Shown: positions 1 through 53,746, counted from the first letter of the stretch. The stretch: DNA of 53,746 bases from Candidatus Brockarchaeota archaeon (GCA_017601245.1 JAFNJB010000014.1:1-53746), one strand, 5' to 3'. Numbers and translations: made by a program. The notes: a model not told the origin generated them from the letters alone.

Positions 1-215
1 CATGGATTGTTACATCTAGCTACAAGCTCGTCATCAGTAAGTTTTACAACTTCAATATGCTTCTTTTCTATTTGAAGAAAATCCATGTAGAATAACTTTA
101 AAACTTCTTGCATAGAGCGGGCTCTTTTCCCTTTGAGAACCCATGCAACCCCCTTAAGGTAAAAAATAGTCCTTGCGATAAGTATTAAAAGTGTCTGAGT
201 GCTTATCAAGTGCAT
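1..215 (-). CDS. Partial CDS running off the window edge; hypothetical protein (MHLISTQTLLILIARTIFYLKGVAWVLKGKRARSMQEVLKLFYMDFLQIEKKHIEVVKLTDDELVARCNNP...)
   Basis: Open frame on the minus strand read manually from ATG at 215 to the window edge; coding-like composition. Confidence 0.55.
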   Translation of the reverse strand, partial: MHLISTQTLLILIARTIFYLKGVAWVLKGKRARSMQEVLKLFYMDFLQIEKKHIEVVKLTDDELVARCNNP

Positions 216-323
216 TCTAAATTTCTAATATTACTTAGATGAACCGGCTAATTAACCTTAAAGACTCGATTAATTGAAATGCAATAGGTTTATCAGTTTT
301 CAAGCATTTTTTACTTAATCAAG

Positions 324-1928
324 ATGGAAGGCCAATACACACCGTTCAGCGAGCTTGCAGAGCTTTGTGAAAAACTCTCTAAGACTACTAAGAGGCTAGA
401 GAAGATTAGGATGATAAGCGAGTTTTTGAAGAAGCTTAAGAAAGAGGAGATTGCGCCGGCGGTATTATTAATAGTTGGAGAGATATTCCCAGAGGCTTCT
501 TCTAAAACCCTTGAAATAGGATTTGCGACAATAAGTAAGGTTTTAGAGTCTTCTCCGCAGAAAACCCTTTTCGGAAAACCTCTGACAATTCTAAACGTCG
601 CAGAGTATTTTGACAGGATTGCTAAGGTTACTGGTCCAAGGTCAAGAGAGAACAAAGAGCTCATATTAAGATCCATGTTTGAAAGAGCCTCGGAACTTGA
701 GACAAAGTATATTGTGAAGAATATTTTTGGAGAAATGCAACATGGAGTTGGAGAAGGAGTAATGCTTGAAGCCATTGCAAAAGCTTCCAATACAAATTTG
801 GATAGTGTGAGAAGGGCATTGATGTTCTCGGGAAACCTCGGTAAAGTCGCTGAAGTGGCTCTCACTTCAGGAGAAGAAGGTTTGAAATCGATTGGACTAA
901 CTCTTTTCCAACCGGTTAAGCCAATGCTCGCACACATGGCATACAGTTTTGAGGAAGTCTTCAAATATCATAAGGTAATTGCTTTAGAATACAAGTTTGA
1001 CGGGGCGAGAGTTCAGATCCATAAGAGAGGTAACAATGTCAGAGTTTTCAGTAGACGCTTAACTGAGGTAACAATAAGCATTCCGGAAATAGTTAATGAA
1101 GTTATCAATGGAGTAAATGCTGAAGAAGCCATACTTGATGGCGAAGTCATAGCCGTTGGAGCAAATGGTAGACCGTTACCATTCCAAGATTTGATGAGGA
1201 GGTTTACTAAAGTGAAGAATATTGAGGAGGAGATGAAGAGAATACCCCTCAAACTTTATCTCTTCGACGTGATTTACCTAAACGGTAAACAACTGGTAGA
1301 TAGGCCTTATTCTGAAAGATGGAGTGAGCTTGAGAGAATAGTGGAAAAAGTTGAGCTAGCTCCTAGGATAGTCACTTCTAGCATAAATGAAGCCGAAGGG
1401 TTTATGAAGAGGGCTGTTGAAGAGGGTCATGAAGGCGTTGTCGCCAAGGCTCTTAATAGCCCGTACATACCGGGTGCAAGAGGCAATTTATGGTTTAAGC
1501 TGAAGACGGCGGACTATTTGGATTTAGTCATAGTAGGTGCTCAATGGGGCTATGGTAGGAGGACAGGCTGGTTAAGCGACTACTTCTTAGCCGCATTAGA
1601 CGAGGAAACTGGGAATTACGAGATAGTCGGCAAAACGTTCAAGGGCTTGACTGATGAAGAGTTTGAGGAGATGACGAGGAAACTATTAGAACTAAAGGTA
1701 GAGGAAGAGGATAATACTGTCTGGGTTAAGCCGGAGATCGTTGTTGAAGTAGCCTACAGCGAAATACAGAGAAGCCCTAAGTACAAGTCTGGCTTTGCCT
1801 TAAGATTTGCGAGAATAACCAGAATAAGAAGCGATAAGTCACCATTTGAAGTAGATACGTTGAGAAGAGTTAGAGAACTCTACCAAAAGCAACAGGAGAA
1901 AAAGGGGATTTTGAAAGGCGGTTTTTAG
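324..1928 (+). CDS. lig: ATP-dependent DNA ligase
   Basis: 534 aa; adenylation motif EYKFDGARVQIHKRG, EGVVAKALNSPY, WFKLKTADYLDLVIVG. Confidence 0.97.
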   Translation: MEGQYTPFSELAELCEKLSKTTKRLEKIRMISEFLKKLKKEEIAPAVLLIVGEIFPEASSKTLEIGFATISKVLESSPQKTLFGKPLTILNVAEYFDRIAKVTGPRSRENKELILRSMFERASELETKYIVKNIFGEMQHGVGEGVMLEAIAKASNTNLDSVRRALMFSGNLGKVAEVALTSGEEGLKSIGLTLFQPVKPMLAHMAYSFEEVFKYHKVIALEYKFDGARVQIHKRGNNVRVFSRRLTEVTISIPEIVNEVINGVNAEEAILDGEVIAVGANGRPLPFQDLMRRFTKVKNIEEEMKRIPLKLYLFDVIYLNGKQLVDRPYSERWSELERIVEKVELAPRIVTSSINEAEGFMKRAVEEGHEGVVAKALNSPYIPGARGNLWFKLKTADYLDLVIVGAQWGYGRRTGWLSDYFLAALDEETGNYEIVGKTFKGLTDEEFEEMTRKLLELKVEEEDNTVWVKPEIVVEVAYSEIQRSPKYKSGFALRFARITRIRSDKSPFEVDTLRRVRELYQKQQEKKGILKGGF

Positions 1929-1932
1929 GACT

Positions 1933-2442
1933 TTAAGGCTTTTCGATCACTGTCCTTGTTACTATTTCTATCCTCGTTACTTTACCTTTTTCAACATCAA
2001 CCCATACGAATGCTATCCCAGAATAATTCTTGCGTAAGACTAAGATAGCACTCTTAGCCTTTACTGTAATGCTTCCATTCCTCCCGATATTGGTTGAAAC
2101 AATCGGTCTGATGCAAGTAATATTATAACCCTCGGAAAGCAATTTCTGCACATCTTGGTCACTCTCAACTATTTTGATAACGTTCTCTTTAAACTCCTCA
2201 CTGATGTTTATGAAGCCGAAGCCCCACTTGAAATGGCCGCAATACGGGCCTATCCTAGTAAAGTTCCAGTTCCATTCTTTGAAAAAGCCGGGTAAACCAC
2301 GACCTAGTCGTCCGAATCTGAAGCCATTTGGTAAATCGTCTTTTTGTGCAAAAACATTAACTACACTAGCGCATATAATTAGGAGGCTTGCTGACAGGAA
2401 TAGTGTAAGCAACATTATCCTAGGAAGCTTGTTCATCATCAT
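1933..2442 (-). CDS. Small secreted protein with N-terminal signal/TM segment; PepSY-like C-terminal region is possible
   Basis: 169 aa ORF with hydrophobic leader; start codon 4 nt from a palindromic operator. Confidence 0.7.
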   Translation of the reverse strand: MMMNKLPRIMLLTLFLSASLLIICASVVNVFAQKDDLPNGFRFGRLGRGLPGFFKEWNWNFTRIGPYCGHFKWGFGFINISEEFKENVIKIVESDQDVQKLLSEGYNITCIRPIVSTNIGRNGSITVKAKSAILVLRKNYSGIAFVWVDVEKGKVTRIEIVTRTVIEKP

Positions 2443-2446
2443 TTGT

Positions 2447-2463
2447 TACTACGTTTGGTAGTA
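2447..2463. promoter_or_regulatory. Putative BlaI-family operator TACTAC-GTTTG-GTAGTA
   Basis: Perfect 6-bp inverted repeat with 5-nt spacer between the TATA-like ACTATATAAG (2467-2476) and the start of the 1933..2442 CDS. Confidence 0.75.
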
Positions 2464-2547
2464 GATACTATATAAGTTTTTCTTAAAAAGCATAAAATAG
2501 AGAAATCTTAAATAAACTAGTAGAATGGAATTTCAGAACAAGAAAAA

Positions 2548-3693
2548 TTGGAAATCACAATTAGAGAGAGTCGTGATGTAGGTAGGGTAATTAAGCTATA
2601 CGAACAACATAAAGGTGTTCCTTTTACGTATTTGATGAATATTCCGCTTGTAAAAATGCTAAGCCAGCTAGAATCATTCAAAATCTTTTTAGCCGAAGTT
2701 AACGATGAGATAGTTGGCTGCATCCATGCATTAGACTATGTTTACGATTGTGGGTATATTGGAGGCCTCTTAGTCCATAAAGATTTTAGAAGAATGGGAA
2801 TAGGTGGCAAATTGTTGAAAACGGCCCTAAGCAGTCTCCGTGCAAAATACGTTTATCTTTTTGTAGAAGAGAAAAACACCGTTGCAATAAACCTCTTTGA
2901 GAAAACGGGTTTCAAAAAGATCTATAGGAGGCTCTTATACACCGTTTCAGTACCATTAAACAATGGTTTTAAGCTACAGATAACAAGTGAAGTTGAATGG
3001 GAAGGTTTGAAGAATGCCATTGGCTTTTTAGAAAGGAAAGGAATCGTTAACTTTGGTTATTATCCGATTAAGATGACAAGAAACGTGTTTGAAGATTTGA
3101 AAGCCAAGGGTAAAGTATTAAGATGCGGTGGAGTTATAGCTATAATTGAGAATTTGCATGGATTGATAGTCGGAGACAATCTTTATACTTTCAACGACTA
3201 TGTCTTTAAGCATTTGCAGAAAGTTGATTTCTCGAGAAAAATCGTTGAGATAAACCCTTTCTACATAGAACCTGAACCATCAGACTTGGTCAGTTTAATA
3301 AATCATCTGTTAACACTTGGAGAAGTACATATTAAAACTTATGATAGAGACCCTGTGGTAATTAAGCTACCTTTAGCAGGAAAAATAGGAGCATTAACGA
3401 TGGAGTATAAAGGAGCTTGTACTCAGTATGTCTATAACGGAGGAGGATTGCTTGAAGTCGTTGACACACAAATGTACTACGGCAGGAAGGCTCCCAATCA
3501 GGTTGCCGAGCTTTTCGGAGTCCACTTCTACGGAGACTTAACGATGGATGCGGTAATAGTCAACTTCGACCACCCGATAACAAGGGATAAGAAGCAGGAA
3601 GACCTGTTCAACCCGTTCCTCCTGTATGATGCTGCGATAGACAGGTACCCCAGCAATGCAACAGTACTGGTGAGAGCGGGTGTCAAAGACTAG
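2548..3693 (+). CDS. GNAT-family N-acetyltransferase with C-terminal extension
   Basis: GGLLVHKDFRRMGIGGKLL acetyl-CoA-binding motif; EKNTVAINLFEKTGFKKIYRR. Confidence 0.85.
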   Translation: MEITIRESRDVGRVIKLYEQHKGVPFTYLMNIPLVKMLSQLESFKIFLAEVNDEIVGCIHALDYVYDCGYIGGLLVHKDFRRMGIGGKLLKTALSSLRAKYVYLFVEEKNTVAINLFEKTGFKKIYRRLLYTVSVPLNNGFKLQITSEVEWEGLKNAIGFLERKGIVNFGYYPIKMTRNVFEDLKAKGKVLRCGGVIAIIENLHGLIVGDNLYTFNDYVFKHLQKVDFSRKIVEINPFYIEPEPSDLVSLINHLLTLGEVHIKTYDRDPVVIKLPLAGKIGALTMEYKGACTQYVYNGGGLLEVVDTQMYYGRKAPNQVAELFGVHFYGDLTMDAVIVNFDHPITRDKKQEDLFNPFLLYDAAIDRYPSNATVLVRAGVKD

Positions 3694-3753
3694 CGTGCCA
3701 AACGGCACCAGCATCTCAACAATGGCAGAATCCTGTTTTCTAGGTTTTTGAGG

Positions 3754-4275
3754 TTAAGGCCTAGGTATGATTTTTAGGAGGAGCCAGTTTATGAATCCGA
3801 TTAGGAGCGCGAGCCATAGGATTAGGATTATTTTGTAGCCGATTTCGCGTGGCCATCTTGCTGCTGGGGGGAAGTATTTTGCTTCTTCTTTAGCGCCTTG
3901 GTACATGATTATGTAACTTGTGGCCATGAAGAATATTGCGAGCATTGGGTCTTTGAACCATGATCCTAGTGCTAAGCCGATTATGAGCACTGTTAAGCCA
4001 GCGTATTTGAAGGCCCTGGCCCTGGGGGACTTCCTTACTTCAGGAGGAATCTCAACCTTTAAACGGTACCACTCGGGGCCGAAATGCTTCCTCATATACC
4101 AGATTGCATAGGTAAATCCAATTAAAACCGTTGGAATGATTGCTGCCATACTTATTACGAACTCTCCCTCCGAGAGGGATGCTGTTAAAGCGAAGTAGAG
4201 AAGGGGAGTTCCAAGTATCATTAATAAAGCTACAATGATAAGTATTGCATATGCCTTAAACTTACTGTTCAACAT
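3754..4275 (-). CDS. Integral membrane protein, paralogue of 4703..5281
   Basis: 173 aa, hydrophobic, FGPEWYRLKVEIPPE and YQGAKEEAKY motifs shared with neighbour. Confidence 0.75.
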   Translation of the reverse strand: MLNSKFKAYAILIIVALLMILGTPLLYFALTASLSEGEFVISMAAIIPTVLIGFTYAIWYMRKHFGPEWYRLKVEIPPEVRKSPRARAFKYAGLTVLIIGLALGSWFKDPMLAIFFMATSYIIMYQGAKEEAKYFPPAARWPREIGYKIILILWLALLIGFINWLLLKIIPRP

Positions 4276-4361
4276 GATATTTGTAACAATTCTTTGTTAT
4301 TAAGTTTTTCTTTATACAAGTAACTAAGCCACCAACATTTTTAATTAGTGACATTGACGCT

Positions 4362-4616
4362 TTGTCTCGGGAAGCATTTTCAAAGGAACAGAGTGTAACA
4401 GAGGTGAAGAAAGCGTTATCCAACAAGATAGATGCAGTGATTAAGATGGTTGAGAAGGATGCCTATCATGGTGCTATTAACAAGTTGATGAACGATATAT
4501 TGGCTAAAATGGATGGAGACCCTAAGCCAAAGGACTGGATTATCAACTCCATTGCTCAAGTCTCGTTGAAAAGGCATATCGATTGGATTATCACCAATAT
4601 TAGAGCATTACTTTAG
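4362..4616 (+). CDS. Small hypothetical protein (84 aa)
   Basis: ORF with coding-like composition, TTG start; no confident family. Confidence 0.5.
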   Translation: MSREAFSKEQSVTEVKKALSNKIDAVIKMVEKDAYHGAINKLMNDILAKMDGDPKPKDWIINSIAQVSLKRHIDWIITNIRALL

Positions 4617-4702
4617 GACTATTTTTTATTCCCTATATTTTTACTAAATAAAGCGGAATCTAGAAAATATTTATAATTGCAGATTTATACTACATCCTTT
4701 AG

Positions 4703-5281
4703 TTGGTTAGCGAGAAAGTTAAAGCCTATTCGATAAGTATCGGAATAGCATTGCTTATAATTCTTGGGATACCACTTGCCTACTATGCTCTCCACAGAGG
4801 TATTTCCGAGCTGGAGTTGAAGATAGGTCTTTGTTTTAGTGTTCCCATGGGTGTGGCTGTGTTTATTTACCTTGTTCTGTATCCAAGGATAAAGCATGGG
4901 CCCGAATGGTATAAGGTGGAGTTTAGAAAGGCTGTTGATTATGAAATTCCGCGGGAGGTTGCCAGAAAGGCTAGACAGATTAAACTAATTGGTCTGCTCG
5001 TTTTATTTCTGGGCGTGTCTTTTGGAATAATAGTTCAAATGATTGAGCTTGCAGCATTATTCGCATTAGTCGGTTTGACCATTGTTTTTCAGGGTCAACG
5101 TAAGGAAGCGAAGTATCTGTCCGAAGAGGCAAGGAAAGAGTATGAGAGAATATATGGGGATAGGCTTAGGAAGATGTGGCTGATCCATATTCTGGCACGC
5201 CTAATCATATTAGTAGCTGGAGTGATAATCGCCCTACTCACACTCTGGCAAATACAAGCGTTTATGAGGACGCTGGCCTAA
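4703..5281 (+). CDS. Integral membrane protein, paralogue of 3754..4275
   Basis: 192 aa, HGPEWYKVEF and FQGQRKEAKY motifs; TATA-like element upstream. Confidence 0.75.
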   Translation: MVSEKVKAYSISIGIALLIILGIPLAYYALHRGISELELKIGLCFSVPMGVAVFIYLVLYPRIKHGPEWYKVEFRKAVDYEIPREVARKARQIKLIGLLVLFLGVSFGIIVQMIELAALFALVGLTIVFQGQRKEAKYLSEEARKEYERIYGDRLRKMWLIHILARLIILVAGVIIALLTLWQIQAFMRTLA

Positions 5282-5296
5282 TCTCTCAAATCTCTT

Positions 5297-6256
5297 CTAT
5301 TTCTCCTGTCTTCTTGTGAATATCATGTAAGAGGCGAATAGGAAGACTATTGGAAAGACTATGAGTACTACGATGTCTATTAGACGTGTTGAAATAACCG
5401 TCGGAATGCTAGTCAATGTTCTTCGACTGAATTCAATAGGCCTAGTAGCATAGCCGAATAGTAGGCTGGTGATCTGCGTATAGTGGTAGTTTATTGAGAA
5501 AGCCTGTATCATGCTCGAGATTTCCGCCTCCCTCCTCATGTAGTCCAAGTATTCTTGTGGAAAGATGCTTGGGGATGTGAAGTTTCTAAATTGTCTTTGC
5601 GACATGTTAAAAGCTTGAAAGCTTCTCACGGGGGGAGGCCCTAAGACAGCAGTTGCAATAAGGCTACTTATTGCCGACAATATAAATGCGAAGAAGATCC
5701 AAATGCCTATGCTAATTATGAGTGAGTGGCTTGACTTGCTTGAGAGTGTTGAAATGAATAATGAGAATGCATAATATGCAAATGAGAAGACTATTGAGAA
5801 AACTATGAACAAACAGACTCTTGCAATATCGTCCATTGTTACTGCAATGTTATGTAGAAGTATAGAGATGGATACTGCTGCAAAGGATGATAGAGTTACT
5901 GCTAGACTTATTACTGCTAAGGCGGAGATTATCTTACCATTAATAACATCCTCTCTGTATATTGGTCTTGAAAGCAATATCCTAAGTGTCCCCCGCTCTC
6001 TTTCCCCAGATATAGCGTCAAATGCCAACGCGATTCCAAGCAACGGAGCCATGTAAGCCATTGTTGTGGCTATTGCAGAAAAAACTGAAGCTACGGGCCT
6101 ACCTGCTTGTTGAAAAGCAGTTATTACCCGGAAAATGGTTGAGTAGGTACTGGCTACTGAAAACAATAGCAATACGCCTACGATTAACCAGAGTCTCTTA
6201 CTTGTTATGGTGTCCGTGAATTCTTTTCTTGCAATAGATAAAGCGTCGCTTATCAT
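5297..6256 (-). CDS. ABC-2 type transporter permease
   Basis: ALAFDAISGERERGTLRILLSRPIYREDVINGK signature of ABC-2 permeases; multiple TM segments. Confidence 0.92.
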   Translation of the reverse strand: MISDALSIARKEFTDTITSKRLWLIVGVLLLFSVASTYSTIFRVITAFQQAGRPVASVFSAIATTMAYMAPLLGIALAFDAISGERERGTLRILLSRPIYREDVINGKIISALAVISLAVTLSSFAAVSISILLHNIAVTMDDIARVCLFIVFSIVFSFAYYAFSLFISTLSSKSSHSLIISIGIWIFFAFILSAISSLIATAVLGPPPVRSFQAFNMSQRQFRNFTSPSIFPQEYLDYMRREAEISSMIQAFSINYHYTQITSLLFGYATRPIEFSRRTLTSIPTVISTRLIDIVVLIVFPIVFLFASYMIFTRRQEK

Positions 6257-6259
6257 TTT

Positions 6260-7216
6260 TTATCCACCCTCCTGGTAGAAACGGTATATTTCATCCCAAG
6301 ACGGCTCTATTGGCTTTAGAGACTCCACCGCATCCTTGAACTGAGGCTTTGAAACAAGGGGTAAGAGTTCGCCCCATATTTCTCTCCTCGATAACACTGT
6401 AACGTGATTCTCATTCTGCTTTATCTCTATTACGTCAGATATTGACCTTATTTCTTGCAGTAGCATATCAATACCGGATTTAACTCGAAGCTCATAACGA
6501 TACCCCTTCGCTTCCCTAACAGATTGATATAGTTCTTCTACACTTCCCTGTACGAGAAGCTTTCCTCCACGTATTACTGCAGCATGAGTGCATACCATAC
6601 CCACCTCGTAAAGCAGGTGTGTCGACATGAGGATTGTCTTACCCTCCTTGTTCATACTCTTAACAAGGTTTCTGAATTCAGCAGCACCTTCAGGATCTAT
6701 CCCGACCGTGGGCTCGTCGAATATTAAGAGCTCAGGATCCTTCAACAGGGCCTGGGCTATTCCGAGCCTCTGCCTCATACCTCTCGAAAATGTTGAAACC
6801 TTATCATTAGCCCTGTCCTTTAAGCCAACCATCTCAAGTGTCTCAAGCGCTCTCTTCTTCCTTTGGTCCGATGGTATCTTATCTAAAGTAGCTAGGAAGA
6901 CGAGGTTTTCAAGCGCAGTCATATGGTCGTAGAAGCCGAAGCCCTCTGGAAGAAGCCCTACTCTTCTTCTTATCTCTACGGATTCTTTAACAACATCGAA
7001 CCCAAGCACTTTCGCATTCCCGCTCGTAGGCAGAATCAGACCCACAAGTATCGATATCAGTGTTGTTTTCCCAGAGCCATTTGGTCCAAAGAGGCCGTAT
7101 GTACTAGCTTTGGGTATTTTCATGCTTATTCCATCAAGGGCCTTAATTCCAGAACCACCTTTACCATATATCTTAACAAGGTTCTCGACTTCTATAGCTA
7201 AATCCATTTTCATCAC
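6260..7216 (-). CDS. ABC transporter ATP-binding protein
   Basis: Walker A GPNGSGKTT, signature SRGMRQRLGIAQ, Walker B LLIFDEPTVGID. Confidence 0.96.
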   Translation of the reverse strand: MMKMDLAIEVENLVKIYGKGGSGIKALDGISMKIPKASTYGLFGPNGSGKTTLISILVGLILPTSGNAKVLGFDVVKESVEIRRRVGLLPEGFGFYDHMTALENLVFLATLDKIPSDQRKKRALETLEMVGLKDRANDKVSTFSRGMRQRLGIAQALLKDPELLIFDEPTVGIDPEGAAEFRNLVKSMNKEGKTILMSTHLLYEVGMVCTHAAVIRGGKLLVQGSVEELYQSVREAKGYRYELRVKSGIDMLLQEIRSISDVIEIKQNENHVTVLSRREIWGELLPLVSKPQFKDAVESLKPIEPSWDEIYRFYQEGG

Positions 7217-8976
7217 CTCCTTCCATATCTTCGATATATCATGAAGGTTGCTGCAGCCATGATTACAACGATTAAAACTCCTATTAGGACAGTTTCTCCT
7301 CTTTGCTTCACATACACGTGTAAGCTCCGAGCTGGAGCCTGACTCTGATCTGCTTTAAGGCTTAGAGTAATATAGTAGTCGCCAGGACTTACATCAGCAT
7401 CGCTCGTAACCGTTAATGAGAAAACAGCACTTTCCTGAGGCTTAAGCAGAGATACCAATTCTGGACTTACTTTAACACTGAAACCATCAGGCACGTCTGA
7501 AACCCCAAGGATAAGATTTGAAAGCGAACTATAGCCAGTATTTTTAGCCTCAACCTGGAATGTTATTGACTCTCCAGCCGTTGTCTCACAATAGAAGTTT
7601 TGAGTAATATAAGAAATAGTGTAGGAACCTAATATTCCTAAGCTCAGGTTAAGCCTTTCAACAGAGTCTCCGGAGCTAGCTTCCAATGTTATGAGTATTA
7701 TATTTGGTTCGGCGAGTGGAGGTATGTTTACAAACAGGTTTAGATTCTTGCTCTCACCAGTTTTCAAATATATTTTAGACAGAACGTTCCCAGACTCGTC
7801 CTTAACCAACCAGCTATAGCCGGAAGGAAGTCCTCTTACACTAATGTTTACAATCCCATCCGAATCACCTCTATTTTCGACCGTTATGGGAAATTTGGCA
7901 GTACTTCCAGCATAAGCATCGACATACGGTATGTTTGCATAAAGTTTCAACTTGGGAGTACCTTTCACTACAATGATTTTAAGCGGTAGTTTTGATTCAA
8001 AAATAGCTGTTTTAAGCAATACTATTGTTTCATATTCTTTAGGGATCTCATCAGCCGGTATTTCTAATTTCACCTTCGCGTTAATAGATTCTCCCACTCC
8101 TAACGAGACACCTTGAAGACTGCTACCATCGCTCCTAATAATGATCCCACTCCAATTGTCTGGTAAAATAAGGGATAGTGTTCCCGTAAACCTTTTTGTC
8201 AAGACATTCTTTATTGTTAAATCGAAAACTACCGTTGAACCTGGTACTGTCCGTACTATTGGATATGTTGAAGAGAGTATTTGAATATTGGGCTCTTTAA
8301 CGTAAACTAGGATTGTTCTCTCCCGGGTAATTGAACCCGATATTCTAACCGTTATGTTGTAAATTCCTTGTGCATTGTATGGAGGCTGTATTTTTAGAGT
8401 TAGGCTTTGAACACTACCGGGACTCAACGTTAGGTTAATAACTTCAGCCGAACCCGAGCAAACACTTACTTCCCATCCCTCTGGCGCCTTGGTTGAAATT
8501 GTTAATGTCTCCTCCCCTGATCCCTTGTTTTCTATAGAAAGTGGTACATTTACCTCTGAAAAAGCCTCTACTTTTATGTATACTTGAGGTATTGAAAGTC
8601 GTAACGCATAGTCAAGTATTACCTCTCCTAAATCAACATAATTGTTCACACTCACAGCTATTAACTTACTTTCATACCCTTCTTTTTCTATTTGAATCCG
8701 ATAGGTTCCCGATTGAAGCGTTATACTAAAACCTCCACTTAAAAGCGTTTTAGTCTTCGCTACGAATGCTCCAGAAGTATCGTAGACAGTTACTGTTGCA
8801 TAGCCTAAGGGATTTCCCTCGACGTCTAGAGCCCTTCCATAAACCGTGTAGTATGTCGGTTCTTGAACATATTGGCGTTGAGCATAAATTTGAATTACGG
8901 GAAGGATAGAGGTCAATACTATTAGGAGCAATAGGAAACCATGTGAAACCATTCCATGCTCGATTTTCATACTCAT
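7213..8976 (-). CDS. Secreted, membrane-anchored protein with carboxypeptidase-regulatory-like and repeated NEW3/CARDB-like beta domains
   Basis: ORF track gives start 9000, but that start lies beyond the 8980-8996 palindrome; MSMKIEHG at 8976 is the more likely start. Repeated SxxVxxxxxxENxG pattern and C-terminal TM VLIGVLIVVIMAAATFMIYRRYGRR. Confidence 0.82.
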   Translation of the reverse strand: MSMKIEHGMVSHGFLLLLIVLTSILPVIQIYAQRQYVQEPTYYTVYGRALDVEGNPLGYATVTVYDTSGAFVAKTKTLLSGGFSITLQSGTYRIQIEKEGYESKLIAVSVNNYVDLGEVILDYALRLSIPQVYIKVEAFSEVNVPLSIENKGSGEETLTISTKAPEGWEVSVCSGSAEVINLTLSPGSVQSLTLKIQPPYNAQGIYNITVRISGSITRERTILVYVKEPNIQILSSTYPIVRTVPGSTVVFDLTIKNVLTKRFTGTLSLILPDNWSGIIIRSDGSSLQGVSLGVGESINAKVKLEIPADEIPKEYETIVLLKTAIFESKLPLKIIVVKGTPKLKLYANIPYVDAYAGSTAKFPITVENRGDSDGIVNISVRGLPSGYSWLVKDESGNVLSKIYLKTGESKNLNLFVNIPPLAEPNIILITLEASSGDSVERLNLSLGILGSYTISYITQNFYCETTAGESITFQVEAKNTGYSSLSNLILGVSDVPDGFSVKVSPELVSLLKPQESAVFSLTVTSDADVSPGDYYITLSLKADQSQAPARSLHVYVKQRGETVLIGVLIVVIMAAATFMIYRRYGRR

Positions 8977-8979
8977 TGT

Positions 8980-8996
8980 TACTACTGGCAGTAGTA
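8980..8996. promoter_or_regulatory. Putative BlaI-family operator TACTAC-TGGCA-GTAGTA
   Basis: Perfect inverted repeat (extended TTACTAC...GTAGTAA) between TATA-like CTTATAAAG (minus strand, 9003-9011) and the start at 8976. Confidence 0.78.
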
Positions 8997-9053
8997 ACAC
9001 TACTTTATAAGCTTTATTGCTCGGAATTCAAAATATGGAAAAAGTTAAATAGT

Positions 9054-9070
9054 TACTACATATGGTAGTA
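9054..9070. promoter_or_regulatory. Putative BlaI-family operator TACTAC-ATATG-GTAGTA
   Basis: Perfect inverted repeat upstream of the BlaI-like CDS at 9087. Confidence 0.78.
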
Positions 9071-9086
9071 TTTTAGGGAAAGAAAA

Positions 9087-9512
9087 ATGTCTAGAAAGTC
9101 ATTGGTATCCCAATATAATATCGGTGAAAAAGAACTCAAAGCATTTTTAGGACCTTTAGAGGTAAACGTGATAGAGATCATCTGGAGTTCGAAAAAGCCA
9201 CTCACCGTCAGGGAGGTTTACGAGAAACTAAAGCGGAAGAGAAAGATTGCCTATACCACTGTAATGACTACGATGGATAGGCTTTATGACAAAGGATTAT
9301 TAGACAGGAGGGCTGAAAAGGGGCGTGGAGGTATTTTCTATATTTACTGGCCTAAGTTTGAGAAAAATAACTTCAAGAAGTCAGCAGTCCACGAAGTACT
9401 AAACAGCCTTATAGAGAATTTTGGCGAGATAGTTGCAAACTATTTTGTTGAAAAAATCTCTTCTAGAGACCAAGAGCTTAAACAAAAGCTTGAAAGAGCT
9501 TTAAGAAAGTAG
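9087..9512 (+). CDS. BlaI/MecI/CopY-family winged-helix repressor
   Basis: LGPLEVNVIEIIWSSKKPLTVREVYEKLKRKRKIAYTTVMTTMDRLYDKGLLDRR is the BlaI/MecI DNA-binding domain pattern. Confidence 0.93.
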   Translation: MSRKSLVSQYNIGEKELKAFLGPLEVNVIEIIWSSKKPLTVREVYEKLKRKRKIAYTTVMTTMDRLYDKGLLDRRAEKGRGGIFYIYWPKFEKNNFKKSAVHEVLNSLIENFGEIVANYFVEKISSRDQELKQKLERALRK

Positions 9513-9521
9513 TGGTTTAAT

Positions 9522-10853
9522 ATGGCAGTTTTAGAAAGCCTTCTAGTACAGTTTTTCCAACCCTATTTCTACTACTCTACGAGTATTTTAATAGTCTCAT
9601 TCATTTGCATCAAGCTGATCACTAGATATAATCTACTTCTTACCACAAGGACTAAGAGCATAATGTACTTAATTCCCCTAACCATTCCAATTTTGCTGAT
9701 TACTTTTATTTCGCCTTGGCCAACTAGATTCTTTTCTATTGAAAAGAGATTACTTTTCTATAACCAATTACTTCTTGATAATTCATTGTTAATACGGCCT
9801 TGGGGCCCCAAACCCTTCCTTCCTAATATACCGCATATTGGAAGAACAGTCTTCATCCAGCCTCTAAACCTGCTTTACACAATTGGTTTTGCATTATCTT
9901 TAACATATGTGATTTTAACATTAACTCTTGGCGATATTATAGTTAAAAAAGCTTTTCACATCATAGAGCTTAGTTCCGGAGAATATGAGCCTTTACAGAG
10001 AAAGGTTTTGGAGCTGGCTTCTAAAATGGGGATAAGTAAACCTAAGATAGGACTTGTAGAAGATTTGAGGCCAAACGCTTTCGTCGTAGGTTATGGGAAA
10101 AAGACGATGCTTGTTTTCTCATTAGGACTCTTAAAAACTCTAACGAAGAAAGAGTTGACTGCAGTAGTAGCTCACGAATTAGCACATATTAAAAACCGTG
10201 ATTTTATTTTCAAAACCTTAACGACTGCACTATCACTGTTTTCATTCTTCAATCCGTTTTCACACTTATCTGCAGTATCGGCACAAAGGGAGAGAGAAAG
10301 CTTGGCAGATGAAGATAGTGTAAAAATACTGGGAGGAACCAGCTTGCTTGTAAGGGCAATAGTTAAAATAAACAAGGTAGCTACCAAGTTACCGAGGGAA
10401 AGTTTTACAATACGCTTAACGTCGAGCCTATTCCTAACATCCCCCATTTCCTTAAGAATATTGTTTTCAACGCATCCAAAGCTCGAGTACAGGATAATGA
10501 AAATTGAGGAAATAGATAAAGTGAAAAACGTTAGTAAGGATAATATTATTTTTTCAATGTTATTGTCCGCAGTGATTATTGCAACAGGCATTTTAACCAT
10601 TTATATTCTTGCCTCTATTCAAACATCCTTCATGAGACAGTATATTCCTTGGATGATGTTTAGAATGTCTCCTCAGAAGATTTTCATTCCAAAGCCGGGC
10701 CTTAATAATATGGTAGATAATGCACGTTTACCAAGTTTTCTTAAACATAGGGATTCTGTTAACTCACTTATTCTAGGAGAAAATTTGGGAATTAAAAACT
10801 ACTTGAAGCCTCGTTCAAAAATATCTTCTAGCCATGTTATTATTTTTACTTAA
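9522..10853 (+). CDS. Membrane-embedded zinc metalloprotease (M48/M56, BlaR1-like topology)
   Basis: HELAH motif in VVAHELAHIKNRD, downstream ERESLADEDSV, several TM segments; immediately follows the BlaI-like gene. Confidence 0.88.
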   Translation: MAVLESLLVQFFQPYFYYSTSILIVSFICIKLITRYNLLLTTRTKSIMYLIPLTIPILLITFISPWPTRFFSIEKRLLFYNQLLLDNSLLIRPWGPKPFLPNIPHIGRTVFIQPLNLLYTIGFALSLTYVILTLTLGDIIVKKAFHIIELSSGEYEPLQRKVLELASKMGISKPKIGLVEDLRPNAFVVGYGKKTMLVFSLGLLKTLTKKELTAVVAHELAHIKNRDFIFKTLTTALSLFSFFNPFSHLSAVSAQRERESLADEDSVKILGGTSLLVRAIVKINKVATKLPRESFTIRLTSSLFLTSPISLRILFSTHPKLEYRIMKIEEIDKVKNVSKDNIIFSMLLSAVIIATGILTIYILASIQTSFMRQYIPWMMFRMSPQKIFIPKPGLNNMVDNARLPSFLKHRDSVNSLILGENLGIKNYLKPRSKISSSHVIIFT

Positions 10854-10858
10854 TATGC

Positions 10859-12091
10859 TTAGGTTAATTGTGGCCTTGCTTCAAGAGTAACAGGGACATT
10901 GAGAATTTGATTGCTTCTGATTATTGTTAGAGTAACGGTTTGGCCTGGACGAGTATACTCCTCGAGAAAAGCAAAAAGATCATCTCCATTCGAGATCTTG
11001 AACCCGTCTATCCCTATTATGATATCCCCACCAATCACAAACCTCGTTCCCTTGATTATAACATGTTTGTTTCCACCCTGAAGACCTGCTTTAGCAGCAG
11101 GCCCATTAGGCGTAGTACTGATTATAAGCCAGCCGTATGTTACATTCACATTCATTGCTTTAGCTAGATCATAAGTCACATCCATACCCGTTACTCCCAG
11201 CCAAGGATGTTGATCATAATATCCCTTTTTAATAAGGGATTCTATTTCACGTAGAATCGTATTCGACGGAATCGCAAAGCCGAGTCCTTGCGAGTCCTTT
11301 ACTATAGCAGTGGTGATTCCAACAACCTCTCCGCGTAAGTTGAGGAGCGGCCCTCCAGAATTACCCGGGTTTATTGGAGCAGTCGTCTGAATACAATTAG
11401 CTATGGGATAGCCTCCTGTAAGGTCCTCAGTAATCGTCCTGCCGAGGGCACTCACTATTCCGGAGCTCATTGAACCAGCTAAACCATAGGGATTTCCTAT
11501 GGCTACGACGGGGTCTCCTACTTTAAGCGTTGACGAGCTTACTATTTTTAGTGGCTTAAATTCCTCTAAGGGAGCTTTTACTGTTAGAACAGCAAGGTCA
11601 GAGTAAGGGTCGAATCCCTTTAAATCAGCCGGGTAAGCATTGCCACTTCTAAATCTTACAGTAATGTCGTGTGCATTGCTAACAACATGATAATTAGTAA
11701 TTACTACAAATTGGTCTTCAAAAAGGTATACGAAACCTGAGCCTTGAGTAGTGCTGTAATAGGGACGATAGAAAATATCGTATTGCACAATAGTTCCAGT
11801 TATAAGGACAACAGAGTCTCTAACTTTCTCATATAGTTCAGAAAGAGAGAAATTACCATCTGAAGTATATATCGTCACCACGCTACAGTCGGTAAACTGT
11901 ATTGCTGAAATACGGTTTTCAAGATTTGAAATCCTATTCTGAAGCTCGTTAATCCTATTTAGGATTGTTAGAATGCCAATTGAGAATCCTATTAATATTC
12001 CTATTACGATACATGCTAGAATTAAGATAATTTTTAAATCTTTGAAAGATGTTTTCACTTGGAACCCTTCGTATGGAGCGCTTTCATACAT
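10859..12091 (-). CDS. HtrA/DegP-like serine protease with PDZ domain and N-terminal TM anchor
   Basis: ITNYHVV, DLAVLTVK, TTAPINPGNSGGPLLN catalytic motifs; C-terminal PDZ GDIIIGIDGFKISNGDDLFAFLE. Confidence 0.95.
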   Translation of the reverse strand: MYESAPYEGFQVKTSFKDLKIILILACIVIGILIGFSIGILTILNRINELQNRISNLENRISAIQFTDCSVVTIYTSDGNFSLSELYEKVRDSVVLITGTIVQYDIFYRPYYSTTQGSGFVYLFEDQFVVITNYHVVSNAHDITVRFRSGNAYPADLKGFDPYSDLAVLTVKAPLEEFKPLKIVSSSTLKVGDPVVAIGNPYGLAGSMSSGIVSALGRTITEDLTGGYPIANCIQTTAPINPGNSGGPLLNLRGEVVGITTAIVKDSQGLGFAIPSNTILREIESLIKKGYYDQHPWLGVTGMDVTYDLAKAMNVNVTYGWLIISTTPNGPAAKAGLQGGNKHVIIKGTRFVIGGDIIIGIDGFKISNGDDLFAFLEEYTRPGQTVTLTIIRSNQILNVPVTLEARPQLT

Positions 12092-12098
12092 TCCAAGC

Positions 12099-12115
12099 TA
12101 CTATTATCAGTAGTA
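12099..12115. promoter_or_regulatory. Putative BlaI-family operator TACTAT-TATCA-GTAGTA (one mismatch)
   Basis: Same 6-5-6 architecture 7 nt upstream of the HtrA-like start; AT-rich TATA-like TTATTAAT beyond it. Confidence 0.68.
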
Positions 12116-12161
12116 GGCTATTAATAAGCATTTCTGAAAAATGGTAAAGAAATCAGTAAAA

Positions 12162-12235
12162 TGCGGCGTCCGGGATTTGAACCCGGGTTACCAGCGTGGC
12201 AGGCTGATGTCCTAACCAGACTAGACGAACGCCGC
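12162..12235 (-). tRNA. tRNA-Gly(GCC), intronless
   Basis: Reverse complement folds by eye: acceptor GCGGCGT/ACGCCGC, anticodon arm TCAGC-CTGCCAC-GCTGG, T arm CCGGG-TTCAAAT-CCCGG. Confidence 0.95.
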
Positions 12236-12362
12236 CTACTATTTAAGAAACAGAAGGGGGATAAAAATTTTATTCCAAGAAGGATTATGAAACAGCCTTA
12301 TTTTTCTGAATTCTAATCTTATTTGAACTAAGTTTATATACCCTACTTTAGTTGTAGCTTCA

Positions 12363-12935
12363 ATGGACCTAACACCACTGTTCGCATCTTTAATACTGGT
12401 TACTCTCGCCGAGTTGGGTGATAAAACTCAGCTGGCTATTATCACCCTATCCTCGTGCTTCAACGCATTAAATGTCTTTATTGGAGCAATTCTTGCATTA
12501 ATCTTAGTTTCTGGAGTAGGCGTGGTCATCGGCGATTTCTTAGCTGTATTCATACCACAATATTTGGTGAACATCATGTCTGCTGTACTCTTCCTACTCT
12601 TTGGCCTCTTTATTATCCTAACGAGGAATAAGGAAGAGGGTTTTAAAAAGCTCGACGCTAAATGTGGTCTACTATCCGTCTTCTCCATGGTTGCTTTAAT
12701 GGAGCTTGGAGATAAGACTCAGATAGCTGTAATCGCTCTCGCAGCAGAGTATAACGCACTCCTACTCGTTTACATAGGAGTGAACATCTCCTTCATCCTA
12801 CTGACTGGACTAGGGGTTTTATTGGGTAAAACCCTAATACGGCTAATTCCCGTGAAATCCATTAAGATCGTAAGCGGAACGATCTTCCTATTATTCGGAA
12901 CCTTCCTACTACTCAATACTTTACGGACTTTCTGA
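12363..12935 (+). CDS. UPF0016/Gdt1 (TMEM165-like) cation transporter
   Basis: Two copies of the E-x-G-D-K-T motif (LAELGDKTQLA, MELGDKTQIA) in a membrane protein. Confidence 0.93.
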   Translation: MDLTPLFASLILVTLAELGDKTQLAIITLSSCFNALNVFIGAILALILVSGVGVVIGDFLAVFIPQYLVNIMSAVLFLLFGLFIILTRNKEEGFKKLDAKCGLLSVFSMVALMELGDKTQIAVIALAAEYNALLLVYIGVNISFILLTGLGVLLGKTLIRLIPVKSIKIVSGTIFLLFGTFLLLNTLRTF

Positions 12936-13017
12936 GGGAAAAATACTCATCATACAAATTTTAGAAAACCCCATGTCAAAAATCTTAATAAACAGCCATA
13001 CGATTAAAAAACCGTAA

Positions 13018-13116
13018 GCGGGGGTTGCCGAGCCTGGTCAAACGGGACTGACCAAAGGCGCTGGACTTAAGATCCAGTCCCGTAGGGGTTCGTGGGTTCA
13101 AATCCCACCCCCCGCA
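13018..13116 (+). tRNA. tRNA-Leu(UAA) containing a 14-nt D-loop intron (13042..13055)
   Basis: Acceptor GCGGGGG/CCCCCGC, anticodon arm CTGGA-CTTAAGA-TCCAG, long variable arm, T arm GTGGG-TTCAAAT-CCCAC; removing 14 nt restores GCCGAGCCTGGTCAAAGGC. Confidence 0.92.
13042..13055 (+). other. Noncanonical tRNA intron (D-loop), ACGGGACTGACCAA
   Basis: 4-bp helix GGTC/GACC (13036-13039 / 13050-13053) flanked by two 3-nt AAA bulges; cutting after the second A of each gives the intron. Confidence 0.75.
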
Positions 13117-13121
13117 TTTCT

Positions 13122-13394
13122 CTAAAATAACCATACTACGACTTCATCTCCCAAGTCATCCACTTCCTCGAGTTCGTAATCTTTGATATCCTTCACTTCT
13201 AGTCCTTAGCCGAGGATCCGCGTCACGAGTCCTCGCTCAATCATCCTGTTGACTAACGAATGTAATAGATTTTTCATCGCCCCGAAATCGATGTCGTACA
13301 CACCTCCATTAACTATCTTGTTTGCTATCTTGCATCCTAATTTGCAGAACAGGGTAATTTGATGAACAACCATTACCTTCTTACCTTGCGCCAC
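13122..13394 (-). pseudogene. Decayed small gene: in-frame TAA at 13206-13208 followed by coding-like codons (GLEVKDIKDYELEEVDDLGDEVVVWLF*)
   Basis: The frame of ORF 13206..13394 continues after its stop with acidic, coding-like residues to a TAG at 13122-13124. Confidence 0.5.
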
Positions 13395-13558
13395 TTTTTC
13401 ACCTCAGGATGGTTTGCAAATCTATCTCTGAGGGCCTTTCCATGCTCCTCAAGGGCTTTCTCGACTTCCTCGAGAGTGTTGCGATACCTTATCGCTGCGG
13501 AGCGAACTTCATCAAATAACTTGATACCGATGAGGTGAGCCTTTGTTTCTATAGCCAT
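13373..13558 (-). CDS. Small hypothetical protein or gene fragment (61 aa)
   Basis: Charged helical, coding-like composition; 4-kb-scale context suggests an insertion relic. Confidence 0.4.
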   Translation of the reverse strand: MAIETKAHLIGIKLFDEVRSAAIRYRNTLEEVEKALEEHGKALRDRFANHPEVKKWRKVRR

Positions 13559-13758
13559 TTATCTCTTTATGCTTAAGCCTATGGTGAACACTACAAATCA
13601 ACAGCTCAAAATCACCTTTTTTCAGAAACCCTGCCCCAGGCTCATTAGGGTACGAGTCAAAAGGTCTTCTAAAAGTCCCTTTGCAAGCATTGTAAAAGAG
13701 CAGGATTCTAACCATTACCCTTATTCGCATTTAAAGCTTGAATAAACCCTCCAATACA

Positions 13759-13794
13759 GGTTCGCTGGTTTAAATCCACTCCTGCATTTTCCTA
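13759..13794 (+). repeat. Degenerate copy of tRNA-Leu 3' end (possible att-site remnant)
   Basis: GGTTCGCTGGTTTAAATCCACTCCTGCATTTTCCTAA resembles GGTTCGTGGGTTCAAATCCCACCCCCCGCATTTCTCTAA at the end of the tRNA-Leu gene. Confidence 0.6.
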
Positions 13795-13842
13795 AGCCTT
13801 GTTTTCTAAATACTTATATTCTTCATCTATGCTCTATAGCCT

Positions 13843-14466
13843 ATGAGTTCTGATAATCTTGAAAAGCATTCTATTGCTAAAGAATCTTCAAAGGCGATAG
13901 TTAAAGTTGTGGTTTACATTGTTCTTTATGTTGCTGTTACAATGATTATACAATACCTGTTCTTCAGCTTCCTGCCTCAATACGGTATAAATATCACAGA
14001 CTATGCTGTTTACGCTAATATTCTGATAGCCCTGGCATTTGGTTACCTTATTGTAAGCGGCATAGCTAACTTCATCTATTGGACTCTTAGGGTTAAGTAT
14101 ACTCATCCCACGGCTGCAGCCGTTAGGAATGTTATTAAAATCATAGGTATAGGTGGACTCGCCGCCGCTATTGCTGGCGGTGTCGCCGGTGGTGCCGCCG
14201 GCGTAGCTCTCGGAGGATTCTTAGGTATGGTAATAGGCTTCGCAACCCAACAAGTATTGGGGCAGGCGGTTGCAGGCCTATTTGTACTCATAGTCAGGCC
14301 TTTTAAAATAGGCGACTCTGTGATTGTTGCCGGCGAGGAGGGTATTGTCGAAGACGTTGCTACTCTTTTCACCACTGTTATCAAAAGCGATGGGACAAGG
14401 GCTTTAATACCGAATAATACAGTATTAAGTGGAAAAATATACGTTAAGCAGCAAAAACAGGATTAA
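13843..14466 (+). CDS. MscS-family small-conductance mechanosensitive channel
   Basis: Gly/Ala-rich pore helix GGLAAAIAGGVAGGAAGVALGGFLGMVIGFATQQVLGQAVAGLFVLIVRPFKIGDSVIV. Confidence 0.92.
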   Translation: MSSDNLEKHSIAKESSKAIVKVVVYIVLYVAVTMIIQYLFFSFLPQYGINITDYAVYANILIALAFGYLIVSGIANFIYWTLRVKYTHPTAAAVRNVIKIIGIGGLAAAIAGGVAGGAAGVALGGFLGMVIGFATQQVLGQAVAGLFVLIVRPFKIGDSVIVAGEEGIVEDVATLFTTVIKSDGTRALIPNNTVLSGKIYVKQQKQD

Positions 14467-14526
14467 ATTAATGTTGCACTTCTAGAAACCTAAATAAGTC
14501 TCTGTATTCCTAAATTTTCGGACAAT

Positions 14527-14593
14527 GAGGAGATCGAGGTACGAGGACTTGGTGACTGGTTTTTCCGCTTCCGAGTCCTAAATTCATCTCTTC
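14527..14593 (+). ncRNA. Candidate structured RNA, possibly H/ACA-like guide RNA
   Basis: Lower stem GAGGAGAT/ATCTCTTC, internal loop CGAGGTACG / AAATTC, upper stem AGGACTTGG/CCGAGTCCT; TATA-like CTAAATAAG at 14490-14498. Confidence 0.3.
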
Positions 14594-14721
14594 TAAAATC
14601 GCTACTCAAACGTTAATTAAAAACTTCAAAAATAGCCTTATGAGATTATGATAATACTTTAGGATATTTCTTAGATACGTGGTGCATTTTAACAAAAAGG
14701 TCTGAAAAGCAGAATATTATC

Positions 14722-16158
14722 CTATAGCATAATGCTCTGGCTTGATGGACTTTTCTCTCTCCGTGAAAAGATTTTTGCAACCTTCCCTTTCTTCCTTAAT
14801 TCCTCAATGTTGGAAGCTCCGGCATAGCCCATTGCTGCCCTTATTCCTGAAGTGAATTCGCCTATGACTGAGGCCACGTCTCCACGGTATGGAACCCATA
14901 TTTCAGTTCCTTCAGGTATTTCCTTAGAAAAAGTTGCATAACGGTCTAGTGCCATTCTCTTCTGTCTTGCTGATTGACTACCCATCCCCCTATGTAGTTT
15001 AAAATACTTGCCGTTTATTATAGTCATCGGACTAGGGCTCTCCTTGCAACCTGCTAATACATATCCGAGCATGGCACAGGATGCTCCAAATGCTATTGCT
15101 AGTGCAACGTCTCCAGGACTTCTAATCCCACCGTCTGCAATAACCGGTATCTTTAAGCCCAATTCTTCGAGAGCGTCTGCAGCCTGTGAAACTGCATAAA
15201 GCGTGGGTGCTCCCGCTCTAGTAACCTCCGTGGTTATGCAGACAGAGCCGCTTCCAATACCTACTCTAAGCCCTGCAACATCCTCTATTCTAGATATTGA
15301 GTCCAAGACCCCCTGTTTAGTGCCTAGGTTCCCTATTACAATGTCGATGCCAACTTCTCTAGTAAGCCTCCGCGTTGCCTCTATCACGTTCTTATTGTGG
15401 AAGTGTGCGACATCTATTACTAAGGCGTCTGCATATTTTGCAAGAAGCTTTGCCCTATCCAGGTCAAAAGGAGACACGGCTGCGGCAACTCTCAGCCTAC
15501 CTTCGGAGTCTCTAGAAGCATCTTTATACTCTCCTCTTAAAGCCACGTCCTTGTAAGTTATTAATCCAATAAGCTGGTTATCATTATCTACAACCGGAAG
15601 CTTCTCAACTCTATGTTTCTTCATCAATTCAACAGCTTCTTCAGGAGTTACAGTAGGACCCGCTACTACAACGTCTTTAGTCATGGCCTCCTCAACCCTT
15701 ATCGAAGGGTCTGTAAACCTCACATCTCTACCTGTTATTATCCCGATAAGCTTTCTTCCTTCAACCACTGGGAGGCCAGATATCTTATGCTTCTTCATAA
15801 GCTCTGCAGCCTCTCCAACGGTAGCTTCTTTGTTTATTGTTATGACGTCCTTGATTATGAAAGACTCCGCCCTCTTAACTGCCTTGACCATTTCCAGCTC
15901 TTCCTCTGCTGAACAGTTCCTGTGCACGACGCCTAATCCACCATGTCTTGCGAGGGCTATTGCCATTTCAGACTCCGTTACAGTATCCATTGGTGAAGAT
16001 ACTAAGGGGATGTTTATTGGGATGTTTTTTGAAAAACTAGTTCTCAAATCTATATCTTTAGGCTCTACTTGTGAAAAACCCGGTAACAGTATTACGTCTT
16101 CAAAGTTGAAAGCAGTTTCTGCCTTCTCAAACTTTTCTTGGAACGCCCCCATATTCAA
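14722..16158 (-). CDS. guaB: IMP dehydrogenase with CBS domains
   Basis: VSSPMDTVTESEMAIALARHGGLGVVHRN, two CBS repeats, GIGSGSVCITTEVTRAGAPTL. Confidence 0.97.
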   Translation of the reverse strand: MNMGAFQEKFEKAETAFNFEDVILLPGFSQVEPKDIDLRTSFSKNIPINIPLVSSPMDTVTESEMAIALARHGGLGVVHRNCSAEEELEMVKAVKRAESFIIKDVITINKEATVGEAAELMKKHKISGLPVVEGRKLIGIITGRDVRFTDPSIRVEEAMTKDVVVAGPTVTPEEAVELMKKHRVEKLPVVDNDNQLIGLITYKDVALRGEYKDASRDSEGRLRVAAAVSPFDLDRAKLLAKYADALVIDVAHFHNKNVIEATRRLTREVGIDIVIGNLGTKQGVLDSISRIEDVAGLRVGIGSGSVCITTEVTRAGAPTLYAVSQAADALEELGLKIPVIADGGIRSPGDVALAIAFGASCAMLGYVLAGCKESPSPMTIINGKYFKLHRGMGSQSARQKRMALDRYATFSKEIPEGTEIWVPYRGDVASVIGEFTSGIRAAMGYAGASNIEELRKKGKVAKIFSRREKSPSSQSIML

Positions 16159-16223
16159 CTAATTAAAAGCCTCGGATTATAAGTCTTTTCAAGCGATTTT
16201 TTAAAAAGTGGAACATAGGTATT

Positions 16224-16823
16224 TTAACGCGATGCTTCAGCATGTCTCTCAAGCTCTTTCTTCCTTGTAACCGCATAGCTTGAATCATCGTTATTCGCCG
16301 CGTTTATTATTTCTTCGGCAAGCGCTTCCGCTATAGTCTTCCTACTCTTAAAGCTCTTCATCTTAGCCCCGTCTACAATATTCCTTATTGCTAAATCCAC
16401 TCTTCTACCGGGTGAAATATCTACCGACTGGTAATACACTATGCCACCGTAGCTTACCCTCGTAGTGTCTTCCCTAGGAGCCGAGTTTATGAGTGCCTTT
16501 ACAAGGATTTCTATCGGGTTTTTACCTGTTTGAAGGCTTATTATTTCAAAAGCATCCTTGACTATGTTTATTGCCTTGGCTTTCCTACCTCCAGCCCTAG
16601 CCGTTTGAGCCAGCCTATTTACTAGCCTTTCGACAATATTCACGTTGTACTTCCAGAACTTCCTCTTTTCATGCCTGCCACCGGAATGAGGAATTCTAAC
16701 TGGCTTTAGACTTATCACTTGAGCTAATCCAGGATCATTAACCTCTATGCCCTCGAAGCTCCACTTATCGAATAGCTTACACTCTATGCTTGGCTTAGAC
16801 AAGCCCAGGCAGGCATTTGCCAC
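16224..16823 (-). CDS. rps7: Ribosomal protein uS7
   Basis: VERLVNRLAQTARAGGRKAKAINIVKDAFEII; GRRVDLAIRNIVDGA. Confidence 0.96.
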   Translation of the reverse strand: MANACLGLSKPSIECKLFDKWSFEGIEVNDPGLAQVISLKPVRIPHSGGRHEKRKFWKYNVNIVERLVNRLAQTARAGGRKAKAINIVKDAFEIISLQTGKNPIEILVKALINSAPREDTTRVSYGGIVYYQSVDISPGRRVDLAIRNIVDGAKMKSFKSRKTIAEALAEEIINAANNDDSSYAVTRKKELERHAEASR

Positions 16824-16840
16824 TGAGCCTATAAAAAGCT

Positions 16841-17275
16841 TTACCTCGTAGGCTTCTGTTTCTTACCCTTCAGAAGCGCGTCTAGGGATACCCCGTTTAC
16901 GCTTATGACCTTATACCTTACCCCCGGAATATCTCCCATAGACCTGCCCAATGAACCACCTATGCCAGCGATTATTACTTCATCTCTCTCATTTATGAAG
17001 TTCAGAGCACCGTCTTTGGGGACGAATGCAGTAACCTCCTTCCCGTTTTTTATCAATTGGACTCTCACACATTTCCTGACGGCGCTATTCGGTTGCTTGC
17101 TTGCTATCCCAACTTTCTCCAATACTATGCCTCTCGCCATTGGAGCTCCTTCAAGAGGATCATAGAGCTCCTTTAGCCTTAAGACCCTTTTAGTATAGTA
17201 TCTAGAGCTCCATCTAAACTTCTTACGTATGAGTATTAGCTTCCTGGCTGCGAATTCTCCCTTGCCCAATCTCAA
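16841..17275 (-). CDS. rps12: Ribosomal protein uS12
   Basis: [45 protein letters not shown]. Confidence 0.98.
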
Positions 17276-17311
17276 GGTTCCGTAGGGCAGGGACCTTATT
17301 AAGTTTCCTTT

Positions 17312-17761
17312 TCAGCGTATTTTAACGTCGCTTATTCCAAAATACCTTCTAGCAATTTCCCTTATAACCTGTATTCTAAAGCCGTTCTTGCCTATTGCCC
17401 TACCCTTATCCATGTCATTTACAGTCACGTATACTACTTTCCCACCCTTGGCATTGTTATCCACTTGTATGTTTAACACTTTAACGGGATAGAGGGCTTG
17501 TCTGAGAAATGTTTCAATATTATCATGGAGCCCCATTACATGTACTTCCTTCCCTATCTTCCTGGAGAAATGTTGCAGTAGAATCTTACAACCCTGTTTT
17601 ATTCTCTCAAAATCCTCAGGTTTAAGTATGAAAAAGACTGTCTTATCATTATTGGTTATTAGACAATCGACTACCCTTGCCCCGGTTGCACTTTCGAAGA
17701 AGCCGATGTAGCTGAGCTCCTGGTTTGACCAGCTTGCCTTAACATCGCTTTTGCTCGACAT
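17312..17761 (-). CDS. nusA: Archaeal NusA-like KH-domain transcription factor
   Basis: GKNGFRIQVIREIARRYFGISDVKI; position between L30e and S12. Confidence 0.93.
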   Translation of the reverse strand: MSSKSDVKASWSNQELSYIGFFESATGARVVDCLITNNDKTVFFILKPEDFERIKQGCKILLQHFSRKIGKEVHVMGLHDNIETFLRQALYPVKVLNIQVDNNAKGGKVVYVTVNDMDKGRAIGKNGFRIQVIREIARRYFGISDVKIR

Positions 17762-17763
17762 AC

Positions 17764-18087
17764 CTACTTATTTTCCCCCAGTATCTTTGACTCTCCCTGG
17801 CTTACTATTCCTACAACTGCAACCGGGTATTTTAAGCTTAACGCTTTCCCCAAGGCTACGCGTGAGCCCTCGTAGACTATGAAAGGAGTTTTGGAAAGCT
17901 CTAGGGCATTTTTCAACATACCTAAGTAGGGCTCTGGAAGATTTGAAACGTATATTACACCCTCTAGCTTACCGCGTAAAACAAGTCTGTAAACCTCATT
18001 GAAACCCGTTACAAAGCTACCCGTCTTAGCTAATAGCTCAAGCTTGCTGCTGAGCGATGCTCTCTCCTCTGACATCTTCAGTCTCAC
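17764..18087 (-). CDS. rpl30e: Ribosomal protein eL30-family protein
   Basis: L7Ae/L30e-type fold pattern; overlaps the rpoA 3' end; start may be at the internal MSEERAS. Confidence 0.9.
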   Translation of the reverse strand: MRLKMSEERASLSSKLELLAKTGSFVTGFNEVYRLVLRGKLEGVIYVSNLPEPYLGMLKNALELSKTPFIVYEGSRVALGKALSLKYPVAVVGIVSQGESKILGENK

Positions 18088-21000
18088 CCTTGTTCTTCGA
18101 AAAGCCTTCTATATCAACATATACTTTGACCATGCCTGTCCCAGCGTAAATCTCAGAGCCTGCAAGAACTCTTTCAGTCATGCCGAGTAACTTATCCTCC
18201 ATACCCGCTACAGCGCCTTCAACCAGTACTTGAACAGCCCTCTCAAAAGCTGCTTTAGCAAGTACGCTCTGCTTACTCCCAGTAACTCCGTGTCTGCCTA
18301 TTTGTTTTATAACACCATCCTGGGTCATCGCACTTGCAACAAGCGAGAGATGCCTCCAGTCAACGTCTAGGCCTTGCTCATTTAGAGTCTTCCACATTTC
18401 GTTTATTAAAGCAGCTCTAGCAGCCTCTATGCCGAGGACTTCAGCTATTTCGTGAATATCATTGCTTACCGTCCTAGTATAATCTACTTCTGGGATGTTA
18501 AATACTTCTGCTAAATTGCTTCCCTCAGTCACTATACAATACTCGTTATTCTCTTCTTTCAAAAGAACTCCTTTGACTCCAGTTATTCCGCTTACGGGAG
18601 TCTTCCTTATTTTAGACTCGAACTTCTGAGCATCGTTTTTAATAGGTATTTCGATGCTTCCATCGTTCTTAACGTTAAATTTAAGATTCAATGCTTTAAG
18701 TACCTTTAGGATATCTTCTTGAGAGAGCCCCCTCTCCATCAACCATTCTTCAACGGGATGTATTACTAAGTAGTCATATGCAGTTGTTGACTTTAAGCTT
18801 ATCTTAGCAATGTCTTCAATCGTAGTGTATACCATTTTCCTAGCAACTTTTAATGCCCTACTATAATCCTTGTTGTATGGACTTTTAAGGTAAACCGTCA
18901 TCATCGGCGTTTTGGGAGTTTTCCTCGCATCAAGTAATTCAATAAGCCTAGGAAGCCCGAGAGTTACATTCGCCTCTCTGACGCCAGCATAGTGAAAGGT
19001 CCTCAATGTCATCTGAGTTCCAGGTTCTCCTATAGACTGTGCTGCAACAATACCAACGCTTTCACCAGCCTCCACGAGCGCCCGCCTGTATTCCTCAACT
19101 ACTCTTTCCACAACTTTCTTAGCAGCTGAGGCTGAAAGATGCTTTGATATTATTGCTTGAAGAGTCTCTTTCTTAACGCTGGGGGGCAGTATTTTCCCAT
19201 ATTCTTCAATCATTTTCTTAACAACCTGCCTACTTGCTGGACTACCCTTCTTCGGAAGGGATAATGCGTATTCTTCGACTATTCTAAAGGCATCCACTGA
19301 CTTTCCATGGTCGCTCTTAGACGGATCTACACCATCCTCGCCATATACTATGTCAACTATGTTGCCATAAGAGTCTCTAACAGTCCCATCGTATTCTACC
19401 CTAAGTGATTCCAATGCGTGTATTAGCCTACGTTGCAAATAACCGCTCTGCTGAGTCCTAACTGCGGTATCGACGAGGGATTCGCGGCCACTCATCGAAT
19501 GGTAGAATAGCTCTATAGGCGAAAGCCCATGATAGTAGTTAGATTTTATGAATCCCCTAGCAAGTGGACCCAGATCACCCTTGTTAAAGTGTGGCAGTGG
19601 TCTTTCCGAATACCCTTTGAAAATCCTCCTACCTCTCAGAGCCTGCTGCCCCAAGCATCCCGAGATCTGGCCAACGTTTAGGTCAGAGCCTCTCGCCCCT
19701 GTCTTGGTCATTATAACCATGCTATTGTCAAGCCCCAGGGCTGATGAGACAAGGCTCCCAACTTTACTCCTCACATTTGAAAGGGCATCCATTATATATG
19801 CTTCCAGACTCTCTTCCTCACTCATTCCTGGAATCCTCTTTATCCTGCCCTTCTTCCAGTCTTCGAGAAGCCTTTCTACTTCAACATCAGCCTGGTCAAC
19901 CTCTTTATTGACTCGTTCCTGAACATTCCTAGGTAGTTCCACATCCCTATAGCTGAAGCTAAATCCTCTCAAAAGAAGGAATTCCCTGATCATTTTCTCT
20001 AGCGAAGAGATGAATTTATGTCCTTCTTCCAAGCCATACTTCTTTATTATCCTATGTAGGATTGTATCGGCTTTTTCGGCACCTATAGAAGCCTTATCGA
20101 TGACACCAGATATGATCTTGCCATTCTTTATTACTATTTCCGCCTCATCTTTACCTCCTACGTCTCCTACACTAGTCTTGTTGACGTAGTTGAAGTCTTT
20201 TCTCAAAAGAAGGCTAACAGCCTGCCTGCCAGACCATAGTGGCTCAGGAGCCTTAATCTCAGGTTCTGGAAGCTCACCCTCATAACCTGCGGCATACACT
20301 ATTCTTGTAAATTCTTCTTTAGTCAAGTAAGTGTCCTTTCTCGTTAAGAGGTATGCCCCGGTTATGAAGTCTCTAATAGCACCCATAATTGGTGCTCCGT
20401 ATCTTGGAGTCAGATAGTGGTTTTTAACCCCGAGTAGCATACTCGTCTCAACAGATGCTTCAAGGCTCTGCGGCACGTGAAGATTCATCTCATCACCGTC
20501 GAAGTCAGCATTGTAAGGCGGACAGACAGTAGGATTAAGTCTGAAGGTCTTCCCTGGAAGAACTCTAACCCTGTGGCCCAGCATTGAAAGACGGTGAAGC
20601 GAAGGCTGCCTGTTGAAAATCACGAAGTCTCCGTCGATCAAATGTCTCTCAACAATGAAGCCAACGTCTAATGCTTCAGCCAAAGCGTCTCTGTTTTCGA
20701 CAAACTGTAATTTATGCCTAGCACCATTCGGCCTGATAATGTATTCTGAACCAGGGTGGACAAAGGGACCGTTTCTAACTAGCTGCATTAGCCATTCCCT
20801 ATTCCAGTATGTAACTCTTTCAGGAACAGTAAGTATTTTAGCAATCTCTTCTGGTACACCCACCTCGTCAATTTCAAGATACGGATCTGGCGATATTACT
20901 GTCCTAGCGGAGAAATCCACTCTTTTTCCAGAGAGGTTTTTCCTGAAACGACCCTCCTTCCCCTTCAGTCTCTGCGCAAGGGTCTTAAGCGTCTTACGAG

Positions 21001-21886
21001 TTCTGTGCTGTGCCGGTAAGACTCCAACAGCCTCATTGTCGAAATATGTTGTTACATGGTATTGTAGAAGATCTTCATGGTCCTGTATTATCAGCGGTGA
21101 TGCACCGGATTCTATATACTCTCTTATCCTGCGAGCTGTCCTTATTATATCCACAAGCTTATGAGTCAAGTCATCTTCAGACCTTTCTCCCGTCTCAAGT
21201 ATTATCGATGGCCTGACTTGTATTGGAGGTACAGGTAAGACCTCTATAACATACCATGCTGGATGGGCAACCTCAGGATCTATGTTTAGGAGCCTAAGAT
21301 CATCGTGGGGGATAGAGTTTAAACGTTCTCTTATTATTCTAGAGTTTAATAATCTAAGGGTCCCCTCCGGATCCCTTTCGTAGAACTTTGTTGGTCTCTC
21401 AAGCTTGATCTGATATTTCTCAGCTCCACAATGCGGACACCTATTGGCCCTTCTGACCTCGTCTTTTATCTGGTCGAAAATCTGCTCTGGTATAATGCCG
21501 TATAACTCTTCATATTCTTTCATCTTCCCCTTGTAATATTCTATTCTATCGTTGGGCAGTAATATTCTCCCACATTGTCTACAAGTGGATTGTAAGACGC
21601 GTTCAATCTCACGTGCGAATGAGACATGTATCACTGGTACGGGTAGTTCTATGTGGCCGAAGTGTCCAGGACATTTATCAGGCAGGTTTCCGCAAGTCTT
21701 ACATCTCTGCCTAGGCTCTATAGTACCCAGGCGCGTATCCATTATACCACCGGGGACTGAGAGACCGTCTTGATCATAGGTTTCGTCTGTTGTTACCTCC
21801 ATTACAGAGAGCCTTCTGATCTCAGCTGGAGAAAGTACACCGAATTTTATCGAATCGATGTGTTTTATCTCAACTTCCTGACTCAT
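18038..21886 (-). CDS. rpoA: DNA-directed RNA polymerase largest subunit, A' and A'' fused in one ORF
   Basis: NADFDGDEMNLHVPQS catalytic motif and the downstream A'' region GESVGIVAAQSIGEPGTQMTLRTFHYAGV in the same 1282-aa frame. Confidence 0.98.
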   Translation of the reverse strand: MSQEVEIKHIDSIKFGVLSPAEIRRLSVMEVTTDETYDQDGLSVPGGIMDTRLGTIEPRQRCKTCGNLPDKCPGHFGHIELPVPVIHVSFAREIERVLQSTCRQCGRILLPNDRIEYYKGKMKEYEELYGIIPEQIFDQIKDEVRRANRCPHCGAEKYQIKLERPTKFYERDPEGTLRLLNSRIIRERLNSIPHDDLRLLNIDPEVAHPAWYVIEVLPVPPIQVRPSIILETGERSEDDLTHKLVDIIRTARRIREYIESGASPLIIQDHEDLLQYHVTTYFDNEAVGVLPAQHRTRKTLKTLAQRLKGKEGRFRKNLSGKRVDFSARTVISPDPYLEIDEVGVPEEIAKILTVPERVTYWNREWLMQLVRNGPFVHPGSEYIIRPNGARHKLQFVENRDALAEALDVGFIVERHLIDGDFVIFNRQPSLHRLSMLGHRVRVLPGKTFRLNPTVCPPYNADFDGDEMNLHVPQSLEASVETSMLLGVKNHYLTPRYGAPIMGAIRDFITGAYLLTRKDTYLTKEEFTRIVYAAGYEGELPEPEIKAPEPLWSGRQAVSLLLRKDFNYVNKTSVGDVGGKDEAEIVIKNGKIISGVIDKASIGAEKADTILHRIIKKYGLEEGHKFISSLEKMIREFLLLRGFSFSYRDVELPRNVQERVNKEVDQADVEVERLLEDWKKGRIKRIPGMSEEESLEAYIMDALSNVRSKVGSLVSSALGLDNSMVIMTKTGARGSDLNVGQISGCLGQQALRGRRIFKGYSERPLPHFNKGDLGPLARGFIKSNYYHGLSPIELFYHSMSGRESLVDTAVRTQQSGYLQRRLIHALESLRVEYDGTVRDSYGNIVDIVYGEDGVDPSKSDHGKSVDAFRIVEEYALSLPKKGSPASRQVVKKMIEEYGKILPPSVKKETLQAIISKHLSASAAKKVVERVVEEYRRALVEAGESVGIVAAQSIGEPGTQMTLRTFHYAGVREANVTLGLPRLIELLDARKTPKTPMMTVYLKSPYNKDYSRALKVARKMVYTTIEDIAKISLKSTTAYDYLVIHPVEEWLMERGLSQEDILKVLKALNLKFNVKNDGSIEIPIKNDAQKFESKIRKTPVSGITGVKGVLLKEENNEYCIVTEGSNLAEVFNIPEVDYTRTVSNDIHEIAEVLGIEAARAALINEMWKTLNEQGLDVDWRHLSLVASAMTQDGVIKQIGRHGVTGSKQSVLAKAAFERAVQVLVEGAVAGMEDKLLGMTERVLAGSEIYAGTGMVKVYVDIEGFSKNKGETEDVRGESIAQQQA

Positions 21887-21891
21887 TTCAC

Positions 21892-24800
21892 CTACACCTT
21901 CTCCCTAACCCTTATCCTCGGGAATATTCCGAGACTCATCAATTCCTGGAGCAGGAGCTTAAAGGCATATGAAATCTCTATGCCGCTGACATCTTTTCCT
22001 TTTTCACAAAGCGGACATACATACTTCTTCTGCTTAGCATCGTAATAGGCAAACGTACCACATTTCTCGCAAACATACACTATAGTCCTATCTGATTCTT
22101 CCAGAAGCCTATCTTGAAGAAGCCTAGCTGCCCCATGGCCAACTAGACAGTCTCTCTCCATCTCGCCGAATCTTAAACCACCTCCTCTTGACCTTCCTTC
22201 AGTAGGCTGATGGGTCAACATTTGAACCTGACCCCTGGCTCTCGCATGCATCTTATCTTTAACCATATGATGGAGTCTCTGGTAATAGATTATTCCCATA
22301 AAGACCTTAGCTTTGAAACGCTTTCCAGTTACACCATCTATGAAATCAAATTCGCCATAGGGTGAAAAGCCATGTTCTTCGAGAATCTTTTGAATCTCCT
22401 TCTCCGGAGTATGTATGAATGTTGTACCATCCATCGGCCTTCCTTCAATGGCTGCGGCAATGCCGAATAGGGATTCGAGGAAGTGGCTTATTGTCATCCT
22501 AGAAGGTATCGCATGCGGGTTTATCAAGAGGTCTGGAACCAAACCGTCTTCAGTAAACGGCATATCTGTCTGACTGACAAGAAGCCCGATTACACCCTTT
22601 TGACCAGATCTAGATGCAAATTTATCACCTATTTCAGGAATCCTGTGGTCTCTAATCCTTACCTTTATTAACCTGTTATTCTCTAAATCTTCCGTTATCA
22701 TTACACTATCTACATAACCGCTTTCTGAGGGCTTCAGAGCCACTGAAGAATCTCTTCGAGCAGGTGCTTGGAAGACAAGCTCTTTATATTCTTCGAAGAA
22801 TCTAGGCGGACTCGACCTTCCTACTATTACTTCACCGCCTTTAACCTCTGCCTCGACAGAGACAATGCCGTCTTCCTCGATCTTAGCATAAGCCTCATCT
22901 CCCCTGTAGCCTCTAATCTGCGGGTCGGGCTTCTCTATTCTATCAACTTCGCCCATTGGATATCTCCTAGCTTCAACTTCATACGACTTGTAGGTAGTTG
23001 ACCTAGCGAGTCCACGCTGGATGGATGCAGCATTGAGAACTATAGCGTCTTCCATGTTATAGGGATGGGATAATACTGCTACTAGGAAGTTCTGTCCAGT
23101 AGGCCTTTTGTCTAAACCGATAATATGATCTATTCTTGAAGATACTAGCGGTATCTGAGGATAAGTCATAACATGGAAGGTCGTGTAGAAAGCATTGTTA
23201 ATATTTGCAAAGGGAAGACCCAGCGCTTGCTTAGCCATTGCAGCCTCGTAAGTATTTCTAGGAGAATGATTATGCTCTGCAAACGGAACCATTGCTGAGA
23301 CGACACCAAATATAAGCAATGGGCTTATTTCCAGGTGTGTAGTCTCGCTTGTAACATCCTTCAGAGATACTGCTATGAGAGCATTTTCCTCTTCCTCGGC
23401 ATCTAGAAACTCTACTACTCCGTTGTTAACCAGATCGTCAAAGCTAATTTTACCGAGGGCGAGTTTAGAAACATGATCCTTAGTAAGCTTAATCTGACCA
23501 TCTTCCACAACTATCAGCGGCCTTCTAACTCTACCTGGATCAGCATTAAAGTAAATCTCCTTAACAATTCTTCCACCGTAATTAAACTCGTAATATGCCA
23601 CATTTATCTCTGCAGGTATCACACCTTTCCTCCTAAGGCTTCTAATCTCTTTGACCAGAGCTTCGCCAGAATGGGAATAACCAACTAGGACTCCGTCTAT
23701 GAATATTTTCGCTGCTGTTAAACGAGTTTCCTGATCTGCCTTAACAACAGGAATGATACCGAATTTCGAAAGTATCTTGTCTAGAATGGATTTATCTGCT
23801 GAAACAGAGACTTGTGCACCTATGCTCATGTTTTTAACAAGTCCACAATTCACACCCTCGGGAGTCTCATTCGGGTCTAGTTTACCCCATTGGGTAGGAT
23901 GTAGGTCTCTAGCATCAAAGTTGGATTGGCTCCGGCTTAATGGTGACTGGATTCTCCTCAAATGGCTTAATACGGAAAGATAATTGGTCCTATCTAGTAG
24001 TTGAGTAACGCCAACAAGTCTCTTACCCCAGTTACCAGTAGCCATGGCTTGGTTTATAGTATCGGTGATTAGGCTAGTTGTAATTAGATTTGAAAACGAG
24101 TAAATAGTCCTATGCCTTAAGCTAAGCTTCTCAAGCTGATACCTGAAGTCTCTAACCATCCTCCTAAAGGACGTTCTAAATAGTTCAGCAAGAAGACCTC
24201 CTGCAAGCCTAATCCTCTTATTCTTGTAATGGTCTTTATCATCGGGTGGACGCCAACCTAGTTTCATTGCAAGGATCCTCTCGGCCATTTCACAGAGGAA
24301 TAATGCCTTATTGTACCTGGCAGATTCATCCATACCAAGATGTGGCAGAAGAATCTTGTCTAAGACGTTCTGAGCCTTGCTTAAACGGACTTTATCCGAC
24401 TGACCATATGCAACCCTGTTGCCGATGTACATTATGGCATCTTCCTTGCTCATGACATTTTGGGCAGCGTCAAATGAAGGTGCTAAAAGCTCTTGTATCT
24501 CTGGAAACGGTGAGACACGTTCTGCTATCTCCTTATCAGACGCCATTCCAAGAGCCTTCAACATTATTACGAATGGAATCTCCTGTCCAACTCCTGGAAG
24601 GTAAACTTTCAACTCATTGCTCTGTCCCTTCAGCCTTACTTCAACTCTCGTCCTATAGCCTACAGTGGTAGAGAAGACCCTCGCAATATAGAACGAGTAT
24701 GGACCTATCTTTTTTTCCTCTAGGATTATCCTATTTGGAGCAAGATCTTCAACTCCGACTATAACCCTCTCCGAGCCGTTTATTATGAAGTAGCCACCAG

Positions 24801-25254
24801 GATCATATGGGTCCTCACCCAATCTAATCCTTGCCTCAGAACTGAGACCGGCAAGTGCACAGTACCTTGAATTAACCATGATTGGAAGTTCTCCTATTAG
24901 AACTTCTTGTCTATTCTCTCTACCGTCTCTTATCTCCTTAATCTCGAGGTATATTGGAGCAGCATATGTAAAGTTCCTCATCCTAGCCTCCATTGGATAT
25001 ATGTTTCTCACAGCTCCACTCGGTTCTATAATCCTGGGGACATGAACTCTTATTTCGCCAAACTCTACACGTATGACTTTATCTTCTACATTAACTTCTA
25101 TACTCTTGACTTCATCCACTATTTTCTGCATATCCCTATCTACGAATTCATTGAAAGAGTCTATGTGGTGTCTTGCAAGACCAATACTTTTAATGTAGCT
25201 CTCAGCAACTACCCAAAGATCTGCTTCACTAAGTTCTTCAGACAGGTTGCTCAA
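21892..25254 (-). CDS. rpoB: DNA-directed RNA polymerase subunit B (unsplit)
   Basis: 1120 aa; KLDPNETPEGVNCGLVKN, GDKFASRSGQKGV, RGGGLRFGEMERDCLVGHGA. Confidence 0.98.
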   Translation of the reverse strand: MSNLSEELSEADLWVVAESYIKSIGLARHHIDSFNEFVDRDMQKIVDEVKSIEVNVEDKVIRVEFGEIRVHVPRIIEPSGAVRNIYPMEARMRNFTYAAPIYLEIKEIRDGRENRQEVLIGELPIMVNSRYCALAGLSSEARIRLGEDPYDPGGYFIINGSERVIVGVEDLAPNRIILEEKKIGPYSFYIARVFSTTVGYRTRVEVRLKGQSNELKVYLPGVGQEIPFVIMLKALGMASDKEIAERVSPFPEIQELLAPSFDAAQNVMSKEDAIMYIGNRVAYGQSDKVRLSKAQNVLDKILLPHLGMDESARYNKALFLCEMAERILAMKLGWRPPDDKDHYKNKRIRLAGGLLAELFRTSFRRMVRDFRYQLEKLSLRHRTIYSFSNLITTSLITDTINQAMATGNWGKRLVGVTQLLDRTNYLSVLSHLRRIQSPLSRSQSNFDARDLHPTQWGKLDPNETPEGVNCGLVKNMSIGAQVSVSADKSILDKILSKFGIIPVVKADQETRLTAAKIFIDGVLVGYSHSGEALVKEIRSLRRKGVIPAEINVAYYEFNYGGRIVKEIYFNADPGRVRRPLIVVEDGQIKLTKDHVSKLALGKISFDDLVNNGVVEFLDAEEEENALIAVSLKDVTSETTHLEISPLLIFGVVSAMVPFAEHNHSPRNTYEAAMAKQALGLPFANINNAFYTTFHVMTYPQIPLVSSRIDHIIGLDKRPTGQNFLVAVLSHPYNMEDAIVLNAASIQRGLARSTTYKSYEVEARRYPMGEVDRIEKPDPQIRGYRGDEAYAKIEEDGIVSVEAEVKGGEVIVGRSSPPRFFEEYKELVFQAPARRDSSVALKPSESGYVDSVMITEDLENNRLIKVRIRDHRIPEIGDKFASRSGQKGVIGLLVSQTDMPFTEDGLVPDLLINPHAIPSRMTISHFLESLFGIAAAIEGRPMDGTTFIHTPEKEIQKILEEHGFSPYGEFDFIDGVTGKRFKAKVFMGIIYYQRLHHMVKDKMHARARGQVQMLTHQPTEGRSRGGGLRFGEMERDCLVGHGAARLLQDRLLEESDRTIVYVCEKCGTFAYYDAKQKKYVCPLCEKGKDVSGIEISYAFKLLLQELMSLGIFPRIRVREKV

Positions 25255-25258
25255 CCCA

Positions 25259-25516
25259 TCAACCCTCCACTACTACACGATATGCTAAAGTCTCACCTGC
25301 AACAGGGCTCTTTCTTACGATTTCAACAACATCTCCCAGCTTAGCACCTATAGCTACTGCGACAGGGTCGCTGCTGAGCATCTTCGGCAATTGAGAAGGC
25401 TTAATGTTATATTTCTTAAGAAGAGCCTCCTTCTCCTCACTAGATAAAACCCGGTGACGGGGTACTAAAACATGTTCGAGTATGTTAACTTTACTAATGT
25501 TTTTCTTACTAACCAA
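25259..25516 (-). CDS. rpoH: DNA-directed RNA polymerase subunit H
   Basis: [59 protein letters not shown] track start at 25573, but TTG at 25516 (MVSKKNIS) fits the family length better. Confidence 0.93.
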
Positions 25517-25993
25517 GCAGCGTCGAGTGGGGTATGAAAAAGGTGGTAATAAACATTTCTCCACCTTTTTCAAAAAGGTCTTGAAAAAACGTGGGAAAAC
25601 ACAGAAAGACTCCCTCCTAATAAAACTTATTCAACTAATGAGGAGATAGATTTTGAAGGTAAAGAGGGGTCTAAAAACCCTGATTAAGCCTGGCCTGATC
25701 AGAATCTAAAACTAACGACAAGTGCCCGTTAATCCCCCTATGCTTCCATATCATAAGCTGCGCAAGCAGTATTCTCAAAATCCTTATGCTCCTTTTCCGC
25801 TTGCCTAATAATAGTCGAGTAGAAAACCAGAGAACATAGCAGGTTTTTAACTGAACTAACCAAGCCCTAATTTTTTCAGTATCTTAATAAAAGGAGATCT
25901 ATACTGGGCTAAATACAAACCCCAAGCTTACATCCTAAAGGGAAAAAGTTAAAAAGCGGTATAAGGAAAAATAAATCACCCGCGGTAGCTCAG

Positions 25994-26047
25994 ATTTAAA
26001 TACTGGATTTGCGTATTGAAGGCGCAAGTCCAGTATTTAAAGAGTAG
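25994..26047 (+). other. 54-nt noncanonical D-loop tRNA intron with a 19-bp hairpin
   Basis: TTTAAATACTGGATTTGCG / CGCAAGTCCAGTATTTAAA stem (one G-U); 4-bp helix GCTC/GAGT (one wobble) with 3-nt bulges AGA and AGC. Confidence 0.8.
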
Positions 26048-26070
26048 CCTGGTAGAGCTTCCGGCTGTAG

Positions 26071-26115
26071 TCCTCCACCGTGGGTGGAGGCGTTCAGCCT
26101 ACCGGGCGGACAGAA
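26071..26115 (+). other. 45-nt canonical (37/38) tRNA intron
   Basis: Central helix CTGT/ACAG with bulges AGT and AAA; excision gives anticodon loop CTGTAGA. Confidence 0.85.
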
Positions 26116-26453
26116 ACCGGAGTGTCGCTGGTTCAAATCCAGCCCGCGGGATATTGATTGTTAATTTTCGTTATCATCAATAAAAAATACTATTGAATTT
26201 TTCTAATTTTATCTCCATATTTTATTGTGATATTTGAAAAACGGCGATGACAGTTATCAATAGTATGGTATATGTGTAGTTATTATGGTCTTAAAGGTTA
26301 TGTGTCCAATATGTAACATTATGTCTAGATTCGACTTTAAGATTTTAGTAGAATAATCTGTTTATTATTCCCATTTGGCTTCCATTTATCTTGTGATTTT
26401 AAAAGACTCTTTCTTACATCGAAGGCATTTAATTAATTTTTGTTATTTTTCTT

Positions 26454-26825
26454 ATGAACAGTGAATACTTAAATATACGTATTAAGAAAGATAACAAAGC
26501 CATGAAGCAGGCGGGGAGAAAACCAGAAGTGTTTAAGGCGAAGGTGTTTAAGGCCTTAAGCGATCCTGCGAGACTAGAGATTATAGAATTGCTAAAGGAA
26601 GGCGGGAAGTATGTCAGCGATATAGTGAAGAGAACCGGAGTCGTTCAACCAGCAGTTTCGCGTCATTTGAAAATACTGAAGGAATGCGGTATGGTTGAAG
26701 AAAGTAAAGCTGGAAATAAGAGACTATACAAAGTTACAGATCCGAGAATATTCAAGGTTATCAATTCTCTTGACAACAACTTAATCGAGAGCCTTAAGAG
26801 ACACGTACTCGAACGCATGGTTTAA
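26454..26825 (+). CDS. ArsR-family winged-helix transcriptional regulator
   Basis: VFKALSDPARLEIIELLKEGGKYVSDIVKRTGVVQPAVSRHLKILKECGMVEE. Confidence 0.93.
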   Translation: MNSEYLNIRIKKDNKAMKQAGRKPEVFKAKVFKALSDPARLEIIELLKEGGKYVSDIVKRTGVVQPAVSRHLKILKECGMVEESKAGNKRLYKVTDPRIFKVINSLDNNLIESLKRHVLERMV

Positions 26826-26889
26826 AAAATTCAAGGATAACCTAAGATACCTTCGGATAAGGCCTTATTTAGGATTATTTTTAATGTTT

Positions 26890-27453
26890 TTATGATTTCC
26901 ACCATTTGGACACGAGGTATTTTACATTATTGTTTTTTACATCAGATATTGCGAAAACGAATAGTTTCCTAACAGAAGTCGCAAGCCTGCCAGCACGAAT
27001 AAAATCTGGCGCATCTATCTTATCACCAACCTTTTTGACTTCAAGTATTGCTGGTGCATGGTCTATTCCTGGACCATGCTCGTATATTGCGAAGTCGCAT
27101 CCGAATTTAATCCCTGGTGTAACTATGAAACCCCTGTTTCTAAGGTCTCTGTAGACTATGAATTTGCTTTTAAAATCCTCATGGATTCTAGAGGCTATTC
27201 TAAGCAATTGTTCAGGAGTTATTTCTCTACTATCCCTATCAACCACTCTTATAATTCCCCTTTCCAATAGGTATAATCCTTCGAACAAATCTAGCGTTAG
27301 AGGAGCGTTGAAGTTATAGTCCTTAGGCTTAGGAATGCCTACAGGTTTGCCGAAGAAGCCCATTCTATATACTTCTTGAGAATGTGCAATATTCCATATT
27401 ATTAGACGATCCCCTATCAGTTCGGCAGTTATCTCAGCTTTCTTCTCTTCCAT
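26890..27453 (-). CDS. endA: tRNA-splicing endonuclease (EndA), catalytic-type subunit
   Basis: FIVYRDLRNRGFIVTPGIKFGCDFAIYEHGPGIDHAPAILEV, RLATSVRKLFVFAI. Confidence 0.94.
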   Translation of the reverse strand: MEEKKAEITAELIGDRLIIWNIAHSQEVYRMGFFGKPVGIPKPKDYNFNAPLTLDLFEGLYLLERGIIRVVDRDSREITPEQLLRIASRIHEDFKSKFIVYRDLRNRGFIVTPGIKFGCDFAIYEHGPGIDHAPAILEVKKVGDKIDAPDFIRAGRLATSVRKLFVFAISDVKNNNVKYLVSKWWKS

Positions 27454-27467
27454 TTTGCTACACCAGT

Positions 27468-28127
27468 CTAAAATACGCTTAGAGATAGTACTCTAGCAGC
27501 ATCCGCGGCATCTGCAGCTTTATCCACAACCTCTTCAATAAGATTTGCAACATCTTTGAGCAGGAGGATTGTAGAAATATCTGCCTTTGAAAAAATTATC
27601 TTGATTTCTAGGCTTCTGAAAATACTGTCAACTTCCTTTTCACACGTCTCAACGTTCCTGGCGAAGTCCTGTATCTTTGAAGTTTCAAAGCCCAATGTAA
27701 ATATGGTCTCCCTCATTTTTACAACCGCATCAAGGGCTTTAGCTGTTAGTTCTTTAAAATGGTCTTTTAGATTTTTATCCACTGATTTCTTTTTTAGGAA
27801 AAATTCTCTTAACCTGTAAACTATTCCTTCACAGAGGTCAGGTATTCCAGTTAAAGGTGAAGCCAACCTCAAAAAATCCTCTCTACTAACCATTATTGCA
27901 CCAGCCTCGACGAGTTCGCTTGAAAGATTTCTTTTAGTTTCTATCGACTTATTTTTGAGAGTAATTATGCTATTCAGAGTTTCGTCCAATTTAGAAGTAT
28001 CGTCATCAAAACATGCTGTGACAAGATTATTAACTTCTCTCACCGAGTCTACGGCATACCTCGCAAGCTCTTGACATGTTTGTAGGAGTTGTCTTTTAAG
28101 CCGTAGAGTTGTCTCGGTGGGGTACAT
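27468..28127 (-). CDS. DUF47/PhoU-like protein
   Basis: 219 aa, helical pattern of the PhoU/DUF47 family. Confidence 0.75.
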   Translation of the reverse strand: MYPTETTLRLKRQLLQTCQELARYAVDSVREVNNLVTACFDDDTSKLDETLNSIITLKNKSIETKRNLSSELVEAGAIMVSREDFLRLASPLTGIPDLCEGIVYRLREFFLKKKSVDKNLKDHFKELTAKALDAVVKMRETIFTLGFETSKIQDFARNVETCEKEVDSIFRSLEIKIIFSKADISTILLLKDVANLIEEVVDKAADAADAARVLSLSVF

Positions 28128-28205
28128 TTCTCAACTATCCTGTTTTAATACTGCTGTTTTTAGTTTTAAGCTTTTCCGGATTAAACCCTATTTTCCTTGA
28201 AACTT

Positions 28206-29702
28206 TTAAACAATGGGTTTAGAAGGTGAAAGAAGCCTAGAAAGCTCTGCTGGAAGACTCGATATGCTTATCCTTTTCTGCTCCTTCGTATCTCTAAATC
28301 TAAGCGTTACAGTATCGTCGGAGAAAGTTTGATGGTCTATAGTTACTGCAAAGGGTATACCTATTTCATCAGCCCTCGCATATCTTCGGCCAATACTTCC
28401 AGAGTCGTCGAAGTTTACTTTGAAATTGTCAAGATAAGCGACAACTTCCTTAGCCTTAGCTATGAATTCAGGCTTAGAAAGCAGTGGGAAAACAGAGACA
28501 TCAAAAGGTGAGAGATATGGCGGTATGGAGAGGTAGGTACGTCCATCCTCATCTATTCTCAACCCGTACTCAAGAAGAGCATATAGGAGCCTTTCTGCAC
28601 CGAAACTAGGCTCAACTACATGAGGCACTACCTTTTTGTTAGTTGAAGATATGAAAACACTCATATCCTCGCCACTGACCCTCATGTGTCCAGAAAGATC
28701 ATAGTCCGTCCTATAGGCGAATCCAGCAACCTCGGTCCATCCCCACGACTCCAAGAAGACTTCGCAGTCAAAAAGCTGCTTGGCATAATGGGCTCTCTCG
28801 TTGGGCAGTTTCTCTCTAAACCTGTAGGCACCATCAGGTATCCAAAGGGCTTCAAGAAAGCCCTTTGTAAGGACAAGGAAGAAGGGTATCCAATTGTTGC
28901 TGAATACGTTTCTCTCAATGGCTTCTCTAACCTTGACTTTACGCGATTCTGTAATGCCCTTTTCCTGGTCTTCAGCAGTTAGTAGGGGGATCGTCTCTTC
29001 TAAGTATCTCTCATCAGATGGTCCGGTATTAGTATCTGGGTCGAAGAAGAACTCGACCTCCATTATTGTAAACTCTCTAAGTCTTATGGGGCCCTGTCTT
29101 GGAGAAATCTCGTTTCTAAAAACCCTCCCCACCTGTGCTACTCCTAAAGGTAGACTTGACCTGCCGTGGACATAAAGCCTCTTGAATTCTGTAAATATTC
29201 CTTGAGCAGTTTCAGGCCTTAAGTATCCCAAGTCACCTACTCCTATTTCCGTCTTGAACATTAAGAGCCATTGAAACGATTTTGAAAGCTTCTCACCGCA
29301 GTTTGGACACTTAACCAACTTACTTTCAATAAGATCATCTATGTATTCGAGCGATGCTCCCTCAGGAATATTAATACCAATTTCATTAAGAAGATGGTCA
29401 GCACGGAAGATGGAACCGCATTTTCCACATTTCAAAGCTTTATCTGTAAACTGAGTCTCATGACCAGAGGCCACATAAACCGGCCTAGGCCCTATTACTG
29501 GCGACTCTATTATTTGAAAATTTCTAGAATAGACAAAGTATTTTATCCAAAGATTTTCAAGCCGCCTCTTTATCTCGAAGCCCACGTTGCCCAATGTTAA
29601 CAGCCCTTTTACTCCTCCGTAGATCTCGTAAGAGGGCCAGAATATTCCTCGGCGCTTCGCCAGCTCCATTAAGATCTCAGATTTCTTCTTCGCTGTCTGC
29701 AA
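28206..29702 (-). CDS. glyS: Glycyl-tRNA synthetase (alpha2 type)
   Basis: FWPSYEIYGGVKGLLTLGNVG, LRPETAQGIFTEFKRL, GVAQVGRVFRNEISPRQG. Confidence 0.97.
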   Translation of the reverse strand: MQTAKKKSEILMELAKRRGIFWPSYEIYGGVKGLLTLGNVGFEIKRRLENLWIKYFVYSRNFQIIESPVIGPRPVYVASGHETQFTDKALKCGKCGSIFRADHLLNEIGINIPEGASLEYIDDLIESKLVKCPNCGEKLSKSFQWLLMFKTEIGVGDLGYLRPETAQGIFTEFKRLYVHGRSSLPLGVAQVGRVFRNEISPRQGPIRLREFTIMEVEFFFDPDTNTGPSDERYLEETIPLLTAEDQEKGITESRKVKVREAIERNVFSNNWIPFFLVLTKGFLEALWIPDGAYRFREKLPNERAHYAKQLFDCEVFLESWGWTEVAGFAYRTDYDLSGHMRVSGEDMSVFISSTNKKVVPHVVEPSFGAERLLYALLEYGLRIDEDGRTYLSIPPYLSPFDVSVFPLLSKPEFIAKAKEVVAYLDNFKVNFDDSGSIGRRYARADEIGIPFAVTIDHQTFSDDTVTLRFRDTKEQKRISISSLPAELSRLLSPSKPIV

Positions 29703-29756
29703 GATGCTTCCCCCCTGTTAAAGAGCATTAACCTAATAAACCTTAGTGTCAAGCAA

Positions 29757-30119
29757 TTATAAAAGTGCCAGATTGCCGGTGATCTTATCCATCAATTCTT
29801 CCGGAGCTGGACCAAGCCCTAAGCATGTTACCGTACCCGGGGGGATCTCTGTAAGACCCATATCGGAAATAAGGCAGGCAGAAACCCCCTCTTTTAGAGC
29901 TATATCTCTTATTTTAAGAAGCTCGTCCAGCGATTTTACCTTCAGGACTATTTTCCTCTGACCCTCCTTAAGCCATTCGTTGAACCACTCTGGCCTAATC
30001 TGACGAGTTTCTTCCGCCGCTGAGACTGCGGCATGTGCGACTTGGGCACAAGTCTTACCCACTGACATTTTCAAATCCTCTCTAACTACTATACATTGCT
30101 TGAACTTGAAACAGCCCAT
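29757..30119 (-). CDS. pth2: Peptidyl-tRNA hydrolase, Pth2 type
   Basis: KQCIVVREDLKMSVGKTCAQVAHAAVSA; TVTCLGLGPAPEELMDKITGNLALL. Confidence 0.96.
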   Translation of the reverse strand: MGCFKFKQCIVVREDLKMSVGKTCAQVAHAAVSAAEETRQIRPEWFNEWLKEGQRKIVLKVKSLDELLKIRDIALKEGVSACLISDMGLTEIPPGTVTCLGLGPAPEELMDKITGNLALL

Positions 30120-30210
30120 CTGCCTTCAAAAGTGATGGTAATGGCTTAAACTTTTCAGTGTTTTCTCAGCCGCTAAGCTTATTAATAGCTTGATTTAATT
30201 GGTCCGCAAG

Positions 30211-30372
30211 ATGGTAGTATGTATGTCCTGTAACAGGCCGATAGACCCCTATGAAAAATACGTGAAGTTCACATGCTTTAATTGTGGTGAAGTAACCATA
30301 TGGCGCTGTGAGAAATGTAGAACATTCGCCAGAGAAGTAAAATGTCCAAAATGTGGCTACACCATGCCGTAA
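30211..30372 (+). CDS. 53-aa double zinc-ribbon protein (HVO_2753-like), not in the supplied ORF list
   Basis: Manually translated MVVCMSCNRPIDPYEKYVKFTCFNCGEVTIWRCEKCRTFAREVKCPKCGYTMP; upstream of aEF1B. Confidence 0.9.
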   Translation: MVVCMSCNRPIDPYEKYVKFTCFNCGEVTIWRCEKCRTFAREVKCPKCGYTMP

Positions 30373-30528
30373 GAGTAAAGAGGACCATAATTATTTTATT
30401 AAATCACTGGAGTAAGTTTATACTCTTCAGAAAAGCTTTATATAGGATTTTGAAAGATTGATGGTTAAGTTGTTGTACAAAAATATTAAACCGGATGTTT
30501 CAAAAACACTTAACGGAGGCGTTGAATC

Positions 30529-30816
30529 ATGAAACAAATAATATATACTCTGAGAATTTTCCCAGACGAGAATACTACCGATCTAAATGAACTCTTAAAG
30601 AGATTGGAGGAGAACCTGAAAAGCGGTAAGATAATCGCACATCAAGTAACCGAATACTTTTTCGGCATGAAAATACTGTTGGTGAACGTGGAAGCCCCTG
30701 AAGTAGATGGAGTATCTGATAAGATTGAAGAAGAAATTAGAAAAACAGATGGAGTATCTGAGATGGAAATAGTTAACGTAACCAGAAGAGTGGAGGTTTG
30801 GAAAGAGGGTGGTTAG
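30529..30816 (+). CDS. ef1b: Translation elongation factor aEF1B (EF-1 beta)
   Basis: QVTEYFFGMKILLVNVEAPE...DKIEEEIRKTDGVSEMEIVNVTR. Confidence 0.88.
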   Translation: MKQIIYTLRIFPDENTTDLNELLKRLEENLKSGKIIAHQVTEYFFGMKILLVNVEAPEVDGVSDKIEEEIRKTDGVSEMEIVNVTRRVEVWKEGG

Positions 30817-31054
30817 GACATCTGAAGACAGTAGGAGGATAATCCCTCTTAGAAATTATATCTTTGACATCCTGGAGAAGAAGAAAAGCCTTACTTTAAC
30901 CGAGCTTTTAAGAAGCTTAGAGAAAGACGTTGGGAAAGTAAGCGTTCTAGAAGTAGAAAGGGAACTTATGGCAATGGAGATAAGGGGTATTCTGAGAGTA
31001 TTCGCTTCAGGCAAAAAGGATCAGAGGCTTGAATTAGTCAACCCTAATGTTTAA
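30809..31054 (+). CDS. Small hypothetical protein, winged-helix-like
   Basis: 81 aa, overlaps aEF1B end and precedes fen1. Confidence 0.65.
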   Translation: MVRTSEDSRRIIPLRNYIFDILEKKKSLTLTELLRSLEKDVGKVSVLEVERELMAMEIRGILRVFASGKKDQRLELVNPNV

Positions 31055-31101
31055 CAGCTTTCCGAAATTGTTAATAGCTTCCTGGGCACCATATATTTGG
31101 A

Positions 31102-32127
31102 ATGGGTGTTCAGCTGGGGGATATAGTCCCGGCTAAGGAGATAAGGCTTGAAGACCTTGCAAACAAGAGGATCGCTATAGACATGTATAATACGCTTTAC
31201 CAATTCCTTACGATAATAAGAGGAGCCGATGGAAAGCCCTTGATGGATTCTAAAGGCAGGATAACAAGCCACCTTTCAGGAATATTCTACAGGACTTGTA
31301 ACTTTCTTTCTGTGGGTCTCAAGCCCATTTACGTATTTGACGGTGAACCACCTAAGATTAAGAGAGAAGAAGCTGAAAGAAGGAAGATGTTGCGTGAAGA
31401 AGCTTCTAAAAAATACGAAGAAGCTTTAGCAGCAGGGAAGATAGAGGAGGCACGTAAGTATGCCCAGATGTCCGCAACATTAGATGAGTACCTCATTAAA
31501 TCTGCTGAGAAACTTATTACCCTAATGGGAATACCCGTTGTCCATGCTCCTTCAGAAGGAGAAGCCCAAGCTGCATATATGGTTGCTACAGGCGTGGCAG
31601 ATTACGTGGGGAGTCAGGATTTCGATTCTCTTCTCTTTGGTGGTAAGATGCTTGTGAGAAACCTTACGATAACGGGTAGGAGGAAGCTTCCTGGCAAGAA
31701 GGCGTATGTCGAAGTTAATCCGGAAGAAATATCTTTAGAGGAAACATTGAGGACACTGTCAATTACAAGAGAGCAATTGATAGATATTGCTCTACTCGTA
31801 GGCACTGATTATACTGAGGGGATAAAAGGTATAGGTCCAAAGAGAGCATTAGAACTTGTTAAAAGCGGAATGAGTCTAGAAGATATTTTCAAAAAGTATG
31901 GAGAAGATCTATCTAAGATTTCAAGGTACTATGAGGCTAAGGAGTTTTTTCTCCATCCCGACGTAAGAGACTTAGGTGAACTCCACTGGAAGGATATCGA
32001 TGAGGAAGGTGTTATAAGATTTCTACACGACGAACATGATTTCTCCTTAGATAGAATCACTAAAGCCATTGAGGAAGTTAAAAAGAAGAAAAAAACTGCC
32101 GAAGGAGCATTATCTAAGTGGTTTTAG
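31102..32127 (+). CDS. fen: Flap endonuclease 1
   Basis: [57 protein letters not shown]-terminal KWF. Confidence 0.98.
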
Positions 32128-32813
32128 AAATTGAAGCCATATTCCCCGCGAAGTGGAACAAATATTACCGGCCCCATATTAAAAGTGTTTATCCTTCCCT
32201 TCTCATCCTTCTTAACAAGCAGGAGGTTTTGTTCGAAAAATTCGGATTGAACAGGTATTACCATTCTCCCATTCGGCTTCAATTGTTCTATGAGTGGTTC
32301 AGGGATCCTCGGTGCTGCAGCAGTTACTGAAATGCAGTCATAAGGAGCCTCTTCTCGATATCCTTTAGAACCATCGCCCACTATGACTTTAACGACCTTA
32401 TCTAGCCCGAGCCTAGATAGATTCCTTCTTGCAAATTCTGCAAGCTTAGGATTTATCTCAATCGTGAAAACCAAGGGTTTTGGAGAATCTAGGTTGGGAC
32501 AGGTTAACACGGCAAGAGTAGCTGCATGATAACCGCCTCCAGTACCTACTTCAAGAATTTTTTCGCCTACTTGAACGTTAAGAAGTTCATTCATCATGGC
32601 AACCATGTGGGGAGCCGATACCGTTTGGTTTGTTTCACCTAGAGGCAGTGGAGTATCCTCGTAGGCGTATTTCAACTGATCTGGCCATACGAATTCATGT
32701 CTAGGTATTCTGAGCATAGCGTTCTTAACTTTCTCAGATTTTATAATGCCCTCTTCGACAAGACGTTCCACCAGTCTTTTCCGTTCTTCAAAATAAGGAT
32801 CTAAGATATCCAT
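32124..32813 (-). CDS. pcm: Protein-L-isoaspartate O-methyltransferase
   Basis: [39 protein letters not shown]. Confidence 0.96.
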
Positions 32814-32875
32814 TCTCTCCCCTTTACCGACAGTATTTCTTAAATCCCTGAAGAATAAAACTATTTTGCCTAAAC

Positions 32876-33298
32876 ATGGGTATGGTTATAGAGAAAGTCC
32901 ACGGAATGGGGCATAGGAATATAAGAGCGACTCATCCAACGACACTAGCTATTACAAGGGATTTGGAAATAGGGAAAACTGGAGATTGTTTCCTCTTGGT
33001 TTCTGCAGATAAGTCTCCTAGAATGCTCTCGGAAGAATTTAAGAATGCTGCCAGAAGGCCTGTCAAGATATTCGTTAAAGTAATTGTTGGAGAACTTATG
33101 GACGAGTTTTATTGCTACGGTGATCCGGCTCTAACATTTAAGGATGATTCTACAATGGTCTTCAGAAAAAGCACGTACATTTGCGACAAGACTGTTGGAA
33201 TTAAAAGCAGTAAGAGCGCTATAGATATAGATCGGAGAATAGTTGAAAAGTTGAAGAAAGGTTTTGAAGCTACTGTAGAGCTTATGGTAAACCTTTAG
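32876..33298 (+). CDS. DUF371-family protein
   Basis: HGMGHRNIRATHPTTLAITRDLEIGKTGDCFLLVSADKS pattern. Confidence 0.8.
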   Translation: MGMVIEKVHGMGHRNIRATHPTTLAITRDLEIGKTGDCFLLVSADKSPRMLSEEFKNAARRPVKIFVKVIVGELMDEFYCYGDPALTFKDDSTMVFRKSTYICDKTVGIKSSKSAIDIDRRIVEKLKKGFEATVELMVNL

Positions 33299-33307
33299 AA
33301 TATGATG

Positions 33308-34381
33308 CTATCTTTCACGTTCCCCTCTTATAAACTCCTCAAACTTCCTCTTAGCTTCTTCATACGGCATTTGAACAGGAGGATGTTTAAAACAGTATGC
33401 AGACACACTTATAAGCGGTCCGCTAATGCCTCTATCTAGAGCAACTTTTACACCTCTCAAAGCATCTATTATTACGCCCGCACTGTTCGGCGAATCTATA
33501 ACTGAAAGCTTAAGGTCGATAGATAATGGTGCTCCTCCAAAATACTTGCCTTTAATCCATATGTAGCATATTTTCTCATTTTCTAGAAAGGGAATATAGT
33601 CGCTGGGACCTATTCTCAGAGGCATCTCGTAGGGGGACATTGCTCTTACTGCTGAAGTCTTACTCTCCCTTTTCGAAACAAGCCTCTGCTGTTCCAGCAT
33701 ATTTAAGAAATCCGTATCCCCTCCTATGTTAAGCTGGTAAGACTCTTCAACTTTAACACCCCTGTCGACAAGTAGTTTTATCAAAGTTTTATGTAAAACT
33801 GTCGCACCAAGCTGACTCATAACGTCATCTCCCGCGATAGGCAGTCCCTTTTCCTCGAACTTCTTCTGCCATTCTTCGGATGACGCTATGAAAGTCGGCA
33901 TAGCGTTTATGAATGCTACACCAGCTTCCAAGGCAGATTGAGCGTAGAAACGGCTACCTTTCTCACTGCCAACGGGCAGATAGTTTATAAGGATCTCCGC
34001 GCCAGAGGATTTTAATTCTTCAACAATATCCACGTCCCTATCCTCCGAGAACCTTATTACTTCCCTTAGATACCTTCCCACACCATCTAGGACAGGCCCC
34101 TTCTTCACAGTTACACCTATTTTTGGAACTTCTTGAAACCTTATCGTGTTATTGGGCTTCTCGAATATTGCCTCGCTCAAATCCTTGCCCACTTTCCTAC
34201 GGTCTACGTCAAAGGCGGCTACAAACTCGATATCCCCAGGCTTGTAGCCACCGACATCAGGATGTGCTAAGCCTATTTGCTCATTACTCTCACGATAGTA
34301 ATATACCCCTTGAACTAGGGCAGATGCACAGTTTCCAACACCAGCTATTGCAACCTTTATTTTTCCCAATTCTGATTCCAA
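33308..34381 (-). CDS. ino1: Myo-inositol-1-phosphate synthase
   Basis: VAIAGVGNCASALVQGVYYY; NYLPVGSEKGSRFYAQSALEAGVAFINAMP; GDDVMSQLGATVLHKTL. Confidence 0.94.
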   Translation of the reverse strand: MESELGKIKVAIAGVGNCASALVQGVYYYRESNEQIGLAHPDVGGYKPGDIEFVAAFDVDRRKVGKDLSEAIFEKPNNTIRFQEVPKIGVTVKKGPVLDGVGRYLREVIRFSEDRDVDIVEELKSSGAEILINYLPVGSEKGSRFYAQSALEAGVAFINAMPTFIASSEEWQKKFEEKGLPIAGDDVMSQLGATVLHKTLIKLLVDRGVKVEESYQLNIGGDTDFLNMLEQQRLVSKRESKTSAVRAMSPYEMPLRIGPSDYIPFLENEKICYIWIKGKYFGGAPLSIDLKLSVIDSPNSAGVIIDALRGVKVALDRGISGPLISVSAYCFKHPPVQMPYEEAKRKFEEFIRGERER

Positions 34382-34429
34382 AGGAATTGTTTTACCCTTA
34401 TAAAATTAACTCTTGGCTTAAAATTGGAT

Positions 34430-34933
34430 CTATTTCAGTTTAAGGCCGCATCTCCTACAATATCTCACTCCCTCAGTAACTGGAGCACCACATCTTGGAC
34501 AGAAACCGATTACTTCACCGACTTTTCCAGACTTTTCCTCCTCTTCAACAACCTCCTCTTTCATACCTTCCTCAACTGTCTCCTCGGGAGATGAAAGGGC
34601 TTCATAATCCTGCTCAACTCCCACTTCGCTTGTTTCCATGGCTTCTCCGACTTCATATGCAGTCTCTATTCTTCCTCGTGGAATCTCCTCGGTAGTTTCA
34701 ACAGGAATCTCTATCCTTCTCTTTTTCGGTCTGATCAGTATTGAGATTATCGCTATTATGAAGCCGAACCAGAAGAGGATCGTTATAAACGATGTGAAGT
34801 TTCCTTCTCCACCTAAGTACCCGATTAACGTATCTTTAATTGCTCCCTTAATACTCTGAAAATATAGGCCTAGCCCCATTAGCAGTACACCGATCGCTAA
34901 GACATTTGACTTATTCAATACCTGAATTAGCAC
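34430..34933 (-). CDS. Membrane protein with C-terminal zinc ribbon
   Basis: Two TM segments, acidic linker, CPRCGAPVTEGVRYCRRCG. Confidence 0.75.
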   Translation of the reverse strand: MLIQVLNKSNVLAIGVLLMGLGLYFQSIKGAIKDTLIGYLGGEGNFTSFITILFWFGFIIAIISILIRPKKRRIEIPVETTEEIPRGRIETAYEVGEAMETSEVGVEQDYEALSSPEETVEEGMKEEVVEEEEKSGKVGEVIGFCPRCGAPVTEGVRYCRRCGLKLK

Positions 34934-34977
34934 ATGAAAGGTAGTAATTAACTTTTCTATTATCTTTAATTCTCATC

Positions 34978-35379
34978 TTACAGCATTTTAAATTTCCCCA
35001 TTCTAAAAAGGGTTATTACCGTGAGGACTATGCAACCTATGCTAAACATCAATTCTATAGAAGATATTATTCCATGAAAGATTGCAAAGTATAAGGGTGG
35101 CGAGGCTCCGGCAATCCCCATTACCACTCCGGTTAAAAACATGTATCGTACGATCCTCTTTAACATATTTTCTGAAATCAGCCTTATGCCTATGGAGAAT
35201 CCTACTAATGCGCTTGCAACAATCATATTGTATGCTCTACCGCCTGTTGAAATGCCTGTTAAAAAGTAGGCTATCGCAAGGATTATTTCTAAAGATAGAT
35301 TTAGCAATCTTTTACTTAGAGCAACGTTCTCAAGCATTAGTGCTTTCTCAGCGTTTTCTCCCGAGTCCAATACTGGCAC
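34978..35379 (-). CDS. Hypothetical membrane protein
   Basis: 133 aa hydrophobic ORF. Confidence 0.6.
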   Translation of the reverse strand: MPVLDSGENAEKALMLENVALSKRLLNLSLEIILAIAYFLTGISTGGRAYNMIVASALVGFSIGIRLISENMLKRIVRYMFLTGVVMGIAGASPPLYFAIFHGIISSIELMFSIGCIVLTVITLFRMGKFKML

Positions 35380-35406
35380 ATCTCTTTAAGCAGCTTTTTA
35401 AAAAGG

Positions 35407-36354
35407 TTACGTATAAATCTCCACAGAATTACCTACTTCAGATGATTTTAAACTAGCCTCGATTATTTTAAGCGCTCTTACTGCATCTTCTTCTCCGGGA
35501 ATTGGGTTTTCGTTATTAACTATACAGTTCAGGAAATATTTCAACTCATGTCGAAGAGGTTCGCTCCATTCGGAGAAGGGGGTTATCCTATCATTCTTAG
35601 AACTGAGGGTTACCTGCTGTGTAACTAAATCAGCTTCAACTACGCCTTCTGATCCTATTACCTCTAAACGCCTTATCTTGTAGGGGGTTAACCAATTTGC
35701 GTTAATTATAGCCATTTTACCACTGGAGAAAGTTAGTATTATTGTTGCATAGTCCTCATGAATCCTATGCATTGACTTTCCTGTTTTAGCATATACTTTG
35801 ATTGGGTCTTCTGAAAAAAGGTATCTCATCAAGTCTACATCATGAATCGCAGTATCTAAGAGGACTCCTGAGTCAGTTACTCTCTCGGGCCATCTCCTCA
35901 CCCTTGTCGCTGAGGCCATTATTATTTCCCCTAAAGCTTCTTCCTCAATGTACTTCTTAACCATCCTGATGGCAGGGTTAAATCTTTCAATAAAACCCAC
36001 CATTGTTTTAACATTCTTCTTCTTAAGAAAGTTAATTAGCTCTATTGCTTCTTTCACTGTTTGAGTAAAGGGCTTTTCTATGAAGAGGTATCCAACTTTT
36101 TTCAATGCTAGTTCCATTGCAACATCCTTATGCGTTGAAGTAGGTGTCGAAACTATAGCCCCATCATAAGCTCCTTCAGGAATATCAGAGACATTCCCAT
36201 AATACGGAACATTGTAGAGTTTTCCATATGTGCTGGCCCTTTCTTCAACTATGTCGCATACACCGCCTAAGCCTCCGAGTTCTGCAAGAACCCTTACATG
36301 GTTTTTACCGAAGCCGCCTACTCCAACTACTATAATGCTAGGTTTCTCAACCAT
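35407..36354 (-). CDS. Gfo/Idh/MocA-family oxidoreductase
   Basis: GVGGFGKNHVRVLAELG; VSTPTSTHKDVAMELALKKVGYLFIEKPF. Confidence 0.94.
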   Translation of the reverse strand: MVEKPSIIVVGVGGFGKNHVRVLAELGGLGGVCDIVEERASTYGKLYNVPYYGNVSDIPEGAYDGAIVSTPTSTHKDVAMELALKKVGYLFIEKPFTQTVKEAIELINFLKKKNVKTMVGFIERFNPAIRMVKKYIEEEALGEIIMASATRVRRWPERVTDSGVLLDTAIHDVDLMRYLFSEDPIKVYAKTGKSMHRIHEDYATIILTFSSGKMAIINANWLTPYKIRRLEVIGSEGVVEADLVTQQVTLSSKNDRITPFSEWSEPLRHELKYFLNCIVNNENPIPGEEDAVRALKIIEASLKSSEVGNSVEIYT

Positions 36355-36373
36355 TTAACAACAATTATTGATG

Positions 36374-38827
36374 TTACATGAAGTCTTTAAGCTTTAAGCT
36401 TCTCCTGGGAGGCTCTATCTCTATACCCAGGGGGTCTAGAACCTGTTCGAAAGTAGCCCTCATGACTTCAAGATACTTATCTAAGTCTATTTCTTCTATT
36501 CTAGCCAGCTTAACGGGTTTAACGCCGTTTTTAACCTTAACGTATGATATTATGTCGCCGGCCCTAGCTTTAATACCCAATTCCCTCTCAAGCTGTTTAG
36601 CTGCCTTAACGTGTTGCGGCGTGTTCTTATCATAGTCATCCAGAGGTTTGCTTAACATTACGTCGAAAGCAAGCTCATCGAGACTCAGTTGCTTATTCAC
36701 GAGTTTTTCAACGTACTCGTTTATCATATTCTTTATGCTCTCAACGGCTGCATTGAATTCCTCCTCGTTCTTTACCTTGCTAAGTATGCTAATCATGTCA
36801 TGGAAAGCCTGTTTTACGAATTTTGGTGTTGAACTCTTCTTTCCCACAAGGCCCTTTATGTCAACATTACCATCCTCAGTAACTCCAAGGTAGTTCTTCT
36901 TACGTTGGCTGAAAACACCATATCTGTAAACCTTATCTATGTTAAGTTCAATGTTATACTTTTCCCTCATAAACTGGATGAGTTTCTCAACATCATTCGG
37001 ATTCGGATCCCTTAGAAATATTGAATCAGTATCACCATATACAACCTCTATGCCAAGGTTCTTTGCAGTCTCAACAAGTTCGGTAAATATCCCTCTACCT
37101 ATCCACGTTACTGTTTCAGCAGCTGAAGGAGCATAGAAATGGAAAGTATCAGCACCCATAACACCATAGCTGGCGTTTATGAAAACCTTTATTGCCCTTT
37201 GTACCACGTCATAGAAAGCACGTTTTTCAGGAGTTTCCGCTTTCTTAGAAAGAGGCTGATAGTACTTTACTCGGAGCTCTCTTAAAGCGCCTATTACTGA
37301 GCTCTCTATACCCCTCCTTTTAACGCATATCCAATGGGGTGAATTCATTGGAGTATTGTTTTTACATTCTTCATGGACGCATCTAACTGTCTCATAACTT
37401 ATATTAAAGTTCATTATTATGCTAGGATACAGTGATGCGAAGTCGAGGATTACAAGGTTGAAGTATAAGCCGGGTTTAGGTTCAAGAACTATTGCCCCCC
37501 TATACTTCTTGCCTTTTATAATGGCCTCAGACTTCTTCTCACTTTTAAGCTGTAGAATATCTTCTTGTCTAGGTATTAGATAGTTGTTCTTTCTATGGAG
37601 GCTTAGGAGCATGCTTTTAATCCAAGTAGAGACGCCGTGTCTGACGACATCCTCCATAGGTAGCCTGCTTATCCTCATGAAAAGGACGAGGAGTTTGAGT
37701 AATAAGTAATCTTTGTTAGCGATGAGTTCAAAAGTTATCTCAGCATCTCTAAAGCAGTATTCAGCAAGTTCTCTGGGTTTAAGAATGGAAATATCTTCAG
37801 TCAGAGCTATTTTGCCCTTACCGATTAGAGCCTTACCAATCGCATCCAGCGTTACTTCCTTATATACTCCTCCATAAGCATAATTTTGTATCGATTTGTT
37901 AAAGAATACCCTGTAGAGATCTATATGCACCCCGTTAACAAGGTTAATGTAATCCTTGCCCTTTTCGAGAGGGGATTCCTCATTCAACGATAGTTTTTTA
38001 GCCCTGTTATACAAATACAGGAGGTCGAACTTATCACCGTTAAAAGTCACTAGAAATGGATATTTCTTGATTTCTTTAAAGACTTCTTTCAAAAGCTTAT
38101 CCTCGCTAGATACGTGGACTATCTTCTTAGTTCCATCATACTCTTCCCCATCAAAATCGTCAAGAACATAGACTTTGCCCATTTCCGTATTCGATTTAAA
38201 AGCCGCAGAGATTATCGGATCCTCTGCCTTATTGGCATCGGGAACATGATTTGGACCAGGAGGCTTAACTTCTATGTCGAGTGAGGAAAGCTTCATGAAC
38301 GGTATTGGCTGATTAAGTATTTCAATCAACTCTCTGATTTCTGGATACTGGGATTCAGGAGGCTTAACAACATCCTCGAGGACTGTTTCTAAGCGTCTTT
38401 CGACAAGCTTGCCGTCAATTATATCGTAGTATAGCCCTGGTTTCTTATCCGTGTCGTATATATAACACCAAGTGTAATGAATATCAGCTTCCCAGGCCCT
38501 TCCAATTATTTCCCTTATGGACGTGGCGGACCCACCTATTGACAGAGGGTCTTTTGCAATGATTTTTCTGAAAACCTTTTCCCTATCTTCTAATAAGTCA
38601 TACTTTCTAACTTCTTCAATCCTGTCAAATCCATGGTGGTTTATCAACTGCTGGTTACTCATCAATTCTTCTATGCTTAAATCGGTCAATAAGTATGGCT
38701 GATGGTTCTCAGCAGATGGGAAAATCACTATCTCCTGCTTCTCAGGGTCGTATAGTTTAAGCAGAACCCTCTTACTACTCCCATCATAAGAGGCGGAAAC
38801 CAGTAATAACCCTTTTCGCTCTTCCAT
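36374..38827 (-). CDS. polB: Family B DNA polymerase
   Basis: Exo motif SLDIEV; pol motifs DFASLYPSIIMNFNIS, KVFINASYGVMG, VYGDTDSIF. Confidence 0.97.
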   Translation of the reverse strand: MEERKGLLLVSASYDGSSKRVLLKLYDPEKQEIVIFPSAENHQPYLLTDLSIEELMSNQQLINHHGFDRIEEVRKYDLLEDREKVFRKIIAKDPLSIGGSATSIREIIGRAWEADIHYTWCYIYDTDKKPGLYYDIIDGKLVERRLETVLEDVVKPPESQYPEIRELIEILNQPIPFMKLSSLDIEVKPPGPNHVPDANKAEDPIISAAFKSNTEMGKVYVLDDFDGEEYDGTKKIVHVSSEDKLLKEVFKEIKKYPFLVTFNGDKFDLLYLYNRAKKLSLNEESPLEKGKDYINLVNGVHIDLYRVFFNKSIQNYAYGGVYKEVTLDAIGKALIGKGKIALTEDISILKPRELAEYCFRDAEITFELIANKDYLLLKLLVLFMRISRLPMEDVVRHGVSTWIKSMLLSLHRKNNYLIPRQEDILQLKSEKKSEAIIKGKKYRGAIVLEPKPGLYFNLVILDFASLYPSIIMNFNISYETVRCVHEECKNNTPMNSPHWICVKRRGIESSVIGALRELRVKYYQPLSKKAETPEKRAFYDVVQRAIKVFINASYGVMGADTFHFYAPSAAETVTWIGRGIFTELVETAKNLGIEVVYGDTDSIFLRDPNPNDVEKLIQFMREKYNIELNIDKVYRYGVFSQRKKNYLGVTEDGNVDIKGLVGKKSSTPKFVKQAFHDMISILSKVKNEEEFNAAVESIKNMINEYVEKLVNKQLSLDELAFDVMLSKPLDDYDKNTPQHVKAAKQLERELGIKARAGDIISYVKVKNGVKPVKLARIEEIDLDKYLEVMRATFEQVLDPLGIEIEPPRRSLKLKDFM

Positions 38828-38912
38828 CTCCCCTTTCTTACTCGACGAGTATTTTCATTCTCACTATATAGGTTTATCTCTTAGTAAGGGATTAAGGAGG
38901 ATAGAAGATAAA

Positions 38913-39242
38913 ATGCCAGTAAAAGAGTATAAGACGAGATATATAGTGTTCGAAGTCAAGGATTATCGTAAGCTTAATAACATACTTAGAGAAGCTTGTA
39001 GTGCTCAAATAGGCTTCTTCTTTAAAATTGTTCGAAAATACAACGAAATTATAATTGTAAAATGTCCACATAAAATGGTTCCGATTATTAAAGCGAAAGT
39101 AAGTGAAGCGGAATCGCAATTATCCCCGGGATTAAGAATAATAGGTGTTTCGGGTACTTTAAAAAAGGCTATAAGCAAGTTCTGCACGGGAAAAAATCTG
39201 TCGAGACGAAGGCTAAATGACATACAATTTTTCCTAATATAA
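38913..39242 (+). CDS. RNase P protein component Pop5 (Rnp2)-like
   Basis: TRYIVFEV...IIIVKCPHKMVPIIKAKV...LRIIGVSGTLKKAISKFC; located before psmA. Confidence 0.8.
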   Translation: MPVKEYKTRYIVFEVKDYRKLNNILREACSAQIGFFFKIVRKYNEIIIVKCPHKMVPIIKAKVSEAESQLSPGLRIIGVSGTLKKAISKFCTGKNLSRRRLNDIQFFLI

Positions 39243-39573
39243 ACTTTGGTTAAAATATTGACTAAGAGGTTTGAAGAAAACGTTTAACAGCATCAGTCAG
39301 CTTAACGATTCATTATAACTACGTTTTTAATTACTTCTATATGCCTTTCATAAAGCCAGTTTCAGATCCTTTCTTTTAAGACCCTGATGCAATAGTGAGT
39401 ACTATAAAACTTGTCTAAAGAGCTTTGTAAGATAAATTTTACAATGAATATTCCGACACGCTTGACATAGCTTCCATTTGTTTAACTCCTGGAAAACACC
39501 TCCTCCTCCATAATTAGGGCTAGGCAAGGGCAAAGATTATAAGGAGTTAGTTAACTCTCATCTAAACAGGATC

Positions 39574-40278
39574 ATGATACCAGGCTACGAGCGGATGTAC
39601 GGATTCTCGCCCGACGGAAGAATACTCCAAGTCGACTATGCTATGATTATGGTGAATAATAGTCCGACGGCGTGGGGTATACATGTTGAGGAAGGCATTG
39701 TACTAGCAGGTGTGGAGAAGAGGATAGATATGCTTCAAGACAGGACTTTCAGCCAGAAGCTTTTCCAGATAGATGAGCATATAGGAACTGTAGTTGCAGG
39801 GTTCAATTCTGACGCCAGGCTACTGGTTGAATATGCTAGAAATGAGGCGCAGATAAACAGGTTTCTTTACGATGAACCTGTGGACGTGGAATATCTTGTA
39901 AGAAGGTTGAGCAATACTGTCCAAGCATACACTCAGCACGCTGGAATGAGGCCTTTCGGCATCTCTATGCTAATAGGGGGCGTAGACATGCTTGGGGCAA
40001 GCCTTTACCAATTGGATCCCACCGGCATATATTTCAAGTATTTTGCATCCGTAATAGGCATAGGTAGAGAGGACATATTGAAGTATTTCAGGAATAATTA
40101 TTCGATGAACACTAGTCTAGACGAGGCTATAATAATGGGTATTAGGGGCAGTATTGAGGTTTTGAAGGAGGAAGTGGCTCCAGATAGGCTTAGGATTGGA
40201 ATAATAAGGACTGATGAGAAAAAGTTTAAGGTCTTAAGCTATGAAGAAGTAAAGAAGTACTACGAAAGGGCGAAATAG
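39574..40278 (+). CDS. psmA: Proteasome alpha subunit
   Basis: MIPGYERMYGFSPDGRILQVDYAMIMVNNSPTAWGI; HAGMRPFGISMLIGG. Confidence 0.97.
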   Translation: MIPGYERMYGFSPDGRILQVDYAMIMVNNSPTAWGIHVEEGIVLAGVEKRIDMLQDRTFSQKLFQIDEHIGTVVAGFNSDARLLVEYARNEAQINRFLYDEPVDVEYLVRRLSNTVQAYTQHAGMRPFGISMLIGGVDMLGASLYQLDPTGIYFKYFASVIGIGREDILKYFRNNYSMNTSLDEAIIMGIRGSIEVLKEEVAPDRLRIGIIRTDEKKFKVLSYEEVKKYYERAK

Positions 40279-40280
40279 GG

Positions 40281-40970
40281 TTGAGTAAACCATCCACTAT
40301 AGGCAGGCTCTCCTTACGAGGGGAGAAATTTGAAATAATTGTAGCGCCCGACCCTGCTTTGAACTTTAAACTTACAGGAAAGGGGGACATAAGGAAGATA
40401 CTACTCATAGATGAGATTTATTCCGACTCTAAAAAGGGGCTCAGGGTTTCTTCTGAAAAGTTAAAGAAATTCTTTGGGACAACCGATGTTTTCAAGATAG
40501 CTGAGAGGATTCTTTTAGAAGGTGAGCTTCAACTTACTAGTGAGCAGAGGCGTAAAATGATTGAAAGCAAGAGGCAACAGATAATAGCAATGCTATCTAA
40601 AAGCCTTATTGACCCCTCGCTGGGGAATCCAATACCATCACTTAGGATTGAACAAGCCCTCAGTCAAATTGGTGTCTCAATAGATCCATTCAAACCTCCT
40701 GAAGAACAGTTTAAGAATGTTGTTAAGGCTTTAAGGCAAATACTTCAATTTAAGATCAACGACATTCCATTAACATTGACATGCCAACAGGAAGAGTCTA
40801 ACGATGTATACGGCTTTGTAAACTCCTTCGGAGAGATAGAACAGACTAAGGCCCAGAAGGATAAGAGTGTCAAAATAACGGCCAGAATTCCATCCATACT
40901 TATGTCCTACTTCCTTGAAAAGGTTAATGAGAAATACGGTGAAAGGGTAAAAGTTGATATAGGGGCGTGA
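40281..40970 (+). CDS. SBDS-family ribosome maturation protein
   Basis: KFEIIVAPDPALNFKLTGKGDIRKILLIDEIYSDSKKGLRVS; between psmA and rrp4. Confidence 0.94.
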   Translation: MSKPSTIGRLSLRGEKFEIIVAPDPALNFKLTGKGDIRKILLIDEIYSDSKKGLRVSSEKLKKFFGTTDVFKIAERILLEGELQLTSEQRRKMIESKRQQIIAMLSKSLIDPSLGNPIPSLRIEQALSQIGVSIDPFKPPEEQFKNVVKALRQILQFKINDIPLTLTCQQEESNDVYGFVNSFGEIEQTKAQKDKSVKITARIPSILMSYFLEKVNEKYGERVKVDIGA

Positions 40971-41014
40971 GGAAAGGCTTAGCACACTAAGCAGCTGTTT
41001 AAGGAGGCTTAAAG

Positions 41015-41713
41015 TTGTACCAGGGTAATGAGCAACAGAAGCAGAGGCCTATAGTTGTACCCGGCGAGCCTGTTGGGGAAAGCAGATTCTATATTCCGGG
41101 TAGTAATACGTTAAAAATCTCAGATAGGATGTTTGCAACAACTGTTGGAATAGTGAGAGTAGACGGTAAACGCTTAGACGTTATTTCCTTAAAATCCTTC
41201 TATCAACCAAAAATAGGGGATCTCGTAATCGGAATCGTTAAAGAACCCAATATAGGAGGGTGGACTGTGGATATAAATTCTCCATTCCTTGCATTCCTCC
41301 CCCTGTCAGAGTATTCTGAAAAAAGGATTCGTCTGTCGAGGGATAGTATAGGCAGGATTTTAGAGATAGGCACTGTTATAACCGGGGTTATAAAAGATGT
41401 GTCGATATTCTCTTCTCCAGTAATAACCATGAAGGGAAAAGGGCTTGGAATAGTTTCAAGCGGGACATTGCTAAATATAACGGCGTCAAAGGTACCGCGT
41501 ATCATAGGAAAGAAAGGGTCCATGCTGTCTGTTATAGAAAGGATGACGGGTGTTAAACTTACGGTAGGTCAGAACGGTCGAATAATAGTACATACTGAAG
41601 ATAGCAACATAGTTGCTAAAATTAGGGAAGTCATAGAAATGGTTGAAAGGGAATCACATATATACGGGTTGACTGAGAGAGTTGAGGCATTACTGGCTGG
41701 AAGGAAGCTGTAA
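41015..41713 (+). CDS. rrp4: Exosome subunit Rrp4
   Basis: GDLVIGIVKEPNIGGWTVDINSPFLAFLPLSE; KH-type IIGKKGSMLSVIERMTGVKLTVGQNGRI. Confidence 0.95.
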   Translation: MYQGNEQQKQRPIVVPGEPVGESRFYIPGSNTLKISDRMFATTVGIVRVDGKRLDVISLKSFYQPKIGDLVIGIVKEPNIGGWTVDINSPFLAFLPLSEYSEKRIRLSRDSIGRILEIGTVITGVIKDVSIFSSPVITMKGKGLGIVSSGTLLNITASKVPRIIGKKGSMLSVIERMTGVKLTVGQNGRIIVHTEDSNIVAKIREVIEMVERESHIYGLTERVEALLAGRKL

Positions 41714-41716
41714 AAC

Positions 41717-42445
41717 ATGAGCGAGAAGATAAGCCTGTTTAAAGAAGACGGAAGAAGGCTTGATGATAGAGCTCCTGATGAACTCAGGCCCATTAAGATT
41801 AAGGTTGGAGTATTATCCAATGCTCAAGGTTCCGCCTATATTGAGCAGGGTAAGAATAAGATTCTAGCAGCAGTCTACGGTCCAAAAGAAGCTCTTCCTA
41901 AGCATATTTCACTACCTGACAGATGCATATTAAGATGCCGTTATCATATGGCGCCTTTCTCAACACCTGAGAGAAAGAGCCCTGCTCCTAGTAGGAGGGA
42001 AATAGAGCTTTCAATGGTTATTAGAAATGCTCTTGAACCACTTGTCATGACCTCCCTTTTCCCTAGGACTGTTATAGATATTTTCATAGAGGTTTTGCAG
42101 GCCGACGGGGGGACTCGCTGCGCAGGTTTAACGGCTGCAGTATTAGCTCTTGCAGACGCTGGCATACCTCTAAAAGGCTTGACTGCAGCCTGCGCCGTGG
42201 GTAAGGCAGATGGAAAAGTAATAGTGGACCTTAATGATCTTGAAGACAAATACGGCGAAGCAGATATGCCAATTGCCTACAACCCGACACTCGATGGCAT
42301 TACTCTACTTCAAATGGACGGTATAATGTCTAAAGAAGAAATTGAGCAGGCGCTTTCACTAGCCATAACTGCTACTCAAAAGATACATAAAATGCAAGTC
42401 GAGGCGTTGAAAGAGAGATTTTCAGTCCCAAGGAGGGAGGGTTAA
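41717..42445 (+). CDS. rrp41: Exosome subunit Rrp41
   Basis: RRLDDRAPDELRPIKIKVGVLSNAQGSAYIEQGKNKILAAVYGPKE. Confidence 0.97.
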   Translation: MSEKISLFKEDGRRLDDRAPDELRPIKIKVGVLSNAQGSAYIEQGKNKILAAVYGPKEALPKHISLPDRCILRCRYHMAPFSTPERKSPAPSRREIELSMVIRNALEPLVMTSLFPRTVIDIFIEVLQADGGTRCAGLTAAVLALADAGIPLKGLTAACAVGKADGKVIVDLNDLEDKYGEADMPIAYNPTLDGITLLQMDGIMSKEEIEQALSLAITATQKIHKMQVEALKERFSVPRREG

Positions 42446-43269
42446 TGTCAATAACCGAGCAGAGGCCGATCATCTCAAAACTCGAGAAACAGGAGCTTTA
42501 CCGTCTGCTTGCTGAAGGTAAGAGGGTTGATGGAAGAGGTCTCCTCCAGTATAGGAACCTGAACGTGCAATTGAATTACATTGAAAAGGCAGAAGGATCT
42601 GCATTAGTGGAACTTGGGAATACTAAGATACTGGCTGCTGTTAAAGTGGGAGTAGCATTGCCGTTTGCAGATACTCCAAATGAGGGAATTCTGATTGTAA
42701 ACGCTGAGCTGGTCCCATTGGCTTCACCAGTCTTTGAACCCGGGCCCCCTTCTGAAGAGTCTATTTCTCTAGCCAGGTATGTTGATAGAAGCATAAGAGA
42801 ATCTAAGGCAGTTGATCTTTCTTCACTATGCATAATACCCGGCAGGTCTGTTTACTCACTATATGTAGACCTCTATATTCTCGATTACGACGGCAATCTT
42901 ATAGATGCTTCAGTCATAGCAAGCGTGAACGCCCTTGGTACGACGAAGCTTCCGAAGTACAGCGTTGAAGGGCAAAGTATTAAGAAACTAGACGAATATT
43001 TCAAACTGGAGCTTAAAGACCTACCCGTTTCGATAACGTACGCATTCTTTGGTGACAAGTATGTTGTAGATCCATGCTTAAACGAGGAGTATGCTTCAGA
43101 CTTTACAATCTCGATGACGGTTAAGTCTGATGACAGGTTTTGTGCAATACAGAAGAATGGTGGGGGCATGATTTCACCGAGGGGCTTTTTAGAGCTTTTA
43201 GACAAGTCTATAGCACTAGGGAAAGAGTTAAGAAGCATAGCATACAGCAAGCTCAGTGGAAATGGCTAG
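42445..43269 (+). CDS. rrp42: Exosome subunit Rrp42
   Basis: RVDGRGLLQYRNLNVQLNYIEKAEGSALVELGNTKILAAVKVGV. Confidence 0.97.
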   Translation: MSITEQRPIISKLEKQELYRLLAEGKRVDGRGLLQYRNLNVQLNYIEKAEGSALVELGNTKILAAVKVGVALPFADTPNEGILIVNAELVPLASPVFEPGPPSEESISLARYVDRSIRESKAVDLSSLCIIPGRSVYSLYVDLYILDYDGNLIDASVIASVNALGTTKLPKYSVEGQSIKKLDEYFKLELKDLPVSITYAFFGDKYVVDPCLNEEYASDFTISMTVKSDDRFCAIQKNGGGMISPRGFLELLDKSIALGKELRSIAYSKLSGNG

Positions 43270-43519
43270 GAAGAAGCTTTCCGGAGCACTGGGTGTAAGA
43301 TACGGATTCTCACTGAGAGAGAGGTATATGCAGGTTTTAAAGAAAAGGAGGGCTGTTTATAACTGTCCAAGATGTGGAACAGGCGTTTTAAAAAGGCTTA
43401 GCGTAGGTGTCTGGAGCTGTAGGAAATGCGATTATACTTTTGCCGGAGGAGCATACGAACCCTTTACTAAAATAGGTGAAGCCGCTGTAAGGGCTGCAGG
43501 TGTTAAAGCTAGTTCTTAG
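43256..43519 (+). CDS. rpl37ae: Ribosomal protein eL43 (L37Ae)
   Basis: GVRYGFSLRERYMQVLKKRRAVYNCPRCGTGVLKRLSVGVWSCRKCDYTFAGGAYEP. Confidence 0.96.
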   Translation: MEMARKKLSGALGVRYGFSLRERYMQVLKKRRAVYNCPRCGTGVLKRLSVGVWSCRKCDYTFAGGAYEPFTKIGEAAVRAAGVKASS

Positions 43520-43787
43520 ATTGATAAGGGTCAAGCTGGTTTTAAAATACAGGGACGAGTGGAGGCCCGGGGCTATTTACAGGGCCTGTCTAAGAGATGC
43601 TGTTGTAGAACCGAAAAGTGGGGTGAAGGCAAGAGTTATCGGTAATAAAATACTGCTACTTATCAAAGGCAGTAAGTCTTCCAAGGTAGCGGAGAGGCTT
43701 AAGAACATTCTTGGTTTGATTCACATGGTGGAGCAGGCAATAACCATATTGGAAACACAGGATTGTGTTGGTTACGATATTTTTTAA
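43500..43787 (+). CDS. KEOPS Pcc1-like subunit
   Basis: Small ORF in the conserved position between L37Ae and prefoldin beta. Confidence 0.7.
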   Translation: MLKLVLRLIRVKLVLKYRDEWRPGAIYRACLRDAVVEPKSGVKARVIGNKILLLIKGSKSSKVAERLKNILGLIHMVEQAITILETQDCVGYDIF

Positions 43788-43823
43788 GACATAGGTTTTT
43801 AAGCATCCTCTAAGAAAATAGGA

Positions 43824-44192
43824 GTGATGTCTCAGGAACTTCCTCTTCAGCTACAGGAGAAACTGTCCAGGCTTCAACAACTCCAACAAACTCTGGAATC
43901 TCTTTATATTCAGAAGGAGCAGGCTAAGCTAGAGGAGAGGGAGCTTGAATCAGCTCTACAAGAGCTGTCATCCGTCGACGAAAACACGCCAGTATACAGG
44001 ATAACAGGCAGGATTCTCATTAGGAAAAACAAAGCAGACCTAATAAACGAATTAAACGAGCAAAAGGAGCTTATCAAAGTCAGAATAAACGCGATAGAAA
44101 GGCAGGAGAACAAGATTAGGGAGAGGGTTAGTGAGCTTGAAAACGAATTGAAAGCAGCATTATCAACAAGCAGGGGGAGTATCTCTGCTTAG
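43824..44192 (+). CDS. pfdB: Prefoldin subunit beta
   Basis: Coiled coil LQEKLSRLQQLQQTLESLYIQKEQAKLEERELESALQELSSVDENTPVYRITGRILIRKNKADLINELNEQKELI. Confidence 0.94.
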   Translation: MMSQELPLQLQEKLSRLQQLQQTLESLYIQKEQAKLEERELESALQELSSVDENTPVYRITGRILIRKNKADLINELNEQKELIKVRINAIERQENKIRERVSELENELKAALSTSRGSISA

Positions 44193-44255
44193 AAAATTTA
44201 ACTTATACTCTAAAGACTTTTTAAAACGTTCCTCATTTTCTGGCAAAACTGGAAA

Positions 44256-45122
44256 ATGAACGCAGTAGACTTTAGAAACGTGAGCTTCCGGTATGCAGGA
44301 TCCGAGAAAGAAGCCTTGGCAAATATTAATCTTAAGATTGAAGAAGGGGAAAGCGTACTTATAACTGGCCCTTCTGGTTGCGGTAAGTCTACGATAGCCA
44401 AGATCATTATGGGATTAATACCACATAGTTATACTGGCGAATTCAGCGGCGAAGCCTACGTATTTGGAATGAACATTTTAGAAAACCCTGTAAGCAATAT
44501 TGCCACGAAATGTGGAATAGTCTTCCAGAACCCTGAGAACCAGCTTTTCACATTCAGCGTAGAAGATGATGTGGCATTTGGTCCAGAGAATTTAGCCCTA
44601 CCCCCAGAGGAGATACGTAAAAGAGTAGATGAATCCCTTAAGCTAGTTGGAATAGAACACCTCAGGTATTCTTCTCCGAACAACCTTTCTGGAGGAGAAC
44701 AGCAGAAAGCAGCTATTGCATCTATACTCTCTATGTATCCTTCTCTCATAGTTTTCGATGAACCTACTTCAATGCTCGACCCTTCTTCGTCAATAAACCT
44801 GATTCAAAGCATTTTTAGACTTAAGGAGGAGCTAGAGAAAAAAGGTGGAAGATTAACGTTAATAATCATAGAGCATAGGATTGGTCTGCTCCTCGACCAT
44901 GTTTCAAGGATCATCGTTATATCGGATGGTAGAATAGTCCTTGATGGCGAGCCATTGTCAGTTCTTTATGAGAGTTTTAAAAAGAAGATTCCAATAAACA
45001 TCCCTCCAATCCTTCAAATATATTTCAGGATCAAAGACAGATGCGGCTTGGAAAAGCCCCCTAAGAATCTTAAGGAGCTTTTCTCATATCTAAGGGAGGC
45101 GAGTAGTGAAAAACATGGTTGA
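44256..45122 (+). CDS. ECF transporter ATPase (EcfA-type)
   Basis: GPSGCGKST, LSGGEQQKAAIASIL, LIVFDEPTSMLDP. Confidence 0.93.
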   Translation: MNAVDFRNVSFRYAGSEKEALANINLKIEEGESVLITGPSGCGKSTIAKIIMGLIPHSYTGEFSGEAYVFGMNILENPVSNIATKCGIVFQNPENQLFTFSVEDDVAFGPENLALPPEEIRKRVDESLKLVGIEHLRYSSPNNLSGGEQQKAAIASILSMYPSLIVFDEPTSMLDPSSSINLIQSIFRLKEELEKKGGRLTLIIIEHRIGLLLDHVSRIIVISDGRIVLDGEPLSVLYESFKKKIPINIPPILQIYFRIKDRCGLEKPPKNLKELFSYLREASSEKHG

Positions 45123-45939
45123 AATAACTGTTGAAAATCTCTTTTTCAAATATCCTGATGCTGAGAAATATGCTTTGAAGAATATTAACTTTACAATTAA
45201 AGAAGGTGAAAGCATAGCCATACTCGGAGAAAATGGTGCCGGTAAGACTACTTTAGCCAAGAACCTCAATGGCTTACTTAAGCCAACTAAGGGCAGTGTG
45301 AAAATAGACGGGGTAGATACTAGGAATCTATCTGTAGCAAAGATAGCTAGAAAAATAGGATTTGTATGCCACAATCCTGATCATCAGTTCTTTGCAGAAA
45401 CTGTTGAGGAAGAAATTAAATTCGGTCTGAAGAACTTCGGCTTCACTGAAAATGAGATCGAGAAAAGCCTTTTGGATGTTTTGAAAACTTTTGGATTAGA
45501 AGAGTATAGACATAAAAGCCCCTTCCAACTGAGTGGTGGTGAGAAGAAGAGACTAGCCATAGCTTCGATAATTGTTTGGCGTCCGGAATTGCTAATCTTA
45601 GATGAGCCTACGATAGGAATGGATTATGCTCAAAGACTGAATATTCAAAATGTCCTTAAAAATCTGGTTTCAGAAGGAAAGAGCATTATCGTAATAACTC
45701 ATGACGTAGATTTTGCCGTAAGCCTATGTAGAAGAGCAATAGTCCTAAGTGGAGGCGAGATTGTGGGAGACGGTTGCTTACGAAAACTTCTTTCAAACCC
45801 AGAAGTGATTGAGAAAGCATCATTAAGAAAACCTTTCCTCATTGAGCTTGAAGAAGAAATTGGTTTTTCAGTTATCGATGAGGATTTTGACAGTATAAGC
45901 GAGTCTCTAATAAGGGTGTTTGATAAATGTCATTCTTAA
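45106..45939 (+). CDS. ECF transporter ATPase (second EcfA-type)
   Basis: GENGAGKTT, LSGGEKKRLAIASII, LLILDEPTIGMD. Confidence 0.93.
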   Translation: MKNMVEITVENLFFKYPDAEKYALKNINFTIKEGESIAILGENGAGKTTLAKNLNGLLKPTKGSVKIDGVDTRNLSVAKIARKIGFVCHNPDHQFFAETVEEEIKFGLKNFGFTENEIEKSLLDVLKTFGLEEYRHKSPFQLSGGEKKRLAIASIIVWRPELLILDEPTIGMDYAQRLNIQNVLKNLVSEGKSIIVITHDVDFAVSLCRRAIVLSGGEIVGDGCLRKLLSNPEVIEKASLRKPFLIELEEEIGFSVIDEDFDSISESLIRVFDKCHS

Positions 45940-46661
45940 AAGCATTCCAATATAAGAGGAGGAATTCTCTAATCCATAGGTTAGATCCTAGATCAAAGTT
46001 TCTGCTATCTTTAGTATTAATGACTTTTTCAATTGTATTTATAGATATTCGAGTGTTAATTGCAATTCTAACATTACAACTCTTCTTAATAGGATTGGCC
46101 AGAGCATTGAAAGAATGGGTTTATTCATTAAGGGGACTCATCTTCTTCATCATAATAATATTCATTACGCAATTGCTTTTTGGCGGAACCCTTTTCATGG
46201 GTATTGTTCTTTCAATAAGGCTCATTGTGTTATCATCATCTATGTCATGGTTCTTCTTATCATCGACTCCTGAAGACATTGGAAGAGCAATGAGTTCGGC
46301 ACGATTCCCCATAGAGTTAACTTTTTCTTTCGTGATGGCTATTCGCTTCATACCCGTAATTTACAACGAGTTTCAATCAATATATGATGCACAGCGTTCA
46401 CGCGGACTTGAACTTGAAAAGGGAGGGTTTAGAACAAAGGTAAGAAACCTAATGCCGATACTTATACCCCTACTCGTTGGAACCATAAGGAGGACTTATG
46501 AGATAGCTGATGCGATGGAGGTTAGGGCCTTTGGCGCTTCGCCTAAGAGGACAAGTTACAAGCTTTTGAAGTTTAAGAAGGGAGATTATTTCCTCTGTTT
46601 AGTGTCAGCAATACTTGCATCAGCTATTATTTACCTTAAAATTTTCTTGGGATTAGAATAG
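45927..46661 (+). CDS. ECF transporter transmembrane protein EcfT
   Basis: SLIHRLDPRSKFLLSLVLM; RRTYEIADAMEVRAFGA. Confidence 0.92.
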   Translation: MSFLKAFQYKRRNSLIHRLDPRSKFLLSLVLMTFSIVFIDIRVLIAILTLQLFLIGLARALKEWVYSLRGLIFFIIIIFITQLLFGGTLFMGIVLSIRLIVLSSSMSWFFLSSTPEDIGRAMSSARFPIELTFSFVMAIRFIPVIYNEFQSIYDAQRSRGLELEKGGFRTKVRNLMPILIPLLVGTIRRTYEIADAMEVRAFGASPKRTSYKLLKFKKGDYFLCLVSAILASAIIYLKIFLGLE

Positions 46662-46663
46662 AA

Positions 46664-48148
46664 TTAGTCGAACCTTATTTGCGAGACAGAACCATTTTTA
46701 AGTGCAAGTACCGCAGCAATATTGGGAGTAGGCATTATACCAAGCTGTTCCTGGTACCTTGTCCTTTCTTGCCAGGTTCCGCTGTTAATCAGCTTGATTT
46801 CTCTGTAGACTCCATTTCTGAAAACGTGCACATGTCCAGTATGAAAAACGTCCGGGACTTCTTCTATTACGAGTTCATCTCGACCATGCGCTATTATCGG
46901 AGTTCTGGAACCGTATACTGGCGCCAAGTGTCTGAGTTGAAGCATTATCTCCATAGCATTCTCAGGCCTATCGTAACTTGCATTCTTTGCAAATGTTGCA
47001 ATATCCTCCATGCTTGTACCATGGTAAATAAGGAACTTGACACCATGTAGAGAAACCATACAAGGATTACTTAAGGAGATAACGTTCCCATTACTCTCAA
47101 GCTTTTCAGCATATTCGTCGAATATCGGAGGCTGCGGGATAGCCCGGAGAGTAGCATCGTGATTGCCGGGTATTACTATAACCTTAATATGCTCGGGAAT
47201 CTGGCTTAGAAGATTTGAAAGACCTCCATATTGCTTCTCCACATCCCTCACTTGTAATTCTTTCTCCTGTTGGGGATAGATTCCAACACCATCTACAAGA
47301 TCCCCCGCTATAATCATGTATTTTATCCTAGAAGATATCTCCCGTTCCTTTTCAGTCACACCCCCATCTCTCAACCATTTTATCATTCTCAAAAATGCTT
47401 TCTCAGAAAACTTCTGACTACCATAGTGAATGTCTGAAGTTAGGAGGACGGAAATATCTTCCTCTATAGTCTTAAACTTTTTTATGGGTACGTCTGGAAA
47501 TATTATAGATCGACAGAAAAGTTTGGAGTTAGAAACATAGAAAGACACTCCCACTACAGAGTCGGGCAGGAGCCTACCGATTTTTTCCCTTAAATCTTTA
47601 TCGCAATCCCTCGGAATCAGTATCTTGGTTGAGAAATCCATGTCTTCTACCACTATATAGTTTTCACGCTTCTCGTACACCATGACTATAGTTTTACCCT
47701 CTGAACGATCCGGTAAGCTACATGCTTTCCTCAGCGGGTAATATGGGGACATATCAGCCCGGCTTCTAAGCATTGAAGAGATCTTAGAATACCTATCGGC
47801 AAAATACTGTCTCCTAGCTTCAAGGTCATCAGAAACTTGCTTAGCCTCATATGATTTTAAAATCTCAATATCATCTTCTACATCCTTAGCTAAAAAATGA
47901 GTATGAAAACCCGCGGAAATTTCAGCCCTGATCGAAGCCCCGATAACGCTTGTAACAACTTCTCTAGAAACGACAACGCTATTTCTCTTCTTAGCTTCTT
48001 CGGCAATTTTGCTTAAAATTGTAGGTAGAGATTTCTCATCGTAATTTTCGACCAGAATCAAAAGTGCTTCAGGATTAAGAAGAATCCCTAGTCTTGTTGC
48101 TTCAGTCAGTATTCTTTTCTTAATATCCCCCTTATCTTGATTCAACAA
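46664..48148 (-). CDS. polB (DP1): DNA polymerase D small subunit (DP1)
   Basis: LTSDIHYGSQKF, IIAGDLVDGVGIYP, VIPGNHDATLRAIPQPPI, FHTGHVHVF calcineurin-type motifs of DP1. Confidence 0.96.
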   Translation of the reverse strand: MLNQDKGDIKKRILTEATRLGILLNPEALLILVENYDEKSLPTILSKIAEEAKKRNSVVVSREVVTSVIGASIRAEISAGFHTHFLAKDVEDDIEILKSYEAKQVSDDLEARRQYFADRYSKISSMLRSRADMSPYYPLRKACSLPDRSEGKTIVMVYEKRENYIVVEDMDFSTKILIPRDCDKDLREKIGRLLPDSVVGVSFYVSNSKLFCRSIIFPDVPIKKFKTIEEDISVLLTSDIHYGSQKFSEKAFLRMIKWLRDGGVTEKEREISSRIKYMIIAGDLVDGVGIYPQQEKELQVRDVEKQYGGLSNLLSQIPEHIKVIVIPGNHDATLRAIPQPPIFDEYAEKLESNGNVISLSNPCMVSLHGVKFLIYHGTSMEDIATFAKNASYDRPENAMEIMLQLRHLAPVYGSRTPIIAHGRDELVIEEVPDVFHTGHVHVFRNGVYREIKLINSGTWQERTRYQEQLGIMPTPNIAAVLALKNGSVSQIRFD

Positions 48149-48227
48149 CGTTAGAAATTAAAAGTCAGCGTTTTTAATCCTTTTATCCATAAGGTTTATT
48201 ACCCACATTGGGAAAATACGGTTTTAA

Positions 48228-48413
48228 ATGTCTGAAGAACGCTCTAAGAGGAAAGAGGGACGGAGGTCTCCACGTCTTCCCGCGGGAACTGCAGGTTTAT
48301 TCAGCACGCTTGGTGAGAAGGGAAGGGGTTTTCAGATTAAGCCCATAGTGATTATAATTGTTTCATCTATCTTTATAGCACTTAGTATATTGCTACTGAT
48401 GTTGGGAATATAA
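48228..48413 (+). CDS. Preprotein translocase subunit Sec61beta/SecG
   Basis: RSPRLPAGTAGLFSTLGEKGRGFQIKPIVIIIVSSIFI single TM. Confidence 0.85.
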   Translation: MSEERSKRKEGRRSPRLPAGTAGLFSTLGEKGRGFQIKPIVIIIVSSIFIALSILLLMLGI

Positions 48414-48417
48414 GGGA

Positions 48418-50190
48418 TTGTCCTCTAGAGATTCGTCTCGTTATGCTAAGTTTCTTTTCTCATTTCCATCCTTACGTGTAATAATATTTATAAATGTCTT
48501 TCTTGAAATACTTATTTCAATATTTTTATCTATTACCTGCCCTATTCTCAGATCGATCCCACAAGCTTTAATCTTAGTTTTTTTACCCATTCCATATTCA
48601 CTAATCATCCACAAGTCCTTTATTCGTAACGACAAAATTTTAACTTTCAGAAGACTCTTAGCACTACAATTAATTCAAGAAGCGATTTATACGATTCTAA
48701 TTTTCATAGGATGTCTAACTAATATTCTTTTTCATAAAGAACCTTGTTTTACAATATTCTTTTCGATCTCATTGGGCACGACACTCTCTTCATTTATCTC
48801 AATACTTGTAATGTTAGGTTTCTTAAGAAAGAATACGGTCAAAGTTTTAGCGATATCCCTTATTTACGTATTCACGCAATCATTCCGCTGGTTAGTATTG
48901 GGTCAAATGATATTTAAAACGTGGATTTTTATGATGTTATCGATTATAATATCCTTCTTTGCAAGCGTATTTTTCTTATTTTTCTTAAACCATAGGCTTA
49001 AAGGGAAAATTCCAATAAAGCCTTTAAGTATATTCCACGCATACCTAGAGTACCATCTTAATAAAAATCCTGAATCTTTCGAAAAAATTCTAGAAGATAT
49101 GAGTGAAAAAAGAGACCTAGAATTGTCCCTCCTACTATTGGATACTGAAAAAGAAGTAGATCTGTCGATATTTGGCCTATCTGTTCACTTTGGACCTTTT
49201 GGTACAGTTGGAAGTAGCCAATTACCCAGTCGTTTAATAAAATTAATTGAAAACCCTAGTCTCAGGGTACTTTTGTTACGTAATCTTTCAAACCATAGTC
49301 TTAATCTTCCCTCCTGGAGGGAGGTTGAAAAGCTCAGATTGAAAATGGTAGAGGCATTAAGTTCTGCAAAGCAATTGGGAGAATGTAATGCAAGCGTAGT
49401 CCAAAAAGAAACCGAAGGATACTCGGTTACTATCATTTCTATATGTTCTTACTGTATTGTTTTACTATCTTGTCCAGGATACTCTGTAGAAGATCTCCCT
49501 CCCGAGTGGGTACCTAATATCTCGAGCTTAATAAGCAAGTATGGCTTTACCCCATTCATAATTACGGATGCTCACAATTCAATAGATTCTTCAAGCTGGA
49601 GAACGTTAGATCCCGACTATGGTAGATTCGTTAATATTTTGGAAGAAGTATTGAAAAGCTTAAGGAAGACATCTGAGAAGAAAGTGATAATTGGATTCGA
49701 CAGAATTCACCCTTCTGTACTACCAAATGATGAAATAGGTCCTGGAGGAATATCGACTATTGTTTTGAACCTTGAAGGAGAGAACCATGCTCTCATAGTT
49801 ATAGATGGAAACAACATGGTGAAAGGTTTACGTAACTATCTTGTTGATCACTTGAAAAAATCGTTGAATTTATCAACGCTTGAAATCGTTACTACAGATA
49901 CTCATCTTCTAACTGGGATTAGAAAAGCAAAAAAAGGGTATTTTCCAATTGGCTTTAAAACAGATAAAGAACTTCTCTTGAAAACATGCATAGAATCTAT
50001 TAAAAATGCTATTAGTAGTTTATCGGCTTGTTCAATTAAAGTTTGGATTGGCAAAGTAGAAGACATTAGGGTTACTGGAGGAGTCTTTAATATTCTAGAA
50101 AGCTTTGTTAAGCAATGTAGTAAAATGATCAATATTTTGATGGTCTTGACAACTCTATTGACTTTCCTACTATCGCTTATTCTCTTTTAG
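48418..50190 (+). CDS. DUF2070-family membrane protein
   Basis: 590 aa, N-terminal TM bundle, soluble domain with LSIFGLSVHFGPFGTVGSSQLPS and ITDAHNSID. Confidence 0.82.
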   Translation: MSSRDSSRYAKFLFSFPSLRVIIFINVFLEILISIFLSITCPILRSIPQALILVFLPIPYSLIIHKSFIRNDKILTFRRLLALQLIQEAIYTILIFIGCLTNILFHKEPCFTIFFSISLGTTLSSFISILVMLGFLRKNTVKVLAISLIYVFTQSFRWLVLGQMIFKTWIFMMLSIIISFFASVFFLFFLNHRLKGKIPIKPLSIFHAYLEYHLNKNPESFEKILEDMSEKRDLELSLLLLDTEKEVDLSIFGLSVHFGPFGTVGSSQLPSRLIKLIENPSLRVLLLRNLSNHSLNLPSWREVEKLRLKMVEALSSAKQLGECNASVVQKETEGYSVTIISICSYCIVLLSCPGYSVEDLPPEWVPNISSLISKYGFTPFIITDAHNSIDSSSWRTLDPDYGRFVNILEEVLKSLRKTSEKKVIIGFDRIHPSVLPNDEIGPGGISTIVLNLEGENHALIVIDGNNMVKGLRNYLVDHLKKSLNLSTLEIVTTDTHLLTGIRKAKKGYFPIGFKTDKELLLKTCIESIKNAISSLSACSIKVWIGKVEDIRVTGGVFNILESFVKQCSKMINILMVLTTLLTFLLSLILF

Positions 50191-50454
50191 ATGGGGGTTT
50201 TCAACAACTATCTCAATTACTGGAACCATCCTGGAAGAACCACTTATGCTTTCTTCTAAAATCCTGACGTCAATTATCCTAGCACCCGCTATATTTCTCT
50301 GCAAGAGGTTTGCAACGTCAACAGCTCTTGAAATGTTTTCTCCTCTTCCTCTTATGATAAGGGTCTTGCTACCGCTGTTAAACACTGTAATACATGCAGT
50401 AACATAATTCCACGGCTTCTTTCTCCCAACGATAACAACAGCTTCACTACTCAA
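50170..50454 (-). CDS. albA: DNA/RNA-binding protein Alba
   Basis: VVIVGRKKPWNYVTACITVFNSGSKTLIIRGRGENISRAVDVANLLQRN. Confidence 0.95.
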   Translation of the reverse strand: MSSEAVVIVGRKKPWNYVTACITVFNSGSKTLIIRGRGENISRAVDVANLLQRNIAGARIIDVRILEESISGSSRMVPVIEIVVENPHLKENKR

Positions 50455-51949
50455 TATCTATCATCTCCACCTCACTGTCCCCAGTGACTTCAATGCATAT
50501 TCTTCCTATTCCCCTCTCCCTAACATTACACCATTTAATCCTTACTCCAACCCCGGGTCTTAGTCCCATAATCTTACTAGTATTTTCACGCCACGCAACT
50601 ACTTCAACAATCCCCGTATCATCCATCAAGTTTAAACGGCATAATCTTATTCTTTCGCCAGAAGTTGAAACAACCTCTTGTTCCTCTGGGGTTGTTGAAA
50701 CAACCCCCTCTACATGTATCTTCCTCATACCTGGTTCAAGCTCGTCAATTCTATAAGTTGCTTCTGGAATCTTAAGATTTGAAGGACCTTCTTCAACACC
50801 TATTATCGTCGTGGAGGATGTTGTGCTCAACAGGATTTGTCTCCCCCTGCTTCTCACAATAACGTTTAGAAATGAAATCTTCTTACCCTCAGCATCCATC
50901 TGCCTAAGCCTGTCTATAACGCCATTCCAACAGGTTAATATAGCATATGATTCACCATCTGAGACGATGGTGTCCATTACTCTCCTTATCCTTCCTCCTA
51001 ATGAGACAGTATTTTCCTTGAACATTTTTAGCACGTATAGTCTCAAGTTGACGAGTTTGCCTATGTCCGTCTTGGATAGAGCACTATACTCAACTTTCTC
51101 GGTTTTACTAACTATCTCCAGATACCCCATGGAATCAAGTTCTAACTCGAGGCTCCCGCTTAATCCTCTCCTGACTCTGGCTCCAGCAATTAAGACAGTG
51201 CTGAAAACATCCTTCTCAGTCACTTTGAATGAATGCTCGTGCCAAAGAGTCAAAGGAATTCTTAAATCTCCATCTGCCAGTATTATCCTTCTAAGGGCCC
51301 CTTCCCCCCTTATCGGATCTGAAAATCTTTTCAACTGAGAAACACCCATTACCATCGCCTTGACGTTAACAACATTGTCACTATAGCTTATTTCCCCAAG
51401 CCTTTTAAAGAACGCTTCTCTTGGAGGAATATCTGGACTATCTTCGATCTTCGATATGCTTCCATTATTACCTAGATGTATCTCCACGGTCCCGAGTCGC
51501 CCCTCTTTACTGTATGCCCTGACAATCTTAATCGCATCACCAACATTAACACCTAGTTCCTGGAATAGATTCGCCTTTTCTCTCCATAAGTATATGTAAC
51601 ACCATCCCGAGGAATCTCCTATTATCGCTCTGGATATCATAATTTTTCCATCATTAGACTCTACTTCCCTAGGCTCAAGAACCGCTATAACTCTACCGCG
51701 TGTAGAAATGCTTGTAAGACCGGAGACAATACTGCCAATCTTAATTTCTTTTTCTAGCGAAACCTCTTCGAGCCTTATTCCTAGCTCATTGGCCAAGCTG
51801 AAAACAGCCCAAACCCCCCTGTAAGCTTCGCTAACACGGGCATGTTTCTTCTTCTCCTCTATCCTTCGAATAAGCTCCTCCCTAGATATGTCCTTCCTTT
51901 TCTCTAGAATAGCCTCAATATACCTTTGAATAAGCTCCTCCCTAGACAT
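50447..51949 (-). CDS. RPA-type single-stranded DNA-binding protein with several OB folds
   Basis: 500 aa; repeated OB-like segments (GRVIAVLEPREV..., VNVKAMVMGVSQLKRF..., IHVEGVVSTTPEEQEV...VEVVAWREN). Confidence 0.85.
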   Translation of the reverse strand: MSREELIQRYIEAILEKRKDISREELIRRIEEKKKHARVSEAYRGVWAVFSLANELGIRLEEVSLEKEIKIGSIVSGLTSISTRGRVIAVLEPREVESNDGKIMISRAIIGDSSGWCYIYLWREKANLFQELGVNVGDAIKIVRAYSKEGRLGTVEIHLGNNGSISKIEDSPDIPPREAFFKRLGEISYSDNVVNVKAMVMGVSQLKRFSDPIRGEGALRRIILADGDLRIPLTLWHEHSFKVTEKDVFSTVLIAGARVRRGLSGSLELELDSMGYLEIVSKTEKVEYSALSKTDIGKLVNLRLYVLKMFKENTVSLGGRIRRVMDTIVSDGESYAILTCWNGVIDRLRQMDAEGKKISFLNVIVRSRGRQILLSTTSSTTIIGVEEGPSNLKIPEATYRIDELEPGMRKIHVEGVVSTTPEEQEVVSTSGERIRLCRLNLMDDTGIVEVVAWRENTSKIMGLRPGVGVRIKWCNVRERGIGRICIEVTGDSEVEMIDIE

Positions 51950-52023
51950 TTACCCCCTCTCCCATTATAGGCCCTAACCTGATATGCGACTTAAGATATT
52001 TACGCATACGCAATGCCCATTGC

Positions 52024-52134
52024 CTAGCGTCTAACAACCCTCCTAGCAATGAAGTAAATGATTACTATCAAAATACCCACTGCTAAAATAAGCGTTATTT
52101 TTTCCAGGTTGGAAATGAACTCATATATACTCAT
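52024..52134 (-). CDS. Candidate 36-aa single-TM microprotein, not in the supplied ORF list
   Basis: Manually translated MSIYEFISNLEKITLILAVGILIVIIYFIARRVVRR*; AT-rich TATA-like sequence about 25-30 nt upstream. Confidence 0.55.
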   Translation of the reverse strand: MSIYEFISNLEKITLILAVGILIVIIYFIARRVVRR

Positions 52135-52207
52135 GTCCTATTCGCTTTGAACAAAGGTTAATAAGCTTTAAATTAATATAATGTAGCCCTATCCTAGGTG
52201 AAGCAGA

Positions 52208-52855
52208 TTGACTAGGGAAGAAGGCGTAAAATTCCCTCTTTCAGAAGCATTCTCATTTAGCCTGGAGAGTATTAAACGTAGGTTAAGCAGGGCTCTAGTA
52301 ACAATGGCCTCGATAATAGTGGGAATATCCTTTCTAACATTTCTTCTAACTACTGGAAGAATAGTATCCAGCCTACAGCAACAATCGGGCACCATAGTAG
52401 AAGCGTATCAAATATGGGTTGCCATAATAGCACTGCTCATATGCGCAGTAGGAATCGTAAACACTATGCTGATAAGCGTTGCAGAAAGGTATAAGGAAAT
52501 AGGTACAATAAAGTGTCTAGGTGCGATGAACAGACATGTGTTAACAATATTTCTGATAGAAGGGTTCCTACTCGGTTTAATGGGGGGTGTAATAGGGTCG
52601 ATAACCGGTTGGGGTGTTGCAGCTATCTGGCAATACTTACTGCCGATTATGAGACAAGAGCCCGCACAGATTCAAGCTCTGATAGTAGCAGCAAAGCTAT
52701 GGCTAGAGTTTGATATCAAAGACCCATTAATTCTATTGTCAAACCCGCTAGTAGACATTGGGTTAAGCGTATTCATAGCATTAATATCATCCATAGTGCC
52801 CGCCTACATTGCGGCTAAGCTTAGCCCAACTGAGGCATTGAGGTATGAAGCGTAA
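52208..52855 (+). CDS. FtsX/MacB-type ABC permease lacking a large extracytoplasmic domain
   Basis: ALVTMASIIVGISFLTF..., AVGIVNTMLISVAERYKEIGTIKCLGAMNRHVLTIFLIEGFLLGLMGG; C-terminal KLSPTEALRYE. Confidence 0.9.
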   Translation: MTREEGVKFPLSEAFSFSLESIKRRLSRALVTMASIIVGISFLTFLLTTGRIVSSLQQQSGTIVEAYQIWVAIIALLICAVGIVNTMLISVAERYKEIGTIKCLGAMNRHVLTIFLIEGFLLGLMGGVIGSITGWGVAAIWQYLLPIMRQEPAQIQALIVAAKLWLEFDIKDPLILLSNPLVDIGLSVFIALISSIVPAYIAAKLSPTEALRYEA

Positions 52856-52869
52856 GAGGTGAATGTAGA

Positions 52870-53595
52870 ATGGCTTTAAGATATGAATATGCTGTTGAAA
52901 CAGAAGATTTAGCGAAATATTACGTAATGGGGCCTGTTACAGTCAAGGCTCTAGACGGGGTCAGTGTTAGAATAAGAAGGTCCGAATACCTCTCGATAAT
53001 GGGACCTTCCGGAAGCGGGAAGACAACCTTCTTCAACATGATCGGAGGGTTAGATAGACCCACTAGAGGCAAGGTTTTCATCGATGAAGTTGATATAGCA
53101 AGTCTCGATGCCTATGAGCTTGCATGGCTTAGGGCTAAGAAAATAGGATACGTTTTCCAGACTTTTAACCTGATACCCGTATTAACAGCAATGGAGAACG
53201 TTATGCTTCCTATGATCTTCACGGGAGTGGACAGGGATGAGAGAATTAAGAAGGCAAGGGAAATGCTTACTAGAGTTGGACTAGGTGAAAGACTACATCA
53301 CAAACCTGGAGAACTCTCTGGGGGACAGCAACAAAGAGTTGCGATAGCAAGAGCATTAGTAAATGATCCAGTTATAGTTCTTGCAGACGAGCCGACTGGA
53401 AACCTTGATCTTCACACCGGATTAGAAATAATCAACCTATTGAAAACACTAAACACTGAAAAGAGAGTCACCATAATAAATGCAACACATGACCTGAAAA
53501 TGATTGATGTTAGCGATAGGATATTCTGGATACGTGACGGTAAGATCGAAAGAATAGAGACTAGAGCAGAGGTAGCAGTAAAGGAAGTAGAGTAA
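52870..53595 (+). CDS. ABC transporter ATPase, MacB/LolD family
   Basis: [39 protein letters not shown]. Confidence 0.96.
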
Positions 53596-53746
53596 AATTT
53601 ACACCTCCTTTATTGTATCAAACGCCTACTTCAAAATTTATTGTAAAACAGATTAGAAATCATTTATCGCAGAGTATTCAACAAGGTTTTGAACGATTTA
53701 AGGAAGTACTCTATTTCTTCCCTTCCCTCATACCCGACGTTTCCTA

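Follow-up and report, generated by a model that had tools for sequence, protein, structure and literature searches.

Putative BlaI operators at four promoters of a Brockarchaeota archaeon, with a membrane protease as candidate sensor

The locus described here raises the question of whether four copies of a palindrome, each in front of a transcription unit, are operators for the BlaI-family repressor encoded among them and, if so, how that repressor would be released. The window, by which we mean the whole stretch of DNA analysed, comprises 53,746 nt from a hot-spring archaeon (Candidatus Brockarchaeota archaeon, GCA_017601245.1 JAFNJB010000014.1:1-53746).

Four dyads and the promoters that carry them

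An earlier sequence-only reading of this DNA had placed palindromes of 6-5-6 geometry at four sites, and four such dyads are found exactly there (Table 1). Three match TACTAC-N5-GTAGTA exactly; the remaining dyad (12099-12115) reads TACTAT-TATCA-GTAGTA. Searching the genome (1,295,755 bases, 1.30 Mb, in 61 contigs) for TACTAC-N5-GTAGTA with up to one mismatch returned the four window dyads and no others, as did a search for exact TACTAY-N5-RTAGTA, for which the reversed-pattern control gave 0. The motif, which could have proved frequent genome-wide, is rare, with four sites in the whole genome; Markov models of the window predict between 0 and ~0.6 dyads per Mb. Of the spacings k = 0-12 in TACTA-Nk-TAGTA, the window contains only k = 7, four times over. 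With a tolerance of two mismatches, the window taken by itself stands out less (6 matches versus a shuffle mean of 2.1), and hence the strength of the case rests on exactness, spacing and conservation.

The dyads front the genes that had been named: a small secreted protein, an operon for a NEW3 protein and an ABC-2 exporter, the BlaI-like repressor with its protease, and an HtrA-like protease. The count of four transcription units was likewise correct. Profile searches identified Trypsin_2 and PDZ domains in the HtrA-type protein; the secreted protein of 169 aa matched no entry of Pfam or NCBIfam and no PDB sequence.

Table 1 Putative operators, TATA-like boxes and associated genes in the window
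Feature	Position	Strand	Description
Operator 1, BlaI-type (putative)	2447..2463	-	TACTACCAAACGTAGTA on the gene's strand; promoter of the secreted 169-aa protein
TATA-like box of operator 1	2469..2476	-	CTTATATA; ends 5 nt before operator 1
Target 1, small secreted/anchored protein, 169 aa	1933..2442	-	N-terminal hydrophobic segment 9-27
Operator 2, BlaI-type (putative)	8980..8996	-	TACTACTGCCAGTAGTA; NEW3-ABC operon promoter; kept in G002-G007
TATA-like box of operator 2	9004..9011	-	CTTATAAA; ends 7 nt before operator 2
Target 2a, NEW3/CarboxypepD_reg-like secreted protein	7213..8976	-	Signal segment and C-terminal TM
Target 2b, ABC-transporter ATPase (DrrA-like)	6260..7216	-	
Target 2c, ABC-2 permease	5297..6256	-	
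Operator 3, BlaI-type (putative)	9054..9070	+	TACTACATATGGTAGTA; blaI-M56 promoter; kept upstream of archaeal blaI
Weak TATA-like box of operator 3	9044..9051	+	GTTAAATA; ends 2 nt before operator 3
Regulator, BlaI/MecI/CopY-family repressor, 141 aa	9087..9512	+	Sole Penicillinase_R match in genome
Partner, BlaR1/HtpX-like membrane zinc metalloprotease	9522..10853	+	HELAH; 4 TM segments
Operator 4, BlaI-type (putative)	12099..12115	-	TACTACTGATAATAGTA; htrA promoter; kept in G002-G007 and G010
TATA-like box of operator 4	12121..12128	-	CTTATTAA; ends 5 nt before operator 4; read from sequence
Target 4, HtrA/DegP-like serine protease	10859..12091	-	N-terminal TM anchor and PDZ domain

Each dyad had been described as lying a few nucleotides upstream of a start codon, at the place of a transcription start downstream of a TATA-like box. 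The distance to the start codon is indeed short at three promoters (4 nt for the secreted protein, start 2442; 3 nt for NEW3; 7 nt for htrA, start 12091), but the description is generous for blaI (16 nt, start 9087). Every dyad is preceded, at a distance of 2-7 nt, by a TATA-like box, so that the dyad lies between the box and the inferred transcription start. Archaeal promoters have a usual distance between TATA box and transcription start, and by this distance transcription would begin at or just after the dyad; this part of the description remains an inference. Most transcripts from these promoters would be nearly leaderless. For NEW3, we preferred the ATG at 8976, 3 nt past operator 2, as better placed than an upstream GTG at 9000.

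Other features of the window are recorded here for completeness. A GNAT-type ORF (2548-3693) encodes 381 aa, compared with 293-303 aa for intact copies in relatives. Nothing in the other genomes of the genus matches its last 81 aa (3448-3690), and the ORF therefore looks like a fusion or a recombination or assembly junction. Two small membrane proteins in the middle of the cluster, at 3754-4275 (minus strand) and 4703-5281 (plus strand), form a local paralogous pair: they are 39% identical, lack a Pfam match and have no dyad. Positions 13019-13118 resemble a tRNA gene, with GTTCAAATCCCACCCCCCGC near the end; ARAGORN did not call it, and it is perhaps an intron-bearing tRNA.

Conservation of the dyad and its relation to known operators

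The genus set consisted of the source genome and six other BlaI-bearing Candidatus Brockarchaeota genomes (G002-G007). In all six, the NEW3-ABC / blaI-M56 order is kept with dyads at the equivalent promoters, and htrA lies near blaI-M56 where the contig extends that far, the G007 copy being on another contig. Across the seven genomes, exact TACTAY-N5-RTAGTA occurs at 29 sites (reversed-pattern control, 8), and 26 of these are at the four promoters, htrA of G004 being entered on two contigs. Two dyads on separate contigs (G004:C1 and G007:C112) are htrA promoters, and the G003 htrA dyad is one base off (TACTAC-AAGCA-CTAGTA). Three further dyads (G004:C23, G003:C108 and G006:C34) were rejected as extra targets, since they lie inside the coding sequence of unrelated genes.

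The secreted-protein gene adjoins a ligase gene in the window and is located elsewhere, unlinked, in the relatives. Its orthologues in G003-G006 nevertheless carry the dyad, which immediately follows TTTATATA and closely precedes the start codon. No orthologue was found in G002 or G007, both incomplete genomes. Orthologues in four genomes with no match to this BlaI (G008, G011, G021 and G025) lack the dyad. The association of dyad with BlaI at this gene is thus 5/5 versus 0/4 (Fisher p = 0.008), although the five genomes belong to one genus and are not independent. Similarly, in G010, a BlaI-bearing member of the same order, htrA lies on another contig and has an exact dyad, and no dyad precedes htrA in BlaI-less G008, G012 and G021. 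There is also no dyad in front of the htrA homologues of three BlaI-bearing genomes (G321, G373 and G018). We therefore rejected HtrA as a universal target, and infer that regulon content varies. The dyad is kept upstream of orthologues, including the unlinked secreted-protein gene, and is missing from orthologous promoters of BlaI-less relatives, as a regulon tied to this BlaI clade would require. We conclude that the predicted four-unit dyad regulon is conserved in the genus.

A scan of public genomes with the BlaI alignment added Bathyarchaeia, other Thermoproteota and one Methanomassiliicoccus. Of 24 archaeal blaI genes, 18 have an exact TACTA-N7-TAGTA upstream and 23 have it with at most one mismatch, whereas each other spacing from 0 to 15 gave 0/24 exact matches; the six genes without an exact dyad include those of L070, L074 and L076. 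Among loci new to the set in a scan of 400 genomes of the phylum, G321 has exact dyads (three sites) and G373 and G263 have dyads with one mismatch, and four more distant BlaI relatives from that scan (32-36% identity) have none. The BlaI clade is patchy, being found in 20 of the 400 genomes at E<=1e-15, and a branch with strong support (97/96) divides the archaeal proteins from the nearest bacterial BlaIs. The dyad is exact at k = 7 in 8 of 59 bacterial loci, with at most one at other spacings, indicating that the operator class is not purely archaeal.

Outside the genus, the exporter behind the dyad changes: in several Bathyarchaeia, in L064 (Thermoproteota) and in Methanomassiliicoccus, a MacB/FtsX permease with an ABC ATPase replaces the ABC-2 type. 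Before MacB/FtsX-type exporters in L064, L065, L067, L069 and L075, the dyads stand in tandem, 33-42 bp apart (126 bp in L075). HtrA, single secreted proteins and an ArsR-type regulator are also found behind or near dyads. What stays constant is BlaI with the M56-type protease, joined in most loci by an ABC exporter. This exporter, of the ABC-2/NEW3 or MacB/FtsX type, is predicted from the dyads to be co-regulated, as, often, is HtrA. The ArsR-type regulator, of 104-118 aa, is found behind a dyad repeatedly in Bathyarchaeia (L067:6176-6532, L172:3251-3565 and L176:2126-2440) and may add a further layer of regulation there. PADLOC yielded nothing of weight, and our literature searches, whose coverage excluded most subscription papers, found no archaeal BlaI regulon.

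Alignment of 49 sites yielded near-invariant arms (1.9-2.0 bits) and an effectively random spacer (~0.1 bit), with flanks that extend the palindrome to a full operator of GY-TACTAY-N5-RTAGTA-RC. Note that the arm values are biased upwards because the sites were partly picked by the motif; those for flanks and spacer are unbiased. In G003-G007 (L044, L045, L046, L047 and L048), a single palindromic TTTATAAA is enclosed by two divergent dyads, themselves 34-35 bp apart, and could be the TATA box of both the blaI and NEW3 promoters; the corresponding region of the window measures 74 bp and has two boxes.

The kinship with TACA/TGTA cores proposed in the sequence-only reading was imprecise, since the window sites read TACTAY-N5-RTAGTA. 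A cop-box reading (TACANNTGTA) was rejected: its one copy in the window is intragenic and at chance level. Published CopY operators are RNYKACANNYGTMRNY, the CopR/CopY cop box being KACANNTGTA with an extent of 10-16 bp, and the CxC motif of these repressors is metal-responsive (PMC7253601). The archaeal system resembles CopR/CopY in protein family and in having a dyad operator within the promoter; it differs in lacking both the cop box and, its BlaI being cysteine-free, the CxC metal motif (PMC7253601).

Judged by operator sequence, the closest demonstrated case is the 6-5-6 class of Clostridium thermocellum BlaI_0696, which binds GTCTAT inverted repeats 5 nt apart in DAP-seq and EMSA (PMC8457756). 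The two share a 6-5-6 inverted repeat whose inner half is of CTAT type, co-encoded BlaR1-type proteins and, by prediction in the archaeon, a very small regulon and autoregulation. They differ in the outer operator bases, which are GT in C. thermocellum and TA in the archaeon, and in setting, C. thermocellum being a bacterium with a proposed beta-lactam response. Moreover, its operators come in strict pairs, whereas those of the archaeal secreted-protein and htrA promoters are single; the tandem dyads before MacB/FtsX-type exporters do recall the paired arrangement.

The repressor and its membrane protease

The 141-aa BlaI matches PF03965 (Penicillinase_R) with E=8.2e-23 over residues 21-136 (profile 1-114/115), a full-length domain with the winged helix and the C-terminal dimerisation part. 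Its PDB matches are MecI/BlaI and, as is a feature of the family, a dyad operator lies upstream of its own gene. The protein contains no cysteine, has no CxC motif of the CopY branch and does not reach the cut-off of the CopY_TcrY profile. The genome encodes one Penicillinase_R protein, and the dyad follows the presence of BlaI; the proposal that this protein is the natural candidate regulator is therefore supported, albeit without binding data. The cleavage pair of staphylococcal BlaI, Asn101-Phe102, is not conserved; the aligned stretch is ANYFVE here and mostly ASYLVE in congeners. Cleavage at another site is possible.

The partner protease meets the M56 description of four TM helices around a cytoplasmic HExxH zinc protease domain: hydropathy and an AlphaFold model give two TM segments, a loop, TM3, the protease domain and TM4. 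HExxH is invariant across 18 archaeal proteins, as is the downstream ligand region (E259..D263). The protein matches both M48 and M56 profiles (for M56, PF05569, 64.2 bits versus a cut-off of 31), and misses the cut-off of the NCBIfam HtpX equivalog (M48B; best 94.1 bits versus 369). Foldseek matched it to ZMPSTE24/Ste24, BlaR1 (8ext/8exq) and HtpX; global TM-scores are low, ~0.3, with an alignment at 1.9 A for the HtpX domain. The C-terminal 67 aa lack a confident fold, and the tail varies within the clade. Profiles and model revealed no penicillin-binding sensor domain, residues 377-443 having pLDDT <50 and no domain match; from this and the fold matches we infer that the BlaR1 penicillin sensor is absent. 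The protease thus resembles HtpX/Ste24 M48 proteins in the fold of its catalytic domain and in its best NCBIfam profiles, but it is co-encoded with BlaI behind a BlaI-type operator, and its four-TM layout is BlaR1-like. Adjacency of blaI and the M56 gene is kept in Brockarchaeota, Bathyarchaeia and Methanomassiliicoccus, and also among distant BlaI relatives.

Set beside BlaI-BlaR1/MecI-MecR1 of Staphylococcus and Bacillus, the archaeal system has the same Penicillinase_R repressor and membrane zinc metalloprotease in one operon, a divergent target, dyad operators at every promoter including that of the repressor, and a protease fold that matches BlaR1. In contrast, its operator is TACTAY-N5-RTAGTA rather than TACA/TGTA, it has TATA promoters and no penicillin-binding sensor domain, and its predicted targets are an exporter, HtrA and a secreted protein instead of beta-lactamase or PBP2a. 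Sensor domain and TACA/TGTA operator were both tested and not met, so it is not a strict member of that group. By analogy, these comparisons point to a circuit that would work like BlaI-BlaR1 without the penicillin sensor.

Proposed circuit, competing explanations and significance

We propose that a BlaI dimer would occupy GY-TACTAY-N5-RTAGTA-RC between TATA box and start site. A repressor seated there should block transcription of all four units: blaI with the M56/M48 protease, the NEW3 and ABC-2 exporter operon, htrA and the small secreted protein. We infer that the membrane protease acts as the sensor; a cell-surface signal would activate its cytoplasmic HExxH domain, BlaI would be inactivated, and the four units would come on together, serving extracytoplasmic protein quality control and export. 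We assign this explanation a probability of about 0.83. In the absence of binding data, we are nonetheless very confident that the four dyads serve the encoded BlaI as operators. That they mediate repression, including autoregulation, is highly likely from their position, with no transcription data. Inactivation of BlaI by the M56 protease is a reasonable expectation from family and targets, with no cleavage data, and on the same grounds the chances are even that the inducing condition is surface or secreted-protein stress. The envelope-stress meaning is inferred from target identity and not shown. Counting against the explanation are the loss of N101-F102, the lack of a folded extracellular sensor domain, the htrA genes without a dyad, the six archaeal blaI genes with no exact dyad upstream and the non-independence of the genus genomes.

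BlaI might instead repress at the dyads but be released directly by a small ligand or metal, in a CopY-like or dipeptide-like manner, leaving the protease to HtpX-like quality control. A precedent exists in Bacillus licheniformis, where a peptidoglycan dipeptide frees BlaI from its operator in vitro (PMC3305447). The protease is about equally close to HtpX (M48) and BlaR1 (M56) in profiles and fold, and the unconserved cleavage pair and missing sensor domain are also as this explanation would have them. However, a BlaI without cysteine cannot have the CopY CxC metal site. To our knowledge archaea lack murein, which argues against a dipeptide-like ligand, and the blaI-M56 adjacency from Brockarchaeota to Methanomassiliicoccus, extending to distant BlaI relatives, likewise speaks against direct release. 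We consider direct release unlikely, though it cannot be set aside.

Doubts about the dyads themselves carry far less weight. Another transcription factor could bind them, BlaI being merely a neighbour; there are no binding data for BlaI, and in some Bathyarchaeia the dyad fronts the gene of an ArsR-type regulator. Yet across classes the dyad goes with the BlaI clade, at the unlinked secreted-protein and htrA promoters it is confined to genomes with BlaI, identical arms and spacing occur upstream of some bacterial blaI genes, and a bacterial BlaI, that of C. thermocellum, binds the same geometry; we regard a different factor as very improbable. Only their shortness, their palindromic form and their clustering within 10 kb would speak for a mobile palindromic repeat or for a chance grouping in AT-rich DNA. 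Either origin can practically be discounted: the arms are constant while spacers and flanks differ among copies, the position after the TATA box is fixed, the genome holds no further copies, and the fixed spacing is conserved across archaeal classes, with sites at the same promoters throughout the genus.

Operators of the encoded BlaI, with release by the protease upon a surface signal, remain our preferred reading. With it come a defined operator, one candidate for the repressor, another for the sensor protease, and a regulon of four promoters that is conserved in uncultured archaea of hot springs and sediments. How surface trouble is sensed and relayed to promoters is poorly understood in archaea. 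The reading also suggests that BlaI/BlaR-type modules are used far beyond antibiotic resistance. Only tentatively, and at slightly less than even odds, do we suggest a widespread form of archaeal transmembrane signalling, in which a sensor-less BlaR1/HtpX-type protease and its own BlaI clade place an exporter, HtrA and secreted proteins under surface-stress control. If true, this would perhaps be an archaeal counterpart of bacterial envelope-stress systems, with a function unrelated to beta-lactams.
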